Shown here piece after piece: positions 1 to 64,000 of a stretch of 64,000 nucleotides of DNA; the first letter of the stretch is position 1, and the number at the start of each line of letters is the position of its first letter. A program made the position numbers and the translations under genes. Where the stretch lies: assembly GCA_949296245.1 (NCBI GenBank), contig CASFNW010000019.1:1-64000 (forward strand). The letters are read 5' to 3'. Source of the stretch: an uncultured bacterium (lineage in GTDB: Bacteria > Cyanobacteriota > Vampirovibrionia > Gastranaerophilales > Gastranaerophilaceae). Under the pieces are notes generated by a model. It was not told where the DNA came from, searched no databases, and was given only the letters and a program-made list of their open reading frames with translations.

Positions 1-78
1 AGACTCTAATGTATTTATCTTCAAAATTTTCTAAACGCTGACGCTAACGAAAATTTTGTTCGTAAATACAAAGAGTCT
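1..78. repeat. long imperfect inverted repeat at the window edge
   Basis: Three arms pair across a central loop: AGACTCT (1-7) with AGAGTCT (72-78), GTATTTA (11-17) with TAAATAC (63-69), and CAAAATTTTC (22-31) with GAAAATTTTG (49-58). It may extend to the left of the window. It could be a terminator, a small palindromic element or a recombination site; the sequence alone does not decide. Confidence 0.75.
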
Positions 79-93
79 GTAATCAAGGTTACA

Positions 94-231
94 ACGGCAA
101 AGCCGTATTACACTTCGTGTGCAGCTTCGCTGCAATTAAATTTTACACACCGCAATAGAAAAAAAGCAGGAGACAGATATGCCAAAAAGATACTCTGGTA
201 TCTTGATATACCGAAAGGAACCAAAGGTTCC
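94..231. repeat. run of five short hairpins, no recognised gene
   Basis: Five separate perfect hairpins follow the long palindrome: ACGGC-aaa-GCCGT (94-106), ACAC-ttc-GTGT (110-120), GCAGC-ttc-GCTGC (121-133), AAGATAC-tctg-GTATCTT (187-204) and GGAACC-aaa-GGTTCC (217-231). An 18-codon reading frame (179-235) with an AGGAG upstream overlaps the last two, but nothing shows it is translated. Similar hairpins recur near 16.6 kb and 32.8-33.3 kb. Confidence 0.7.
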
Positions 232-344
232 ATGATAGAGTGTTAAAATGATAAAAAGGAAATAAAAGAATGAAAGTTTCATCAATAAAAAATGCATCTA
301 ATCTGAATTACTAATAGTAAAGTGTATAAAAAATTCCGTTTACC

Positions 345-388
345 TTGTGCAACAAAATAGTTTTGTATAATATGTCTTGTGATATAAT
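345..388 (+). promoter_or_regulatory. probable dapL promoter region
   Basis: Two TATAAT hexamers lie upstream of dapL, at 366-371 and 383-388. The first has a TTGTGC 15 bases upstream; the second has a poor -35 match. The choice between them is uncertain. Confidence 0.35.
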
Positions 389-421
389 CATTGATACATA
401 TACAACAAAAGGAGTTTTAAT

Positions 422-1600
422 ATGAGACAATCGCAAAGACTTGATAAAATCCCTCCGTATTTGTTTGCGGAGATTGACAGAAAGATTGCCGAAGCAAAGG
501 CAAAAGGACATGAGATTATTTCTCTGGGGATAGGCGATCCCGATACTCCTACTATTCCTTCTGTTGTAGAAGCTATGCACAAAGCAATAGATAACCCGAA
601 AAACCATGATTATCCGCCTTATAACGGAACAGAAGCTTTTAGAAAAGCGTCTTGCGATTGGATGAAAAAGCGTTTTGGTGTAACTTTGAATCCCGATACC
701 GAAATGCTTTGCAATATCGGTTCTAAAGAAGCGATTGCTCATGTTTTCTTTGCTTTTGTGGATGAAGGAGATTACACACTTGTTCCGGATCCGGGGTATC
801 CTGTGTACAAAAATGCTACAATTTTTGCAGGCGGTACTCCTTATTCTATGCCGTTAAAAGCAGAAAACGGTTTTTTACCGGATTTTGATGCAATACCCGA
901 AGAAATTGCAAAAAAATCAAAACTTATGTTTTTAAATTATCCCAACAATCCTACAGCAGCAGTTGCGGATTTGGATTTTTACAAAAAGGCTGTTGATTTT
1001 TGTAAAAAGTATGATATTTTGCTCTGTTCTGATATGGCATATTCAGAAATGACATATGACGGTTACAAAGCACCTTCCGTACTGCAGGTTGAAGGCGCTA
1101 TGGATTGTGCAATCGAATTTTATTCACATTCAAAATCTTATAATATGACAGGCTGGAGAGTCGGTTTTGTATGCGGTAATGCTCAGGCGGTAAAGGCACT
1201 GGGTACTATCAAAAACAATATTGACTCCGGTACATTTAAAGCTATTCAAGAAGCGGCTATAGAGGCTTATAACGCACCGTCGGAACAGATTGAAAAACTC
1301 AATCAAATGTACAAAGAACGTAAAGAAGTTATGGAAGAAGGATTGAGAGACCTTGGCTGGAGCGTTGCTCCCTCAAAAGCTACTTTCTATCTCTGGCTTC
1401 CTGTTCCGGAAGGATTTACCTCTGAAGAATTTGTAACAGTGATGCTGGAAAAAGCTCATGTAGTAGTTCCTCCGGGAAACGGATACGGCAAATGCGGCGA
1501 AGGATTTTTCCGTATTGCATTGACAAGACCTGTTGATGAACTCAGAGAAGCCCTGAGACGTATGAAACGTGCAGGTATAAGCTATAAGATGACAAAATAA
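422..1600 (+). CDS. dapL: LL-diaminopimelate aminotransferase
   Basis: A PLP enzyme of aminotransferase class I that converts tetrahydrodipicolinate directly to LL-2,6-diaminopimelate, using glutamate as amino donor, for lysine and peptidoglycan synthesis. The 392 residues match the usual family length. The PLP-binding lysine lies in SHSKSYNMTGWR (Lys238), and the GIGDPDTPT and NYPNNPTAA motifs are present. The start has a good AAAGGAG about ten bases upstream. The DapF epimerase that uses its product is at 13.2 kb. Related aspartate or alanine aminotransferases are the main alternative, but the N-terminal motif set favours DapL. The gene is monocistronic and is followed by a repeat block. 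Confidence 0.9.
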   Translation: MRQSQRLDKIPPYLFAEIDRKIAEAKAKGHEIISLGIGDPDTPTIPSVVEAMHKAIDNPKNHDYPPYNGTEAFRKASCDWMKKRFGVTLNPDTEMLCNIGSKEAIAHVFFAFVDEGDYTLVPDPGYPVYKNATIFAGGTPYSMPLKAENGFLPDFDAIPEEIAKKSKLMFLNYPNNPTAAVADLDFYKKAVDFCKKYDILLCSDMAYSEMTYDGYKAPSVLQVEGAMDCAIEFYSHSKSYNMTGWRVGFVCGNAQAVKALGTIKNNIDSGTFKAIQEAAIEAYNAPSEQIEKLNQMYKERKEVMEEGLRDLGWSVAPSKATFYLWLPVPEGFTSEEFVTVMLEKAHVVVPPGNGYGKCGEGFFRIALTRPVDELREALRRMKRAGISYKMTK

Positions 1601-1617
1601 GATTAACAAAAATACTT

Positions 1618-1925
1618 CATCCTGAGTGAGTGAAAAAACTGAAGAATCTATTTAGCTATTTTCTTATATTCTTGCTTGAGATGTAGGCGAGGTACGAGCC
1701 GTACATATCAGGATGCCCTTCGGGATACGGCTGGCGCCTCAGAATGACGCAACAACCGTCATTCTGAGGAAACGAAGTGACCGAAGAATCTTTATGTAAT
1801 GGATTCTTAGCCATCTCGCAAAACGATACTTAATCGTTTTGCCCGGCAAAGTTTTATAGTCATTCCTGTATTTATTACATAATTCGATGACAAAAATTGT
1901 TATTCCTTTTTATTAGAAATAATAG
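1618..1925. repeat. dispersed repeat block, copy at 1.6 kb
   Basis: This gene-free stretch is a mosaic of repeat modules that recur elsewhere. Module a (1668-1748) is nearly identical to 51204-51283 and partly to 16667-16715. Module c is a hairpin with arms GCAAAACGAT (1818-1827) and ATCGTTTTGC (1833-1842), shared with 16741-16765. Module d (1861-1925) is shared with 19773-19835. An inverted pair of CCTCAGAATGAC and GTCATTCTGAGG lies at about 1736-1770. It sits between the convergent genes dapL and era. Confidence 0.85.
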
Positions 1926-1926
1926 A

Positions 1927-2814
1927 TTATACCCAGTTTTCAAGGTCGGGTGTTTTTTTGCGCCAGTCTTTGGATACTTTTACATTAAGCTCCAGATAAA
2001 CTTTTTTATCCAGCATTTTTTCCAGTTCTTTTCGTGCCTGCATACCGATTGTCTTTAGCATCTGACCTTTTTTGCCTATCATAATGCCTTTCTGGCTGTC
2101 ATGTTCAACATGTATCTGTGCGTATATTCTGTCTATATCGTTTTTTTCTTCATATCTTTCTATAATAACAGCAACGCTGTGGGGAATTTCATCTTTTGTA
2201 TTCAATAGAATTTTTTCTCTTATAATTTCCTGTGCAATTGAGCGCATGCTCTCATCTGTCAAGTCATCCTCCGCATAAATCGGTGCACCTTCCGGCAGTT
2301 TTCGCATAATTGTAGAAATCAAAGTATCAATATTTCTGCCCGTTTGAGCGGAGATTTTTGCTGTCGGCATGTTTTTGTCAAACAACAGTTTGTAGGTTAA
2401 AAGGTTTTGTTCTTTTTTTATCGGGTCTTTTAGTTTATCTACTTTGTTAAGTACAATAATAACTGGTATGTTTGTCTTTTTTAGAAGATTTTCGACTATC
2501 CATTTATCACCTGCGCCTGCAGGCTCTGATACATCGACTATAAACAAAATCAAATCTGCATCCGGAATAGAGCATTTTGCTTCGTCCATTAAAAATTCGC
2601 CGAGTTTGTCAACAGGTTTATGAATCCCCGGTGTATCGATAAAGACTATTTGTCCTTCTTCGTTTGTAAAAATGCCTTTGATTCTTTTTCGTGTTGTCTG
2701 TGCTTTGTCAGTAGCGATTACTATTTTCTGTCCTATAATTGTATTTAAAAGTGTAGACTTGCCGACATTAGGACGGCCTATAACAGCTACAAAACCGGAT
2801 TTAAAATCTTTCAT
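1927..2814 (-). CDS. era: GTPase Era
   Basis: A ribosome-associated GTPase that binds the 3' end of 16S rRNA and helps 30S maturation. The 295 residues include the G1 loop GRPNVGKST (13-21), DTPG, NKVD, and a C-terminal KH domain with GKKGQMLKTIG. A start nine codons upstream is possible, but the ATG at 2814 has AAGGA at a good distance and begins exactly as Era proteins do. It lies downstream of the TPR gene on the same strand with a gap of 56 bases, so the two are probably cotranscribed. Confidence 0.95.
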   Translation of the reverse strand: MKDFKSGFVAVIGRPNVGKSTLLNTIIGQKIVIATDKAQTTRKRIKGIFTNEEGQIVFIDTPGIHKPVDKLGEFLMDEAKCSIPDADLILFIVDVSEPAGAGDKWIVENLLKKTNIPVIIVLNKVDKLKDPIKKEQNLLTYKLLFDKNMPTAKISAQTGRNIDTLISTIMRKLPEGAPIYAEDDLTDESMRSIAQEIIREKILLNTKDEIPHSVAVIIERYEEKNDIDRIYAQIHVEHDSQKGIMIGKKGQMLKTIGMQARKELEKMLDKKVYLELNVKVSKDWRKKTPDLENWV

Positions 2815-2870
2815 ACAAAATAATTCCTTATGGGGCAAAACTGATATAAGGAATCATACAACAAAACAGG

Positions 2871-4325
2871 CTAAATTACATTCAGTTGTTTTTCAAGAAT
2901 TTGCGCATAGCCTATATCATCTATATTTAGGGCGATATTTTGTGCCTGTTCTAACAGAGAGTGAGCTTTTGTTTTGTTGCCGAGTTTTAGCATTACTGCG
3001 GCTGCTTTTTCAAAATTCTTTGCCATTTTTAAATCTGCATCGGTTTCTCTGTAGAATTTTGCGGAATCTTTATAATCTTTGAGCGCATTTACATTTTCAT
3101 TCAGCATTGCAAGCGAATCTCCTGAGCGTGACCAGATTGCTCCCATAACTTTATTGTTGTTGGTCTCTTTTGCAATACTTTTTGCAGCATCATAGTATGC
3201 ATAGGTGTTTTTTATATCGTATCTTTCTGCATACATATCAGCAATTTCCGAAAGAGCTTTTGTCTGGACTTTTAAGTTTTCTGCCTGTCCGGCATGGGAA
3301 ATTGCTGCATAATAATGCTGCATGGCGGGTTCAAAATATACAACATCGTTGTAGATTTCTGCCATGGAATAAAATGCTCTGGCTTTAAGGTTGTTGTCAT
3401 TTGTGGCTTTGTGTGCCTGATGATAGTATTTTAGGGCATCTTCAAGGTTGTCATTTTTGTCGTAAATTTGTCCGAGTTCAAAACAGGCAATACCTTCCGC
3501 ATTGGTATCACCTATTGTCAAAGATTTTTCAAGAGCTTCTTTAAAAGCAGCAATAGCTTTTTCCTGCTGATTTATTGCAGAGTATTTTTTGCCCTGCAAA
3601 ATTGCTTTTTTTATATTTTCATCAGCAGGAATATAAACACTGTGAGCGGCGGTTTGCTGCGATTGTGTTCCCTGCGTATTTGCTGTTGCTGCTGATTCCG
3701 AAGCAGGTTCTTCTTTATTTGACTGTACAAGATTCTGTGAAATAGGCTTCATGTCGCCTGTTTCTTTGTCCGGCAGTTTTACAAGAAAATCTTCATTTAC
3801 TGTAGTCGGGTCGGATTTGTAATCTACCTGCTGCAAGAATAGTGCATCAATCCAGTTTTCGACAACTTTTGACTTTTTGTCCAGAGTTACCGAAATGAAT
3901 TTGTCCAGCACATTTGAGGCATTTTTAAGATTAGACTGTATGAGTTTTTTATCAGGTTCACTTTTTTGTGATTCCGTGCCGGCAAGCGACAGATATTGTT
4001 CTACCTCCTGCAGTATATTGGGAGGAGAGCCTATTGCAAGTGCGGTATTTTTAAAATCCGTAAGAATCTGGGCAATATTTACTTTAGACTTAGAATAATC
4101 GATAGCGGATTTTTTTCCGTTAGGAAATTCGTGCCTTGTGTAAGCACTTTTTCCGTCGGGATTAACTGAACCGTAAGGGTTTGTAGTATTAGATTTAGAG
4201 CGATTTTCCCTGTTTAAGTCAGACGACTGAGAGGATTGTTCATCCTCATCTTTGCTGCCAACCGGCTTTTTCGTCTGCGGCGGCACATATGGTTTTATTT
4301 GTACCGGATAAATACTGTTATACAA
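2871..4325 (-). CDS. TPR-repeat protein with low-complexity N-terminus
   Basis: 484 residues. The first 100 are polar and proline/serine/lysine-rich, with no signal peptide. Residues from about 230 to the end form successive helical pairs of TPR type, such as IACFELGQIYDKNDNLEDAL followed by similar units. Such repeats usually hold protein partners. The middle section is Gln/Ser/Thr-rich. It appears to be the first gene of a two-gene unit with era, but no functional link is known. The specific family was not recognised. Confidence 0.8.
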   Translation of the reverse strand: MYNSIYPVQIKPYVPPQTKKPVGSKDEDEQSSQSSDLNRENRSKSNTTNPYGSVNPDGKSAYTRHEFPNGKKSAIDYSKSKVNIAQILTDFKNTALAIGSPPNILQEVEQYLSLAGTESQKSEPDKKLIQSNLKNASNVLDKFISVTLDKKSKVVENWIDALFLQQVDYKSDPTTVNEDFLVKLPDKETGDMKPISQNLVQSNKEEPASESAATANTQGTQSQQTAAHSVYIPADENIKKAILQGKKYSAINQQEKAIAAFKEALEKSLTIGDTNAEGIACFELGQIYDKNDNLEDALKYYHQAHKATNDNNLKARAFYSMAEIYNDVVYFEPAMQHYYAAISHAGQAENLKVQTKALSEIADMYAERYDIKNTYAYYDAAKSIAKETNNNKVMGAIWSRSGDSLAMLNENVNALKDYKDSAKFYRETDADLKMAKNFEKAAAVMLKLGNKTKAHSLLEQAQNIALNIDDIGYAQILEKQLNVI

Positions 4326-4794
4326 ATTTTAACACCCTTGATAATTTGCCCTAACATCGATATCGGTATATCAAAGCTTTAGTTAAATATTTTGTTTAAA
4401 AATCCTTCATCTGGCGGAAAATATTTTGTCAGCCATGCTTTGTTACTTACCGATTGTGCTTTATATTTAATGATTACGGGTAAAAAGTCATGAACATGTC
4501 GCATAAAAAGATGAATATGTTGCGAATTATTCATAATAATGTATGATTTTCTGCAACTAAAGTATGTGTAGAATAACACTATACTCCTTAAATAAAGACG
4601 ACGATACGCATATCCCTAATCTAATAGCTATGAACCTACGAGTCCATAGCTTTTTTTTGCGAATTTGCTATATAAATCCCAACGATTTTACCTATTTTAG
4701 TATAAACTGCTATACATATGCCAGAGTTACGTAATTCAAAAAAAGCATATACTGTTATATAATTAGCTTGTACAAATTTTTACGGGAGTTAAGA
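4326..4794. other. intergenic region, no convincing gene
   Basis: It holds one rho-independent-type hairpin (4626-4658, listed separately) and a minus-strand 66-codon reading frame (4379-4579) with a faint resemblance to Y1 transposase fragments, which was not accepted as a gene. A short match to module d of the dispersed repeat, GTTACGTAATTC, lies near 4730. Confidence 0.5.
4626..4658 (+). terminator. orphan terminator hairpin
   Basis: Arms AGCTATG (4626-4632) and CATAGCT (4645-4651) are followed by eight T. No plus-strand gene precedes it, so it may end a small RNA or be a leftover. Confidence 0.6.
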
Positions 4795-5670
4795 ATGAAA
4801 GAATTTTTTGAACTGCATAAAGATTTTATACTGACTATTTTACCGGATTTTTTGCATAACAAATGGACAATCATGGTAATAAACATACTAATCTTTGCCG
4901 CAATAGTTAAACTTGCAAACTTTTTTATTGAGAAATTTTTATCCAGAATTATTAAATACAAAGACGATTTTGAGTTTAAAAAGCAGCTTATTACTTTGGA
5001 ATCTATAATAAAATCTATAGTTGACACGATTATCGTTGCTTTTGCCGTTATGTATATATTAAACGGACTCGGTGTTGATATAAGACCTATTTTAACAGCA
5101 GCAGGGGTTTTAGGTGTTGCAGTAGGTTTCGGTGCAAAAAGATTTTTTGAAGACATCATAACAGGCATGTCCTTGATACTGGAAGGGCAGGTGCGTGTCG
5201 GTGATTATATAGAAATTAACGGACACGAAGGCGTGGTTGAAAAAGTCGATATTAAACTTATACAGCTTAGAGATATAAAAGGACGTGTCCATTATTTAAG
5301 AAACGGTATGGTGGATACGATTGTGAATTATACAAGAGAGTACTCATATTATATTTTTGATATCGGAATAGACTACAGCCAGAATATAGACAGAGTAATA
5401 GAAGTGCTGAAACAAACAGATATTGATTTTCGAAATAACGCAGCCGCAAAAGACTATGTGCTTGCTCCTTTAGAGATTCTCGGGGTGGACAGTTTTCAGG
5501 ATTCTGCTATTATAATCAGATCCAGAATAAAAACACTGCCTATAAAACAGTGGGAAGTAGGAAGAGAGTTTAATAAATATATTAAACAAAAATTTGATGA
5601 AAACGGCATTGATATCCCGTTCCCTCAGCTGACAATGCATATGATAAACGAAGTAAAAAATAATTCATGA
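4795..5670 (+). CDS. small-conductance mechanosensitive channel (MscS family)
   Basis: An inner-membrane channel that opens under membrane tension to release solutes in osmotic downshock. The 291 residues begin with two hydrophobic segments, then the pore helix ILTAAGVLGVAVGFGAKRFF and the beta domain EGQVRVGDYIEINGHEGVVE that define MscS proteins. The ATG at 4795 has GGGAG nine bases upstream and is preferred over one nine codons earlier. It is close in size to E. coli MscS (286 residues). It stands alone, with rsfS following 55 bases later. Confidence 0.9.
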   Translation: MKEFFELHKDFILTILPDFLHNKWTIMVINILIFAAIVKLANFFIEKFLSRIIKYKDDFEFKKQLITLESIIKSIVDTIIVAFAVMYILNGLGVDIRPILTAAGVLGVAVGFGAKRFFEDIITGMSLILEGQVRVGDYIEINGHEGVVEKVDIKLIQLRDIKGRVHYLRNGMVDTIVNYTREYSYYIFDIGIDYSQNIDRVIEVLKQTDIDFRNNAAAKDYVLAPLEILGVDSFQDSAIIIRSRIKTLPIKQWEVGREFNKYIKQKFDENGIDIPFPQLTMHMINEVKNNS

Positions 5671-5725
5671 TAAAATGGTTTTACATCACATAAAAACATT
5701 AAAAGACAAAAGAGGGAATTAAAAG

Positions 5726-6121
5726 TTGGCACAAATAAGTTCATACAAACTGGCAAGTGTTGTTGCAAGAATATTAGACGACAAACTTGCAAAAGATATA
5801 GCAATTTTGAATATAAGTAATGTTTCTGTACTTGCGGATTATTTTGTTATCTGTTCTGCAGACACAAATACTCAGGTAAAAGCACTTACGGGCTATGTAA
5901 GAGACAGGATTAAACATCTTTTTGAAAGAATCCCCGCCGGAGAAGAAAATGATTTGAGAAACAGATGGAATCTTCTTGATTACGGCGATGTTATTGTGCA
6001 TATTCTTCACAGGGAAGAGAGAGAAACTTATGCTATAGAAAAATTCTGGTCTCATGCACACAAAATAGAAAAAGAAGCCTGGGAAGAAGAATCAAAAGAA
6101 TATTCAGAATATGAGCAGTAA
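5726..6121 (+). CDS. rsfS: ribosomal silencing factor RsfS
   Basis: Binds ribosomal protein L14 and blocks subunit joining when nutrients are short. The 131 residues carry the Iojap/RsfS core: ADYFVICSADTNTQVKAL and the W..LDYGDVIVHI segment. It uses a TTG start with GAGGG ten bases upstream; no ATG is available in the right place. The C-terminal 20 residues are acidic (EEESKEYSEYEQ), a tail beyond the conserved domain. Confidence 0.93.
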   Translation: MAQISSYKLASVVARILDDKLAKDIAILNISNVSVLADYFVICSADTNTQVKALTGYVRDRIKHLFERIPAGEENDLRNRWNLLDYGDVIVHILHREERETYAIEKFWSHAHKIEKEAWEEESKEYSEYEQ

Positions 6122-6233
6122 TCTTTTTTAATAATTACCTGCATATAAATTACTTTTAATATATAATTTGTTTGTAACAGGGGCGCTCAGACAAAATACA
6201 TGCGTTCGTGTCCGATAAAGGCAAAGGGAGACT

Positions 6234-7373
6234 ATGGCAAAAGAAAAGAAAAAAATAAAAGTTGCATTTCCTCACATGGGAAACATTTATATTGCGTGGG
6301 GTTCAGCATTGAGGAGACTGGGTATAGAGCCTTATATCCCGCCTTATACCAGTAAAAGAACTCTGTCTTTGGGTACAAAAAACAGCCCCGAGTCTATCTG
6401 TCTGCCTTACAAACTTATTCTTGGCAACTTTATTGAAGCTATAGAAGGCGGTGCTGATTATGTTGCAATGATTTCATCTCCCGGGATTTGCCGTCTCGGT
6501 GAATACGGCGCCGGTATTCAAAATACGCTGGAAGATATGGGATACCATGCAAATTACATTGAACTGCAGCTATATGACGGAATTAAGGGTATGTTCCGCT
6601 TCCTGACACAGTTAAGCGGTGTAAAAAATCCGGTTACAATTATCAGAGCTATTGTTTTTGCTTTCAGAAAAGTCTTTGCAGCAGACAGAATGGAGACAAT
6701 GCTTTCTTACTACAGAGCAAGAGAAATAAAAACAGGCGAAGCAGAAAAAGCATTTAAAAAAGGTATGAAGCTTATCTATGAAGCAAACCATTACCGTGAA
6801 CTCAAAAAAGCGGAAAAAGAAGCAAAGGCTATGATGCAAAAGGTCGAAATCGACCCTAAAAGAGATGTTTTGCATGTAGATTTGACAGGTGAAATCTATC
6901 TTGTTCAGGATCCTTTTTCTAACCAGAATATAGAACGAGAACTTGGGAAAATGGGTGTGCAGACAAGAAGGACTCTAACTGTTTCGAGCTTTTTAAAAGA
7001 TGCAATTATACCCAAAATGTTTGTTAAGGGAGAAACCCATCTTGAACGTGCTTTCAGACTTGCAAAACCTTATTTATCAAGAGATATAGGCGGTGATTCT
7101 CTGGAGTGTGTTTCTGATATTGTTTATGCAAACGAAAAAGGTAAAGACGGCATTATTCATATCAGCCCGTTTACCTGCATGCCGGAGATTATGTCTCAGA
7201 ACTTTTTCCCTGCAATGAGAGAGAATTGTGAGATTCCAATACTTCCTTTAATTATGGATGAACAAACAGGAAAAGCCGGTTATATCACACGTCTTGAAGC
7301 TTTTGTTGATTTGATGAGAAGACGAAAAAGAAAAAAAGAACAGCAGTCTGCTCAAACAGCTGCAGCAAAATAG
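6234..7373 (+). CDS. acyl-CoA dehydratase activase-related protein (CoA protein activase family)
   Basis: 379 residues related to the Fe-S domain of the 2-hydroxyacyl-CoA dehydratase system (COG3581-like). The N-terminus KVAFPHMGNIYIAWGSAL and the cysteine contexts ESICLPYK, SPGICRLGEY and SPFTCMPE are typical of this group and probably bind an iron-sulfur cluster. The C-terminus is very basic (RRRKRKKEQQ). The companion ATPase and partner subunit that usually neighbour this gene are not in the window. GGGAG precedes the start. The substrate is unknown, and the role in fermentation or cofactor-dependent activation is inferred. Confidence 0.75.
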   Translation: MAKEKKKIKVAFPHMGNIYIAWGSALRRLGIEPYIPPYTSKRTLSLGTKNSPESICLPYKLILGNFIEAIEGGADYVAMISSPGICRLGEYGAGIQNTLEDMGYHANYIELQLYDGIKGMFRFLTQLSGVKNPVTIIRAIVFAFRKVFAADRMETMLSYYRAREIKTGEAEKAFKKGMKLIYEANHYRELKKAEKEAKAMMQKVEIDPKRDVLHVDLTGEIYLVQDPFSNQNIERELGKMGVQTRRTLTVSSFLKDAIIPKMFVKGETHLERAFRLAKPYLSRDIGGDSLECVSDIVYANEKGKDGIIHISPFTCMPEIMSQNFFPAMRENCEIPILPLIMDEQTGKAGYITRLEAFVDLMRRRKRKKEQQSAQTAAAK

Positions 7374-7461
7374 TCTTTGAAAATAATAAGGTAATATGCA
7401 TATTCTGGCATATTCTGTGCTAAAATTTATTCAAGGAATTAGATATTAAGGAAGATTAAAT

Positions 7462-8913
7462 ATGGTTTCACAAGCGGTTAGAGATAAATACGAAGTTGTT
7501 ATAGGTCTTGAGGTTCACGCCCAGTTAAAGACTAAATCAAAAATCTTTGCACCTGATTCTACAGAGTTCGGTGCAGAGCCAAATACTCATACAAGCACTA
7601 TTACTCTGGGAATGCCCGGGGTATTGCCTGTTTTAAACAAAGAATGTGTCAATATGGGCATCTTACTGGGACTTGCGCTGAATTGTGAAATTCCTGCAAG
7701 ATGTAAATTTGACAGAAAGCAGTATTTTTATCCCGACCTGCCGAAAGGTTATCAGATTTCTCAGTATGACCAGCCGATTTGTGTCAACGGTTATATAAAT
7801 ATCAAAGGCAAAAAAATCGGTATTACCCGTGCACACCTTGAAGAAGATGCAGGAAAACTGGTTCACGCAGGTGCTGACGGACTTGCAGGTTCATTATATT
7901 CTCTTGTTGATTTGAATCGTGCCGGTACACCGCTTTTAGAAATTGTATCGGAACCCGATATGCGCTCAAGCGAAGAAGCAAGAGCTTATATGGAAGAATT
8001 GAGAAATATTGTCCGCTATATCGGTGTTTGCGACGGCAACCTTGAAGAAGGTTCAATGAGATGCGACGCAAATATTTCTGTAATGCCCAAAGGTTCAGAC
8101 AAATTCGGCACACGTGCAGAGATTAAAAATATCAACAGCTTTTCCGCATTGCAAAGAGCTATAGAATATGAAATAGACCGTCAAATTGAAATTGTGGAAG
8201 AAGGCGGCGAAGTTGATCAGGAAACCAGACTCTGGGATGATAACCAGAAGGTTACAAAAACCATGAGAAGCAAAGAAGATGCCAACGATTACCGTTACTT
8301 CCCCGAGCCTGACTTGATGCCCGTAGAAATTTCAAGAGAATGGGTTGAAGAAATCAGAGCAAAAATGCCTGAACTCCCCGAAGCAAAACGTAAAAGATAT
8401 GAAAGCCTCGGATTAAGTGCTTATGATGCAAATGTCATGGTAGAACAGATGGAAACAGCTCTTTTCTATGACGAGGTATTAAAACTCGGCGCTGATTACA
8501 GAATCGCAAATAATCTGCTTGTGGGCGATATCACGGCATATTTAAAAGAAAATAATGTAAATATCAACGAAACAAAGCTTACACCGAATGCTCTTGCAGA
8601 GCTTGTTGATTTGATTGTTAAAGGAACAATTTCCAATAACATAGCGAAGAAAATTCTTCCTCAAATGCTGCAAAACGGTGCATGCGCTAAAGAAATTGTA
8701 GAAAAAGAAGGTCTTAGCGTAATTTCCGATGAAGGTGCAATAAAAGAACTTGTACAAAAAGTTGTTGCAAATAACCCTGCGCAGGTTCAGGCTTACAAAA
8801 ACGGAAAAACGAATCTTATGGGATTCTTCGTCGGCCAGATTATGAAAGAAACCAAAGGCAGAGCAAATCCGCAGGTTATAAACAAACTTCTTGCCGAAGA
8901 ATTGAGCAAGTAG
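7462..8913 (+). CDS. gatB: aspartyl/glutamyl-tRNA amidotransferase subunit B
   Basis: Subunit of GatCAB, which amidates Glu-tRNA(Gln) and/or Asp-tRNA(Asn). The 483 residues carry VVIGLEVHAQL, FDRKQYFYPDLPKGYQISQ, RAGTPLLEIVSEPD and GSMRCDANIS, and end in the GatB/YqeY helical domain. AAGGA precedes the ATG. GatA and GatC are not nearby, so the subunits are dispersed, as is common. Length equals the family norm. Confidence 0.97.
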   Translation: MVSQAVRDKYEVVIGLEVHAQLKTKSKIFAPDSTEFGAEPNTHTSTITLGMPGVLPVLNKECVNMGILLGLALNCEIPARCKFDRKQYFYPDLPKGYQISQYDQPICVNGYINIKGKKIGITRAHLEEDAGKLVHAGADGLAGSLYSLVDLNRAGTPLLEIVSEPDMRSSEEARAYMEELRNIVRYIGVCDGNLEEGSMRCDANISVMPKGSDKFGTRAEIKNINSFSALQRAIEYEIDRQIEIVEEGGEVDQETRLWDDNQKVTKTMRSKEDANDYRYFPEPDLMPVEISREWVEEIRAKMPELPEAKRKRYESLGLSAYDANVMVEQMETALFYDEVLKLGADYRIANNLLVGDITAYLKENNVNINETKLTPNALAELVDLIVKGTISNNIAKKILPQMLQNGACAKEIVEKEGLSVISDEGAIKELVQKVVANNPAQVQAYKNGKTNLMGFFVGQIMKETKGRANPQVINKLLAEELSK

Positions 8914-8972
8914 CTTTGTTTGTTGCCATAGAATTATAGTCCTTGAATAATAAATGTTATCGGTATATAAAA

Positions 8973-9010
8973 TTTTCACTGAATCATTCAACAATACAAT
9001 TCAGTGAAAA
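8973..9010. terminator. hairpin downstream of gatB
   Basis: Arms TTTTCACTGAAT (8973-8984) and ATTCAGTGAAAA (8999-9010) form a 12-bp stem. No strong T run follows on the plus strand, so its role as a gatB terminator is likely but not certain. Confidence 0.5.
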
Positions 9011-9096
9011 AAGTTAGCTATGCTTTAGAAAGAATCAGTACAAGCATTTTGCAGATTCTTTGATGTTGGTATTTTTCACATTCATTACAAAATAAA

Positions 9097-9121
9097 AAAC
9101 CTCTTTTTTAAAAAGAGGTTT
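9097..9121. terminator. bidirectional terminator
   Basis: AAACCTCTTTTTT pairs with AAAAAGAGGTTT. It lies between the ends of gatB and the minus-strand coiled-coil gene and is flanked by A/T tracts on both sides. Confidence 0.8.
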
Positions 9122-9159
9122 ATCAATTAATTATTTAATCAAAAGTCAATTATACACAT

Positions 9160-9756
9160 TTACATAGGATAGTTTGCGGAAGTATAGTCTTCCTGTTCCT
9201 GATACCGGTTCTGATTTTGAGGATATTCATTTTCAGATGTTTTTAATTTTTCAAGATAGAGCTGACCGTTTTTCACGATTGTATGGAGTTGTGAAAGGTC
9301 ATTTTCTATATTGTTAAGAATTTGTTCAGCATAATTTTGTGCGCCTTCTTTTGTTCTGTGCGCTTCATCTTCTGCCTGAATTTTTATTTGTTTTGCTTCT
9401 TCTATTGTTCTGTCTCTGAGTTCCTGACATTCAGACAGAACCTGTTCTTTTATTTTTTCTGCTTCTCTTTGAACCTGATTTAAAAGTTCTGACTCACTGA
9501 GAATTTTTTCAGCCTCGTTTCTTGCATCCATAATTATACGTTCAGCTCTTTGCTGGGCTTCTATTTGAATTTCTTCACGGCGTCGTAAGATAGATTCTGC
9601 TTCTTTAATATCTTCCGGAATAGAAGCATCTATTCTGTCAAGCAGAGCTTCCATTTCAGAGCTTTTTACCATAACAAATCCCGGCAGGAAGTGAAAACCT
9701 TTGTCCAGTATCAAATTGGCTCTTCCTAAAAGTTCTTTGATTCTAAGCTGTGTCAT
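9160..9756 (-). CDS. DivIVA-like coiled-coil protein
   Basis: 198 residues. From about residue 50 to 165 it is one long charged coiled coil (EAQQRAERIIMDARNEAEKI, then similar heptads), of the kind found in DivIVA and ATP-synthase b-like proteins. The N-terminus GFHFLPGFVMVKSSEMEALL may be a globular cap. The C-terminus is Gln/Asn/Tyr-rich. It lies just downstream of coaD on the same strand (36-base gap), an arrangement also seen in Firmicutes. A role in cell pole or division is possible but not shown. Confidence 0.7.
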   Translation of the reverse strand: MTQLRIKELLGRANLILDKGFHFLPGFVMVKSSEMEALLDRIDASIPEDIKEAESILRRREEIQIEAQQRAERIIMDARNEAEKILSESELLNQVQREAEKIKEQVLSECQELRDRTIEEAKQIKIQAEDEAHRTKEGAQNYAEQILNNIENDLSQLHTIVKNGQLYLEKLKTSENEYPQNQNRYQEQEDYTSANYPM

Positions 9757-9792
9757 GTCTGATTTTTACCTTTCAATTGATTGATTAAATAA

Positions 9793-10275
9793 TTAATTCA
9801 TATTATTAAAATATTTTACCACACTTTCGGGAACAAATTTTGAAATATCGCCCCCGTATTTTGCTATTTCTTTTACTGTACTTGAGGAAATAAAATTGTA
9901 TTTAGGTTTTGTGATTAAAAAAACCGTTGTAACAGAAGGAGCAAGTGCGTTATTTGTCTGGGAAAGCTGCATTTCGTATTCAAAATCCGATACAGCCCTC
10001 AGCCCTCTTATTAGAATATCAGAGCCGGTCTTTTTTGCATATTCGATAGTCAGCCCGTCAAAACTGTCCACCTCGACATTAGGCAGATTCATTTCTTTTA
10101 ATGCGTCTTCTATCAATGCCACCCTGTCTTCGACAGGCAAAAAACCTTTTTTTGCGTCATTTTTTAAAACCGCAATAATAACTTTGTCAAACATCTTTGA
10201 CGCTTTTGCCAAAACGTCCAAGTGTCCTTTTGTTATCGGGTCAAAACTTCCCGGATATATTGCTGTTTTTCCCAT
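9793..10275 (-). CDS. coaD: phosphopantetheine adenylyltransferase
   Basis: Transfers AMP from ATP to 4'-phosphopantetheine, the fourth step of coenzyme A synthesis. The 160 residues carry AIYPGSFDPITKGHLD with the HxGH-type nucleotidyl motif (TKGH), ILIRGLRAVSDFEYE, and the ISSSTVKE loop near the C-terminus. Length fits the bacterial family (about 160). Confidence 0.97.
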   Translation of the reverse strand: MGKTAIYPGSFDPITKGHLDVLAKASKMFDKVIIAVLKNDAKKGFLPVEDRVALIEDALKEMNLPNVEVDSFDGLTIEYAKKTGSDILIRGLRAVSDFEYEMQLSQTNNALAPSVTTVFLITKPKYNFISSSTVKEIAKYGGDISKFVPESVVKYFNNMN

Positions 10276-10386
10276 GTTTTACTTGCCTGTGTGGTATGTC
10301 ATGTATAATTATATAATCGTAAATTTAAAATATTGCGATTTTAATAAGAATTGTTTATTATTGTTACAAAATAATTAAACTATTTC

Positions 10387-10395
10387 TGTTATAAT
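10387..10395 (+). promoter_or_regulatory. extended -10 promoter motif before the glycosyltransferase gene
   Basis: TGTTATAAT (TGn-TATAAT) lies 37 bases before the start. No clear -35 box is present, which is usual for extended -10 promoters. The same nonamer precedes dapF. Confidence 0.4.
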
Positions 10396-10431
10396 GTTGT
10401 CATAAAGAGATTTTTGTAGAGGATCAAGGGT

Positions 10432-11775
10432 TTGATTGAGAGAATAATGTTAACGGTTTTGATAGCGGCTTTGTGGCTGTTTCTGTTCATTTTCCAAAAC
10501 TTTATGTCAACATTCTGGGCAATATTATTCCTGTGCGGTTTTATGGTTTTGTACTGTGTTTATATGCAGATTGCACTAAAACACCAGAAAATCAAACTGC
10601 GCAAAAAACCCGAAGAATTGAACTGGAATTACAAACCTTTTGTATCCGTTATGATTCCTGCTCACAATGAACAGGATGTTATTCAAAAAACCGTCGAAAA
10701 CATCCTTGAGATGGACTATGAAAAATTTGAAGTAATTGTAATCGATGACAGAAGCGATGATAATACCGCAGAAAAGCTCAAAGAACTTGAACAAAAATAT
10801 GATAAAGTAAAAGCTCTCATCAGAGACAAAAATGCTTTCCCGGGTAAATCAGCCGTGCTGAATGAGGCAATGAATATTGCAAAAGGAGAAGCCATTCTCG
10901 TTTTTGATGCTGATGCAAGAGTCAAGCCCGACTTTTTAACACAGCTTGTTCCTCATCTTGAAAAAGATAATGTAGGCGCTGTACAGGCTAGAAAAGTTAT
11001 TATTAACAGAGAAGAAAACTTCCTCACACGCTGTCAGGACAATGAATATGCGCTAGATACCCATTTTCAGGTAGGGAGAAACTCCATAAAAGGTGCTGTT
11101 GAACTGAGAGGCAACGGTGAACTTATTAAAAGAGAAGCACTTGCCGATATAAACGGCTGGAATAATTACACTATTACAGATGACCTTGATATGTCCACAC
11201 GATTGCATATAAAAGGCTGGGATGTACGTTTCTGTGCGGATGTTTGTGTATACGAAGAAGCTGTTGTAAAATTTATTCCTCTTTTAAAACAGCGCAGACG
11301 CTGGGTAGAAGGCAGTATCAGAAGATATCTCGAGCATTTCTGGGGTGTACTTTTTTCAAAAGACATGTCTTTGCGTGTAAGTATAGATATGATTGCTTAC
11401 ATAACAGAATTTATTCTGCCATTCTGGTTAATATCCGAACTCTGTTTTCAGGCTTTCAAATACGTAAAAGACTCGCCAAACTGCATATCTTCATCACTGC
11501 TTGTATCTGTACTTGTCTGCGGATTTTTCACGGTAGGTCTTTTGTACAGTGTAAGAAAATACAACAACCTATCCAGACTGCAGAGTGTTATTCAGGCTGT
11601 TGAAACAGGCATTTTCCTTTGCTGTGTGTGGTTTCCTATAGTTGTGTTTATTGTCTTTAAAATTATATTCTGTAAAAAGACAATGGACTGGGGCAAAACA
11701 ACTCACGGAGTTACTAAGCTGGTAAAAAACAACACTGATGAAGAACTCTCCGTACAGGAAGAACAGCCGGTATAA
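10432..11775 (+). CDS. family 2 glycosyltransferase, membrane-bound, processive type
   Basis: 447 residues. Two hydrophobic N-terminal segments (residues 5-45) lead to a GT-A domain: PFVSVMIPAHNEQD, VIVIDDRSDDN, the DxD motif VFDADARV, TDDLDMS, and the QRRRW motif typical of processive polysaccharide synthases such as chitin, hyaluronan or cellulose synthases. Several hydrophobic segments follow. The TTG start has GAGG nine bases upstream; the ATG five codons later lacks a well-placed site. It is probably cotranscribed with the next gene (2-base gap). The polymer made is not known. Confidence 0.88.
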   Translation: MIERIMLTVLIAALWLFLFIFQNFMSTFWAILFLCGFMVLYCVYMQIALKHQKIKLRKKPEELNWNYKPFVSVMIPAHNEQDVIQKTVENILEMDYEKFEVIVIDDRSDDNTAEKLKELEQKYDKVKALIRDKNAFPGKSAVLNEAMNIAKGEAILVFDADARVKPDFLTQLVPHLEKDNVGAVQARKVIINREENFLTRCQDNEYALDTHFQVGRNSIKGAVELRGNGELIKREALADINGWNNYTITDDLDMSTRLHIKGWDVRFCADVCVYEEAVVKFIPLLKQRRRWVEGSIRRYLEHFWGVLFSKDMSLRVSIDMIAYITEFILPFWLISELCFQAFKYVKDSPNCISSSLLVSVLVCGFFTVGLLYSVRKYNNLSRLQSVIQAVETGIFLCCVWFPIVVFIVFKIIFCKKTMDWGKTTHGVTKLVKNNTDEELSVQEEQPV

Positions 11776-11777
11776 AT

Positions 11778-13163
11778 ATGACAGAGAATACCGAAAAACA
11801 TTTTAAATACGGAGATATTCTGGATGTTACAGCGCAAAAGCTTGTCTATGAAGGCGATGCAATCACAAAAATAAACGGTTTTCCCGTATTTATTCAGGGA
11901 GCATGTCCTGAAGATAAACTAAAAATAAAAATAACAAAAATACACAAAAGCTTTGCTCAAGCGGTTATAGAAGAAATTACAGAACCGTCGCAGCACAGAA
12001 TAAAACCTTTTTGCCCTTTGCACAATGTATGCGGAGGCTGCGGCTGGCAGCATATTGATTATGATTTTCAGCTTGAGCAAAAAAGAGACATTGTCTTTGA
12101 AACTGTTAAAAAAATTACCGGAGAAGAAATTGAAGTCAGACCGGTTATAAAGAGCCCCGAAACAACTTCTTTCCGTTCAAAAATTCAATATCCGGTTTCG
12201 CAGACAAAAGTTTCTAAACGAATAATTGCAGGTTATTACAAAAAAGGCTCCCATGAACTCGTAAATATAAAATACTGCCCGATACAGCCAAAAATTATCG
12301 ACAAAATCACGGAATTTATACGTAAAAATGCTCAGGAACTCGGTATTTCCGGATACAACGAAAAACTGCATAAAGGCGAATTGAGGCATATTGTATACCG
12401 CTACAGCAAGTCTGAAAATGAATGCATTGTTATTTTTGTTGTAAATGACACAAAATTATCCGATAAATTCAAAAAACTTGCAAAAAAAGTTTCGGAAGAA
12501 TTTGCACATGTAAAAGGCTGCCTTATAAACTACAACACAAAACGCACAAACCTTATAATGACAGATGATACAAGAAAAATCACCGGAGAAAATTTTGTAA
12601 CGGAAAAAATCGGGGACAAAATTTTCAAAATAAGTGCTAACAGCTTTTTTCAGGTAAATATCGGTTCTGCAGAAAATATTTTTAACACTGTTAAAAATAT
12701 AATAGAAGAAAATTATCCAGACTCACGTATACTCGATGCATATTCGGGTGTATCGAGTTTTGGTATCTGGCTGTCTGATATTGCAAAAGAAGTTGTGTCT
12801 GTGGAAGAAGCGCCTTCTGCTACAAAAGACGCTCTTGAAAATATAAAACTAAACAATGTAGAGAATCTTACGCCCTTAAACGGCGACGCAAAAAAGATTT
12901 TTGAACAGCTTATAGAAAAAGGGGGAAAGTTTGACGTTACAGTGCTTGACCCGCCGAGAAAAGGCTGCAGCAAAGAATCTCTGGATTTTGCCGTTCAATT
13001 AAGCACAAAAGCCATAATATATGTCTCCTGCAATCCGTCTACTCTGGCAAGAGATTTAAAATACCTGCACGAAAACGGATTCAAAACACAATACATACAG
13101 CCTGTAGACATGTTCTGCCACTCGTATCATATAGAATCCGTTGCTTATTTGAAAAGAATTTAA
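11778..13163 (+). CDS. rlmD: 23S rRNA (uracil-5-)-methyltransferase, RlmD/RumA family
   Basis: A SAM-dependent 5-methyluridine synthase acting on 23S rRNA. The 461 residues have an N-terminal TRAM domain, the Fe-S cysteines CPLHNVCGGC (C-x5-C-x2-C) with a fourth in KYCPIQP, a Rossmann methyltransferase domain with LDAYSGVSSFG, the LDPPRKGC motif and the catalytic Cys in YVSCNPSTL. It could methylate U747, U1939 or both (RlmCD type); the sequence does not say which. It follows the glycosyltransferase gene after two bases. Confidence 0.92.
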   Translation: MTENTEKHFKYGDILDVTAQKLVYEGDAITKINGFPVFIQGACPEDKLKIKITKIHKSFAQAVIEEITEPSQHRIKPFCPLHNVCGGCGWQHIDYDFQLEQKRDIVFETVKKITGEEIEVRPVIKSPETTSFRSKIQYPVSQTKVSKRIIAGYYKKGSHELVNIKYCPIQPKIIDKITEFIRKNAQELGISGYNEKLHKGELRHIVYRYSKSENECIVIFVVNDTKLSDKFKKLAKKVSEEFAHVKGCLINYNTKRTNLIMTDDTRKITGENFVTEKIGDKIFKISANSFFQVNIGSAENIFNTVKNIIEENYPDSRILDAYSGVSSFGIWLSDIAKEVVSVEEAPSATKDALENIKLNNVENLTPLNGDAKKIFEQLIEKGGKFDVTVLDPPRKGCSKESLDFAVQLSTKAIIYVSCNPSTLARDLKYLHENGFKTQYIQPVDMFCHSYHIESVAYLKRI

Positions 13164-13181
13164 ACAATCTTTAAAAAATCG

Positions 13182-13190
13182 TGTTATAAT
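13182..13190 (+). promoter_or_regulatory. extended -10 promoter motif before dapF
   Basis: TGTTATAAT ends 28 bases before the dapF start, the same nonamer as at 10387. Confidence 0.4.
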
Positions 13191-13218
13191 CGCTCTGTAC
13201 ACAAGAAGGATTGATTTT

Positions 13219-14073
13219 ATGACACAGGTAAAATTCACAAAAATGCAGGGAGCCGGAAATGATTTTATATTGATGGAGTATGATGAATACAAAAAAATCG
13301 AAAAAATGTTTCCGGAAATTGCAGTCAAACTCTGTGACAGACACTTTGGCATAGGTGCTGACGGAATTTTTGTACCTGTGGAAAATCCCAAAACATACTC
13401 TGATTTAGAATGGCTGTTTTATCAAGCAGACGGCTCTACTGCGCAGATGTGCGGAAACGGTATGAGATGTTTTGCACGTTTTTGTTTTGATAAAAAAATT
13501 GTAAACAAGAGAAAATTCACCGTTCATACAGGTGCCGGCAAAATTGTACCTGAAGTGCTTGAGGATATGCGCGTAAAAGTTAATATGGGCAATCCAATAC
13601 TGGAGCCTGAAAAAATTCCTTTTAAAGGCAGCAAAAATTTGAATTATCCGCTGTGGGACGGAGTAAAAAAATTCAGTGTAAATGCGATTAGTATGGGTAA
13701 TCCGCATTGTGTAATTTTTGTCAAAGATGATGAAGATATTCACGAACTTGCTAAAAAATACGGTAATAATATCGAACATGACAATCTTTTCCCTGAAAAA
13801 ACAAATGTTGAGTTTGTAAAAGTAATATCAAAAAATAAAATAGACGTTGCCGTATGGGAAAGAGGCTGCGGAATAACACTTGCCTGCGGTACAGGGGCAT
13901 GTGCAAGTGTTGTTGCTGCAATATTGAACGGTTATTGTGACAGCAAAGTTGATGTAAACCTGCCGGGCGGTGTCCTCACTATTGAATGGGCAGGAAATTC
14001 GCAAAATACAAATTTTGATGTGTTTATGACAGGTGAAGCACAATATGTGTTTGAAGGTTCAATAAATATTTAA
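13219..14073 (+). CDS. dapF: diaminopimelate epimerase
   Basis: Interconverts LL- and meso-diaminopimelate by a two-cysteine mechanism, directly downstream of DapL in the pathway. The 284 residues carry both active cysteines, in MCGNGMRCFARF and LACGTGACASVV, plus KMQGAGNDFI at the N-terminus. AAGGA precedes the ATG. It has its own promoter motif and follows the RNA methyltransferase gene after 55 bases. Confidence 0.97.
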   Translation: MTQVKFTKMQGAGNDFILMEYDEYKKIEKMFPEIAVKLCDRHFGIGADGIFVPVENPKTYSDLEWLFYQADGSTAQMCGNGMRCFARFCFDKKIVNKRKFTVHTGAGKIVPEVLEDMRVKVNMGNPILEPEKIPFKGSKNLNYPLWDGVKKFSVNAISMGNPHCVIFVKDDEDIHELAKKYGNNIEHDNLFPEKTNVEFVKVISKNKIDVAVWERGCGITLACGTGACASVVAAILNGYCDSKVDVNLPGGVLTIEWAGNSQNTNFDVFMTGEAQYVFEGSINI

Positions 14074-14267
14074 TAATATTTTTTATTTTCGTTTGTCCTT
14101 TTGCATAATCTTATTTTATACAAATGCATTTTTGTTATGTATGTCTGATTTGTACAAAAATTTTTTTCGTACGATAATGATAGTGGTGGATTTCACAATC
14201 GTGAATGAATTATTATTTTTAAAATTAATCGTAAAAAGGCAATAAAACCAAAAAGAAAGGTAAAAAA

Positions 14268-16433
14268 ATGCTAAAAGAACAACTGGACAAAATTATGCGT
14301 CCGAAAGCAATTGCTGTTATCGGCGCTTCTACAAAGGAACACACTATCGGTTCCGACATCATGAAAAGATTAAAAGAATATAAATTTACAGGCGATATTT
14401 ACCCTGTAAACCCTAAAGGCGGCGAGATTCAAGGTTTCAAAGCTTATACAAATGTTAAAGAAATACCGGGCAATGTTGATTTGGCAATCATTGTTATTGC
14501 ACAAAAATTTGTATTAAACGCAATTGATGAATGCCACGAAAAAGGCATCAAAGGTATTTGCATAATCTCTGCAGGCTTTAAAGAAGCTGGCGCAGAAGGT
14601 GCTGAAGCTGAAAAACAACTTGTTGCCAAATTAAAAGAATACGGTATGAGATGTGTAGGTCCTAACTGCCTGGGTGTTGTAAACACAGACCCTGAAATCA
14701 GAATGGACGGCTGTTTTGCTGAATCTCTTCCTGAAAGAGGCAACATCGGTTTTGTTTCTCAGTCAGGTGCTTTAGGCGGAGGCATTTTAAATATTTTAAA
14801 AGACCTCAACCTCGGTTTTGCACAGTTTATCTCTATCGGCAACCAGGCTGATGTTAATGCCGAAACTGCTATGGAATACTGGGAAAATGAAGATGATGTA
14901 AAACAAATTTTGTTATACATGGAATCTATCCAGAATCCTGCTAACTTTAGAAAACTTGCTACAAGAATTACCAAGAAAAAACCTATCCTTGCTTTAAAAG
15001 CAGGACGTTCCGCAGCAGGTGCTTCTGCAGCCTCTTCTCACACAGGTTCTTTAGCAGGTGCTGATAAAGCTGCTAACGCATTATTGCAGCAGTCAGGTGT
15101 AATCAGAGAATACTCTTTGAAAAATCTTTTTGCAACAGCTAAAGTATTTGCAACTTCTCCTATACCGAAAGGCGACAGAGTAGCTATTATTACAAACTCC
15201 GGCGGCCCCGGAATCATGGCAACAGACGCTGTTTGTGAATACGGTATGCAGATGGCAAAAATTTCTGATGCAACAAAAGAAAAATTGAGAAGCTTTCTGC
15301 CTGCAGCAGCAAGTGTTAAAAACCCTATCGATATGATTGCTTCCGCTCCTATCGAACACTATAAACAAACACTTGAAACTGTTATTGCAGATGAAAATGT
15401 AGATATGATAGCAGTAATTTATCTGCCGTTCTTAGGTTTGAAAGATATCGATGTTGCTAAAGCATTGATGGAAATCAAAGCTAAAAATCCTGAAAAACCG
15501 ATTATCGGTATTTTCATGACCAAGAACGAATTCTTTACACAGCTTTCAAATATGGATGTAAATATGCCGTTCTTTATGTACGCAGAAGAAGCTGCAGACG
15601 GCTTTAACAGACTCAATCAGCAGAGACTCTGGATGCAAAGACCTGAAGGTAAAATTCCTGCTTACGATGTAGACAAAGCTAAAGCAGAAAAAATTATCAA
15701 AGCCGCAGTTGCTGACGGACGCGCTCAATTAACTACATTAGAATCTATCGATGTATTGAACGCTTACGGCATCAGAGCTTGCAAATACGGTCTTGCAACT
15801 AACGAAGAAGAAGTTGTAAACCTTGGCAACTCAATTGGTTACCCTGTTGTTATGAAGATGACTTCAAAAACAACTTCACACAAAACTGATGTTGGCGGTG
15901 TAAGAGTAAACATCCAGTCAGAAGAACAATTGAGAGCTGAATACAAAGACCTCATTGCAAAATTAACAGAAAAAGGACTTATTGACGGTCTTGAAGGCGT
16001 TATTATTCAAGAAATGGTTAAAGGCAACCGTGAAATGGTTTGCGGTATTGCTACAGACCCGCAGTACGGTCCTATGATGATGTTCGGCTTAGGCGGTGTA
16101 TTCATCGAAACTATGAAGGATGTTACTTTCAGAATTGCTCCTTTGACTGATGTTGATGCTGATGAAATGATTAAATCAGTAAAAGCATACGAACTTTTAA
16201 AAGGTGCAAGAGGGACAAAACCTGCTGATATGGCACAAATTCAGGAAACTCTCTTGAGATTGTCACAGCTGGTTAATGACTTCAAGTTCATTGACGAACT
16301 CGATATTAACCCGCTTCTTATTTCTGAAAAAACCGGCGAAGGCATTGCCGTAGACGGTCGTATCAAAGTAAGAGTTGACGAAGTTAAAGAATACTTCGGC
16401 TGCGGTTCTGAATGCTGTTCTTGCAGCAAGTAA
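14268..16433 (+). CDS. acetate/acyl-CoA ligase (ADP-forming), fused alpha and beta domains
   Basis: Converts acyl-CoA, ADP and phosphate to acid, CoA and ATP, a substrate-level phosphorylation step in fermentation. The 721 residues run CoA-binding domain (GASTKEHTIGSDIMKRL), succinyl-CoA-ligase-like domain with GPNCLGVV and FVSQSGALGGG, the phospho-histidine context SSHTGSLAGADKA, then an ATP-grasp domain (YPVVMKMTSKTTSHKTDVGG). There is no acetyltransferase domain, so it is not of the Pat regulatory type. The tail CGSECCSCSK has four cysteines in ten residues, which is unusual. A good Shine-Dalgarno and a strong terminator bracket the gene, so it is monocistronic. Codon use is biased to A/T-ending but well-used codons, consistent with high expression. 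Confidence 0.92.
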   Translation: MLKEQLDKIMRPKAIAVIGASTKEHTIGSDIMKRLKEYKFTGDIYPVNPKGGEIQGFKAYTNVKEIPGNVDLAIIVIAQKFVLNAIDECHEKGIKGICIISAGFKEAGAEGAEAEKQLVAKLKEYGMRCVGPNCLGVVNTDPEIRMDGCFAESLPERGNIGFVSQSGALGGGILNILKDLNLGFAQFISIGNQADVNAETAMEYWENEDDVKQILLYMESIQNPANFRKLATRITKKKPILALKAGRSAAGASAASSHTGSLAGADKAANALLQQSGVIREYSLKNLFATAKVFATSPIPKGDRVAIITNSGGPGIMATDAVCEYGMQMAKISDATKEKLRSFLPAAASVKNPIDMIASAPIEHYKQTLETVIADENVDMIAVIYLPFLGLKDIDVAKALMEIKAKNPEKPIIGIFMTKNEFFTQLSNMDVNMPFFMYAEEAADGFNRLNQQRLWMQRPEGKIPAYDVDKAKAEKIIKAAVADGRAQLTTLESIDVLNAYGIRACKYGLATNEEEVVNLGNSIGYPVVMKMTSKTTSHKTDVGGVRVNIQSEEQLRAEYKDLIAKLTEKGLIDGLEGVIIQEMVKGNREMVCGIATDPQYGPMMMFGLGGVFIETMKDVTFRIAPLTDVDADEMIKSVKAYELLKGARGTKPADMAQIQETLLRLSQLVNDFKFIDELDINPLLISEKTGEGIAVDGRIKVRVDEVKEYFGCGSECCSCSK

Positions 16434-16447
16434 AACTCTTAAGATAT

Positions 16448-16483
16448 AAAAAACTCCGGTTATAAAAATAACCGGAGTTTTTT
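16448..16483 (+). terminator. terminator of the ADP-forming acyl-CoA ligase gene
   Basis: A 16-bp perfect stem: AAAAAACTCCGGTTAT (16448-16463) with its complement (16468-16483), loop AAAA, ending in six T. Confidence 0.92.
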
Positions 16484-16499
16484 AGTGCCTGTATAATTC

Positions 16500-16779
16500 G
16501 TTCGAATAGTGTCGTAGTTTCTGCGTGCAAAGGACTCCGTGCGAAAGGTGCCTGCGGCAGGTTTTGGATAGAGACTCTGCCGAATAAAAGCAACTAAATG
16601 TTGCTTTTATGAGAGGTGCAAAGACAAAAGCGAAGCTTTTGCGTGCGGTATAAAGATTAATACAATCCCGTACATATCAGGATGCCTTCGGGTACGGCTG
16701 CCGCCTCAGAATGACGTATGGATAGATTCTTCGCCCTCTCACAAAACGATACTTAATCGTTTTGTTCGGCAGAGTCTTA
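16500..16779. repeat. dispersed repeat block, copy at 16.6 kb
   Basis: This gene-free stretch holds small hairpins (ATAAAAGCAAC at 16584-16594 with its complement at 16600-16610; CAAAAGC-gaa-GCTTTTG at 16625-16641) and modules shared with the 1.6-kb block: part of module a (16667-16715) and hairpin module c (16741-16765). It runs into the 3' end of the YihY-family gene. Confidence 0.8.
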
Positions 16780-17658
16780 TCACGAATTTTTCTCGGACAT
16801 TTCTTCTTCTTTTTCTTTAAACCTCTTATATGCCTGAGAGTTTATTTCTCCGCCTACAAGCAGCATTAAAGAAGTGTAATACAGCCATACCATAAGCATT
16901 ACAAACGCACCGATTGAGCCGTATACACGGTTGTAGGTGTGCAGATTGTTTATGTATATTGAAAAACACCATGAACCTAACATCCAGCACAGACAGAAAA
17001 AGAGTGTTCCTGGTAATGAACTTTTGCTTTTAAGCTTGTCAGAGCCATGCCATGCCGGTAAAAGAAAATAATTAAGGTATGCCGTAACATACAAAGCAAT
17101 AAATGACACAATCCATCGGCTGAAGAGCAATATAATAATAGCAGCGTTTGAAAAGTTTATAAAATTCAGTGCAAATTGCAAAATAACCTTGCCAAAAATT
17201 ACAAGGTTAACTGTTATAAACATAAAAAATATGTTTACAAATACCATTAATATTGAAATTAAACGGGTTACAACAAGGTTTCTGTACTCTTCTATTCCGA
17301 GAGCTCTGTTCATTCCTTTGATAATACAAAAAATAGCATTCGATGAAAGAAAGACTGTTACACAAAAACCGAATACAGCCATCAAACCGCCGTGTTCAAA
17401 TATAATAACTTCATTTAATACTTCTTTAATTAAATTTACGGAATCCGTAGGCGCAACAGAATCCAGAAAATGCATAATCGGCATAAACAGTGATTTTTTG
17501 CCCAGCATTGTAAAAAATGACATCATAAACAGCATAAACGGGAATATCCCTATAGCGAACCAGAATCCCATTTCTGCAGCCATACCTAAAAAATCGTCAA
17601 TAATAATACGATTAATCAGATTTTTTAGATAATTAAAAGTAGAATCAAATATTTTCAT
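16780..17658 (-). CDS. YihY/BrkB-family inner-membrane protein
   Basis: 292 residues with about six hydrophobic segments and the family signatures GFWFAIGIFPFMLF near the N-terminus and YGSIGAFVMLMVWLYYTSLMLL near the C-terminus. The family (once annotated as ribonuclease BN) has no settled function; transport or membrane homeostasis is suspected. It starts six bases after the nrnA-like gene, so the two form an operon. Its last codons overlap a sequence repeated at 19936-19957. Confidence 0.88.
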   Translation of the reverse strand: MKIFDSTFNYLKNLINRIIIDDFLGMAAEMGFWFAIGIFPFMLFMMSFFTMLGKKSLFMPIMHFLDSVAPTDSVNLIKEVLNEVIIFEHGGLMAVFGFCVTVFLSSNAIFCIIKGMNRALGIEEYRNLVVTRLISILMVFVNIFFMFITVNLVIFGKVILQFALNFINFSNAAIIILLFSRWIVSFIALYVTAYLNYFLLPAWHGSDKLKSKSSLPGTLFFCLCWMLGSWCFSIYINNLHTYNRVYGSIGAFVMLMVWLYYTSLMLLVGGEINSQAYKRFKEKEEEMSEKNS

Positions 17659-17664
17659 AAATTT

Positions 17665-18627
17665 TTAATTTAAAACTTTTTGTATTTCTTCTAACAGCTT
17701 GTTGCATGCTATATCTACAGGTTTTCTTATTGTACATCCCGCAGCAAAAGTATGTCCGCCGCCGCCGAATATCCCTGCGATATTGCTTACATCAATAGTT
17801 TTGCTTCTCAGACTTGCTTTGGTTGTATTTTCATCAACCTCTTTTAGTACGAAAGAGACTTCTGTTGTAGACATTCTTCTCAGTTCTTCCACAATGCCTT
17901 CCGTATAGTCGTTTTTTGCATGGAACTTTTCCATATCCTTGTTTGTTATCAATACGTATGCAATTTTGTTGTTGTTTTCAAATTTTGCATTAACCATACA
18001 ATGTGCATGCAAAAGCACCATATTTCTGGGTTTTGATTCATAACAGTATCTTGATATTTCAGAGGGATTTGCACCGTATTCGATAAGTTTTGCTGATTTT
18101 TGAAGAGTTTGAGCACTTGTATTTTCATACCTGAAACAGCCGGTGTCTGTCAAAAACGCAGTATATAATCCTGTTGCTGTTTCTTTATTGATTATAAGAC
18201 TTAACTGCTGTGTTATATCAAATAACACTTCTCCTGCACAACAGGCATCGCCGTTTACAAAATTTACATCACCGTAACCGTTATTTGTTTTATGGTGATC
18301 AATATTCATTTTAATCTTTGCATTTTCAAAAATCGGAAACGAATCACCCGTTCTGTCTTTTGCAGCAATATCTATTGCTATTGCAAGGTCATAATTTTTA
18401 TTTTGTATCTCAGAGGGTTTTTTAGCTTGTTTTATAGCAGGCAAAAAATTATATATTTCAGGAATTATGCCGTTATAAACCATATCAGGAATTTTGTTAA
18501 AATTATCCTTTATAATCCCGTACAGTGCACACATTGAGCCAAGTGTATCTCCGTCAGGATTTACGTGGGAGATTATTATAATGCTACTGGCATTTTCTAT
18601 CGTTTCTTTAAATGATTTGAAATCCAT
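17665..18627 (-). CDS. nrnA: DHH-family phosphoesterase, NrnA-like
   Basis: A probable oligoribonuclease and 3'-phosphoadenosine 5'-phosphate phosphatase. The 320 residues show SHVNPDGDTLGS, AIDIAAKDRTG, the DHH motif in NIDHHKTN, FLTDTGCFRY and the DHHA1 motif FGGGGHTFAAGC. The start at 18627 fits the family N-terminus; a longer frame to 18714 would overlap the divergent gene. It shares a 56-base intergenic space with the antiporter gene and is cotranscribed with the YihY gene. Confidence 0.9.
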   Translation of the reverse strand: MDFKSFKETIENASSIIIISHVNPDGDTLGSMCALYGIIKDNFNKIPDMVYNGIIPEIYNFLPAIKQAKKPSEIQNKNYDLAIAIDIAAKDRTGDSFPIFENAKIKMNIDHHKTNNGYGDVNFVNGDACCAGEVLFDITQQLSLIINKETATGLYTAFLTDTGCFRYENTSAQTLQKSAKLIEYGANPSEISRYCYESKPRNMVLLHAHCMVNAKFENNNKIAYVLITNKDMEKFHAKNDYTEGIVEELRRMSTTEVSFVLKEVDENTTKASLRSKTIDVSNIAGIFGGGGHTFAAGCTIRKPVDIACNKLLEEIQKVLN

Positions 18628-18683
18628 AGAGATATTATAATATAAAATCAGATATACAAAAGTAAAGATATGGAAAGCAAACA

Positions 18684-19712
18684 ATGGATGCAATTTTTCA
18701 TGGTTTTTTAACATTATTAAATTTATTTTTAATAGTCGGATGCTGTGTTGTATTTACAAACGCAGTTGAGCATCTGGGCAAGATTTATAACCTGAATGAA
18801 GGCGCAGTAGGGAGTATCCTTGCTGCAGTCGGAACGGCATTACCGGAAACAATTGTGCCTCTGGTAGCGATTCTCGGCGCTTATCTTGCTCATACAGATG
18901 TAAATGTTGGAAAAGAAATAGGTATCGGTGCTATACTCGGAGCTCCGTTTTTGCTTTCTACTCTTGCAATGTTTGTTACAGGCCTTGCGGTTGTAATTTT
19001 CTGGACAATGGGCAAACGTGAGCGCAAAATGAATGCAAATTATGTTGTGATGTATAGAGATTTGAAATTTTTCTTTTTTAGTTACACTCTGGCAATAGCA
19101 GCCGGTTTTATCCATATTCCCGTTATAAAATATGCCTGTGCAGCAGGTCTTTTCATTTATTACATTGTATACGTATTTAAAACTCTCAACTGCTCGCATT
19201 CACAGTGCGGAGAAAGTGCGGAAATCGAAGAACTTTTGTTTGAAAAGATTTTCAGAAAATACAATACATTTCTTGTATGGCTGCAGGTAGCTGTTTCTAT
19301 CGGCGCATTAATTTATTTTGCACATCTTTTTGTCGGACAGATAACATACTTTGCTGATTTATTTAAAATAAATCCTCTGGTATTGAGCCTTATCCTTGCT
19401 CCGATTGCAACTGAGCTTCCGGAAAAATTCAACAGCGTTCTGTGGGTAAGCCAAAAAAAAGACACTCTCGCTCTCGGAAATATCACCGGGGCAATGGTAT
19501 TTCAAAGCTGTATACCAACTGCAATAGGTATTTTGTTGACACCATGGGTGTTTGGTATGGAATCGCTGATAAATATACTTATGGTTTACTGTTCTACTGT
19601 ACTTTTATTTATCAATTTATACCGTGACAGACATTTTAGCGCACATATCCTTGTAACATGCGGTCTATTTTATTTGATATATCTTATTTATGTTTTTTGG
19701 AAACTTATATAA
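18684..19712 (+). CDS. sodium/calcium exchanger family (CaCA) membrane protein
   Basis: 342 residues with about ten hydrophobic segments and two alpha repeats that form the ion site: GSILAAVGTALPETIVPLVA near the N-terminus and LAPIATELPEKFNSVLW in the second half, both with the acidic residue after Pro or Leu. The two halves are related by internal repeat, with a soluble loop between (NCSHSQCGESAEIEE). The second half keeps GNITGAMVFQSC in place of the usual GN..GSN..N. Cation specificity cannot be told from sequence. Confidence 0.85.
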   Translation: MDAIFHGFLTLLNLFLIVGCCVVFTNAVEHLGKIYNLNEGAVGSILAAVGTALPETIVPLVAILGAYLAHTDVNVGKEIGIGAILGAPFLLSTLAMFVTGLAVVIFWTMGKRERKMNANYVVMYRDLKFFFFSYTLAIAAGFIHIPVIKYACAAGLFIYYIVYVFKTLNCSHSQCGESAEIEELLFEKIFRKYNTFLVWLQVAVSIGALIYFAHLFVGQITYFADLFKINPLVLSLILAPIATELPEKFNSVLWVSQKKDTLALGNITGAMVFQSCIPTAIGILLTPWVFGMESLINILMVYCSTVLLFINLYRDRHFSAHILVTCGLFYLIYLIYVFWKLI

Positions 19713-19772
19713 GTGCCGGAAAAATATCTGGATTTATGTCGTAAATTCCGATAAAAAATTTAAAACCCACGT

Positions 19773-19957
19773 CATTCTTGTATGTGTTACGTAATTCGAT
19801 GACAAAAATTGTTATTTCTTTTTATTAGAAATAATAAGAGTAAAAACTAAAATGTATATATGCAGTAATAATATTTATTATGTAAAGTCATAAATCAAGC
19901 ATTTGAGAATATATATTTCATTTTTTAGAGTCCTTCTTATCACAAAATTTTCTCGGA
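19773..19957. repeat. dispersed repeat module d and YihY-end repeat
   Basis: In the gene-free stretch 19713-20031, module d (19773-19835) matches 1861-1925. Bases 19936-19957 match 16777-16799, which covers the last codons of the YihY gene and its flank. No gene is seen. Confidence 0.75.
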
Positions 19958-19965
19958 CAACTATT

Positions 19966-19997
19966 AAAAAGCCTGAATTAAACAATTCAGGCTTTTT
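19966..19997 (-). terminator. terminator of the hook operon
   Basis: AAAAAGCCTGAATT (19966-19979) pairs with AATTCAGGCTTTTT (19984-19997). It lies 35 bases after the flgE stop, with T-rich sequence on the exit side. Confidence 0.9.
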
Positions 19998-20031
19998 ATA
20001 CAGTTAAAATAAATTCTATCAACTAATCAAA

Positions 20032-21393
20032 TTATCTGCCAAGGTTGGACAGTGTCTGGAGGATTTCGTTTGTTGTTGTAAACACACGGCTGTTAGCTTC
20101 GATAGCTCTTTGAGAAACTACCATGTCAGCAAATTCAGATGCCAAATCAACGTTAGAACCTTCCAATACACCTGACTTTACGTTACCAAAGGCTGATGAC
20201 GAAATACTTCCATAAAGCGCCATGCCGCAGTTTGGACCGGAAGAATATGTATTGTTACCCTGTGCTGTTAAACCTTGAGGGTTAACAAAACTTGCCATCT
20301 GTATTTGAAGGTTTGCCGGTTCAACAAGCTGGTCATTAACTGTCAAATCATTGCCGGTAATAACAGTACCGTCATTCAGTGTGTATTTGAGAATCATTTT
20401 AGACGGGTCATCGGGATCCTGCATAACACTTAATGTATCGTTGTTGCCGTATTTAACTTCAATAATGCCGTTTTCATTAATTGAAACCGATGTATAGTTT
20501 TGAGCGTCTTCACTGCCTGGTGTTCCCTCGCCTATTGTCTGGTGATAGTTAATAACTTCTGACTGCATTACACCGTTTTCGTCAACTTTGCCAAAGCCAA
20601 GCTGTGTAACAAGGTTTGTGCCATTTTCATCATTTGTAAGCTCAAATCGCGGTGTTTGTCCAATATCATCAGTTGCAATTTGAATTTTACCATCAACAAT
20701 AGAAGCTGTAACACCGGCATTGGCGTCATTGATAGCATTTACAAGACCTTCGACAGTCATATCTCCATTGACTGTAATCTGGTGTTCAGTATGTGTGCCA
20801 GCATCATCATAGGTGGTTAAAGTAAATGTACCGGATGATACACCGCCTGATTTAATACCGTTAAGATCATTAAGAGCTTTGTTATTCATCTGGTCTGCTG
20901 TAGACGGTTTTGTAATTGTTGTTATATATGTAGGAATTTTAATTGGTGTAGTACTCGAAACAGTATTAAGACTGTTATTTGTACCGAGTAGTTTATAACC
21001 GCTTGATGTAACCATGTTTCCGTTTGCATCAATAGTAAAGTTACCGTCTCTTGTATATAGGATTTCCACAGTCGGAGAAGCTACTGTAAAGAAACTGCTG
21101 CCGTTAATACAAAGGTCAGTATTTAAACCGGTGGTAAGTGTTGTACCGGATGCAAAGTCTCTGGTGATAGAAGCTGTCTGAACACCGATACCTGTCTGTT
21201 TAGGGTTAATACCGCCCATCTGGCCTGTAGGCGCCTGACCGGTGGATGATGTTTTGTAATAAACATCAGAAAAATTTACATTTGATGCTTTAAACCCGAT
21301 TGTGTTCATATTAGCGATGTTGTCGGCAACTACAGTAATTTTTGTTTGTCCGGCTGCCATACCGCCAATAGCTGTGTAAAATGCTTGTGTCAT
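20032..21393 (-). CDS. flgE: flagellar hook protein FlgE
   Basis: The subunit of the flagellar hook. The 453 residues have the N-terminal rod/hook motif VVADNIANMNTIGFKASNVN and the C-terminal motif FADMVVSQRAIEANSRV that form the coiled-coil core. The middle is the surface-exposed variable domain, which includes a segment resembling the flagellin-hook IN motif (QITVNGDMTVEGLVNAIN). GGGAGG lies just before the ATG. It is the last gene of the fliJ-fliK-flgD-flgE set and follows FlgD, its capping protein. Confidence 0.95.
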   Translation of the reverse strand: MTQAFYTAIGGMAAGQTKITVVADNIANMNTIGFKASNVNFSDVYYKTSSTGQAPTGQMGGINPKQTGIGVQTASITRDFASGTTLTTGLNTDLCINGSSFFTVASPTVEILYTRDGNFTIDANGNMVTSSGYKLLGTNNSLNTVSSTTPIKIPTYITTITKPSTADQMNNKALNDLNGIKSGGVSSGTFTLTTYDDAGTHTEHQITVNGDMTVEGLVNAINDANAGVTASIVDGKIQIATDDIGQTPRFELTNDENGTNLVTQLGFGKVDENGVMQSEVINYHQTIGEGTPGSEDAQNYTSVSINENGIIEVKYGNNDTLSVMQDPDDPSKMILKYTLNDGTVITGNDLTVNDQLVEPANLQIQMASFVNPQGLTAQGNNTYSSGPNCGMALYGSISSSAFGNVKSGVLEGSNVDLASEFADMVVSQRAIEANSRVFTTTNEILQTLSNLGR

Positions 21394-21468
21394 TAATCCT
21401 CCCGTTTTGTCTTTATTTTAACTGTATATTGTATTAGTATCTGTTTTTTGCGCTAATGCACAATTTTT

Positions 21469-22290
21469 TTATTTGCCTGTTGTTGATGTTCTGTTGTAAT
21501 CAAGAATAGCTGTTTCTAAATCACCTGTTTCTGACTGGAACATCTGCATTTTTTCAACCAGATTGGAAGCCGCCGAGCTGTCATTATGTTTACCCTGTGT
21601 AATTGAAATAGATGCGTTGTCACCTTTTTCAATTGTTAAAATACCGTTTTGAATTGAGGTTTTGAGCCCTGCTTTTTCAATTTCTTTCTGCAGGTCAGCA
21701 ACTGTCATATCACCGGTAATTTTTATATCTGTATGAGTTCTTTGATAATTTTTATCCTGAACGGTTACATAAATGTATCCATCGGTAATTCCTTCTGCTC
21801 CATTTAATTCGCTCAGTTTTTTATTTGCAATTACATCGGCTGAAGAAGCCGGCGCACCGTCTGTAACTGCAGTTACCAGTCCGAGCGGATATTCAGAGCC
21901 GTTTACGGTAATTGTGGCAGAACCGCTGGAGAAGTTTGCACTTGTAACAAGGCCTGTTATTGTTCTTGATGTATTATTGGGGTCAATAATTTGAACGGTT
22001 TTGCCGACAAGGCTGTTTGCCTGTTGAATCATGTTGTTAGTTGCAATTGATTCATTCAGCTCCTGCAATTCCTGCAGTTGTGTAAACTGTGCCTGCTGGG
22101 CAAGCATTTCCGAGTTGTCCATAGGATCCATCGGATCTTGATTTTTTAACTGTTCAAGCATAAGCATCAAAAATGCATCTCCGTCCAGTTCCTGTGAGGC
22201 TCCGTTTGCTGCCTGTTCTTTTGCTTTGTTTACTGCAGTGGCTGACTGCATGTTTACCAATTCCTGTTGTATTGAACCCAGTGTTGCCAT
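21469..22290 (-). CDS. flgD: flagellar hook assembly (capping) protein FlgD
   Basis: The scaffold that lets hook subunits assemble and is later lost. The 273 residues keep the FlgD N-terminal motif DAFLMLMLEQLKNQDPMDPMD and a Tudor-like middle (GKTVQII.. to LGLVTAV). They then add about 90 residues with KITGDMTVADLQKEIE, which resembles the IN-like segment of the neighbouring FlgE. This makes the protein longer than many FlgD proteins. GGGGAG precedes the start. Confidence 0.92.
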   Translation of the reverse strand: MATLGSIQQELVNMQSATAVNKAKEQAANGASQELDGDAFLMLMLEQLKNQDPMDPMDNSEMLAQQAQFTQLQELQELNESIATNNMIQQANSLVGKTVQIIDPNNTSRTITGLVTSANFSSGSATITVNGSEYPLGLVTAVTDGAPASSADVIANKKLSELNGAEGITDGYIYVTVQDKNYQRTHTDIKITGDMTVADLQKEIEKAGLKTSIQNGILTIEKGDNASISITQGKHNDSSAASNLVEKMQMFQSETGDLETAILDYNRTSTTGK

Positions 22291-22313
22291 TTTATTTTTT
22301 ACTCCCCTTAAAA

Positions 22314-24218
22314 TTAGACTTTATAGTCTACCTTACCATTATGTTTTATTATCGTTTGAATATTTTTAATTTCGGTTCTGTCTTCTGTTTCAACCTCTTC
22401 TGATTGAGATGAATTATATTCTGTACTGTATACTGATTGTGTGTTTTGATTTGAATGATTTGTCTGGTTTTGTCCGTTTTGGTGATTTTCAAAAGACTGG
22501 TTGAACTGTTCTCTTTCAAATTCCATACCGTGGTTTGAACTTTCCTGTGAGCATTCAACTTTTATGCTGTTAACATTAACACCCTGAGCGCTCAGATTTG
22601 ATTTTAGGGCTTCTACATTTTTGTCAAAAAGTTCTTTTACCTGCTGCGTGTCTGTTGTCATTTTTGCAACAAGTCCGTCTTTTGAATTCATAATTTCTAC
22701 GGATACCCTGCCGAGATTTTCCGGCTGCAAAACAATAGAGACTTTATTAGAACCCTGCTGCTGTAATTGTTCAAATTTTGCCGTTACCTGAGACATGATA
22801 TCTGTCTGGTTTAATGTTTTTGCCTGATTAGAAGAATTTTGCATTGCGCTCAATTGTGCATCCAGCTTGTTTACAAAAACCTCTGCTCCGTTTGATTGGT
22901 TAAAGTTCACAGCGCCTTGATCAACCGACAGTTTTGCAGCAGTTTCAGCAGCATTTGCACTGCCCTGATTCATTGCAGAGTTGTTAGAATTATTTAAATT
23001 ACCGCCTTTTGAATCAGAGTTCGTATCTGACATTTTTGATTCCGTAACGGTTGTATCAGTATCCTGCAGAGCAGTCATTGTCTGTACGGCTTTATCTTTT
23101 ATTTTTGAGGTATTGTCTTTGTTTTCAATACCGTTAAAAGTATTCTCTTTTACCTGAAAAGCAACTTCTTCCGTTACTTTGATAACAGGTGTTTTATCAG
23201 CTTCCGTGTCTGAAGGAGTTACGGGTTTTGCACTGATAGATTCCTGCGCCGATTCAATATTGGCAGTCAGTCTGGATGTATCTGCCGCAAGGTTTTCTTT
23301 TGCTGTTTTTAAAGCCGCCTGCTGGTTATCTTTTGTATTTTCAATTAATTTTTTATCGGTCGCTACATCTATTTTGGGCTCATCAGCCGCAGTTTCATTT
23401 GTTAAATTTTCAATAGAAACAGTTTCTGTTTTTACTTCTGGATTTTTCATATCCGTGGTATTTTGTGCGGATTTTTGAACATTTTCAACAAGAGCTTTGA
23501 GTTCCTGCGGAGTCATATTTTTTATTTTTTCAAGATTTAATTCTGGCGTTTCCTGAGAATATTCCACATTCGCAAGAATCTGCTCATTTGCAATTGTTTT
23601 TGCATTATTCAGAGCATTATTTTGCGCAGCTTTTTGTACTGTAGTATCTTCTGCGTCAACAACAGCAGTTTGTGTGTCAGCTTTTGACTCAGGAACAGCT
23701 TCAACAGAAACAGCATTATTTTGAATATCCTGTAAAAGATTTTCCACCTGTTTTAGCGCGGCTTCGCCGAGTTCTTTGACTTCTGAAGTTATTTTTGATT
23801 TTTCTGTTTCAGGTTCATTGTTATCATATGTTTCGGCTGTTTCTTTGTCAGAAACCTGTGTATCCTTAGTATTTCCCTTTTCATCTTTTATATTTTTGTT
23901 ATCATCAGAAGATTCTTTTATATTATTTTTATCATTTGTTTTGTTATCGGTTTTATTTGTGTTTTTATCATCGCGAATTTCACTGTGATTGCCGGTTTTA
24001 TTTAAATCTTTTGTGTCTTTTGCATAATCATTATTGTCTTTTACGTTTTCAACTTTATTTGTATTTTTATCGGCATAGGATTTTGCTGCATTGTCAAGAG
24101 CGGAAGAGAATGCTTTTTCATCTGCAGCAGCATAGTTTGTATCAGGTTTTGAAGACACAACATCAGCCGTCAAATTTGACGGTATTATGATTCCTGTATT
24201 TGTAAACTGTGCTGTCAT
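22314..24218 (-). CDS. fliK: flagellar hook-length control protein FliK
   Basis: Measures hook length and switches the export gate from hook to filament substrates. The 634 residues are mostly Asn/Asp/Lys/Thr-rich and probably extended. The C-terminal Flg_hook domain (about residues 500-590) has VSIVLQPENLGRVSVEI. The length and composition suit the ruler role, and the long polar part evolves quickly. It lies between fliJ and flgD, in the usual order. Confidence 0.88.
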   Translation of the reverse strand: MTAQFTNTGIIIPSNLTADVVSSKPDTNYAAADEKAFSSALDNAAKSYADKNTNKVENVKDNNDYAKDTKDLNKTGNHSEIRDDKNTNKTDNKTNDKNNIKESSDDNKNIKDEKGNTKDTQVSDKETAETYDNNEPETEKSKITSEVKELGEAALKQVENLLQDIQNNAVSVEAVPESKADTQTAVVDAEDTTVQKAAQNNALNNAKTIANEQILANVEYSQETPELNLEKIKNMTPQELKALVENVQKSAQNTTDMKNPEVKTETVSIENLTNETAADEPKIDVATDKKLIENTKDNQQAALKTAKENLAADTSRLTANIESAQESISAKPVTPSDTEADKTPVIKVTEEVAFQVKENTFNGIENKDNTSKIKDKAVQTMTALQDTDTTVTESKMSDTNSDSKGGNLNNSNNSAMNQGSANAAETAAKLSVDQGAVNFNQSNGAEVFVNKLDAQLSAMQNSSNQAKTLNQTDIMSQVTAKFEQLQQQGSNKVSIVLQPENLGRVSVEIMNSKDGLVAKMTTDTQQVKELFDKNVEALKSNLSAQGVNVNSIKVECSQESSNHGMEFEREQFNQSFENHQNGQNQTNHSNQNTQSVYSTEYNSSQSEEVETEDRTEIKNIQTIIKHNGKVDYKV

Positions 24219-24279
24219 ATTTAATATTTTTCCTCTTCTCCCAAGATTAATTTTTAAATTTTAAGTCCAGCAGCCGGAT

Positions 24280-24729
24280 TTAGGCGCTTCTGCCGTATCT
24301 TGATGATGCTATGTCATCAAGCTCTCTTCTGTCATACTGTTCAAACTCCTGATAGTATTTTTTCTTCTGGTTTTCTTTGAGTTTTTCCAGTACTTTTTTT
24401 TCTTTTAAAACATCGTTGACTTCTTTTCTTTTTACTTCAAGAAGTTTTGTTATGTTTTGCACAACAACTTTTTGTGCGGAAATATCGACAAGCAGTTTGT
24501 TGATAAAATCTTTGTATCTTTGCACCTCATCCAGGTCTAAATCATTTCCGCTTTGAAAAACTTTTAAAAGAGCATGGTTTATCTCAAGCTGGTAATTTTC
24601 CAGAGTTTTTTGCTTTTGGATAGCTTCTTGAAGCCCTCTTTGAACTTTTGAAAGCTCAAGGAGTTTTTGCTCAAGGAGTTTTTCCTTTATATCAAGTACT
24701 ACCTGTAGTCTGAATTGAAATTTTTTCAA
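24280..24729 (-). CDS. fliJ: flagellar export protein FliJ
   Basis: A 149-residue protein that is nearly all coiled coil, beginning KKFQFRLQVVLDIKEKLLEQ as FliJ proteins do. FliJ links the FliI ATPase to the export gate. It is the first gene of the hook cluster in this window. The 202 bases upstream are very AT-rich and hold no gene. FliI itself is not in the window. Confidence 0.82.
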   Translation of the reverse strand: MKKFQFRLQVVLDIKEKLLEQKLLELSKVQRGLQEAIQKQKTLENYQLEINHALLKVFQSGNDLDLDEVQRYKDFINKLLVDISAQKVVVQNITKLLEVKRKEVNDVLKEKKVLEKLKENQKKKYYQEFEQYDRRELDDIASSRYGRSA

Positions 24730-24931
24730 GTCTCAACCTCTTAAGTTTTTTATCCAAGTCTAAAAATTATATAATTTTGCCAAAATTATATATTAACAGG
24801 GTACTACATGCATTTTGATAACAGTATCCTCTAAAAAATGTAATTTTTGGAGGTAATTTTTAAAGAATTTATTGGAAAAAATTTTTTGTACATAAAAATT
24901 GCTATTATTTATTTTCTAATAAATAATAAAA

Positions 24932-26047
24932 TCATAACAACCTAACATTATCATTTAATGAGTTTAACGGTACCTGTTTTTCAGCTTCTTTTATACAAAT
25001 TCTGAGATTTTCGCACAATATACCAGCTATATAATCAGCTATATTTTTTAATTTTATGGATTGCCCTTTCTCCGTAATTTCTTTATATGTTAAAGAAGAG
25101 TTGATATCAGAAAAAAAGTCTCTATAATTTTTTGAGCTATATTCAGAACTAATATTTCCTTTTGTAGTAAATATTTTTCCATCTTTTTGCATAAAAGCTA
25201 TTGGTTCACCTAAAAAAATACTCCCTAAAAAATCTTTAGAATTTTTATTATAATAAAATCCAACAGGCATAACTTTTACATCCTTTTTCAATCTTGTTGC
25301 TGCACCCACTATTTCTGCAATACCTGTTTGAAATTTGTATTTTAATTCAGCATTATTAAAATAAACCATTTTGCCTTCTGGAAAAATAAAAATATGAGAT
25401 TTATTATTAACAAACTCTTTAAGTAAAGAAAACATCAGTCCGCCATTTTTATTGTTTTGTTTATTAAACAAACTTGCATTAATACCAACTGCACCAAATT
25501 TTTCCATTATTTTTCTCTGGTTTGGATCCATTGATTTTAAAATAGCCTCGTTAAAAAGTATCTTAGGTTTAGGACAGGCTGCTGACTTCTCTGCTTTTAT
25601 ATATGCACCATATAGTAAAGTATTTAAAATACCTAACATTTTAGGATCGTGTTTCTGATTTTCATGATTCATTATAAAAATATAAGATTCGTCAGAATGC
25701 ACAACATCTAAAAGTCTTTTTGATTCGAGATTTATTTCAACTTCTTTATTTTTACCTATTTTTTTTGAAAAATTGTATAAGTATTTTGTATATGAAGGTG
25801 AGTCTTTATCTACTTTAGAGAAAATATCCCAAAATCTCTTATATTCCAATCGTTTGGTTTTATTATTACGTATTCTGTTAGCCAGGATTCTGAATTGCAA
25901 ACCTATTTTGTCAGAAAATAGTTCTAAAAATTGATTTGTTTTTGTTGAAGGTATAGAAATTTTATTACCAAAAGAACATCTGTAATTTGTATAAAGAGGT
26001 CGCTTTATTATTTTGTAATTATTTATATATACTGTTTCTATTTTCAT
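24932..26047 (-). CDS. acyltransferase-like protein (PlsC/LPLAT type)
   Basis: 371 residues. The block around FIMNHENQKHDPKMLG resembles the HxxxxD motif of glycerolipid acyltransferases (H..NQKHD), and IFIFPEGKMVYF matches the FPEG motif that follows it. KVMPVGFYYN fits the later conserved block. The first 40 residues (with RCSFGNKIS) may be a degenerate form of the N-terminal motif seen in the neighbours. It starts one base after the 61-aa gene ends, so translation is coupled. Substrate is unknown. Confidence 0.65.
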   Translation of the reverse strand: MKIETVYINNYKIIKRPLYTNYRCSFGNKISIPSTKTNQFLELFSDKIGLQFRILANRIRNNKTKRLEYKRFWDIFSKVDKDSPSYTKYLYNFSKKIGKNKEVEINLESKRLLDVVHSDESYIFIMNHENQKHDPKMLGILNTLLYGAYIKAEKSAACPKPKILFNEAILKSMDPNQRKIMEKFGAVGINASLFNKQNNKNGGLMFSLLKEFVNNKSHIFIFPEGKMVYFNNAELKYKFQTGIAEIVGAATRLKKDVKVMPVGFYYNKNSKDFLGSIFLGEPIAFMQKDGKIFTTKGNISSEYSSKNYRDFFSDINSSLTYKEITEKGQSIKLKNIADYIAGILCENLRICIKEAEKQVPLNSLNDNVRLL

Positions 26048-26048
26048 A

Positions 26049-26234
26049 TTAAGAAGGATCTTTCAATTGCAGATTCATTTGTTTTTTAAAAAAATATTTT
26101 ATAATTTTTGAAAAAATATTGTTGCGTACAGGGATATATTTATCTTTAACAAATTTGTCAGCTTTATTGGTGCTATTATTAGGCTTTATGATAATTCTTG
26201 CTTTAAAAGAATATGAATAGTTAGATTTTATCAT
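26049..26234 (-). CDS. small basic protein with N-terminal SFKA motif
   Basis: 61 residues, strongly basic, with YSYSFKARIIIKP near the N-terminus. It overlaps the upstream HExxH gene by ATGA and is followed one base later by the acyltransferase-like gene. The tight coupling is the main evidence that it is real. No family was recognised. Confidence 0.55.
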   Translation of the reverse strand: MIKSNYSYSFKARIIIKPNNSTNKADKFVKDKYIPVRNNIFSKIIKYFFKKQMNLQLKDPS

Positions 26235-27079
26235 TCAAAATTACCTTTCCAAAAATTTCGTAAAATTTTATTTAATTTTGTGTTAAATAGGCGCATATAA
26301 TTATCATCATCATAAGGTGAATGTTTTAGAGGATTTATGTTAAAAATAATTTTGTCTTGATTAATATTCTCTGTCATTATTTTTGAAATATCACAAGCAA
26401 TAGCTTCTAAAGGATTTGTTACAGCAGATTTACAAATTTTAGAAAGTTCTTTACCGTACTTTTTATCATATAAACCTGTCTTTTGTAATTTTTCAATCTG
26501 TTCTAATTTTTTAGCGGTTATATTTGCACCTAATGTTTTTATCAATTGATTTTCATGTATGACATGAGCGAATTCATGGAAAAAAATATCCAAAAAATAA
26601 TCAGTTGGAGCAGATTTATTAGCAAATCTAAAATCAGATATTTCATCTATATTTTCCCAATTAAAAAATTTTTTATCTTTGAAATAATTTGCATTTTCAA
26701 AAGAGTTAAAAAACAAAGTTCTTGACGGAACATATACATCTTTGTTTTTAAATAATTTGACAGGCTGCATATTACAAAAACCATACATATTTGTTTGTTT
26801 TAAATTTAATTCATCAAAATTTCTTACAAAAATACCTTTTGGTAATGTTAAATTCAAACCATATTTTTTATTAATTTCTTTAATAAGCATTACTACTTTT
26901 TGACAACACCAGGCAACTATTTTATTTTCTTGAAAGTCAGTAATTATATTATCTTTAAAAAGGCTGCTAGATACTAAGTCAACATTGACATACCTAATTT
27001 CTTTCAATGTTTCTTTATTTAAACCGCCATTGAAAGAAACATTGTTTCCATTTATTGAAATATACTGTTTAATTTTCAT
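26231..27079 (-). CDS. HExxH zinc-peptidase-like protein
   Basis: 282 residues. FFHEFAHVIHENQ at about residue 168 is a zinc metallopeptidase motif (HExxH), and a downstream acidic segment, NPLEAIACDIS, could supply the third ligand. The N-terminus ISINGNNVSFNGG carries the SFxG motif. No signal peptide is visible. It is the first gene of a coupled three-gene unit. The peptidase role is inferred from the motif only; the family was not identified. Confidence 0.65.
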   Translation of the reverse strand: MKIKQYISINGNNVSFNGGLNKETLKEIRYVNVDLVSSSLFKDNIITDFQENKIVAWCCQKVVMLIKEINKKYGLNLTLPKGIFVRNFDELNLKQTNMYGFCNMQPVKLFKNKDVYVPSRTLFFNSFENANYFKDKKFFNWENIDEISDFRFANKSAPTDYFLDIFFHEFAHVIHENQLIKTLGANITAKKLEQIEKLQKTGLYDKKYGKELSKICKSAVTNPLEAIACDISKIMTENINQDKIIFNINPLKHSPYDDDNYMRLFNTKLNKILRNFWKGNFE

Positions 27080-27154
27080 ATTTATATAAGTTCAGAAATA
27101 AAAATTTTTGCTTATATGTATTATTATAATTATTTTTATGTAAATATTTTTTAA

Positions 27155-27192
27155 TAAAATCTAATATTTACTGTTTTAATTGTTCATTTTTC
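27155..27192 (+). repeat. short direct repeat, left copy
   Basis: The sequence around CTGTTTTAATTGTTC recurs at 30762-30795 in the same orientation. The two copies flank the M16 peptidase gene and the Cys-tailed gene. Confidence 0.5.
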
Positions 27193-27227
27193 GACTTTAC
27201 ATGTTTTATATTCAGCAGGAACAGTGT

Positions 27228-29969
27228 ATGCAAGTAAATAATACATATCTGAATATTAAGCCGGAATTAAAAAAGAATTTTAAGGCACAAAAGCTTGATT
27301 CTAATACTTTTGCTGCTTTTAACAGTTTTTTGCCTGCACCGTTAAATATTTCTAAAGCATACTGCTCTCCTTTAATAAAACCTGCAATACAAACTGTTTC
27401 CGAAATAGATATTCCATATCTCGGTAAAGGGAAAATTTTTGTCTTGCCAAACGGACATAAACTGGCTGTTGTTAAAAGCAAAACTCCTTTTATAATGACG
27501 ACAACCGTAAAAACCTCTAAAGAAGGAATTAATGAGGATATTCCTCACATGGCGGAACATTTGTTATACAAAGACAGTAAACAAACGTCATCAGGAACTT
27601 TTTCTCAAATAAAACAAAAACTCGGACTTGATATTGATGCAGAAACAGGCGATTATTCTACAAGGTATTCTATGCAATACCCTTTTGATGATCCTAAAGA
27701 AATAGAAACTGTTATAAAAACGCAGGCAGAACTTTTACAGAATCCGAACAATTATGAAAAAGACCTTGAAAAAGAAAAGAAAATAATTACTGCCGAATAC
27801 ATACAAAGAAACTATTCGACGGGTAACAAACTGCCAACCGTTCTTGCCAATACACTCTTCAATACAAATTTACCTGTAGTCGAACAGCAAAATTATAAAA
27901 ATTTAACCCAAAATATACAATTAGATGACCTAAAAGCTTTTTATGACAAATATTATCAGAATAAAAACATGGCTACATTCATTGTCGGAGATGTTGAACC
28001 TGATAATACAGCAATGTTGTTTGCGAGATATTTTAATAAACCAAACAATGCAATAAAAGAAAATCTGCCGGCAAAAATTAAAACTGTTCCTATAACCAAA
28101 ACTGTACGTGTAGATACACAATTAAATAAAAAAGATGCACATAACATTCTGGTAGGGTTTGTTGGTGCTCCTAATAACGATATACAGAGTAATTTTATGA
28201 AAGTAGTTATTGGAGCTTATCTAAAAAATATTAAGTATGAAAAAGATTTTGATTTTCAAATCCGAAACACAAAAGATGAAGGCATTGATACTTCTTTTTT
28301 AGAATTTTCAACAAAAGCAAAAGAAAAAGATATCGAAAATAATCTCAATGATTTGTATAAAAAAATCGAAGAATTAAAACAAAATACGCTAACACAGGTG
28401 GAGTTAAATAAACTAAAGATTTATTTAAAAACAGCTTTGACAAGTGTAAATGCTTCTTCATACAGTGTTTCTATACTCGGTTCAGAGAGTTTGCTTGACA
28501 CCAATAACTTAGACTCTTTTAAGTATTTATCTATGGTTGATACATTAAAAGCCGATGATATCAAAAATTATTTGAACAAATATTGTGACTTTAATAAAGC
28601 CGTAGTTGTTATCGGACATGATAAAGCAGAAAGTATGGAAAAATCAGACAAGCTTTCATTTAAAGGCAGCAGGACAAACTTTGATACAACAGGGATTGTA
28701 GAATATAAATACCCTAATAATCACCGGTTAATTGTTGATTCATCTTCTGTTTCTCCAATGACAGCTTATAGATTATGCCTGACAGCTGACAAAACACCTG
28801 TATTAAAAACCGGTGTTGTTGGCATTTTTAAAGAAGCTTTTGTTAATCATTTAAAAGATTATAAGAATAAATATCCATATATAACAAATGTAACTTTTTT
28901 AATCTCTCCGGAAAAATTTGATATTCGTGCTGAAAGTACAAATGAAAATTCAGCGGCTTTAATTAATCTTATAAAGTACTTCTTAATGAATATGGAATTA
29001 ACACAAAAAGATTTAGAAGAGGCAAAAACAGTTGCGAAAAATATGTTCTCAATAGAATCATTCAAATATAATATTGATTTAAATGACTCTATTAACAATA
29101 ATGACAATCTTTTTAATGCCATACCGTTAAATATAACTAAAGAAGAAGCAGAAAAAATGATAGATGATATTACTCTCGATGACCTGAAACAGTATCATCA
29201 ATTCATTTTAAATAATTCTCAGGCAAAATCTGTTCTTGTTACATCAAAAGAAAATTTTGAACAAAACAAAGCACAGTTTTTTGATGAAATAAATAAAAAT
29301 ATGCCTATCTTTCAGTCAAAACACAAACCGGACTGGCAAAACAGACAAATTTCAAAAATCGAAAAAACAAGAGTTGTGACAGAAGAAATAAAAAATGAAA
29401 ATGCTGGTATTAATCAGGATTTTAAACTTCCTGTAAATATGGATGTAAAAGAAAAATTAATAACGGAATTTTTAAAGACTATTATTGAAAAAGATGCAGA
29501 ATACGGGTTATTTAGATATTTGCGAGAGGACAAGAATCTTTCTTATTCTGCAGGTGTTATACTTGGAAAACCAAACAATTATTACAGACATTTTACTTAT
29601 GTTTGTGATTTACCATTAAATAAAGAGAATGCCAATAATATAAAAGTAGTTTTTGACACATTTAAAAATATTACAGGAAAGTTAACAACGAGAAAAATCA
29701 CTCAAGAGGCTTTGGAAAATGCAAAGACAAAATTCAAAAGTGATTTTATTTTAAATTGGAAATACAGTTCTTTTAGAAATGATATTCTGGAAGAATACGG
29801 AGTAGAAAATACAAGAAATTTATATAAAATCATTGACACTATTTCAACTCAAGATGTAAGAAATTTTGCAAAAAAATACTTAACACAGCCGTCTGTATAT
29901 ACCGTTGTTGCAAACAAAGATGTACTGACAGCTAATGAGGATTTGTTTAAAAGTATAGAAAATAAATAA
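27228..29969 (+). CDS. M16-family (insulinase-like) peptidase
   Basis: 913 residues in two M16-like halves. The N-terminal half has the inverted zinc motif HMAEH (107-111), and EKKIITAEYIQ about 80 residues later supplies the third ligand. The second half (from SFKGSRTNFDTTG, about residue 480) lacks the zinc motif, as in PqqL, pitrilysin and similar enzymes. There is no clear signal peptide; the N-terminus has KKNFKAQ. The ATG at 27228 has AGGA nine bases upstream, and a TTG 16 codons earlier is less likely. The substrate is unknown. It stands alone on the plus strand, next to minus-strand genes with similar N-terminal motifs. Confidence 0.85.
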   Translation: MQVNNTYLNIKPELKKNFKAQKLDSNTFAAFNSFLPAPLNISKAYCSPLIKPAIQTVSEIDIPYLGKGKIFVLPNGHKLAVVKSKTPFIMTTTVKTSKEGINEDIPHMAEHLLYKDSKQTSSGTFSQIKQKLGLDIDAETGDYSTRYSMQYPFDDPKEIETVIKTQAELLQNPNNYEKDLEKEKKIITAEYIQRNYSTGNKLPTVLANTLFNTNLPVVEQQNYKNLTQNIQLDDLKAFYDKYYQNKNMATFIVGDVEPDNTAMLFARYFNKPNNAIKENLPAKIKTVPITKTVRVDTQLNKKDAHNILVGFVGAPNNDIQSNFMKVVIGAYLKNIKYEKDFDFQIRNTKDEGIDTSFLEFSTKAKEKDIENNLNDLYKKIEELKQNTLTQVELNKLKIYLKTALTSVNASSYSVSILGSESLLDTNNLDSFKYLSMVDTLKADDIKNYLNKYCDFNKAVVVIGHDKAESMEKSDKLSFKGSRTNFDTTGIVEYKYPNNHRLIVDSSSVSPMTAYRLCLTADKTPVLKTGVVGIFKEAFVNHLKDYKNKYPYITNVTFLISPEKFDIRAESTNENSAALINLIKYFLMNMELTQKDLEEAKTVAKNMFSIESFKYNIDLNDSINNNDNLFNAIPLNITKEEAEKMIDDITLDDLKQYHQFILNNSQAKSVLVTSKENFEQNKAQFFDEINKNMPIFQSKHKPDWQNRQISKIEKTRVVTEEIKNENAGINQDFKLPVNMDVKEKLITEFLKTIIEKDAEYGLFRYLREDKNLSYSAGVILGKPNNYYRHFTYVCDLPLNKENANNIKVVFDTFKNITGKLTTRKITQEALENAKTKFKSDFILNWKYSSFRNDILEEYGVENTRNLYKIIDTISTQDVRNFAKKYLTQPSVYTVVANKDVLTANEDLFKSIENK

Positions 29970-29979
29970 ATTTCCGGAA

Positions 29980-30600
29980 TTAGCTTATGCAGTCTGCCGT
30001 GTCAGAAAGACAATCACACTCATCACCACACCCGCTGTCACATCCGTCACAAGAATCAGTGTCTGCATCGGCGGGAATATCAGTGGTTTCGTCAGGTACG
30101 TATTCATCGAGATCACTATCTATATGGCCTTTAGTACTAATATTACTACTTTTTTGAGCATTATCAATAGCTGCATTAAGGTCATTGACCGCTGTACCTG
30201 GTAAATTATCAGTCTCAGGGTTTTTATGAGTGCGCGCATATTCTATAGCTTTTTCTAAATCATATCTATCCGATGGAGAAATCTTAGAATTGTTTTTTAA
30301 TTCTTCTGCTTTTCTTATTAATTCATTATCCCAAGCAGTTGCTGCGACTTTAGGTTTTTCAGACTTTGGCATTTCATCATTTTTAGCTATTGCATCCAAA
30401 ATACTATTTAATTTTTCAATTCTATCGTTTGCCCACGTTATGACGGATTTTTTCTCTTCTTCTATATTTTTAACAAATTCATCTTTTACAGTTTCATTAA
30501 AATTTTTATAATCCATACTATTTGTACAGTATTTCCCTGAAAATGAAATGTTTTTAGTATATGTAGTGTTAATATTAGATGTAATAATTGGCAAAATCAT
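29980..30600 (-). CDS. hypothetical protein with SFSG motif and Cys-rich tail
   Basis: 206 residues. The N-terminus has KNISFSGKYC. The middle is helical and charged. The last 25 residues hold six cysteines among Asp and Gly (CDGCDSGCGDECDC), which suggests metal binding or disulfides. The ATG at 30600 is chosen because AGAGGG lies just before it; an upstream start at 30675 is possible. It converges with the M16 gene with a 10-base gap. No family was recognised. Confidence 0.6.
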   Translation of the reverse strand: MILPIITSNINTTYTKNISFSGKYCTNSMDYKNFNETVKDEFVKNIEEEKKSVITWANDRIEKLNSILDAIAKNDEMPKSEKPKVAATAWDNELIRKAEELKNNSKISPSDRYDLEKAIEYARTHKNPETDNLPGTAVNDLNAAIDNAQKSSNISTKGHIDSDLDEYVPDETTDIPADADTDSCDGCDSGCGDECDCLSDTADCIS

Positions 30601-30675
30601 ATGCCCTCTTTCTATTATTAAATTAAATATATTAATTATAAACATTAACATATAATTTTTTGTCAATTGATTCAT

Positions 30676-30946
30676 CGTATAACATAGAATTTTTACATAA
30701 TTTAATAATATTTTGTGTCATAAGGACGATGCCGGAACAATTGTATTAATAGAAACTTTTTATAAAATCTGATACTGTTTTAATTGTTCGTTTTTCTAAC
30801 TGCGTTTTGATTCTTTATAGAGTCCACTAAATTTTATAATAATCTTGTTTTAATTACGCTGCTATTTTCCTCGATTTGGTTGGTGGCAAGGGGTACAAAC
30901 TTGTAAGAATACCTGTATTATGGATTATTTGAGTTTTTGAAAGTTT
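30676..30946. other. intergenic region, no gene seen
   Basis: AT-rich DNA. It holds the second copy of the short direct repeat (30762-30795) and no credible reading frame. It leads into the palindromic operator at 30947. Confidence 0.5.
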
Positions 30947-30974
30947 ACACTACTTGACATTTGTCAAGTAGTGT
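30947..30974. promoter_or_regulatory. perfect palindromic operator
   Basis: A 12-bp half-site ACACTACTTGAC and its exact complement are separated by ATTT. The core ACTTGACATTTGTAAAGT at 52258, upstream of an XRE-S24 repressor gene, matches this site at 17 of 18 bases. A TTGACA lies inside it, but the nearest -10-like TATAAA is 20 bases away. It is probably a repressor-binding site. Confidence 0.75.
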
Positions 30975-31032
30975 GTCAATATAAATTAGTATTTTGTAAT
31001 GATATATACTTCACTATTAGACCAGGAGGAAA

Positions 31033-31095
31033 ATGGATAATTTAAAAATTGAGACTGTTACACAATGGTTATTAATTTATTTGCATGAAAAATAA
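31033..31095 (+). CDS. 20-codon small ORF behind a strong ribosome site
   Basis: The frame encodes MDNLKIETVTQWLLIYLHEK. AGGAGG lies seven bases before the ATG, the strongest ribosome site in this stretch, and the palindromic operator is 58 bases upstream. The peptide has a hydrophobic middle and charged ends. It could be a leader peptide, a small membrane-active peptide under repressor control, or the start of a lost gene. Confidence 0.4.
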   Translation: MDNLKIETVTQWLLIYLHEK

Positions 31096-31128
31096 TGCAA
31101 TAAATAAAAAGTAGGTTAAAATAAATTT

Positions 31129-31638
31129 ATGAAAAAATTTCTTGTTTTATTATCATTAATATTGGTTTCTTCAGGCTGTACTAAAGTACAGGAAAATCAG
31201 ATTGTCACAGAACAACAGCAGTACCCTTCTTGTGAAGAATACTGTAAAGACCACCCTGTTGTTAAAGAACCTGAATTACATGAAACAGACAAACACCCTA
31301 TTGATATTGAAGAAGAGAAATGTATAAAGATTGCGGATACTTCCAATATAGGAATGGGGAATTGTGCACTTAAAGCAACAGAGGATTGGTTTAAAGAAAT
31401 TGATAAGAATTTAATGACTCTAAAACAAATGTTGCCTGCTGAAAAGTATGAAAAAATAGCTGATTCACAGAAAAAATGGGAAAGTTATATAAAATCCGAA
31501 TTTGATGTCAACGAAAATGTTATTTTCTATAAGACAGGAACAATATACTATACTATCAGTGCAGGTCAAAAAGCATATATTGTAAAAGAACGAGCCTTGT
31601 TGTTAAAAAGCTATATACAATATGCAAATGAACCATAA
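31129..31638 (+). CDS. LprI/DUF1311-like lipoprotein
   Basis: 169 residues. A lipoprotein signal peptide ends at the lipobox VSSGC, so the protein is probably anchored in a membrane. A segment with paired cysteines (EEKCIKIADTS..MGNCALKA) and a helical C-terminus with W resembles the LprI/DUF1311 family, some of which inhibit lysozyme. The C-terminal half is related to the broken gene at 44328-44773. No clear ribosome site is seen. It sits next to a muramidase gene, which makes an inhibitor role attractive but unproven. Confidence 0.6.
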   Translation: MKKFLVLLSLILVSSGCTKVQENQIVTEQQQYPSCEEYCKDHPVVKEPELHETDKHPIDIEEEKCIKIADTSNIGMGNCALKATEDWFKEIDKNLMTLKQMLPAEKYEKIADSQKKWESYIKSEFDVNENVIFYKTGTIYYTISAGQKAYIVKERALLLKSYIQYANEP

Positions 31639-31698
31639 TTTTTCATAATTTATTTTAACCTTTCTGTTTAATAAAAATCGTATTCACAGAAAGGAAAA

Positions 31699-32519
31699 AT
31701 GAAAATGTACGATAAAAAATTCTATACTTTACTTGATTATGTATTCGCAGATGAAGGTGGTTTTAGCAATCACAAAAATGACAGAGGAGGAAGGACAAAT
31801 TTTGGTATATCTCAAATTGCAATGGATGAGTATACAAGAAAAAGAAATTTGCCGCATAAAGATGTCAAATATATTACAAAAGATGAGGCAGCTAAAATTT
31901 ACTATGAAGACTATTATTTAAAATCAGGAGCAGATAAACAAGAGGATATTAGAGATGCATTAATATTTTTGATACAGCAGTACAATATGGTGATGTTGCT
32001 GCCAGAAGTATGTTCAAAGCAGCGAATAACAATTTTTACACAATGCTTGAAAATAGAAGAAAAACATATTATCAAAGAGTTATAGATAAACCATCTCAAA
32101 AAGAACATCTTCAAGGATGGTTGAATAGAATCGATAATTTAGAAAAGCGAGCGGATGAACTTATAAAAGACCCGGATTTCAGACCTTCTTATGCAGATAC
32201 CAAAACACCTTTTGATGATGACTATACAGGAGGTTTAAAAAAGCTCAATAGTATTTCCGACCCAAAAGAGAAACAAAGATTAAAAAATAAATATCAATAT
32301 TTGTTAAACAAAAACGGTACTCCAACCGGCTATGCCGCTGATATTGACTCTGGTATAGATACACGAACCCCAAGTCAAAGACTCGATGATGAAATCAGAG
32401 AAAAATACAAACGAATGAAAAACCAAAGACTTCAAAGAGTGTTTGGTAAATCAAGCGGTTCATCAGGTAAAGGCAGGTGGGTAACTATTAACGGCAATCA
32501 TGTATTTATAAAGGATTAA
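31699..32519 (+). pseudogene. GH108-type N-acetylmuramidase, frameshifted
   Basis: A peptidoglycan-cleaving enzyme of phage-lysin or secretion-activator type. The first frame (31699-32085) has the catalytic-glutamate region DEGGFSNHKNDRGGRTNFGI. The match then continues in another frame (to 32519) as FFDTAVQYGDVAARSMFKAANNN and beyond. The shift is at the T run near 31966-31970 and one extra T would restore about 273 residues. The C-terminus, GRWVTINGNHVFI, is shared with the protein at 42278. A sequencing error in the T run is possible. AAAGGA precedes the ATG. Confidence 0.75.
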
Positions 32520-32528
32520 TATTTGCTC

Positions 32529-32560
32529 AAAGAGCAGGCTTTTTGCATGCCTGCTCTTTT
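32529..32560 (+). terminator. terminator after the muramidase gene
   Basis: AAAGAGCAGGC (32529-32539) pairs with GCCTGCTCTTT (32549-32559), followed by T. It overlaps an 80-codon frame that is therefore doubtful. Confidence 0.85.
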
Positions 32561-32965
32561 GGCGTTTACCGCAAGTTCAATAAAAGCACTCCTAAAAACA
32601 GCATTACACAAGGCAAATACGGGATTGTCCGCATATCCGATAGGAAAGTTAATTAAACAAACAGGTTCAAACTTATTAAATGCAGCAAATACTGCCTGTT
32701 ATGGTAGAAAGATAGTAATATCAATATTTATCAAATTGGATTATTCGGGTACGCATAGTCCTTAATTTCACTAAAATTTTGCTCCGCAAAATTGCCGTTC
32801 AATCGAACTATATGCTCTTACGAGTTTCGCAACTTCGTTGCTCACTCTACCGAAAATCCAGTAGTCCCTTAAACAGTCCCTTTTTGGACCCAAACAGTTG
32901 ATTTTTGCTTAAGTATAATACGGTAGAAATGTATAAAAAAAGAGCCTTTACGGCTCTTGATTTAA
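32561..32965. other. degenerate region with small hairpins
   Basis: No gene is accepted. It contains the hairpins AATTTTGC-tcc-GCAAAATT (32775-32793), GTTC-aatc-GAAC (32797-32808) and GCAAC-ttc-GTTGC (32829-32841), like those at the window start. It ends in a terminator-like hairpin (32940-32958). Confidence 0.5.
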
Positions 32966-32976
32966 TGGAGCGAGAG
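32940..32976 (-). repeat. attachment-site remnant A with terminator hairpin
   Basis: Hairpin AAGAGCC (32940-32946) with GGCTCTT (32952-32958), then TGGAGCGAGAG (32966-32976), which equals the first 11 bases of the 45-bp att repeat at 33321, the complement of the tRNA-Gly 3' end with CCA. Confidence 0.6.
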
Positions 32977-33100
32977 CCAAGTAGGGACTTCATCTCTACG
33001 GCTCATTCTTCGCCTAGAGCTGAGGTCAACGAGGCTTTAGTGTGAGTGCTTTCTGTCCATTTTTGTTTTGGCTTTTTAGCCTCTTTGTCTTTCTACCATA

Positions 33101-33151
33101 AAAAAAGAGTCCTCATTGGGACTCTTTTTTTATGGAGCGAGAAACGAGGCT
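33101..33151 (-). repeat. attachment-site remnant B with terminator hairpin
   Basis: A bidirectional hairpin, AAAAAAGAGTCC (33101-33112) with its complement (33119-33130), then TGGAGCGAGAAACGAGGCT (33133-33151), which differs from the att repeat at one base in 19. Hairpins GACT-type and ACAAAGC-ttc-GCTTTGT (33243-33259) follow before the next att copy. Confidence 0.65.
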
Positions 33152-33320
33152 GTCTTGCTCGCTCGCAATAAACGGCATTACGTGTCGAAAACTCAACGTT
33201 TCCGCCACTTCAGCCTCTGCTCGCTCGTGCTCGAACTTCGCTACAAAGCTTCGCTTTGTGCGAGTTCTTAAACCAACTCTAACTAAAAAAAACAGCACCC
33301 TGACGGGTGCTTATTTTTTA

Positions 33321-33365
33321 TGGAGCGAGAGACGAGGCTCGAACTCGCGACCCCTTCCTTGGCAA
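33321..33365 (-). repeat. att site, left end of the integrative element
   Basis: The 45 bases are identical to 47520-47564, the 3' end of the tRNA-Gly gene in reverse complement. A terminator hairpin, AGCACCC (33294-33300) with GGGTGCT (33305-33311), precedes it. After GGCAA the sequence departs from the tRNA. Confidence 0.92.
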
Positions 33366-33461
33366 CGGCTTTAGAACACTTTTTTTATTTCGATTGATTT
33401 CTATTTTTCTTTATTTTTCGGTACTTTTATGCTTCATGTAAATTAATCAAAATCAATAAAA

Positions 33462-33493
33462 TTTGACGGGGGTCGTCAAAATATAGTCGAAGG
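33462..33493. repeat. element-end repeat and inverted repeat
   Basis: TTTGACG (33462-33468) and CGTCAAA (33474-33480) form an inverted repeat. The overlapping 22 bases 33472-33493 recur with one mismatch at 47455-47476, near the other end of the element. It sits just before the LuxR-type gene and could be an operator or an integrase arm site. Confidence 0.6.
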
Positions 33494-33498
33494 TAAGC

Positions 33499-34533
33499 AT
33501 GAATAATTTTTTAGATATCGATACACTCTCTTTAGAAATAAAAGAATACAACAGAAAAATAGAGACTCTTTGTGATGACAATTACAATGATTTTTTACAA
33601 GAACCATATACTAGAATGCCTGTGTTTGAAGAATTTTTTGAAGATTTTTATAAATTTCTGATTTCAAATGATTTATTTAAAAAAATAATATTAGATAGAA
33701 GTAGCAAGTGCCAACTTTTTTTTAAATCAAATGAGTTTACAGAACACTGGAAAAATATAAATCAATATTATAAATGTATTCTTAAATATGATGGTTATGA
33801 TTATGTATATACAAATGAAAACATATTTAGATTAGATGGTCCGTTGACAAGCATTCTTTATAAAAATATTAAAACTATTAAAACTGGCGATAAGCTTTTG
33901 CCTCTTATGAAGTTAGAAAATGATAAAAATATCAAAGCTATTTATAAAGAACTTACAAACAGTCGCAACGAAACTTTATACGAAGAATCTATTAAAGGAT
34001 TAGTTTTTGGTCATAAAGTTTTTAATAGCTTTCTTGTCATTAGTGCTGTTCTGGATTCATTGTATAAAAATCTTGACGAGTCACTGTATGAAAACTGCAA
34101 AAAATCAATTTCATATTTGAGTGAACAAATAGGTGATTATGCTTGTTTTTACGTCTTAAAAGACTATATTTTATCAAATACTGAAATTAAAGGACTAAAT
34201 GTGTATTTTATCGCTATTGCTGTCAAAGAAATTTGTGATAATTTATCTTTGGTTTTAAAAAATGAAAGTCAAAATTATAAAAATCAAGAAATTTTATTAG
34301 AGGAATTTTGTCGCAGTTCATCTCTTACCAAACGAGAAAGAGAAACGTTGCAATTGTGTTTACAAGACCTTTCAAATGAAGAAATTGCGAAAGAAATGGC
34401 GATTACTGTCAAATCTGTCGAAAATTACAAAAATAGACTAGCACCTAAAATTAAGGCTGTTTTGAATATTGAAGAACAAGTAAGATTCAAAGATGTTGTA
34501 AAAGCTTTAAAAACGCGTATTGTAATTAATTAA
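33499..34533 (+). CDS. LuxR-type HTH regulator with unknown N-terminal domain
   Basis: 344 residues. The last 70 contain a LuxR/GerE-type helix-turn-helix: LTKREREtL followed by LSNEEIAKEMAITVKSVENY. The first 270 residues are mostly helical, with no recognised sensor domain. GAAGG lies just before the ATG. As the first gene inside the element it may control excision or the operon that follows. The inverted repeat TTTGACG/CGTCAAA upstream may be its own operator. Confidence 0.75.
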   Translation: MNNFLDIDTLSLEIKEYNRKIETLCDDNYNDFLQEPYTRMPVFEEFFEDFYKFLISNDLFKKIILDRSSKCQLFFKSNEFTEHWKNINQYYKCILKYDGYDYVYTNENIFRLDGPLTSILYKNIKTIKTGDKLLPLMKLENDKNIKAIYKELTNSRNETLYEESIKGLVFGHKVFNSFLVISAVLDSLYKNLDESLYENCKKSISYLSEQIGDYACFYVLKDYILSNTEIKGLNVYFIAIAVKEICDNLSLVLKNESQNYKNQEILLEEFCRSSSLTKRERETLQLCLQDLSNEEIAKEMAITVKSVENYKNRLAPKIKAVLNIEEQVRFKDVVKALKTRIVIN

Positions 34534-34623
34534 TAAAATTTTGGGGTGTGAATTGAGGTGTAAACTCTATTCTTGTGAATTTCCTTTGCTGCTTTAATAA
34601 GGAAAATTAGACAAGGAGGTTAA

Positions 34624-34812
34624 ATGACAAATTCAGATTTTTTAAGTGTTGCAGAGGCGGCAGAATATCTAAAAATAAAGACGAATACTCTTTATACCTG
34701 GATAAGCAAAAAGGTTTTACCAACGCAAATTTACAGAAAATTAGGTAGGAGAACCATTTTTTTGAAGACAGAACTCGATAAATGGGTGCTCAAAGGCTGT
34801 AAATTTGTGTAG
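34624..34812 (+). CDS. excisionase-like MerR/HTH_17 DNA-binding protein
   Basis: 62 residues that are a single helix-turn-helix of the excisionase/AlpA type: LSVAEAAEYLKIKTNTLYTW, then a wing and FLKTELDKWV. Such proteins direct integrases toward excision or act as regulators. AAGGAGG precedes the ATG. It lies 90 bases after the LuxR-type gene. Two direct repeats of CGATATGA occur downstream at about 34826 and 34844. Confidence 0.8.
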   Translation: MTNSDFLSVAEAAEYLKIKTNTLYTWISKKVLPTQIYRKLGRRTIFLKTELDKWVLKGCKFV

Positions 34813-34940
34813 ACAACAAAAAAACGATATGAAATGACCAATCGATATGAGGGTATAAGGTACGGCGCCTGCTTAATATCTATTACAACCAATCATTCAA
34901 AAAACAATCAAAAGAAATTAAAAAGATAAGGAGAAAAATA

Positions 34941-35699
34941 ATGATTACTCTGGATAGAGTTCGCTTACTGGTGCCTGAAAATAAGGTTACAGAGGTAAAT
35001 GAAGAAGCATTTTACACTGTTAACGAAAAAATTTCTGTAAAAAAAGAAATTTTGAATAATGTTATCGGTGTACGTGAAATCTCATATATAAACAATTCAT
35101 TCCTTTTGGACGTCAGCGGAAAAATCACAGCTGCCAATGGAAATTTGGGTTTAATCCATAAAAATAATATAAAAGAGATTTTTGAAAAAATAGATAACAC
35201 GGGAATCTTAAGGTTTAACAGTTCACCTGTTGAAGCTTCTCAGGTGCTTTACCTTGATGTGACAAAGGATGTTGAGGTTGAAAATCCTCTTGAAACCCTT
35301 ACAGCAATTGAACTTTTAGCCACTCAAAGAAAACACAAAAATAAAATTTTAGATTACAAAAATTCGGGTCTCATAATTAAGCCTCATGCAAAAAGCGTGT
35401 CAGACAGCTTGGCTATATACCTGAAATACAAAGAAATAATCCAAAACAAGTCACCGAAAAACCTGATATATATTGAAAAAATAGGTATTGAAACGATTGA
35501 AAAGATTAAAAAGACTGTTCGTTTGGAGCGTCATTTAGGAACTTTTAAAGATATAAGAAAGGCTTTCAAAACTAACAGTAAAAAAATTAGATTGAAAGAA
35601 ATTCTTCACTCCAAAAAAAATCCTGTTAAAGACAAATTTTGTGAAATAACCTCAAGCAATGGGGATGACTGGTTTACAGCTGGAACGGAGGTCTTCTGA
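34941..35699 (+). CDS. hypothetical element protein, possible replication protein
   Basis: 252 residues of mixed alpha/beta character, basic in the C-terminal half, with no signal peptide or membrane segment. It is the first gene of a tight unit (overlapping TGATG with the next) that ends in a DUF3987-like gene. That position, after the excisionase-like gene, is where small mobile elements keep replication functions. No motif proves this. AAGGAG precedes the ATG. Confidence 0.5.
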   Translation: MITLDRVRLLVPENKVTEVNEEAFYTVNEKISVKKEILNNVIGVREISYINNSFLLDVSGKITAANGNLGLIHKNNIKEIFEKIDNTGILRFNSSPVEASQVLYLDVTKDVEVENPLETLTAIELLATQRKHKNKILDYKNSGLIIKPHAKSVSDSLAIYLKYKEIIQNKSPKNLIYIEKIGIETIEKIKKTVRLERHLGTFKDIRKAFKTNSKKIRLKEILHSKKNPVKDKFCEITSSNGDDWFTAGTEVF

Positions 35700-35938
35700 T
35701 GAAAATACAAAAATTTTTGAAAAAAGTAGGAATGAGAGCGATTTTAAACCGTTTTGACGATGATGTTAAAGTCATCAGAACAATGTTAAAAATCGAGTGC
35801 GAATTTTCTTCGCCCAGTACCCTTAATACCGTAATAGCCACATTTAAAGAGGAACTGAAAGAAAAAATATCTGAAAATAGAAACTTTTTCAGATACCAAA
35901 AAATAGTACAGGATTTAATAAAAAAGATTGGAGAATAA
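35699..35938 (+). CDS. small basic hypothetical protein
   Basis: 79 residues, basic and helical. Its ATG overlaps the stop of the preceding gene by one base, and the next gene follows after two bases, so all three are translated together. No family was recognised; its job is likely tied to its neighbours. Confidence 0.6.
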   Translation: MKIQKFLKKVGMRAILNRFDDDVKVIRTMLKIECEFSSPSTLNTVIATFKEELKEKISENRNFFRYQKIVQDLIKKIGE

Positions 35939-35940
35939 AA

Positions 35941-37359
35941 ATGAACATGCCCAAAACACCTATTATCATTGAAAAAATTACAAATTTTCTTTTAACTTTA
36001 CAGCCAAGTCTGTATCCAAAAGCAGCATTGTTATTAACGATTGTCAAATTTATGCAGGCTCTAAGCTATAAACGTTTAAGGTTTAACACCTGCTTTGGAA
36101 CAAGGATAACGAACATCTTCGCACTTGTTTTTCTCCCGAGCGGTGGGGGAAAAGACCTCGCCTGCAAAAATCTTGAAAATTTTATTCTTAACACTGTTTT
36201 TGACGACTTCAGCGAAAAATCAAAAGCCGAATATAAAAAAGACTATGACAAGCTGCAACGGATGTACTTAGGCAAAAAAATACCAAAATCAGAGTTAAAT
36301 AAAATTTTCCCTGTTGCATTGGAGTCACAAAACGCTACACCAGAGGGGCTAAAAAAAATTGCGGATTTCCTAAATACTAAAGACTTTGGCGGTATATTTC
36401 TGTTTGTTTCTGAATTAGCATATATTTTTTCAGGCAGTAAAGGAGTAGAACTGTTGTATTATCTTTTAGGATGTTATGACGGAAAAATTGCAGGGAAGTC
36501 TATTAAGGCTGACAATCAAGGTGAAGCTGTTAAAAATATTTCTATTAGTTTTTTAGGCTTTTCTGACCCTGAACGTTTTTTCAACAACACAAACGTAAAC
36601 TTTAACGCTCTATTAGCGACAGGACTTGCAAGAAGGACCTTTTTGATTTTTCAACCAACACTACCTAAAAATCAATTTCTCAAAGCTGAAAGAAATTTGA
36701 TAAAACACGCAAAAGACAAAGCAGAAGGGCTTTCAAAGGAGGTTAAAGACATAATTGATTGTCTTGAATATGAAACCGTTTTTAATGTTTCAAACACAGC
36801 TTACGATAATATATTTGTTCAATACAAACAGAATTGTTTACAAAAATCAGAAACAATGGAAAATTCTCACCTGCAAAAAGAGATTAAAGACAGACCTTTA
36901 AAGGCGTTAAATATAGCTTCCCTCTACGCGGTTTTAAATCATCCGACAGAAAATGTTGTTACAGAAACAGACTTAAAACAAGCGATTGAGACGGTAGAAT
37001 ACTTAAGTACTGACCTTGAAAAATTTATTAACTACACACCGCAAAAATATGACCAGTACCAGCAGTTCTTTGAGTTTTTAAAACGGAACAAAAATAAAGC
37101 TTTTGCCAAAACGGAACTCATCACAAAATATTATTCAGAAACAGGTTTTAGTCGAAAAATATTAAGAAAGGATTTTGATGAGATAGTTTCTGTTGTCAAA
37201 GAAATAGCTGATATGAACGGTTTTACAGTCACATCAAATTTTTTCCATAATAACATAGGACAGAAAATAACATTAAAGGATAAGGTTCAACCTGTTGAAA
37301 ACTGTAAAATTTCTCATATTTCTCCTGTTGATAACACGGGAAACGCTTGTGTAAGTTAA
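35941..37359 (+). CDS. DUF3987-like ATPase, likely replication protein
   Basis: 472 residues. The region VFLPSGGGKDLACKNL looks like a P-loop but has Asp where Thr or Ser is usual after the Lys. GIFLFVSELAYIFSG fits the acidic segment that follows in DUF3987 proteins, which are common in plasmids, phages and integrative elements and are linked to primase or helicase functions. The C-terminal 100 residues may be a winged-helix-like tail. GGAG precedes the ATG. Function is inferred from family and position. Confidence 0.65.
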   Translation: MNMPKTPIIIEKITNFLLTLQPSLYPKAALLLTIVKFMQALSYKRLRFNTCFGTRITNIFALVFLPSGGGKDLACKNLENFILNTVFDDFSEKSKAEYKKDYDKLQRMYLGKKIPKSELNKIFPVALESQNATPEGLKKIADFLNTKDFGGIFLFVSELAYIFSGSKGVELLYYLLGCYDGKIAGKSIKADNQGEAVKNISISFLGFSDPERFFNNTNVNFNALLATGLARRTFLIFQPTLPKNQFLKAERNLIKHAKDKAEGLSKEVKDIIDCLEYETVFNVSNTAYDNIFVQYKQNCLQKSETMENSHLQKEIKDRPLKALNIASLYAVLNHPTENVVTETDLKQAIETVEYLSTDLEKFINYTPQKYDQYQQFFEFLKRNKNKAFAKTELITKYYSETGFSRKILRKDFDEIVSVVKEIADMNGFTVTSNFFHNNIGQKITLKDKVQPVENCKISHISPVDNTGNACVS

Positions 37360-37418
37360 AATTTCACAAATTTTCGATATTTCACACAGTTTAAAAAGAT
37401 TTTTCTTGAAAATCTCCT

Positions 37419-37442
37419 CCCCGTCGAAAAAGGCGGGGTTTC
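37419..37442 (+). terminator. probable terminator after the replication unit
   Basis: CCCCG (37419-37423) pairs with CGGGG (37434-37438), followed by TTTCTTT. The stem is short. Confidence 0.5.
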
Positions 37443-37574
37443 TTTATACGCAGTTTTAACAAACAAAAATGTCAAAAGGTATAGTAACCTGTACAGAGAT
37501 ATTAAAACTTCTCATAACTCGCTTGTTATCGAGGTTTATGACTGTTTTTATATTAAAATAAAGGAGAAAATCAG

Positions 37575-37802
37575 GTGGATAATTCACAACAGGTTGTAAA
37601 TATTCAAAATCAAATTGCTCAAGAGCAAACAAGACATCGTAACCGCATGCAGGCACTAAAGAAAAGTCTTGAAAACGCAAAACGGGCGAACGAAACAGTT
37701 TCACTATACAGAAAAATGTACGAAAAATTTGATAAGCAAGGTATGACAATAAGCCAAATCAGCCGCTGTCTTGATATTCTTATGAGTGAGTATAGGCATT
37801 AG
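37575..37802 (+). CDS. small coiled-coil protein, GTG start
   Basis: 75 residues, basic and predicted coiled coil (QIAQEQTRHRNRMQALKKSL). The GTG start has AAGGAG eight bases upstream. Its C-terminus overlaps the end of the convergent WG-repeat gene by four bases. It has no recognised family; such small proteins beside replication genes may be accessory or mobilization factors. Confidence 0.5.
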   Translation: MDNSQQVVNIQNQIAQEQTRHRNRMQALKKSLENAKRANETVSLYRKMYEKFDKQGMTISQISRCLDILMSEYRH

Positions 37803-38782
37803 TATTGTTGTTTTGGTATTGACCAAACAAACTCGCCTTTTGTATTTATATATCCTTCACGAGTATCAGAAACAATGTAGGCTAGGTCATGTACAAGATA
37901 TGCGAATCCATAGCTTGAATAATCTACACTTTGATTTGAAAAGCTTTGTGCATACTCAAGAGTTGGTTTAATAATATATTCTCCTTTTTTATTTATGTAA
38001 CCGAACTTTCCGTTCAATTTTACAAGAGCTACACCATTAGCAAAATTAGGATTCCAATAATCATAGCCCGCAGGAGGTACATCATAGATAGGCGGTGTTA
38101 TTTCTATTCCATCATAATGTATGTATCCATATTTTGTTGCATCTTGATTATAGTATATTTTGACATCTTCAAAATATTTGCGATCTTTGTTAATGCTAAC
38201 ATAATATGTATCAGGTAATCGTTCTCCTCTTATATTTATATCATATGTTTCTGCGATTTCTTCTGCTATTTCATCGTTATCCATTTGTTCAGCCACTACA
38301 ATTTGAGCTCTGCCTCTATAAAAAAACGGAATAGCTTTACCTTCTAATGGATGATACATAAATATATCTGGTTTAACGGTTGTGATATATGAACCAGTTG
38401 AGTCGAAAATTGAATATCTGACTATAATTGGAATGTTTGGGAAATCTTCATATCCAGTATGAATACTTTTTATTACTTTGCCAAGAAAAATATAACCTTC
38501 GTTAAATTCTCCGATTACCCCGTATTCTTTATTATCAATTTCAAATATAGGTGTTCCGTGTTTATTTATAAAGACAACCTTATCTTTTTTCATTTTATAT
38601 ACAGGATAAAGTTTACTTTCTTTTATTTGTTTATACACTGGCTCTTTTTTATTTTCTTCATATGTAGAAGAATTATTTATATATGCAAAGGCACCCGTAC
38701 AACAGAATATAAGTGTAACTAAAATAATACAGATGTAGCTTTTAGAACTAAAAAAATTTTTATGTATATCTTTTGGGATCAT
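37799..38782 (-). CDS. membrane-anchored WG-repeat protein
   Basis: 327 residues. An N-terminal hydrophobic segment (about 15-35) acts as signal or anchor. The rest contains WG/KWG-type repeats, each with a G-Y/F-I-N-K-x-G core: VFINKHGTPIFE, GYIHYDGIEITP, GYINKKGEYIIKP and GYINTKGEFVWS. Such repeats form a beta-propeller-like surface in proteins outside the inner membrane. The ATG at 38782 has AAGGA nine bases before it. It lies just after the 162-aa secreted protein gene on the same strand. Confidence 0.75.
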   Translation of the reverse strand: MIPKDIHKNFFSSKSYICIILVTLIFCCTGAFAYINNSSTYEENKKEPVYKQIKESKLYPVYKMKKDKVVFINKHGTPIFEIDNKEYGVIGEFNEGYIFLGKVIKSIHTGYEDFPNIPIIVRYSIFDSTGSYITTVKPDIFMYHPLEGKAIPFFYRGRAQIVVAEQMDNDEIAEEIAETYDINIRGERLPDTYYVSINKDRKYFEDVKIYYNQDATKYGYIHYDGIEITPPIYDVPPAGYDYWNPNFANGVALVKLNGKFGYINKKGEYIIKPTLEYAQSFSNQSVDYSSYGFAYLVHDLAYIVSDTREGYINTKGEFVWSIPKQQY

Positions 38783-38824
38783 ATTATTATTTCCTTTACA
38801 TAATTTAATTATCATATGGATTAA

Positions 38825-39313
38825 TTACTCTCTCATACTTTCACAAACCTGTTTTTGTTGTTCATAATAACCGCTGTTTTTTAAATTTTCTTTTCTCCAT
38901 TTCACACGTTCGAGATGTTGTTTGTAGGCAGTATTTTGGTCATACCCCATAGTTCGGTAATAACATTTTTCAATATCTGAGCCAATATCAGAAATTGTTA
39001 GACCTTTTTGTACTCGTTGAAATATAATGTAACAGGGTCTAATATTCCCGCATATATGGTCACATGCCTGTTTAGATTTTTGAGCGGAAAAATCATCATA
39101 AGAAAGAACAACCTTTAACAATTTTAATTCATCAAAGCATGCCTGTTTTTGGGATTTTGGTTCTATTGTTTTTTGAGGTCGAGTATGTTCCTGATATTCT
39201 GTGTTGTAATTTCTCAAAGGCATATTCAAGCCCTCTATCTCAACTTCATAGTAAGCAAATACAGCCTTTTGAAGCAGTAGAGTTATAAATAACAGGATAA
39301 GTATTTTTTTCAT
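38825..39313 (-). CDS. secreted hypothetical protein with paired cysteines
   Basis: 162 residues. A signal peptide (KKILILLFITLLLQKAVFA) is followed by a basic, cysteine-containing mature part (ACFDELK, ACDHICGNIRPC, KCYYRT, VCESMRE), which suggests disulfides outside the cytoplasm. It is probably cotranscribed with the WG-repeat gene downstream (42-base gap). No family was recognised. Confidence 0.6.
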   Translation of the reverse strand: MKKILILLFITLLLQKAVFAYYEVEIEGLNMPLRNYNTEYQEHTRPQKTIEPKSQKQACFDELKLLKVVLSYDDFSAQKSKQACDHICGNIRPCYIIFQRVQKGLTISDIGSDIEKCYYRTMGYDQNTAYKQHLERVKWRKENLKNSGYYEQQKQVCESMRE

Positions 39314-39473
39314 TTATCAACCTTTTTATTAGGGAAACAACAAAAACAAATAATATTTTATACGTTTTGCTATTTTATTATACATATAACGCATAATAAA
39401 ACATCATATTTATACAGTAGACTATATTCTTGTGTAACAGTTTGTCCGATAGCATGAGAGAAAAGGAGCAGTT

Positions 39474-39794
39474 ATGTCATCGGGCAACAAAGTATTCGGA
39501 AAACGTATAAAAGAACTCAGGGAGAGGAAAAAACTTACACAGGAAAAACTAGCTGAAAAAGTAGGACTGGATCTACAAACAATAAGTCGTATAGAAACAG
39601 GGTATTACTTCACGAGTTTTGAAAACCTTGAAAAACTGGCAAACGCTCTTGATGTCACAATGGCTGATTTATTCAACTTCGGACACTTAAAGACAAAAGA
39701 AGAATTGATAAAAGAAATCAACACAGAACTTTCAACCTCATCAGAAAAAGATGTTCAAAGAATACACAAGCTTATTTTCGGGTATTTGAAGTAA
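39474..39794 (+). CDS. XRE-family transcriptional regulator
   Basis: 106 residues with a Cro/CI-type helix-turn-helix: IKELRERKKLTQEKLAEKV then DLQTISRIETG. The C-terminal 40 residues are helical. AAGGAG precedes the ATG. It lies 84 bases upstream of the P-loop ATPase gene on the same strand and probably controls it, a layout common for defence genes. Confidence 0.88.
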   Translation: MSSGNKVFGKRIKELRERKKLTQEKLAEKVGLDLQTISRIETGYYFTSFENLEKLANALDVTMADLFNFGHLKTKEELIKEINTELSTSSEKDVQRIHKLIFGYLK

Positions 39795-39878
39795 TACTGT
39801 TTACAAAATTATATTGTCAATGATAAGTTAATTATATATATAATTATTTATTATTAAGATAAGATTTAAGGAATTAAT

Positions 39879-41414
39879 ATGGTCTATACGTTCAGAAAAG
39901 ATACAAGTATTGGAAATTTAGAAGCAGAGACAGATACTTTTTTAGATGAGTGCTTTGTTGAAACAAATGCTTATAACAATCTTTTAAATTTTGAAAGAAA
40001 TACTAATTTTTTTAAAAGAATAATTGTTGGAAGAACTGGCTCAGGGAAAACGGCTTTATTAAAAAAGCTTACAGAAGCAGATTCTTTATACAAAGAAGAG
40101 GAAATTGAGGCAGAAAAGACTGTTTTTGAATATATAAGAAATAATATTTTTATTAATGAGTTAATAGAAAAAAAAGTTGACTTAAGAATATTTTTTAAAG
40201 CTTTATGGGTTCATGTAATACTTGTAAAAATTATTGAAATACTTACAGATAAAGATACTTTTCTTGATACTTTAATAAGGAAAGATAGAAAAGATTTAAA
40301 AGAATATATAGATAGTTATGAATCTCATTTTTTTGAAGATGAGGCATTGAATGAGATTACAGAAAAATTTACTACCGGAATCAATAGTGAATTATCTAGG
40401 CAACCTGTAAAAGTTGGTGCAGGTATAAATACAGAAGAATATAAACGAACACAATCAATAACCAACAACTATGTTAACAGAGAGTTGATAACTAAACAAC
40501 GAAAAATAGTTAAATATTTAGAACAATTTTATGCTTCTGATAATAAACAAAAAAAGATAATAATAAGTATTGATGATTTAGATAAATCTTGGCTCTTAAA
40601 TCAGAATGTAAAATATGATTTTATAAATGCTTTACTTGACGCTTTAAAAGAATTTTTAGATATATGTTCTGTTAAAGTAATTGTATCTATTAGAACAGAT
40701 ATTTTAGAGGGAGTATATCTTGGAAGTTTAAGACAAGATGAAAAAGATCAATCATTAATTCTTCCAATCGAATGGACAGAGAGAGAAATAAAAGAAGTTT
40801 TAGATAAAAGAATTGCTTTTCTTTTGGAAGACCATTATCAAAAAAAACAAATACCAACTTTTAGCAAAATATTTAGCTTTGAGGTAAAAAATGAGCTTGC
40901 TGATAACTTTATTCTTAAAAGAACAATGTTAAGACCAAGAGATGCAATTGAATTTGTTAATTCCTGTTTTAAATGTGCAGATGGCAATACAGAAATTAAT
41001 GAAAAACATGTAATTGAAGCGGAGGAATATTATTTTTCTTCACGGAAAAAAGCGTTAGAACGTGAATGGCAGAGTATTTATCCAGAAGTACAAACATATA
41101 TCAACTTAATACACAATCTTGGGCAACAAAAATTTAATTTATCAAATTTGTTTAACATTAAAGATTGTATTAAAGAGGAATTATTAAAAACAAATAATGA
41201 TGAAGATCCTTTGGTTCAAACTTTATTAAAACACGATGATCAAAGTATAAAAGAAGTAATTAAAAAACTTTTAGATATATGGTTTTCTATTGGGATTATT
41301 GGTATACATAAAGCTCAAGATTTAATTGTATATTCAAAGTTTGAAAAACAACACCTTGATTTATCTGACTATGAAAAAGAATTTTATATTCATCCTTTAT
41401 TTTGGAGACATTAA
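39879..41414 (+). CDS. P-loop ATPase, Sll1717-like (possible defence gene)
   Basis: 511 residues. Walker A is GRTGSGKTALL (about 51-61) and Walker B is IIISIDDLDKS (about 226-236), followed by a sensor-like VIVSIRTD and LRPRDAIEFVNSC. The N-terminus IGNLEAETDTFLDECF fits the Sll1717 family of P-loop ATPases, which often occur near mobile and defence genes. There is no nuclease or membrane domain, so a partner or the long C-terminal helical part may be the effector. An XRE regulator gene precedes it. AAGGA lies before the ATG. The defence role is an inference. Confidence 0.7.
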   Translation: MVYTFRKDTSIGNLEAETDTFLDECFVETNAYNNLLNFERNTNFFKRIIVGRTGSGKTALLKKLTEADSLYKEEEIEAEKTVFEYIRNNIFINELIEKKVDLRIFFKALWVHVILVKIIEILTDKDTFLDTLIRKDRKDLKEYIDSYESHFFEDEALNEITEKFTTGINSELSRQPVKVGAGINTEEYKRTQSITNNYVNRELITKQRKIVKYLEQFYASDNKQKKIIISIDDLDKSWLLNQNVKYDFINALLDALKEFLDICSVKVIVSIRTDILEGVYLGSLRQDEKDQSLILPIEWTEREIKEVLDKRIAFLLEDHYQKKQIPTFSKIFSFEVKNELADNFILKRTMLRPRDAIEFVNSCFKCADGNTEINEKHVIEAEEYYFSSRKKALEREWQSIYPEVQTYINLIHNLGQQKFNLSNLFNIKDCIKEELLKTNNDEDPLVQTLLKHDDQSIKEVIKKLLDIWFSIGIIGIHKAQDLIVYSKFEKQHLDLSDYEKEFYIHPLFWRH

Positions 41415-41599
41415 TCTTAAACCGTTCGTTTACATTGTATGAATTCATTCAGTAAAAACGGGTGAGTTTTAGTGTATAGATTTATATAATAAAAATAAGA
41501 TTTATACGTATTTATAGGATAATATATATTTTTCGTTTACAGGCAGTTAATTTTTTAATTGCCTTGTTTTTACACGTCAAAAAAATGAAAGGACAGCCT

Positions 41600-42220
41600 A
41601 TGACCGTTTACGCTTACCTCCGTGTCAGTACTTTAGAACAGGACACTGAAAAGAACAAGCTCGAGATTTTGAAGTTCGCCAATGACAAAAGGTTAGGGAA
41701 TGTTGAGTTTATTGAGAGGTTAGGGAATGTTGAGTTTATTGAGGAGAAAGTTACAGGCAAGCTGCATTTCCGTAAGCGTGAGTTAGGGTTGTTGATTGAG
41801 AGAATGGGTATTGATGATATTTTGATTGTACCTGAATTATCGAGACTTGCGAGGTCAATAACACAGATTTTGGAAATACTTAATTTATCAAAAGAAAAAG
41901 GGTTTGTTTTGTATTCGTTAAAAGAAAATTTTGCGAGTAATGACAAAAGTATAACAGCTGTAATAACTTCAACGATATTTGCGCTTGTCGCTCAATTAGA
42001 AAGGGATTTAATCAGTTTGAGAACGAAAGAAGCTTTACAGGCGAAGAAAGCAAGCGGTGTGAAGTTAGGTCGTCCAAAGGGTAAGAAAGGAAAGTCAAAG
42101 CTTGATGTTTACAGGGAAAAAATACTGTATTTAGTGGGTTTGAACGTACCTAAAACAGTTATTGCGAGGGAGTGTGATACTACGGTGGGTAACTTATACA
42201 ACTACCTTAAAACTGTTTAA
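41600..42220 (+). CDS. serine recombinase (resolvase/invertase family)
   Basis: 206 residues. The catalytic serine is in AYLRVSTLEQD (Ser10), the arginines are in VPELSRLARS, and the C-terminus has a helix-turn-helix (NVPKTVIARECDTTVGNLYN). An exact tandem duplication of 27 bp (41690-41743) doubles RLGNVEFIE in the region between the first helix and the catalytic core, which may affect folding. The start at 41600 has AAAGGA before it; a longer frame begins at 41564. It may resolve or invert DNA in the element, or be cargo. Confidence 0.85.
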   Translation: MTVYAYLRVSTLEQDTEKNKLEILKFANDKRLGNVEFIERLGNVEFIEEKVTGKLHFRKRELGLLIERMGIDDILIVPELSRLARSITQILEILNLSKEKGFVLYSLKENFASNDKSITAVITSTIFALVAQLERDLISLRTKEALQAKKASGVKLGRPKGKKGKSKLDVYREKILYLVGLNVPKTVIARECDTTVGNLYNYLKTV

Positions 42221-42277
42221 AATCATATAAATAAGGCGATGAAAGTTTCTTCACCGCCCTATTATTATTAACTAAAA

Positions 42278-42889
42278 TCAGTCAATATAAACATGATGAC
42301 CGTTTATTGTGACCCAACGACCATTACCTGATGAATTGCTTTGAGAAGCATTACTTTTTCTAAAAACAGGATACCGTCTTTTTCTTTCTTCCTGCATTAG
42401 GCGGTATCTGGATTTTATATCATCAGAAAATTTTTGGGTAGGTGTTCTATATTTTCTTGAATCTGACGGATGTGTAATAAGTTCTCCTTTTCTCATTCTT
42501 TTCATAATCTTATCAGCAATAATGTCGTCCATTTTACCTGAATTAATATGTTTAATAACTTCAATAGGATTGTATTCTCTTCTTATCTCTTTAGAAATTT
42601 CTCTTCCGACCTCGTTATTCCACAAGTCCATATTCTTTTCACCTTCTGGTTGATGATTATTCTTGTCCCCCTGCCATTCATGTATATCACCAGCAAGCTT
42701 ACTTAATCCAACAGTTGATTTTAATGCCAGATCTGCTTGCATAAAAGTATGTTTAAAAGCGTCAGCTTCGTTATTCCAGGCATCGTGTGCTCCTGTACCT
42801 ATTTCAAATCCATATATCTTCTGATATTTTTTTGTTTTCGCATAAATTTCATTGTTATATTCTTTAAAATTGTATTTTGTGTTACTCAT
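42278..42889 (-). CDS. DUF6973-like protein with GRWVTING C-terminal module
   Basis: 203 residues. NEADAFKHTFMQADLAL and EKNMDLWNNEVGREI match the His/Asp/Asn pattern of the DUF6973-type domain, found in toxin-like and mobile-element proteins. The last 60 residues (RTPTQKFSDDIKSRYRLM to GRWVTINGHHVYI) are related to the end of the GH108 protein at 31699. There is no signal peptide. It may be an effector fused to a sorting or processing tail; this is inference. Confidence 0.65.
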   Translation of the reverse strand: MSNTKYNFKEYNNEIYAKTKKYQKIYGFEIGTGAHDAWNNEADAFKHTFMQADLALKSTVGLSKLAGDIHEWQGDKNNHQPEGEKNMDLWNNEVGREISKEIRREYNPIEVIKHINSGKMDDIIADKIMKRMRKGELITHPSDSRKYRTPTQKFSDDIKSRYRLMQEERKRRYPVFRKSNASQSNSSGNGRWVTINGHHVYID

Positions 42890-42926
42890 TTTTTTATCCC
42901 TTTCTGTTTTATGCTAAAATTTTTTT

Positions 42927-43343
42927 ATGAAAAAAATTAAGCAATATTTTTCACTAAATTTATTGTCGTTATCAGGTTACATTCTTGCCATATGTTTTTT
43001 ATTAATAATTTTTTATTTTTATCCTCAAGCTTTAGAAGAAAGTCTAAAAAACGGTCCGACAGATAATTTTGAAATTACTGTCGGTCTTTTTCTGTGGCTT
43101 ATAAACATCATTAAATATTTTTTAGCAATTGATGCAACACTTTTGGTTTTAACATTTGTAGAATCAAAAATTTATAAGTGTAACCAAGTTTTATATGACA
43201 AATTTTTTAATAATATACCCGATAAAATTAAAGAAATTCATACAATATTATTCTATACAGGAATAGTCTTTGCTTTAATTCCTGTTATTCTGTTAATACT
43301 TTTTATTTTGAATATTATTGTTGAATTTATTTTCCTTTATTAA
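42927..43343 (+). CDS. small membrane protein
   Basis: 138 residues with three hydrophobic segments: near the N-terminus (YILAICFLLIIFYF), middle (FLWLINIIKYFLAIDATLLVL) and C-terminus (IVFALIPVILLILFIL). It diverges from the DUF6973-like gene with a 37-base gap. In toxin systems such a gene can be an immunity protein, but divergent orientation is unusual for that. No family was recognised. Confidence 0.55.
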   Translation: MKKIKQYFSLNLLSLSGYILAICFLLIIFYFYPQALEESLKNGPTDNFEITVGLFLWLINIIKYFLAIDATLLVLTFVESKIYKCNQVLYDKFFNNIPDKIKEIHTILFYTGIVFALIPVILLILFILNIIVEFIFLY

Positions 43344-43406
43344 ATTAGGTGGGCTGTGACAGCGTAAAGGCATTTTGTTTTCTCCTTAAATTTTTGTACG
43401 ACAATA

Positions 43407-43432
43407 ACGCTAATTGATGATTCAATTAGCGT
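43407..43432. terminator. hairpin between convergent genes
   Basis: ACGCTAATTGA (43407-43417) pairs with TCAATTAGCGT (43422-43432), an 11-bp stem with a four-base loop. No T run, so it is only a possible terminator. Confidence 0.45.
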
Positions 43433-43454
43433 GCAAGATTAATTAAGATTTAAA

Positions 43455-44069
43455 TTAATCAGTTAGATAAGGGTAACGTTTTAAATCTTTTTCATAATCT
43501 TTTATTATAGATTTTATAGAATCATTTAATACAAAATTAGGGTATTTCTTATCAAAGTTTTTATAAAAATTTATTATTTTTACAAGTTCGTCTTTTGATA
43601 TTACATAAACCGAATCCCAAAAGATTCTTTTTGTATCTTGTTTTGACAAAAACTTTAATAATTCACACCAATCCGCATTTAAATAAGAACAGAAATTTTT
43701 GTATAAGTATTTATTATTTTCGGTTATATAAAACTCTCCATTAAAATCCACTCTTAATCCTTTGTCGGCATAGTCTTTTGTATATTTTCTTGCTTGCCAG
43801 TAATATGAGTTTCTATATAGTTTTACCGGTTCCTTTAGTTTAATTCTTATATTCTGTTTTTCTACAGCTTCATAATAAAAATCCCTGAATTTCAAAAACT
43901 CAGTTTCTGCTTCTTTTGTGCCTTTTTTGTCTTTAAATTCATTTTGATAAGCTTTTGTTGCTTCTCTGATTGCATTTATATCAGACAGATTGTATTTTGA
44001 ATAATCTAGAGCAAAAGTACTGTTTGACAGCAGAAAAAATATAAGAAATGTAGAAAACAGTTTTTTCAT
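43455..44069 (-). CDS. secreted hypothetical protein
   Basis: 204 residues. A signal peptide (KKLFSTFLIFFLLSNSTFA) precedes a charged, tyrosine-rich mature domain with two cysteines (NFCSYLNADWCELL). The product is probably periplasmic or exported. No family was recognised. It is on the same strand as the LprI-like pseudogene, 258 bases downstream of it; that gap holds no gene. Confidence 0.6.
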   Translation of the reverse strand: MKKLFSTFLIFFLLSNSTFALDYSKYNLSDINAIREATKAYQNEFKDKKGTKEAETEFLKFRDFYYEAVEKQNIRIKLKEPVKLYRNSYYWQARKYTKDYADKGLRVDFNGEFYITENNKYLYKNFCSYLNADWCELLKFLSKQDTKRIFWDSVYVISKDELVKIINFYKNFDKKYPNFVLNDSIKSIIKDYEKDLKRYPYLTD

Positions 44070-44327
44070 AGATTTAATTGTACCCTATTTTTTATTATTT
44101 ACATAACAATTCACCTCCTAAAAATTTTTATGCGAAAAAAGACAACGATAAGTAATACGTTGCCTAAAAATAAACACAGCTATGCCTAAATTTTGATAAC
44201 GTGGGCGTGCTCCAATTTGAACAAACCTGTTAAAAAGCATTACCTGCCAAATATATTATGTACTATTTTTTCTGAATAATCAACATTTGTGATAATTAAA
44301 TGGTCTTAAATGCTTACGCTTTTGGAA

Positions 44328-44773
44328 TTAATCGTTTACTGTGTTTAAATATTCTTTTAGTTTCAAAGCTCGCTGTTTGACTATATCAACTTTTAAACCT
44401 TTATTTACATTCAAATACATTGTACCCTGCTTATTTTCAAGCATTTTGTCGATAGAACGAAATTCATCAATTTTGTATTTTTCCCAAGAATTTTGAGAAT
44501 TAATTAAACTTTTGAATTTTGAGAATTAATTAAACTTTTATAGCTTTCTTTGTCCAAAACAGATTTTAACTCTGACAAAGTCTTTTTTATTTCCTTTTCC
44601 CATTCTTTTTGAGCAGTTATACTACATTGATTCATCACCTGTGTATCAGAAGTTTTTGATATACAGTCTTGTTCTGCTTTATCAATAGGGTGCAGAGTTG
44701 TCTGTGCGGTTGAGTAACAGCAGGATAAAAATATTAAAGATATGAATATTAGAAACAGTTTTTTCATAAACAT
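44328..44773 (-). pseudogene. LprI-like lipoprotein gene broken by a 26-bp tandem duplication
   Basis: The frame starts at 44773 with a signal peptide (KKLFLIFISLIFLSCCYS) and an LprI/DUF1311-like domain (DKAEQDCISKTSDTQ..NQCSITAQ). At about 44491-44542 the unit ATTTTGAGAATTAATTAAAC plus six bases is present twice. As 26 is not a multiple of three, translation ends early (SLINSQNSKV). Removing one copy joins NSQNSWEKYKIDEFRSID and a C-terminus ending LKEYLNTVND, related to the intact gene at 31129. A sequencing or assembly error is less likely for a duplication of this length. Confidence 0.8.
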
Positions 44774-44923
44774 ATTTTACCTTAAATACTTTTGTAGACA
44801 TAACAAACCAAAATAGCACTATTACCTGAATCTTTATGGGTTAAAGAGTTTTGGTTTCATCGGTGATATTCCTTTCCTGTCGGGTGAATATATCTTTAAA
44901 GGTATAAAAATAGGATAAGAGCG

Positions 44924-45664
44924 ATGAAAGACAAACGGGTTAACATACCAAAGGAATTTAACAGGTTATTACATGAGGTTGATACCTCAAAATCAGTGTC
45001 AGAAATTTTTAATGATTTTTTGACGTTATCAATTTACTCAATAGCCCAACCTTTTTACAGGTCACAAATTATTGAAGAAAAATATTTAAACACGGCTAAA
45101 AAATATTCCAGAAAACAGCTTGATTACTTTGCTGCAATGAACGCTTACACTTTGATTTCACTTGATATGGGAATGAAAGATTTTTTAGGTGAAATGTTTA
45201 ATATGAACGGTCTTGGAGAACACAGAAAAGGTCAATTTTTCACACCATACCATGTCAGTAAACTAATGGGGAGACTACACTGCATAAATCTAAAGGTAGA
45301 TATTGAAAACAAAGATTTTATCACAATGTGTGAACCGTGTTGTGGTAGTGGCGGTATGGTTATTGCCTTTGCGGATTGTATGAAAGAGGAAGGAATAAAT
45401 TTTCAACAGAAATTATATGTAGAGGCAATGGATATTGAAGAAATATGTTATAAAATGGCTTATTTACAGCTGTCTTTGTTAGGAATAGCCGCAAAAGTCC
45501 AACTTGGAGACAGTTTAACACTGAAGGTAAAAGAAACATTATACACACCGATGTTTTTTATCAATGGGTTTTACAGACGACTCAAAGAATTTAAAGAAAT
45601 TGAAGAAGTACAAAGTGGTGAACCTGTACAATTAAGGCTAATTGATGAGGAAATCAGAATTTAA
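44924..45664 (+). CDS. N6-adenine DNA methyltransferase-like protein lacking NPPY
   Basis: 246 residues resembling the M-subunit catalytic domain of type I restriction systems: KGQFFTPYHVSKLMG and the SAM site CEPCCGSGGMVIA are clear, followed by VEAMDIEEICYKMAYLQLSL. The [DN]PP[YF] catalytic motif expected after LGDSLTL is absent, replaced by KVKETLYTPMFF. Similar short proteins occur in integrative elements, and the function is unclear. The next gene overlaps its end. Confidence 0.7.
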   Translation: MKDKRVNIPKEFNRLLHEVDTSKSVSEIFNDFLTLSIYSIAQPFYRSQIIEEKYLNTAKKYSRKQLDYFAAMNAYTLISLDMGMKDFLGEMFNMNGLGEHRKGQFFTPYHVSKLMGRLHCINLKVDIENKDFITMCEPCCGSGGMVIAFADCMKEEGINFQQKLYVEAMDIEEICYKMAYLQLSLLGIAAKVQLGDSLTLKVKETLYTPMFFINGFYRRLKEFKEIEEVQSGEPVQLRLIDEEIRI

Positions 45665-46187
45665 GATAAACAAGAGCAGTTTTGAATTAAACAAACTCAT
45701 TACAACAAGCAGAATGTTTTCAAAGATAAACCTGATGATGTCTTCAAGATTGGTGTTAAGGTGTATTGTTGACTTTTGGAATCCGAATTTAGGTTATGCG
45801 TATCCGACACAAAAAACTATCGCTGATTGTACGGGTTTAAGTGAAGTATCAGTATTTCAAGCTGTAAAGGAGTTAGAAACTAAAAATATATTAAAAAAAG
45901 AAAAAATAAATAAAAGAATACATTACAAATTTACTTTAACCTGCTTAGGGTATCTAAACCTTGTCCCCAAAGTTACTTATGGAAGTTCCCAAACCTGCTT
46001 AGGGAATATTCCCGAAGTATCTTATGATAATAATATATTAATAAATAAAGAAAATACTTCTTCTTCAAATTCTTCTGAACCTGAATTAACCGAAGATGAA
46101 TGGAAAAGAATAACTATAAAAAATTTAGGTAATAACCCTCTGTTTCAAAGGTTGGTGGAAGAATTAAAAACTAACACAGATGAATAA
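45645..46187 (+). CDS. winged-helix DNA-binding protein
   Basis: 180 residues. An N-terminal winged helix of replication-initiator or regulator type: YAYPTQKTIADCTGLSEVSVFQAVKEL. The C-terminus is Ser/Glu-rich and probably unstructured. The ATG lies within the end of the methyltransferase-like gene (20-base overlap), so translation is coupled. It may start plasmid-like replication of the excised element or act as a regulator. Confidence 0.7.
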   Translation: MRKSEFKINKSSFELNKLITTSRMFSKINLMMSSRLVLRCIVDFWNPNLGYAYPTQKTIADCTGLSEVSVFQAVKELETKNILKKEKINKRIHYKFTLTCLGYLNLVPKVTYGSSQTCLGNIPEVSYDNNILINKENTSSSNSSEPELTEDEWKRITIKNLGNNPLFQRLVEELKTNTDE

Positions 46188-46369
46188 AAATGGTCCATAA
46201 AATATGTAAAAATCTGTAAATTTTAAATTTTACTCATAGATTTGTATGGAAATAAATTAATTTTTATTATTTTGGTTTGATTTCAATAAATCTATATGGG
46301 TGAAAGTGTTGCGTGCGTTGACTTTAAGCTTCTTACGACGTGATAATTAATCAAAAGGAGCAGATAAAA

Positions 46370-47398
46370 ATGTCAGTCTATAAACATAAAAACGGTCGCT
46401 GGTATTATAAATTTGTTATTAAAGGTCAACAGTATCACAAAGCAATTCCTGAAGCTGTTGATAAAAAAACTGCTGAAATGGCGGAAGTTAGAATAAAATC
46501 AGACCTGTTACAGGGTAAATATGACCTTGTTGAAAATAAAGGTACACAGCCTTTTTCTGTGATTGTTGATATGTTTATAGAATACGCAAAAAACAATAGA
46601 ACAGGCTGGAAAAATGATATGTCAGAGGTGAATATTTTAAAAAATTTCTTTAAAAATACGCCGTTAAAAGATATAACACCGAAGAAAATAGAACAGTACA
46701 GAAAATTTAGAAAAGATGAAAACGGTGTAAAACCTGCGACTATTAATAGAGAAGTCGGGATTTTAAGAAGAATGTTTGCTCTTGCGATTAAAGAAAATAT
46801 GGTCAAAGAAAATCCCTGTTTAGCAGTCAATTTGACACCTTTAAAAGTAGATAACATAAAAGAGCGATTTTTAACAAAAAAAGAAGAAGAAAGATTACTT
46901 GAAAACTGTACTGGTGATTTTACTTATCTCAGACCGATTATTAAATGTGCCTTACTTACAGGTATGAGACGGGGTGAGATTATGGAGTTACGGTGGAGCT
47001 TGAATGTAGATTTAAAAAACAGGTGTATCAATCTTTTAAAAACTAAAAATAATAAAATCCGTAAGATACCTATATGTAATGAGCTAATGGCAATTTTTAA
47101 GGAACTCAAACAAAACGCCATATCTGATTATGTTTTCACCAATCCTGTTACTCAAACAGGTTATAAATATCTGTCTAAAGCCTTTCGTAATGTATGTAAA
47201 AAAGCTGAAATTACGAATTTGACTTTTCATGGATTACGACACACCAGTGCCACAAGAATGGTTGCAGCTGGTATTGACCTTGTAGTTGTAAAAGAAATTT
47301 TAGGACACGCGGATTTAAAAACTACTCAAAGATATGCTCATCCTGTTCCTGAAAGGAAATTAAAAGCAATTGAAGCACTTGAAAATTACAGTGATTAA
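46370..47398 (+). CDS. int: tyrosine integrase of the element
   Basis: 342 residues. An N-terminal AP2-like arm-binding domain (YKHKNGRWYYKFVIKGQQY) and a SAM-like core-binding domain precede the catalytic domain with the first Arg in LTGMRRGEIMELRW (about 199), HGLRHTSATRM (about 286) and LGHADLKTTQRYAH with the nucleophilic Tyr (about 321). The ATG at 46370 has AAGGAG nine bases upstream. The gene ends 121 bases before the intact att/tRNA site, as expected for site-specific integration in tRNA-Gly. Confidence 0.95.
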   Translation: MSVYKHKNGRWYYKFVIKGQQYHKAIPEAVDKKTAEMAEVRIKSDLLQGKYDLVENKGTQPFSVIVDMFIEYAKNNRTGWKNDMSEVNILKNFFKNTPLKDITPKKIEQYRKFRKDENGVKPATINREVGILRRMFALAIKENMVKENPCLAVNLTPLKVDNIKERFLTKKEEERLLENCTGDFTYLRPIIKCALLTGMRRGEIMELRWSLNVDLKNRCINLLKTKNNKIRKIPICNELMAIFKELKQNAISDYVFTNPVTQTGYKYLSKAFRNVCKKAEITNLTFHGLRHTSATRMVAAGIDLVVVKEILGHADLKTTQRYAHPVPERKLKAIEALENYSD

Positions 47399-47454
47399 TT
47401 ACATTGATTTTTATTCATATAGATAAATCTATACAGAATTGTAATCCTGATGTA

Positions 47455-47476
47455 GTCGTCGAAATATAGTCGAAGG
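47455..47476. repeat. element-end repeat, right copy
   Basis: 22 bases equal to 33472-33493 except for one base. Both copies lie inside the element close to its ends, as arm-type integrase sites do. Confidence 0.6.
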
Positions 47477-47495
47477 AAAAAATGAGCATTAAAAA

Positions 47496-47513
47496 AGAGG
47501 GCTGAAACCCTCT
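47496..47513 (-). terminator. hairpin downstream of tRNA-Gly
   Basis: AGAGGG (47496-47501) pairs with CCCTCT (47508-47513), preceded on the exit side by an A run that reads as T on the minus strand. It terminates the tRNA transcript. Confidence 0.7.
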
Positions 47514-47519
47514 GTTTAA

Positions 47520-47594
47520 TGGAGCGAGAGACGAGGCTCGAACTCGCGACCCCTTCCTTGGCAAGGAAGTGTTCTACCACTGAACTACTCTCGC
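47520..47594 (-). tRNA. tRNA-Gly (GCC)
   Basis: Reading the minus strand from 47594, the acceptor arm GCGAGAG pairs with CTCTCGC, the anticodon loop TTGCCAA sits in the stem CTTCC/GGAAG (anticodon GCC), and the T-arm contains GTTCGAG. CCA is encoded at the 3' end. The last 45 bases form the att repeat. It is the only tRNA seen in the window. Confidence 0.95.
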
Positions 47595-47896
47595 AATCGG
47601 TAATACTAATTATACATGCCAAATTTTATTTTGCAATAGTTTTTAAACGAGACTTATATGCAACTTTATACCAAATATGTTTGGAATATAACTATGATGT
47701 CATCTTGTATATGTTACATAATTCAATGATAGATTTTATATATTGATAATATTTATTATGTAGCGGATTTTGCAGCCAGTTCAGGGCGACAAAATAATTT
47801 ATCACATGCTGCAGCGAAACCAGGATAATATTTGATGAACTGATTGCAACAATACCGGTCGGCAGTAATACGGTATATAGAACCCGCAAACAACAT
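47595..47896. repeat. intergenic stretch with a repeat module d fragment
   Basis: Bases 47701-47733 resemble module d of the dispersed repeat (GTTACATAATTCAATGAT, compared with GTTACGTAATTCGATGAC at 19.8 kb). No gene is seen. Confidence 0.5.
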
Positions 47897-49117
47897 TTAT
47901 TTTTTTATCTGCTGTTTTACAAACCTTTCCTCATCTGCTTTTGTTATAATTTTGCCTGACAGTTTTTTCTTCAATATTTCATCCAGCATGGCACCGATTT
48001 TCTTGCCTTCGAGTATTCCCATGTTTTTCAAATCATGTCCGGTCAGTTCCACTCTTATACCCTTGAGTCTTTCAAGATAAACCAGCGCTTCTTTTCTTTT
48101 TGTAAGCAGATAATATATCATAACAGCTTCTGTTGCACGTTTTTCAAAAAATTTGTATATTTCATAATTTGTGCTGTGCAGGTTCAAATTGCTTTCTAAT
48201 AATATTTCTTTGTCAGTAAAAATCTTTTTTTCGGCTCTTGTAAAACAAAAAGCATCTATTACACTCTTGTTGCCCAGAACTGTTCCCAGATATACAAGCC
48301 ATGGATAATCAGAAGAATACTTGTCCACAAGTGTTTTTATTTCCAATCCTTTAATATCCGGTTTTTCGCCGTAAATAAGTTTATAAGTATCATTTGCAAG
48401 AAACATATCGTAGGCTCTCGGGATATTTAGAGAAAATGTCTGTTTTAGTTCTGATTTTATGCGTGTCCATGAGATATCGTTGTGTATCTGGGTAGTCAAA
48501 TACTTTTGCTGTTGCTCTTTGGTGTACTCATCTCTGTGAAAATTCAATCGTGCGGCAAACTTTAGCGCTCTTATTATTCTTGAGGGGTCTTCATTAAAGC
48601 TGTTGTCATGCAGCACCCTGAGAGTTTTATTTTCTAAATCTTTTACACCGCCTGTGTAGTCTATTACATCACCATAATTATTTTCATTCAAAGACATTGC
48701 AAGAGCATTAATGGTAAAATCTCTTCTGTATACATCTTCTTGAAGCGTACAGCCTATTCTGACTACTACCGGAAGATGTCCGCGTCTGGGGTAAAACTCC
48801 TGTCTTGTTGAAGCAAAATCTATAATAACATTGTTTTTAAAACAAGCTTTTACTGTTTTCAGGTCATTTTGCACCTGCAGAATTTTGCAGTGTTTTTTGT
48901 CGGCAAGTATATGACAGTATTTCAGTGCGTCACCTTCTACAGTAACATCAATATCAGCAACTTTTCTGTTTAATATCAGGTCTCTGACAACTCCGCCTAT
49001 AAGAAAAATTTTGTATTCTGATTCAAATGCGGTTTTTGAGCACAATACCAGTGCGTTTATTATATCTTTCGAAAGCTGTGATTCAAGTTTATCAGTCAGA
49101 TTAAGAATGGAATCCAT
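47897..49117 (-). CDS. cca: CCA tRNA nucleotidyltransferase
   Basis: Adds or repairs the CCA end of tRNAs. The 406 residues carry the class II nucleotidyltransferase head IGGVVRDLILNRKVADIDV, RRDFTINALAMSL and the DPSRIIRALKFAARLNF motif. A poly(A) polymerase cannot be excluded from sequence, but the length and motifs suit a CCA-adding enzyme. It starts one base after the stop of the preceding gene, so the two are coupled. Confidence 0.9.
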   Translation of the reverse strand: MDSILNLTDKLESQLSKDIINALVLCSKTAFESEYKIFLIGGVVRDLILNRKVADIDVTVEGDALKYCHILADKKHCKILQVQNDLKTVKACFKNNVIIDFASTRQEFYPRRGHLPVVVRIGCTLQEDVYRRDFTINALAMSLNENNYGDVIDYTGGVKDLENKTLRVLHDNSFNEDPSRIIRALKFAARLNFHRDEYTKEQQQKYLTTQIHNDISWTRIKSELKQTFSLNIPRAYDMFLANDTYKLIYGEKPDIKGLEIKTLVDKYSSDYPWLVYLGTVLGNKSVIDAFCFTRAEKKIFTDKEILLESNLNLHSTNYEIYKFFEKRATEAVMIYYLLTKRKEALVYLERLKGIRVELTGHDLKNMGILEGKKIGAMLDEILKKKLSGKIITKADEERFVKQQIKK

Positions 49118-49118
49118 G

Positions 49119-49871
49119 TTATTTACCGGCTTTTATGTATATATTACCGAACAATTTTACAAAAGAACCCTTATCTTTTTCAAGTTCTTCAATCTTTTTT
49201 ATAAGGAGTTTGTTATCAGATACAACTTCTTCAACCTTGTTTAAAAGAAGCTGGTTGTCTTTTTTGTATTCGCCAAGCTGTACGGCGTCTTCTATAAAAT
49301 CTGTTTTTTTAATAAAATCAGCAACATCAGAGGTAATTTTGCGGGCAATTGATTCTGCAAGAACAGCAAGTGTCTGGTTTGAAATATCAAGTGTGATATT
49401 TTTCAGTTCGTTTTCAACCTCTTTATTTACTTCGTTCAAAATAGCTACAGGCAGCTCCTGTACTTCATCCGAAGCAGTTGAGTGTTGTGGCTGCTGATTT
49501 TCAACAGGCTGCGACAGAGTATCATTTTGTACACAGGTTTCATCTTTTTCAACCGGAGTTACTTTTTCTTCTGAAAGGATAGTCTCTTCGATAAAAGAGG
49601 TTTCTCTTGGTTCATCAGCAGCCTCTACGGACATTTCTACCGGAGTAATCTCATCTTTATCTATTACGTTAATTTCGCATTTGGGCTGTTTTTGTTTTAT
49701 GCCGTTTTTAATTTTTTCAACAGCCATTTCATCAAAAAATTCCACGCCCTGTGCGTCTTCGTATATGGGTTCTATTTTCCAGTTTTTTATAAACGCTTCA
49801 AGTATAAAATTGTCTATAAAAAAATCGTCGGTATTTAAAATTTCAATAATCTGTTGTTTGCTGTACATCAA
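49119..49871 (-). CDS. acidic coiled-coil hypothetical protein
   Basis: 250 residues. The N-terminal 60 may be a small DNA-binding-like helical fold (MMYSKQQIIEILNTDDFF). The middle is Glu/Pro/Thr/Ser-rich and disordered, and the last 80 residues form a coiled coil (NQLLLNKVEEVVSDNKLL). It is translationally coupled to cca downstream. No family was recognised and no function is proposed. Confidence 0.6.
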   Translation of the reverse strand: MMYSKQQIIEILNTDDFFIDNFILEAFIKNWKIEPIYEDAQGVEFFDEMAVEKIKNGIKQKQPKCEINVIDKDEITPVEMSVEAADEPRETSFIEETILSEEKVTPVEKDETCVQNDTLSQPVENQQPQHSTASDEVQELPVAILNEVNKEVENELKNITLDISNQTLAVLAESIARKITSDVADFIKKTDFIEDAVQLGEYKKDNQLLLNKVEEVVSDNKLLIKKIEELEKDKGSFVKLFGNIYIKAGK

Positions 49872-50080
49872 AATTTAACCCCTAATACCTTTTCTTATTA
49901 TTAATAATAATATATTCGGCCTGAAAAAGAAACAAATTGTAAAGTTTAAGGAAACTTTTTTTTAATGTCTTCGTCATGAAAAATAAAAGAGAGATTAAAC
50001 AAGCTGCGGATATAAAAACACACTATAAACCGCAATAAATAATATTTTCAATTAGACAACCGGAATGAGGAATCAGCGGG

Positions 50081-51061
50081 ATGAACAATTTGGCGCATAA
50101 TATCGTGCTGGATGATATTGACGTGGAAGAAAAATTGCTTAATGAAGACGTTGGGGAAAATTTATCAGAAGAGTCTGCGAAAGAGGCGGGCATTGAGACT
50201 ATAGAAACATTCAGCACTATTGTTAAAAAAAATGATATTCTTCAAAACTATTTGAAAGATATAGGCCGTGTAAAACTTTTGAAACAATCAGAGGAAAGAG
50301 AACTCGGCAAAAAAATCAAGGAAGGTAAAGGAAAAGAAGCAAAAATTGCAAAGAAAAAACTTGTGCAGGCTAACCTCAGGCTTGTTGTGAGCATAGCAAA
50401 AAAATATATCGGTCAGGGTGTTTTGTTTATGGATCTTGTGCAGGAGGGTTCTGTGGGACTGATGAAAGCTGCGGAAAAATTTGATTACACCAGAGGTTTT
50501 AAATTCAGCACCTATGCAACATGGTGGATAAAGCAGTCTATTGTCCGTGCTATATCGAACCACTCACGCACAATCAGAATACCCGTACATATGACGGATA
50601 AAATCAGATTGTATAAAAAAACAGCAGCAAATCTTACAGCAAAACTTGGAAGAGAACCGACAGATATGGAAATGAGTGAAAGACTCGGGATTTCCGTAAA
50701 GAAACTGGAAAATATTAAAAATGCCATTTTTAAAGATCCTGTAAGTTTAGATACACCTATAGCCGAGGATCTTGTGCTTGAAGATTATGTGGCTGATGAC
50801 AGTTACCGGTCTCCCGACTCTACGACACAGTCGGCTTTTCTAAACCATGATGTAATGTCTATGCTCGAATTTTTAAACCGTAGAGAAAAAACTATTTTGA
50901 TAAACAGGTTCGGGCTTAACGGCACGGGTAGAAAAACTCTTGAAGAAATAGGCAAAAATCTTGGCTTCTCAAAAGAAAGGATAAGACAAATAGAAAATAT
51001 TGCCCTTAAAAAATTAAAAGAAAACGATGAAATCCGGCATCTTAAAGAATACTTAAACTAG
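50081..51061 (+). CDS. RNA polymerase sigma factor, RpoD/SigA family
   Basis: 326 residues. Region 1.2 ([14 protein letters not shown]), region 2 ([37 protein letters not shown]), region 3 and region 4 ([20 protein letters not shown]) are all present, with no long region 1.1. It is either the housekeeping factor or a group 2 factor; the sequence does not decide. Region 2.4 [14 protein letters not shown] fits recognition of TATAAT boxes, which are seen in this window. Confidence 0.9.
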
Positions 51062-51135
51062 ATTTATAAAGCTTAGAAGCTGCCGTACTGCGGCTCTTCT
51101 TTGGACATCTTAAACTCCTTAGTGACGCTATTTTC

Positions 51136-51169
51136 AGCAAAATCCTCAACAGGGATTTTGCTTTTCTTT
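51136..51169 (+). terminator. terminator of the sigma factor gene
   Basis: AGCAAAATCC (51136-51145) pairs with GGATTTTGCT (51153-51162), followed by a T-rich tract. Confidence 0.75.
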
Positions 51170-51203
51170 TTGTTGCGATGAAAAAAGTTGACTGTTTTTT
51201 TAG

Positions 51204-51330
51204 ATTCTTGCTTGAGATGTAGGCGAGGTACGAGCCGTACATATCAGGATGCCCTTCGGGTACGGCTAAAGCCTCAGAATGACTTAGGGATAGATTCTTC
51301 AGTCGTTTCACTCCTTCAGAATGACGGCTT
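51204..51330. repeat. dispersed repeat block, copy at 51.2 kb
   Basis: Module a (51204-51283) is nearly identical to 1668-1748, with one base fewer. A further piece (TTCAGTCGTTTCACTCCTTC and so on) follows. The rest of the gene-free stretch to 51557 holds related low-copy sequence and no gene. Confidence 0.85.
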
Positions 51331-51557
51331 ACAAGGGTGTGCGGTCTCCAGTACCCAGTGCATTCTAAAAAAGTCATCTTGAACGCATCGCACCCTAAAG
51401 AGCCTCCTAAGGCGTACTGCTTGTGTTAATCTTTGTACAGATTTTTTTTATCAAGTAAGAATCTAAAAAATAGATTTTTCTGGATGTTGCGCTCAGAATA
51501 ACGCGGTTTTAAATGCAGGATCTCCTTTTGGAGAGTAAAGTTCATTAGACGTAAAAA

Positions 51558-52199
51558 TTATTTTGCAACACGCCCCCACCAGCGGATTTCACCTATAACT
51601 TCAAAGTCATAATCACTACATTTTGAAAGATCGATTTCAAAACTCCTGTATTTTGCATTGTCTGACACAACAACAACAGTGTTTGGCGGAATTTTTTGGA
51701 GTCTTTTTGCATAAAGCTGGTTTTCAATCCTCACACAGTATATTTTTCCGTCGTAAATTTCTTTTTTGGAATGGTCTACAAGCAGGCTGTCTCCGCCTTC
51801 TATTGTCGGCATCATACTGTCCCCCTGTGCAAAAATCATTTCCAAATGACAAGTATTTCCGCCCAGATCCCTTGCAAGCTGTTTACTTATTGAATATGTG
51901 GCTGTTTGGCTTTCATTATATACAGTAACGCCGTAACCCATACTTGCCGATACTTCACCCCTTACCGGTATAGAGATGCAATCTTCATCATCTTTTGTAT
52001 TTAATGCATTGTACTTTGCAGTTGCAAGATTTGTGCCGAAAAAATCATTAATGCGGTTTAGCTGTTCGCAGGTAAGCTCTTTGTCTTTAATTTGATTTGC
52101 ATATTGTCTTGTAACATTCATTGCTTTTGCTATATCGGTATAGCTGATTTTCTTTTTTAATATACCTGTGAGTTCTTCTATAACCTCATATAGTTTCAT
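51558..52199 (-). CDS. XRE-family repressor with S24 (LexA/CI-like) peptidase domain
   Basis: 213 residues. An N-terminal Cro/CI-type helix-turn-helix (YTDIAKAMNVTRQYANQIK) is followed by an S24 self-cleavage domain with the Ser in FAQGDSMMPTIEGGDSLLVD and the Lys in LYAKRLQ. This fold is typical of phage-type repressors that fall when the SOS response starts. AAGGGAG precedes the ATG. A matching operator lies at 52258-52275 and another at 30947, so it may control both itself and element genes. Confidence 0.9.
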   Translation of the reverse strand: MKLYEVIEELTGILKKKISYTDIAKAMNVTRQYANQIKDKELTCEQLNRINDFFGTNLATAKYNALNTKDDEDCISIPVRGEVSASMGYGVTVYNESQTATYSISKQLARDLGGNTCHLEMIFAQGDSMMPTIEGGDSLLVDHSKKEIYDGKIYCVRIENQLYAKRLQKIPPNTVVVVSDNAKYRSFEIDLSKCSDYDFEVIGEIRWWGRVAK

Positions 52200-52257
52200 A
52201 TCTGCTCCCTTAATGACCTTATATATTTCCGCTTGTTATTTACGATTATAAAATATT

Positions 52258-52288
52258 ACTTGACATTTGTAAAGTATGTGCGTATAAT
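52258..52288 (+). promoter_or_regulatory. consensus promoter overlapped by an operator
   Basis: TTGACA (52260-52265) and TATAAT (52283-52288) are separated by 17 bases, a perfect sigma-70-type promoter pointing right. The operator core ACTTGACATTTGTAAAGT (52258-52275) covers the -35 box and is imperfectly palindromic, matching the perfect palindrome at 30947. The repressor gene begins 59 bases to the left on the other strand. Confidence 0.85.
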
Positions 52289-52314
52289 AAAATTGTTGCC
52301 ACTGAGATATTTAT

Positions 52315-52380
52315 TTTAAAGAGAAGGTTAAAAAAATAGCCTGACCCCCGAGATCAGGCAAGATATATACTTCTCTTTTA
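52315..52380 (+). ncRNA. structured leader segment
   Basis: The promoter-proximal transcript can fold: TTAAAGAGAAG near 52316 pairs with CTTCTCTTTTAA near 52370, enclosing the hairpin GCCTGA (52339-52344) with TCAGGC (52354-52359). It precedes the small Cys-rich ORF. Confidence 0.45.
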
Positions 52381-52471
52381 AGATAGCACAAATATTTTTT
52401 TTAGGCAATGAAAAGAAGTTTATTATTTATATTAAAGCTATACAGGAGGTTTAGATATATACTTACAAAAA

Positions 52472-52681
52472 TTGAATAAAGATATATACAATACAAAAAT
52501 TCTTCTTGGCATGCTCGATATTGCGTTATCGCTTCTTGCGGAAAACAATATATGTTCTTATTGTAAAATTTGCAACTGCAAAGATAACAGATGCAGTGAA
52601 GAAGTTTTTTGCAAAAATTTTTTATTTGAGGGGATTTTAAAAAGAACCGGAGTGAAAATTTCCGGAATAATATTGCGATAA
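52472..52681 (+). CDS. small Cys-rich protein, start uncertain
   Basis: 69 codons from a TTG. The middle has CSYCKICNCKDNRCSEEVFC, a cysteine cluster that may bind zinc, after a hydrophobic stretch (ILLGMLDIALSLLA). A strong AGGAGG (52444-52449) lies 22 bases before the TTG. The only codon at the normal distance is ATA (52457), so the true start is unclear. It is driven by the promoter at 52258 under the S24 repressor, which supports expression. Confidence 0.5.
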   Translation: MNKDIYNTKILLGMLDIALSLLAENNICSYCKICNCKDNRCSEEVFCKNFLFEGILKRTGVKISGIILR

Positions 52682-52784
52682 ATGACTTTATTAAGTGGGA
52701 CTTTGTTAAGGGGTGACTAAATATCCTGTCTTTAAGATGGTGAACGTGCTGAATCGAATTGTTTAATAAAAAATTACGATACAT

Positions 52785-52861
52785 ACACTCCCGATGACCG
52801 GAAGGTCTTCAAACCATGACTGCGGGTGTAATAACTTTTTACCGCTACACCCGTTTTTTTT
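52785..52861 (+). terminator. terminator with competing antiterminator pairing
   Basis: CGGGTGTA (52823-52830) pairs with TACACCCG (52846-52853), followed by eight T. Upstream, ACACTCCCG (52785-52793) can instead pair with CGGGTGT, enclosing GACC-GGAA-GGTC (52796-52807). The two pairings exclude each other. Confidence 0.6.
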
Positions 52862-52862
52862 A

Positions 52863-53011
52863 ATATAACCCCTCTGAGAGGGGCCTCACTTGTAGAAGAG
52901 GTACACGAAGTGCGAATGGCGCCGAGTCTAAGATTTTACGGAAGTGACCCCACGCCCTTGTTACGGGTGCCCAGGTTATATATCCAATATAGTACTTGTT
53001 TATTGCACCCG
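52863..53011 (+). ncRNA. candidate structured RNA of unknown class
   Basis: ATATAACC (52863-52870) pairs with GGTTATAT (52974-52981) to close a multi-branched region with hairpins CCTC-tga-GAGG and CACTTGTA..TAC..AAGTG. A later CGGGTGC (52964-52970) can pair with GCACCCG (53005-53011). It lies between the terminator and the LuxR-type gene. It matches no riboswitch or ncRNA class I recognise. Confidence 0.35.
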
Positions 53012-53064
53012 TTCAATAAGTTGTCGGGGGCAGTTGACTATATGAAAATTGAGAGGAAAAATAA

Positions 53065-53268
53065 ATGGTCTTAACAGAAGAAGAAACAGCCATTGCAAAG
53101 TTTGTTGTAAACGGCTTAAAAAATGTGGAAATCGCAGAGATGATGGGTTATAGTGAGGCAACTGTCAAAAAAAGACTCACTGTGATTTACAAAAAAATGA
53201 ATGTGTTTAACAGACTTCAGTTAATTACAAAATTTTTATCCAAAAAGAATATATCCGCTCAACCATAA
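53065..53268 (+). CDS. single-domain LuxR-type DNA-binding protein
   Basis: 67 residues, just the helix-turn-helix (LTEEETAIAKFVVNGLKNVE, then EMMGYSEATVKKRLTVIYKK) with no receiver or sensor domain. GAGAGGA precedes the ATG. It follows the structured RNA region and lies 33 bases before the HAD gene. A small regulator of this type may act with another protein or on its own promoter. Confidence 0.8.
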   Translation: MVLTEEETAIAKFVVNGLKNVEIAEMMGYSEATVKKRLTVIYKKMNVFNRLQLITKFLSKKNISAQP

Positions 53269-53300
53269 TATGTTAAAATTACAAAAGATGTGGAGCATTT

Positions 53301-53990
53301 ATGATTGATACGGTAATTTTTGATTTGGACGGTACACTTTTATATACGCTCGAAAATTTATATAAAAGTACAAACTATGCATTGAAAAAATGCGGATATA
53401 AAGAGAGAACAATACAGGAAGTAAGAAACTTTGTCGGAAACGGTGTGCAAAAACTTATAGAAAGAAGCCTGCCCGGCGGGGCTGATAATCCTGATTTTGA
53501 AAAATGTCTGGCTGTTTTTAAAGAGCACTACAGCAAAACAATGGAGGATGACGCAAAACCGTATGACGGAGTGATACAACTCTTAGACAAATTGAATACT
53601 GACGGCATAAAATGCGCCGTTGTTTCAAATAAATACGATTCTGCCGTAAAAGAATTGTGTAAAAAATACTTTGGCAGCAGAATTTTGACAGCAATAGGCG
53701 AAAGTCCGTCCGTACATAAAAAGCCTTCACCCGATACTGTTCTGAAAGTTATAAAGGAACTCAATGCCCAAAATACGGTATATGTAGGTGATTCGGAAGT
53801 TGATATACAAACTGCCCAAAACGCAAAAATCCCCTGTATAAGTGTTACATGGGGTTACAAGGATATTGATTTTTTAGTTCAAAATAATGCAAAGCTTCTT
53901 GTTAATAATACAGAAGAACTTTATCGTGCAATAAAATATAGTCTAACTAGCTTTCAGGTTCTTTGTACCAGAGAAAAACATCCGGAATAA
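53301..53990 (+). CDS. HAD-family hydrolase, phosphoglycolate phosphatase-like
   Basis: 229 residues. Motif I is FDLDGTLLYT, motif II is in AVVSNKYDS, the Lys is in HKKPSPD and motif IV is VYVGDSEVDI, with an alpha-helical cap as in Gph/PGP enzymes. Such enzymes remove phosphate from 2-phosphoglycolate or small phosphorylated metabolites. Its last 44 bases overlap the end of the convergent gene. Confidence 0.85.
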   Translation: MIDTVIFDLDGTLLYTLENLYKSTNYALKKCGYKERTIQEVRNFVGNGVQKLIERSLPGGADNPDFEKCLAVFKEHYSKTMEDDAKPYDGVIQLLDKLNTDGIKCAVVSNKYDSAVKELCKKYFGSRILTAIGESPSVHKKPSPDTVLKVIKELNAQNTVYVGDSEVDIQTAQNAKIPCISVTWGYKDIDFLVQNNAKLLVNNTEELYRAIKYSLTSFQVLCTREKHPE

Positions 53991-54279
53991 TGCAGTTACT
54001 TTTTCCGTTCGGGAAAAATATTTCTTCAAGCTCACGTTTTTCTTTGTTTAAAAGAACTTCCAGATATTGATTCTGTCTTATCAAAACAGCTATTTCTTTG
54101 TCATTTTCAGAAGTATTAATGCTTTGTTTTTCCAAAAATTCAAGCCTCATTTTTATTTTTCTGCGGCAGGATTTTATTGCAAGCAAAATATCGTCAATGT
54201 TTTTTATTGTATCAGTGTCATTATTATAGATTAGTTCAAGTCTGAAATAATCAGGTTTTTCTGAAAAAGATGAACCCAT
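53947..54279 (-). CDS. hypothetical coiled-coil protein
   Basis: 110 residues, charged and helical (CRRKIKMRLEFLEKQSINT), ending in a hydrophobic patch (IIPDVFLWYKE). The last 44 bases overlap the 3' end of the HAD gene in antisense. AGAGGTG lies about 14 bases before the ATG. It is not recognised; the length of the frame and the ribosome site are the only support. Confidence 0.5.
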   Translation of the reverse strand: MGSSFSEKPDYFRLELIYNNDTDTIKNIDDILLAIKSCRRKIKMRLEFLEKQSINTSENDKEIAVLIRQNQYLEVLLNKEKRELEEIFFPNGKSNCIIPDVFLWYKEPES

Positions 54280-54448
54280 ATATATACAAACACCTCTTTA
54301 TACAAAATCACTACATTATAATAAAAACAATAAATATAGACCAATTTCATGCAATAGATATATCGTTACAAAAGTTTAACTTTATTATCCAAAAGATGTC
54401 CTGTTTACTTGATTATTAATATTCCTTGTGTTTTTATAGTATTGAAAA

Positions 54449-54460
54449 GGACATTTGTCC
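54449..54460. promoter_or_regulatory. short palindrome upstream of rpsP
   Basis: GGACATTTGTCC shares GACATTTGTC with the core of the S24-linked operator but lacks its outer bases. It lies 90 bases before rpsP. It may be chance. Confidence 0.25.
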
Positions 54461-54549
54461 GGCGCGATTAATCCTCTTTTTAAATTGTCTTACGGCTGAA
54501 GACACGCGCTATGAAAGATAAAACGAAAAATACAGGAGAATAATACCGT

Positions 54550-54954
54550 ATGGTTAAAATCAGATTAAAAAGACTGGGATATAAGAAAAACCCGACATAC
54601 AGAATTGTTGTAATCAATGATTCACAAAAAAGAGAAGGCAAACCTATCTGTGAATTAGGCCACTATAATCCTAAAACAAAAGAAATGAAACTTGATAAAG
54701 CTACTGCTCTAGATTGGATTTCTAAAGGTGCAAAACCTTCTGAAACTGTTCAATACCTTATTAACAACTGTGATGATGAAGGAAAATTGATTTATAAACA
54801 AAAAACAGAAAAGAAACTTTCTAAAAAAGCACTTGCTAAATTAGAAGCAGAAAAAGAAGCAAAAGCACAGGCAGAAGCTGAAGCTGCACAGACTGCAGAA
54901 GAAGCTGCTGAAACTCCGGCAGAAGAAGCTCCTGCTCAGGAAGCTCAGGCTTAA
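54550..54954 (+). CDS. rpsP: 30S ribosomal protein S16, extended C-terminus
   Basis: The 134 residues begin with the S16 core (KIRLKRLGYKKNPTYRIVV, then KREGKPICELGHYNP). About 45 residues beyond the core form an Ala/Glu-rich tail (KLEAEKEAKAQAEAEAAQTA) that is longer than in most S16 proteins and is probably helical. AGGAGAA precedes the ATG. A strong terminator follows, so it is a single-gene unit here. Confidence 0.95.
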   Translation: MVKIRLKRLGYKKNPTYRIVVINDSQKREGKPICELGHYNPKTKEMKLDKATALDWISKGAKPSETVQYLINNCDDEGKLIYKQKTEKKLSKKALAKLEAEKEAKAQAEAEAAQTAEEAAETPAEEAPAQEAQA

Positions 54955-55023
54955 TCATCTGTTTGTCCCTGTCTGACAGATGAAAATAAAAAGTTTTTTA
55001 AACAGGGGAAAAGAACACTTATT

Positions 55024-55055
55024 AGCCGCTTTGATTTTTCAAAGCGGTTCTTTTT
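55024..55055 (+). terminator. rpsP terminator
   Basis: AGCCGCTTTGA (55024-55034) pairs with TCAAAGCGGTT (55039-55049), followed by CTTTTTATTTT. Confidence 0.92.
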
Positions 55056-55113
55056 ATTTTATTAAAATTTTATAATCTGGATTTAATGCTGCAGTCACGA
55101 TAAAATAAAAATT

Positions 55114-56085
55114 ATGAAAAAAGTTTTGATAACGTTACCGAATAGTATTGCCGGCACTCTTATCCTGAAAGGATATAAGCAGGGGTTTAAATCAAACGGC
55201 TGCTTTGTGCTGGAAAAAGATTTGCGCGAGCTTCAAACAGATGATATAAAACGTTTTAAACCGGATATAATATTCGGTTATGATTATGGTTTTTTATTTG
55301 GTGATAATAAAGAGTTAACACAATATATTCTTGAAAATAAAACTAACTATGAGCTTATACATTATTTTGCGGATGAGCCCGAGGGTAAATATGCTGTTGT
55401 AGACAAGCCGTATCTTTATGAAGAGTTCAAGAAAATCGGCGCAGTTTCTTATATGTGGGACAGGAATTTTGTTGATAAACTGCCAAGGTGTTCATATCTG
55501 CCTCTTGCAGTCAATTACAAGGCTTATCGTCCGCAAGAAGCAAAACACTATGATATTTCTTTTGTTGGTCGTCCGCTTACAGAGAAAAGGCAAAAGATTC
55601 TGGCTGCACTTACCCGTACATTCAAAGATAAATTAAATATTTTTTGCTATGAAAAACATTTTTTGCAAAGTCTTGATGATATGAAAGACAAACAGCTTTT
55701 GGATGAAAAAGAGCTTGATATTTATAAGAGTGCATACAGAGGTTTTTTGACAACTGAACAGGAGCTTGCAAATGTGTATTTTAATACAACCGTAAATATA
55801 AATATTACACTGCAAGGTAAATCCGGTATGAACTATCGTGTTTTTGAAGTTCTGGCTTCGAGAGGTTTTCTTCTTACCGACGCAATGGACGATATAGAGC
55901 GAAATTTTATAGTATCAAAAGAGCTGGAAGTATACACTGATATTGATGATTTATTAGACAAGACTTCTTTTTATTTAAAAAATCCCCAAATTGCACAAAA
56001 AATTGCAATTATAGGTTTTGCAGATGTAACAAAAAGTCATAGTTATACTGCACGTGCAAGAAAAATTCTGGATGATTTAAAATAA
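55114..56085 (+). CDS. CgeB-like glycosyltransferase
   Basis: 323 residues. The N-terminal half is Rossmann-like (KRFKPDIIFGYDYG, ELIHYFADEPEG). The C-terminal half has HYDISFVGRPLTEKRQKIL and GMNYRVFEVLASRGFLLTD, the sugar-nucleotide part of CgeB/Glyco_trans_1_2 enzymes. The sugar donor and acceptor are unknown; envelope glycan or protein glycosylation is possible. It is transcribed independently after the rpsP terminator. Confidence 0.75.
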   Translation: MKKVLITLPNSIAGTLILKGYKQGFKSNGCFVLEKDLRELQTDDIKRFKPDIIFGYDYGFLFGDNKELTQYILENKTNYELIHYFADEPEGKYAVVDKPYLYEEFKKIGAVSYMWDRNFVDKLPRCSYLPLAVNYKAYRPQEAKHYDISFVGRPLTEKRQKILAALTRTFKDKLNIFCYEKHFLQSLDDMKDKQLLDEKELDIYKSAYRGFLTTEQELANVYFNTTVNINITLQGKSGMNYRVFEVLASRGFLLTDAMDDIERNFIVSKELEVYTDIDDLLDKTSFYLKNPQIAQKIAIIGFADVTKSHSYTARARKILDDLK

Positions 56086-56096
56086 ATTTGCTGCTG

Positions 56097-56489
56097 TTAC
56101 TGTTTCAGATAGTCGCTGAACTTTTTCTTGTGCACAGTGTAGCCGCAGCCTTTATGCATTTCTGCAGGATAATTGATTTTGGGCAGCGGATATCTTTTAC
56201 ACATTGCAAGCCGTTTGTCATAAACGGAACAAAGTCCTTCTTTTGTTACATATTTACATGCAAAAATAAGATTGCCTTTATCATCTCTGCCTTTTATATA
56301 GAATCTTTTGTAAGCCGGATACAAAAACTGCATGATTTTAAATTCTTTCGGTGTATATGTGTCAAAGCTGTACATATAATTGCAGCATTTCCCGCATTTT
56401 TTGCATTTACCGGTAATTTCATACTCTATTTTTTCCGGTACAAAATAAGAAAGAATTTCATAATAAATTGATTTTAAAAAATCTAACAT
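56097..56489 (-). CDS. YkgJ-like cysteine-cluster protein
   Basis: 130 residues. CKKCGKCCNYMYSFD is the YkgJ/Fe-S cluster motif, and further cysteines lie in ACKYVTKEGLCSVYD and KRLAMCKRYPLP. Members probably bind iron or zinc. No fused domain is present. It diverges from mfd with a 94-base gap; the function is unknown. Confidence 0.75.
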   Translation of the reverse strand: MLDFLKSIYYEILSYFVPEKIEYEITGKCKKCGKCCNYMYSFDTYTPKEFKIMQFLYPAYKRFYIKGRDDKGNLIFACKYVTKEGLCSVYDKRLAMCKRYPLPKINYPAEMHKGCGYTVHKKKFSDYLKQ

Positions 56490-56583
56490 AAGATAATTTT
56501 AACATAGTATCGATACATAATCATTTTTAAAAGCATAATCCATACTGCGATTAAAATCCGCACTTGTGTGTTATCATCAATGT

Positions 56584-59500
56584 ATGACAGATATTCTTGA
56601 TATTATTAAAGATAAAAGATTTCTCAACAATGAAAAGATTTTTGCTTTTTTAAAAAAGAACAATTCTTTTACAATAAGCGGACTTACCTCATTTTTGAGA
56701 CTACTTTTGCTTGCGGAAATATCAAAAGAAAAAAATACCGTATTTGTAACATCAACAGAACAGTCTGCACTAAAATACAAACACGACCTTGAAAAACTTT
56801 TTGATATCCGGTCAGAAATTTTTCCTTATCAGGATATTTCTATATATGACGGCGTTGCACAGAATTTGTACAGGTATGCCCGGCAGATAGAAATACTTCA
56901 AAATATAAAAAACATACCGCTTCTTATTATTCCGGTAAAAGCAATGCTGGAGAAGTTCCCTTCTATAGATTTTTACAAGAAACACAGTATCAATATAAAA
57001 ATTGATGATGAGATTGACACCTCAAAAATTGCCCAGAGACTTGTTGATATGGGCTACAAAAGAGTTACCATGGTCTCTGATATAGGGGAATTTTCCATTC
57101 GAGGCGACATTATAGATGTATTTTCTCCGGATAAGTATGCTTCCCGTATAGAGTTATGGGGAGATACCGTTACGGATATAAGATACTTTGATAATAAAAC
57201 TCAAAGAAGTGTTAAAAAAACAAAAGAAACGACGATTCTTCCCGTATTTAAATTTGTACTTGATGACAAAAATACGGAAAGTTTTAAAAATGAATTGACA
57301 GAAGCAACTATTGGTATTGAAGCAGGAGAAAATGCAGATATCATAAGGGAAAATCTTCAGGAAACAATAGAAAAAATTGATACGGAAAAGTATTTTGAAG
57401 GGATAGAATACTTTGAATCTTACTTTAACAAAAATCTGCAAAGTCTGCCGGAGTTGATTTTTCGTGAACAAAAAGATACAGCCTTGATTTTTGATGAATC
57501 ATCGGAAATTTTTTCTAAATTTGCACAAATTGATGAAAATTATTCAAAACAAATAGAAGAAAATACCAATAAAGCACTTGCGCTGCCTCTAAAAACAATG
57601 GCTCATCTTGAATTTGACAAGTTCCAAACGGATATTGCGGGCTTTCAAAAAATATATTTTGACAATTTCTTAGACACGGTATCCGATTATACGGTTGAAT
57701 TTGAAAGTTCTTTGATACCGAGTTTTTCATCAAAAATGGAAGATATCCTGACTTTTACAGAAGAAAAAATAAAAACAGGATACAAAGTTATTATTGCTAC
57801 GGACTACAAAAACCGTATTGAAGATGTTTTTAAAGATTTTGAACTTGCAGTATCTGATGATTTTGAAAATAAAAGCGAAATCTTTCTTACGGATAATATA
57901 TCGCTTGGCGGTTCGCAAATCGAAGACTTTAAACTGGTTGTGCTGACAGATAAAGAGCTGTTTAACAAAAAGTCAAAAGATATTACCGCAAAAAAGCAGA
58001 CTTATCATAAAGAAAGCGCAGAATACATTGAATCAATCAACGACATAAAAGAGGGTGAATATGTCGTACATCAGGTGCACGGCGTCGGTCTGTACAAAGG
58101 CTTGAGCAAACAGGAGATAGACGGACAGCTAAAGGATTATCTGACAATAGAGTATGCTCAGGGCGATAAACTGCACATGCCCGCAGAACAAATAAACCTC
58201 CTTGTCCGCTACAGAGGCTCCGGAAGCGTTGCGCCAAAATTGTCGAGAATGGGCGGCAACGACTGGAACACAACAAAAACCAGAGCCAAAAAAGCAATCG
58301 AAGATATTGCAAAAGATTTGCTGAGACTTTATGCAAAAAGAGAAGTCTCAAAAGGTATTGCCTTTGAGCCTGATACTGTTTGGCAGTACGAAATGGAAGA
58401 GGCTTTTGAATATACGGAAACACCTGACCAGATGAAAGCTATACAGGAAACAAAAGCAGATATGGAACAGGAAAAGCCTATGGACAGACTGATTTGTGCT
58501 GATGTGGGTTTCGGAAAAACAGAAATTGCCATACGTGCAATATTCAAAGCTGTAATGTCAGGCAAACAGGCTGCAGTCATTGTACCTACGACAATCCTTG
58601 CAATGCAGCATTATCAGACAATATCAGAACGTTTTAAACCTTTCCCTGTTAAAGTTGAACTGCTTTCCAGATTCAGAAGCGCAAAAGAACAGAAGGAAAT
58701 TATAAAAAAACTTATTAAAGGAGAAGTGGATGTTGTCATAGGTACACACAGACTGCTTCAGGATGACATAGTATTTAAGGATTTAGGGCTTCTTGTTATT
58801 GATGAGGAGCACAGATTCGGTGTAAAACACAAAGAAAAACTAAAAATGCTCAGAAAAAATATTGACATCCTGAGCATGTCCGCCACTCCTATCCCGAGAA
58901 CCCTTTATATGTCGTTGTCAGGCATAAAAGACATGAGTGTAATAAATACTGCTCCGATGAACCGTCTGCCTATAAAAACTTATGTAGGACAGTACAATGA
59001 AACTTATGTAAAAAATGCAATAAACCATGAACTTGACCGTGACGGACAGGTATTTTTCCTGTACAACAGGGTCGAAACAATATATGAATTCGGTACAGAG
59101 CTGCAAAAAATTGTACCGAATGCAAGAATTGCCGTAGCTCACGGTCAAATGGACGCCAAAACTCTGGAAAATATTATGCTTGAATATGCAGAACACAAGT
59201 ATGATATTCTTCTTTGTACAACAATTATAGAATCGGGACTCGATATACCCAATGCGAATACAATGATTGTGTATAACGCCGACAGGTTCGGCCTTGCACA
59301 GCTTTACCAGTTAAGAGGCAGAGTCGGACGAAGCGACAGACAGGCTTATTGCTACTGTTTTTATAAAGACCGCAAAAAGCTCACACCCGAAGCTCTTCAA
59401 AGACTGAACGCAATCAAAGAGTTTTCAACCCTCGGCGGCGGTTATCAAATTGCATTAAGAGACATAGAAATAAGAGGGGTTGGCAACATCCTCGGTACAA

Positions 59501-60081
59501 AACAGCACGGGCATATGACAAGTGTCGGATTTGACACATACTGTCAGCTTCTGGAAGAAACAATAAACGAACTGCAGGAAACCGGAGAAAAGCCGCAGCC
59601 GCCTGCAATTGTTGATATAAATGTTACTGCTTATATACCTGATGAGTGGGTGGGCTCAAAAGAGCAGAAAATGATTGAATACAAGCGTCTTGCAGATGTA
59701 AAAACTTTAGAAGAATTGGATTTGATACATCAGGAATGGAAAGACAGATTTTCAAAAATCCCGGAGCCTGTTGAAAACTTAATAAAACTTATACATTTGA
59801 GGCTTCTTGCCACTCAGGCAAAAATTAAATTGATAAGAGAAACTGCCGATAATATAAGGATTTATATCCCTTACAATAAAGCTGAATGGACAATAATAGC
59901 CTCGAGAATGGACAGGAATATTACAAAATATATAAAATATACAATTGCCCCGAAGTCCTGTCAGGAAGGTAATTCAATACTTTTATTCAATAACGGTATA
60001 CTTAGCTTTAAAGAAGTGTTTAACATATTGGCGGATTTATTTTATTATATAAATAAGATAACTTATGAATATTCTAATTAA
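56584..60081 (+). CDS. mfd: transcription-repair coupling factor Mfd
   Basis: A translocase that removes RNA polymerase stalled at DNA lesions and recruits UvrA. The 1165 residues contain the UvrB-like N-terminal module, the RNA polymerase interaction domain (GEYVVHQVHGVGLYKGL), the superfamily 2 motor with DVGFGKTEIAIR (Walker A), VIDEEHRFG, SMSATPIPRTLY and QLRGRVGRSDRQAYC, and a C-terminal TRCF domain. The ATG at 56584 fits the family start; a start six codons earlier is possible. Confidence 0.97.
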   Translation: MTDILDIIKDKRFLNNEKIFAFLKKNNSFTISGLTSFLRLLLLAEISKEKNTVFVTSTEQSALKYKHDLEKLFDIRSEIFPYQDISIYDGVAQNLYRYARQIEILQNIKNIPLLIIPVKAMLEKFPSIDFYKKHSINIKIDDEIDTSKIAQRLVDMGYKRVTMVSDIGEFSIRGDIIDVFSPDKYASRIELWGDTVTDIRYFDNKTQRSVKKTKETTILPVFKFVLDDKNTESFKNELTEATIGIEAGENADIIRENLQETIEKIDTEKYFEGIEYFESYFNKNLQSLPELIFREQKDTALIFDESSEIFSKFAQIDENYSKQIEENTNKALALPLKTMAHLEFDKFQTDIAGFQKIYFDNFLDTVSDYTVEFESSLIPSFSSKMEDILTFTEEKIKTGYKVIIATDYKNRIEDVFKDFELAVSDDFENKSEIFLTDNISLGGSQIEDFKLVVLTDKELFNKKSKDITAKKQTYHKESAEYIESINDIKEGEYVVHQVHGVGLYKGLSKQEIDGQLKDYLTIEYAQGDKLHMPAEQINLLVRYRGSGSVAPKLSRMGGNDWNTTKTRAKKAIEDIAKDLLRLYAKREVSKGIAFEPDTVWQYEMEEAFEYTETPDQMKAIQETKADMEQEKPMDRLICADVGFGKTEIAIRAIFKAVMSGKQAAVIVPTTILAMQHYQTISERFKPFPVKVELLSRFRSAKEQKEIIKKLIKGEVDVVIGTHRLLQDDIVFKDLGLLVIDEEHRFGVKHKEKLKMLRKNIDILSMSATPIPRTLYMSLSGIKDMSVINTAPMNRLPIKTYVGQYNETYVKNAINHELDRDGQVFFLYNRVETIYEFGTELQKIVPNARIAVAHGQMDAKTLENIMLEYAEHKYDILLCTTIIESGLDIPNANTMIVYNADRFGLAQLYQLRGRVGRSDRQAYCYCFYKDRKKLTPEALQRLNAIKEFSTLGGGYQIALRDIEIRGVGNILGTKQHGHMTSVGFDTYCQLLEETINELQETGEKPQPPAIVDINVTAYIPDEWVGSKEQKMIEYKRLADVKTLEELDLIHQEWKDRFSKIPEPVENLIKLIHLRLLATQAKIKLIRETADNIRIYIPYNKAEWTIIASRMDRNITKYIKYTIAPKSCQEGNSILLFNNGILSFKEVFNILADLFYYINKITYEYSN

Positions 60082-60099
60082 TCACGAGGAGTATAAAAA

Positions 60100-61233
60100 A
60101 TGAAGAAACTGAAATTATTTGCCACATTAGCAGCCGCTTCGGCAACATTGCTGATATGCGGATGCACAAACCACAATGCCGTTGTAACAGTAAACGGTGA
60201 CTCTATTACAAAAGCCCAGTATGAAAAAGCTTTTGATGCTGTTGCCAGCAATTCAATGTTTTCACAAATGGGTATAGATTTGAAAAAAGACCCTAACAGC
60301 TTTCTTCATTTGATGTTAAAAGATAGAGTTATAAACGAATTAATAGTAAAGAAACTGCTTGATCAGGAAATAGAAAAAAGACATATCAAAGTTTCAAAAG
60401 AAGATATGGATAAACAGCTAAAATCCATTATTGACAAAGTAGGCTCAAAAGAAAAATTTAACCAGCTTCTAAAAGACAACGGGGTTACAACAGCACAGTT
60501 TAAAAAGGATTTGACTGACGAAGTTAAAATCCAAAAGCTTGTTGATACACTTTCTGTAGTGTCTGTAAGCGACAAAGACGCATTAAAATTTTATAATGAA
60601 AATAAAGATAAATTCAAAAATCCTGATAAAGTAAGAGCATCTCACATACTTGTAAGTGCAAATCCTGAAGAATTAAAGGCTAAAATTTCTTCTTCTGCAG
60701 AAGGAAAAAATATGACTGATGAACAGTTGAATGCAGAAGTACAAAAACAAATGAACCAGCAAAAAGAAAAAGCACAAAAACTTCTTGCTCAGGTGAAAAA
60801 AGACCCGAAATCTTTCGCTAAAATTGCAAAAGACAACTCTGACGATACACAGAGCGCACAGATGGGCGGAGATTTAGGCTACTTTGGCAAAGAAGAAATG
60901 GTTGAACCATTCTCTAAAGCCGCTTTTTCTATGAAACCCAATACAATAAGCGAAGTTATCCAAACACCTTACGGATATCACATTATTCTTGTTACAGACA
61001 GACAAAAAGCAGGAACAGAACCTTTTGATAAAGTAAAAGATGATATCAAAGATTTCCTTACAAATCAGGAAAAAGTAAAAGTCTTGCAGCAGTTTGTTGA
61101 CACTTTGAAAAACAATGCAAAAATTGAATACAAGGACGCAAGCTTTGATCCTAAAAATATTCAAAAAGCTTTAAAAGAGCAATCTAAAAATAATCCTGCA
61201 TTAATGGAAGCACAAAAATCAGCAAAAGAATAA
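60100..61233 (+). CDS. peptidyl-prolyl isomerase lipoprotein (PrsA/SurA type)
   Basis: 377 residues. A lipoprotein signal with lipobox LLICGC anchors it in the envelope. A SurA_N-like chaperone segment (AVVTVNGDSITKAQYEKAF) leads to a parvulin domain with VRASHILVSANPEE, AQMGGDLGYFG and PYGYHIILVTD. It probably assists folding of exported or outer-membrane proteins. GAGGAG precedes the ATG, 18 bases after mfd, so the two may be cotranscribed. Confidence 0.9.
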   Translation: MKKLKLFATLAAASATLLICGCTNHNAVVTVNGDSITKAQYEKAFDAVASNSMFSQMGIDLKKDPNSFLHLMLKDRVINELIVKKLLDQEIEKRHIKVSKEDMDKQLKSIIDKVGSKEKFNQLLKDNGVTTAQFKKDLTDEVKIQKLVDTLSVVSVSDKDALKFYNENKDKFKNPDKVRASHILVSANPEELKAKISSSAEGKNMTDEQLNAEVQKQMNQQKEKAQKLLAQVKKDPKSFAKIAKDNSDDTQSAQMGGDLGYFGKEEMVEPFSKAAFSMKPNTISEVIQTPYGYHIILVTDRQKAGTEPFDKVKDDIKDFLTNQEKVKVLQQFVDTLKNNAKIEYKDASFDPKNIQKALKEQSKNNPALMEAQKSAKE

Positions 61234-61333
61234 TTTAATATTTGATTGAATACGCAAATGCCGGCCGACAAAGCCGGCTGCTGCTTCAAGATTAAGACAA
61301 AATTTCCGTAACAAGAATCTAAGAGGAATATTT

Positions 61334-62347
61334 ATGAATAAATCATTGAAAAACAAACTTTTTGAACTGATTAGCAAGTTTAACAATGCAAAGATACTTG
61401 TTGTCGGAGATATTATTCTTGACGAGTATCTGTGGGGAATGGCAAACCGTCTTTCTCCGGAAGCGCCTGTTCCGATACTCGAAGTAAAAAGAAAAACCTA
61501 CCTTTTAGGCGGTGCGGCAAATGTCGCCAATAACATTGCTGCAATGGGTGCAAAAGCAATACTAGCCGGTGTTATAGGTGATGACCTGTATAGCGGCGTT
61601 ATTATGGATTTGCTTAAAAAGAACAAAATAAATACGGACTTTATAATAAAAGACAACACCCGTCCGACAACCGTTAAAACAAGACTCATAGCTCAGAACA
61701 ATAAACACCTGGCAAGAGTCGACAATGAGTCTCTTGACAAAATCAGTGATTCTGTTAGCAAACAGATTTTTGAAAATATTGAAAAAATTATTGATGATGT
61801 GGATTTAATTGTTTTATCCGATTATGTGATAAGCCTTTTATCAGCGAAATTGATAAAAGACATAGTAAAACTCGCTAACAGGCATGATAAAACAATAGTA
61901 ATGGACCCTAAAGGTGATGATTTTTCTAAATATGCCGGTGTGGATATCTTAGTGCCAAATATGGATGAAGCACTTATTGCAACAAAATCAACAAGAACAA
62001 AACCCGTAAAAAAAGTTGCATCAGAGCTTAGGAAATTTGCGGACAAGGTTATTATTACACGCAGTGCAAACGGTGTTTATTATTTTGACGGTACGGATGA
62101 ATTATATCTTCCTTCCGCAACGACAGAAGTTGTGGATGCAACAGGTGCAGGCGGTTCATTTGTTGCATTTCTGGCGCTGGGTTTAATAGGTTCAGAGTTT
62201 AATTATTCCGAGTCAATTGAACTGGCCAATTATGCTGCAGCGGCTGCGGTGAGAAAAGTCGGTACTTTTGCTATAAAACCGGTTCAATTGAAAGAAATAA
62301 TAGAAGTTGCATACAACAACGCCAATCAGGCAGGAGCGTCAAAATAA
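61334..62347 (+). CDS. rfaE1: heptose-7-phosphate kinase, RfaE domain I
   Basis: A PfkB-family sugar kinase for D-glycero-beta-D-manno-heptose 7-phosphate in ADP-heptose synthesis. The 337 residues have VVGDIILDEYLWGMANRLSP, LLGGAANVANNIAA and DATGAGGSFVAFLALGL (the anion hole GAGGSF, where most have GAGD). GAGGAA precedes the ATG. Its stop overlaps the start of rfaE2 by one base. The two halves, fused in E. coli HldE, are separate here. Confidence 0.9.
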   Translation: MNKSLKNKLFELISKFNNAKILVVGDIILDEYLWGMANRLSPEAPVPILEVKRKTYLLGGAANVANNIAAMGAKAILAGVIGDDLYSGVIMDLLKKNKINTDFIIKDNTRPTTVKTRLIAQNNKHLARVDNESLDKISDSVSKQIFENIEKIIDDVDLIVLSDYVISLLSAKLIKDIVKLANRHDKTIVMDPKGDDFSKYAGVDILVPNMDEALIATKSTRTKPVKKVASELRKFADKVIITRSANGVYYFDGTDELYLPSATTEVVDATGAGGSFVAFLALGLIGSEFNYSESIELANYAAAAAVRKVGTFAIKPVQLKEIIEVAYNNANQAGASK

Positions 62348-62832
62348 TGGGACAGCTTGTTCAAAGAAATGAAATACCGGCGCTTTTAAAAAAATTGAGA
62401 GAAGAGAACAAAACAATCGTTACGACAAACGGTTGCTTTGATATTCTGCATGTCGGACATGTCCGCTATTTGCAAAAGACAAAAACTTTTGCAGATGTAA
62501 TGATTGTATGCCTCAATTCGGATGTTTCCGTAAAGAAAATAAAAGGTCCGGACAGGCCTATTAATAATGAAAACGACAGAGCAGAGATATTGTGCGCATT
62601 ATCGTGTGTGGATTATGTGGTTATGTTTGACGAATCTTCTCCGGAAAATCTGTTGTGTGAAATAAAGCCTGATGTGCATACAAAAGGTGCTGATTATACA
62701 ATAGAAACTCTGCCGGAGGCAAAATCAATTATAGCTAACGGCGGCAGAGTGGAATTTATCACCTTTGTAGAAGGAAAATCCACAACAAATGTAATTAAAA
62801 AAATTGGTGAACAGTCAGCATTGAAAAAATAA
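62347..62832 (+). CDS. rfaE2: heptose-1-phosphate adenylyltransferase, RfaE domain II
   Basis: Makes ADP-heptose from heptose 1-phosphate and ATP. The 161 residues carry TTNGCFDILHVGHVRYL with the HxGH motif, and SDVSVKKIKGPDRPINN, as in the C-terminal domain of HldE. It overlaps rfaE1 by one base. Together they point to a heptose-containing lipopolysaccharide or glycan. Confidence 0.93.
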   Translation: MGQLVQRNEIPALLKKLREENKTIVTTNGCFDILHVGHVRYLQKTKTFADVMIVCLNSDVSVKKIKGPDRPINNENDRAEILCALSCVDYVVMFDESSPENLLCEIKPDVHTKGADYTIETLPEAKSIIANGGRVEFITFVEGKSTTNVIKKIGEQSALKK

Positions 62833-62863
62833 ATAAAAATTGTCTAAATATTTTGGCATAAAA

Positions 62864-62895
62864 AAAGGCGCTTTCTTAAATAAGAAAGCGCCTTT
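62864..62895. terminator. terminator of the rfaE operon
   Basis: A perfect 15-bp stem, AAAGGCGCTTTCTTA (62864-62878) and its complement (62881-62895), with a two-base loop and flanking A and T tracts. Confidence 0.88.
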
Positions 62896-63038
62896 GGGCC
62901 ACCACCCCTCTCCTGTTATACTTTAAATGTTAACAATTTTTAATAAATTTCTTTTTAAAAAGTCAATTTTTTATTACAAAAATACTTTATATAAATACGA
63001 GGGATTAAAGGGATTAAATTTTATAGGGAGAATAGATT

Positions 63039-63278
63039 ATGGCAGTTGGACCAAGAGATTACATTGATCAGTTATTGGTAAAAAAATATGCTGATGAAAA
63101 AGTTGATAACCCGTCAATAGCGGAAACGATTGCAGCAGATAAAATGCTGAGTGCAATGGGTGATTTTTCCGATATGAAACGCAATTTGTTAATTTTAAAT
63201 AATAAACTAAGCAGTGTCTGTGCAGCTCTAAATGCAAAAGCCGCACACTACAGACCGTCAAGATACGCTACTGCATAG
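63039..63278 (+). CDS. small hypothetical protein
   Basis: 79 residues, helical, no signal peptide or membrane segment (MAVGPRDYIDQLLVKKYADE start). GGGAG lies nine bases before the ATG, and the frame is isolated between a terminator and maf, which suggests it is a real gene with its own promoter. No family was recognised. Confidence 0.55.
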   Translation: MAVGPRDYIDQLLVKKYADEKVDNPSIAETIAADKMLSAMGDFSDMKRNLLILNNKLSSVCAALNAKAAHYRPSRYATA

Positions 63279-63325
63279 GGAATTTTAGAACACGTCTTTA
63301 AATAATTCTATGCTAGAATAGCAAT

Positions 63326-63955
63326 ATGAAGACGCAAAAAGATTTTACAAACAAAAAAATAATACTGGCCTCGCAATCTCCGAGGCGGCATTCTCTCATA
63401 AAAAAACTAAATATCGATTTTGATGTTGTTTTACCGGTTTTTGATGAAAAACTTGATACTGACAACTATTCAGATGAATCTATACAATCCCTCTCTCTAA
63501 AAAAAGCAATGTCTGTCCTTGATAATAAACAGGGGACAGACTTTCTTTTGTGTAAAAATTGTTTAATAGTAAGTGCAGATACAGTTGTTGTACTGGATAA
63601 TAAAATATACGGCAAACCAAAAAACGAAGAAAACGCAAAACAAATGCTAAAACAGCTTAGCGGCAAAACTCATTTTGTTGCTACTGCGGTAAGCGTAGTT
63701 GATGCCGATACAAAAAAATCCATTACAAGACTTGTGAAAACATACGTTACGTTTCAAAATTTGTCTGATGAGCTTATTGCTTCTTACGTAAAAAACAACA
63801 AACCGTTAGATAAAGCCGGCGCATACGGTATACAGGAAATGGGAAATGAATTTATAAAAAATGTGGACGGCGACCTTGAAAATGTCATCGGACTACCAAC
63901 AAAAACACTTAAAGGAATACTGGAAGAATTCGGATATGAATTTTTCCGGTCATAA
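63326..63955 (+). CDS. maf: Maf-family nucleoside triphosphate pyrophosphatase
   Basis: Removes non-canonical or excess nucleotides by cleaving them to monophosphates. The 209 residues carry the N-terminal ILASQSPRRHSLIKKL, the SADTVVVLDNKIYGKP motif and DKAGAYGIQEMG. Length is typical (about 190-210). It is the last gene in the window; 63956-64000 holds nothing recognisable. Confidence 0.93.
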   Translation: MKTQKDFTNKKIILASQSPRRHSLIKKLNIDFDVVLPVFDEKLDTDNYSDESIQSLSLKKAMSVLDNKQGTDFLLCKNCLIVSADTVVVLDNKIYGKPKNEENAKQMLKQLSGKTHFVATAVSVVDADTKKSITRLVKTYVTFQNLSDELIASYVKNNKPLDKAGAYGIQEMGNEFIKNVDGDLENVIGLPTKTLKGILEEFGYEFFRS

Positions 63956-64000
63956 AACGTAATTTGTTGATATTAGAAATCATAAAAGTAAAAAATAAAA

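Follow-up and report, generated by a model that had tools for sequence, protein, structure and literature searches.

What links a perfect inverted repeat near 31 kb with a phage-type repressor gene near 52 kb, and what would such a repressor keep silent? The window analysed here (64,000 nucleotides of contig C19, part of a 2.03-Mb draft genome of the Gastranaerophilales) carries both, and a first-pass annotation had proposed that one repressor controls the two distant loci. Comparison with a genus set of 23 genomes, all of them drafts so that absences are soft, leads us to a wider proposal, to which we assign a probability of roughly 60%: a two-layer lock may be formed by the S24 repressor, which is chromosomal and of phage type, and by a small RNA whose gene lies next to it. 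Such a lock would keep two groups of phage-derived genes silent, antibacterial enzyme cassettes and a complete head-tail gene cluster. The basis of this proposal, obtained by sequence comparison, consists of a shared operator, an RNA element, complements of the RNA seed and one matching change of RNA and target. The features of the window are compiled in Table 1.

Table 1. Positions of the regulatory elements and genes discussed in the text
Feature	Position	Strand	Description
Operator O2	30947..30974	.	perfect dyad, 13-bp arms; core ACTTGACATTTGTCAAGT at 30952-30969; homologous dyads in 15 cassette leaders
Seed complement GATATATACTTC	31001..31012	+	perfect 12-nt complement of the candidate small RNA's 5′ end; 48 bp after start of 16-bp operator core
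SD AGGAGG (31024-31029) and mini-ORF MDNLKIETVTQWLLIYLHEK (31033-31095)	31024..31095	+	heads one cassette type, conserved; ORF encodes 20 aa
LprI-domain (lysozyme-inhibitor) lipoprotein	31129..31638	+	putative immunity protein; PF07007, 7e-7
GH108 muramidase effector	31699..32519	+	C-terminal tag ...GKGRWVTINGNHVFI; frameshifted here, intact in relatives (e.g. G014 C4:1100-1915)
DUF6973 effector	42278..42889	-	same C-terminal tag as GH108 effector; PF22322, 6.5e-11
138-aa hydrophobic (probable membrane) protein	42927..43343	+	putative immunity partner, divergent from DUF6973 gene; same pairing in L155-L159
XRE-S24 repressor	51558..52199	-	XRE/Peptidase_S24 (PF00717, 8e-18); orthologous in 19/23 genus genomes
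Operator O1 (52258-52275) and two face-to-face promoters	52245..52288	.	+ TTGACA-17-TATAAT (12/12), divergent, rightward; - TTTACA-17-TATAAT (11/12), the repressor's own, leftward into S24 gene
Candidate small RNA, about 43 nt	52331..52373	-	seed GAAGUAUAUAUC, 1-3-nt linker, terminator hairpin GCCUGAUCUCGGGGGUCAGGC (52359-52339), U tract; antisense to divergent mRNA
Putative small-RNA promoter	52374..52408	-	TTGCCT-17-TATCTT, extended -10 TGnTA in alignment
SD AGGAGG followed by seed complement GATATATACTTA	52444..52465	+	start of small protein
Small Cys-rich protein, about 69 aa	52472..52681	+	CxxC...C...C; start codon uncertain, possibly TTG; genus-conserved

An operator shared by the repressor locus and effector-immunity cassettes

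The dyad ACACTACTTGACATTTGTCAAGTAGTGT is found exactly where the first-pass annotation had placed a perfect inverted repeat, except that its arms, given there as 12 bp, are one base pair longer and enclose a 2-bp centre. As had been claimed, its 18-bp core agrees at 17 of 18 positions with a site beside the repressor gene, and this site, said to cover the -35 box next to that gene, takes in the -35 boxes of the two promoters that face each other at the XRE-S24 locus. Within the window, four strand-matches to the operator core with up to three mismatches were found against 0.16 expected. The scan of the 2.03-Mb genome with ACTTGACATTTGTCAAGT at up to two mismatches, which had been suggested as a check, returned the sites at 30952 and 52258 only, so that many operators across the genome are ruled out; exactly three mismatches are present in two further sites genome-wide. 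In the orthologous loci of the genus the operator again lies between the same two face-to-face promoters upstream of the S24 orthologues, and the second type of operator site is confined to genomes that also have the S24 gene. The idea of one repressor acting on two loci is thus backed by the orthologous operator positions, by the co-occurrence with S24 and by the lack of any other strong site in the genome. The exact operator also occurs in viral contigs, in 55 stretches from diverse contigs. When the window dyad is set beside the 14 leaders homologous to it, paired changes are apparent at three positions in the outer arms of the cassette operator (for example ACACTAC/GTAGTGT, ACATTAC/GTAATGT, ACGCTAC/GTAGCGT); in what are too few sequences, they are suggestive of a hairpin or of a strict dyad requirement beyond the conserved core.

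Orthologues of the repressor with at least 64% identity account for the 19 genomes listed in Table 1. The Ser-Lys dyad of the S24 peptidase domain is kept in them (GDSM and YAKRL/YVKRL). The expected scissile bond is Met-Gly, embedded in ASMGYG in nearly all genus orthologues (variants ASTGYG and ASMGFG), and the Ala-Gly or Cys-Gly bond of cleavable LexA/CI-type repressors is not present among them. Because the residue preceding the expected scissile glycine is methionine (threonine in one orthologue, giving Thr-Gly at the likely bond), RecA-driven cleavage may not apply to S24, which bears on the SOS-like response suggested earlier. Against the LexA equivalog TIGR00498 the protein scores 21.6 bits, the cut-off being 110.95. 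LexA candidates elsewhere in the genus were rejected, as the PF01726 matches were weak and came from other short proteins in other contexts.

The 31-kb locus had been taken for the remains of a mobile element. It is indeed decayed, but its identity is a different one: it is best described as a muramidase/LprI effector-immunity cassette with a repeated leader and a frameshifted effector. A longer leader search yielded 15 cassette-leader copies with the RNA site (see below) in 10 genomes, all having S24 and the small RNA; this co-occurrence (10/10 versus 19/23 overall, p about 0.08) could be due to chance. The cassette enzymes, GH108 muramidase, DUF6973 and M15 peptidase, share a common C-terminal tag ending GKGRWVTINGNHVFIED and likely act on peptidoglycan or are of unassigned type, and their partners are LprI lysozyme-inhibitor lipoproteins or hydrophobic proteins of ~138 aa. 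Toxin N-terminal domains that vary while the tag stays constant, with a specific immunity gene next to each, correspond to an effector-immunity organisation, toxicity and immunity being putative. The tagged GH108 effector has no relative in viral contigs. A sigma-70 promoter scan of the cassette leader found none, the distance of 20 bp from TTGACA to TATAAA being poor by sigma-70 rules, and the second cassette of the window (42.3-43.3 kb) has no detectable leader. The inter-cassette genes of the window (39879-41414, 41564-42220, 44924-45664 and 46340-47398) comprise a Sll1717-family P-loop ATPase, a serine recombinase-like gene, an N6-adenine methyltransferase fragment and a tyrosine integrase-like gene; this stretch reads as a mobile island with defence-like genes.

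A candidate small RNA beside the repressor

On the repressor strand, the orthologous regions contain an element that is far more conserved than its surroundings and consists of GAAGTATATATC, a linker of 1-3 nt, GCCTGATCTCGGGGGTCAGGC and a T run. In the window its seed and terminator occupy 52339-52373. Among the 18 aligned loci its first 11 nucleotides are identical and the twelfth differs in G005 only; changes in the hairpin are confined to G005 and to a single insertion in G009. Conservation of most flanking columns is close to 50%. Upstream, at the right distance, stand a TTG at -35 and an extended -10. The hairpin, an intrinsic terminator, folds at -13.6 kcal/mol (z -2.9), and its stem carries a compensated change in G005 (GCCTAA...TTAGGC). 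The element is near-invariant in 19 of the 23 genomes (18 by pattern plus the G009 variant), which are exactly those with an S24 orthologue. From the conservation, the putative upstream promoter, the terminator, the compensated stem and the co-occurrence with S24 we infer a previously undescribed small RNA of about 43 nt. At the sequence level the element shows the characteristics of a base-pairing bacterial small RNA: a putative promoter of its own, a conserved seed, an intrinsic terminator and complements in the leaders of several mRNAs that are kept by compatible changes. The element is without a match above threshold in Rfam, its hairpin has none in viral contigs, and outside the genus it is absent elsewhere in the family sample. 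In a species-level genome collection it was found in 16 contigs, all from Candidatus Gastranaerophilales except one labelled 'uncultured bacterium' that matches a genus genome. The literature searched contained no report of such a small RNA, or of a gene transfer agent, in this lineage.

The RNA gene lies wholly antisense inside the transcript expected from the divergent S24-controlled promoter. Such nesting, together with divergent promoters on a common operator and the matches of S24 to phage repressor PHROGs, would also be expected if the locus were the remnant of a lambdoid immunity region, with S24 as CI, the divergent promoter as PR and the RNA as an OOP-like antisense RNA now devoid of any function in trans. 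The lambda immunity region with OOP likewise combines a repressor gene, a divergent promoter and a short terminated antisense RNA (PMC5869508). Here, however, the RNA overlaps a 5′ leader, its seed matches dispersed chromosomal targets, and cro, cII and phage replication genes are absent at the locus. As the invariance of the element in 19 genomes and the constrained trans-complementary sites argue for a present function, we regard a functionless remnant as quite unlikely.

In this genome the seed complement GATATATACTT occurs five times. Two copies belong to the repressor region, one lying opposite the RNA and one at the start of the divergent small protein; the third, at 31001, follows the second operator, the fourth precedes a gene on contig C11, and the fifth, in clpX, is a chance match. 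As a bare 11-mer the complement is hardly enriched genome-wide (107 versus 84 reversed controls). The recurrent context GTTACAGATATATACTTTTTATAACT was set aside; its sequence looks like a conserved promoter of the opposite strand. Another intergenic motif that recurs, GTTACAGATATATACTTTTTATAACTnnAATATGGCAATTTT, is present about once per genome (L165, L172, L175, L192, L197, L202, L207, L208, L210, L216, L221, L227, L229) and is probably a promoter on the other strand.

Complements of the RNA seed in putative target leaders

The gene on C11 encodes the KFYCCG protein. In all 19 orthologues (those above 50% identity) the leader contains an 11-12-nt complement of the RNA at -27 to -36 from the start codon, compared with 0 of 324 control start regions for a 12-nt and 2 of 324 for an 11-nt complement. 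The site variants GATATGTACTTC and GGTATATACTTC keep pairing via G-U wobbles, and in G005 the site AATATATACTTC matches that genome's own RNA variant GAAGUAUAUAUU, which constitutes the one matching change of RNA and target. Two orthologues from the sister genus, where the RNA was not found, lack the site; G004 and G017 retain it, and the RNA and the S24 orthologue were not found in their draft assemblies. The KFYCCG mRNA (G000 C11:735-900; orthologues L262-L280) has a long conserved leader, GTAAACTGTTTGCAAAAAGTTGTAAGCACAATTTACA, which could form a hairpin upstream of the small-RNA site.

These sites also bear on an interpretation confined to DNA, in which S24 regulates the cassettes as well as its own locus, the 35-bp element serves as an intrinsic terminator that insulates the divergent genes, and GATATATACTT works as a DNA or promoter element. 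The 35-bp element is a good terminator, but as such it would need neither an invariant 12-nt 5′ stretch nor the putative promoter that directly precedes it. AT-rich promoters often contain TATATA-type motifs, and the 11-mer is also found in unrelated recurrent contexts; the KFYCCG sites, however, are placed close to the start codon, at least ~90 nt downstream of a conserved promoter-like TATATA region, and the G-U-compatible variation and the matching change in G005 fit RNA pairing rather than a DNA motif. A regulon restricted to DNA therefore appears unlikely, if the least so of the alternatives considered.

The KFYCCG protein itself is unusual (162 aa, Cys-rich), and its AlphaFold model (mean pLDDT 63, mostly beta) was too weak for a fold search. 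Its gene heads a cluster of tail chaperone-like, tape-measure, portal, major capsid, head-tail adaptor, major tail and terminase genes, which also includes NlpC/P60, J-type tail tip and GH108 endolysin genes. For pairs with measurable dS, dN/dS is about 0.02-0.24 for the terminase, tail tip, capsid, endolysin and KFYCCG genes; many other pairs of the cluster are saturated at synonymous sites and stand outside this range. Head and tail genes (portal, capsid, terminase, tail, endolysin) are conserved and under purifying selection, and no integrase or replication genes were recognised in the searched part of the ORFs listed in L316-L321. On these grounds the cluster appears GTA-like. With gene transfer agents such as CcGTA with RogA/GafYZ it has in common the single-copy head-tail genes conserved under purifying selection; it would also share regulation by the host and may share the lack of replication genes, none having been recognised among the ORFs searched (PMC9632790, PMC11150451). 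Where CcGTA has GafYZ, the lead gene here would be under a small RNA, and the cluster differs in gene order and in its Cys-rich lead protein. In this genome the cluster on contig C43 is without portal and capsid genes, by loss or assembly, and terminases closely related to those of the cluster are patchy in other genera. An S24 operator before the cluster is not general, a near match being present only in G013 and G002; an influence of S24 there would therefore have to go through the RNA.

Directly 3′ of the stop codon of the cluster endolysin gene and before its terminator, the sequence of the RNA's 5′ end recurs as AGTATATATC (GAAGTATATATC in three) at L178, L193, L199 and L231 (G010, G013, G017, G016) and more weakly at L247-L249; a 3′-UTR RNA sharing the small-RNA seed in this one subclade is possible. 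At L317:2301-2963 a DUF6973 protein with a different C-terminal end is encoded directly beside the cluster terminase genes, a possible link between effectors and particle.

In the cassette leaders the 48-bp distance between operator and RNA site is the same in all six other exact-operator cassettes, the G018 site being TATATATACTTC. In the DUF6973 cassettes the start of the effector gene is ~550 bp farther downstream, with a gene of opposite orientation in between, which makes a direct translational block by the RNA unclear there. At the translation start of the divergent small protein, near the place of ribosome entry, 11-12 nt are complementary to the seed in five loci; one subclade has partial complementarity only and a few genomes have none. 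In several genomes (window 52444-52480; orthologues L046-L050) this protein is without an ATG at the expected distance from AGGAGG, which suggests a TTG or rarer start codon (ATA is in frame in several genomes).

A small protein opposed by a small RNA recalls the type I toxin-antitoxin system TisB/IstR-1 of E. coli, where an SOS-type repressor is combined with a constitutive sRNA of opposing action, which base-pairs with the mRNA of a small protein ahead of its start codon (PMC8145889). By analogy, the small peptides or the Cys-rich protein would be toxins, the RNA the antitoxin and the sites in the phage cluster secondary. The best conserved RNA target is, however, the lead gene of a structural cluster, and the small protein is conserved and Cys-rich rather than a short hydrophobic peptide. 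The present system differs further in that the RNA has multiple trans targets including the head-tail cluster, that its gene is antisense within the transcript of the repressed divergent promoter, and that the repressor is of the phage XRE-S24 type instead of LexA. We consider a toxin-antitoxin module the least likely of the alternatives.

A scenario for the proposed two-layer lock

Consistent with these comparisons, we return to the two-layer lock and propose the following scenario. S24 would bind ACTTGACAnnTGTmAAGT and thereby repress its own gene, the divergent promoter and the promoters of the effector-immunity cassettes. The ~43-nt RNA, presumably constitutive, would pair via its 5′ GAAGUAUAUAUC with the same cassette mRNAs in their leaders and with the first gene of the domesticated head-tail (GTA-like) cluster; in some genomes the divergent small-protein mRNA would be a further partner. 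Such pairing, which the comparison supports, might lower the translation or stability of the targets. When a trigger inactivates S24, the divergent transcript would cross the RNA gene in antisense; judging from this geometry, it might interfere with the RNA and titrate it, such that release of the repressor also frees the RNA lock. Expression of the RNA, its inhibition of translation and the release of its lock by the antisense transcript are thus postulated steps of the scenario.

The layout also resembles the control of colicin E2 by LexA plus CsrA/sRNA, in which antibacterial proteins with immunity are restrained both transcriptionally and post-transcriptionally (PMC5157957); here, however, the RNA would pair directly with mRNA instead of acting on CsrA, the cassettes form arrays with one repeated leader, and the system is chromosomal. 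The locus resembles TisB/IstR-1, lambda/OOP, colicin E2 and host-controlled gene transfer agents, but the tests made do not place it in any of them: the LexA score is below the cut-off, the likely scissile bond is of another type and the small protein is no short hydrophobic peptide; the likeness to gene transfer agents concerns gene content.

More tentatively, and with distinctly less confidence than for the lock itself, we envisage that a genus of gut Gastranaerophilales has retained a phage particle cluster in domesticated form (GTA- or tailocin-like), together with arrays of tagged effectors directed at peptidoglycan. A single invariant 43-nt RNA, embedded antisense in an S24-repressed transcript, would lock the two. 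The loss of one repressor would then lift both locks, and the tagged effectors may be cargo of the particle. A two-layer lock of this sort has not been described for this lineage. If true, the proposal would mean that a small-RNA regulon is defined for the first time in the non-photosynthetic sister lineage of Cyanobacteria, and that this lineage has a candidate gene-transfer-agent-like cluster; it would also provide a simple circuit in which an antisense-nested RNA couples the release of a repressor to the release of a translational block.
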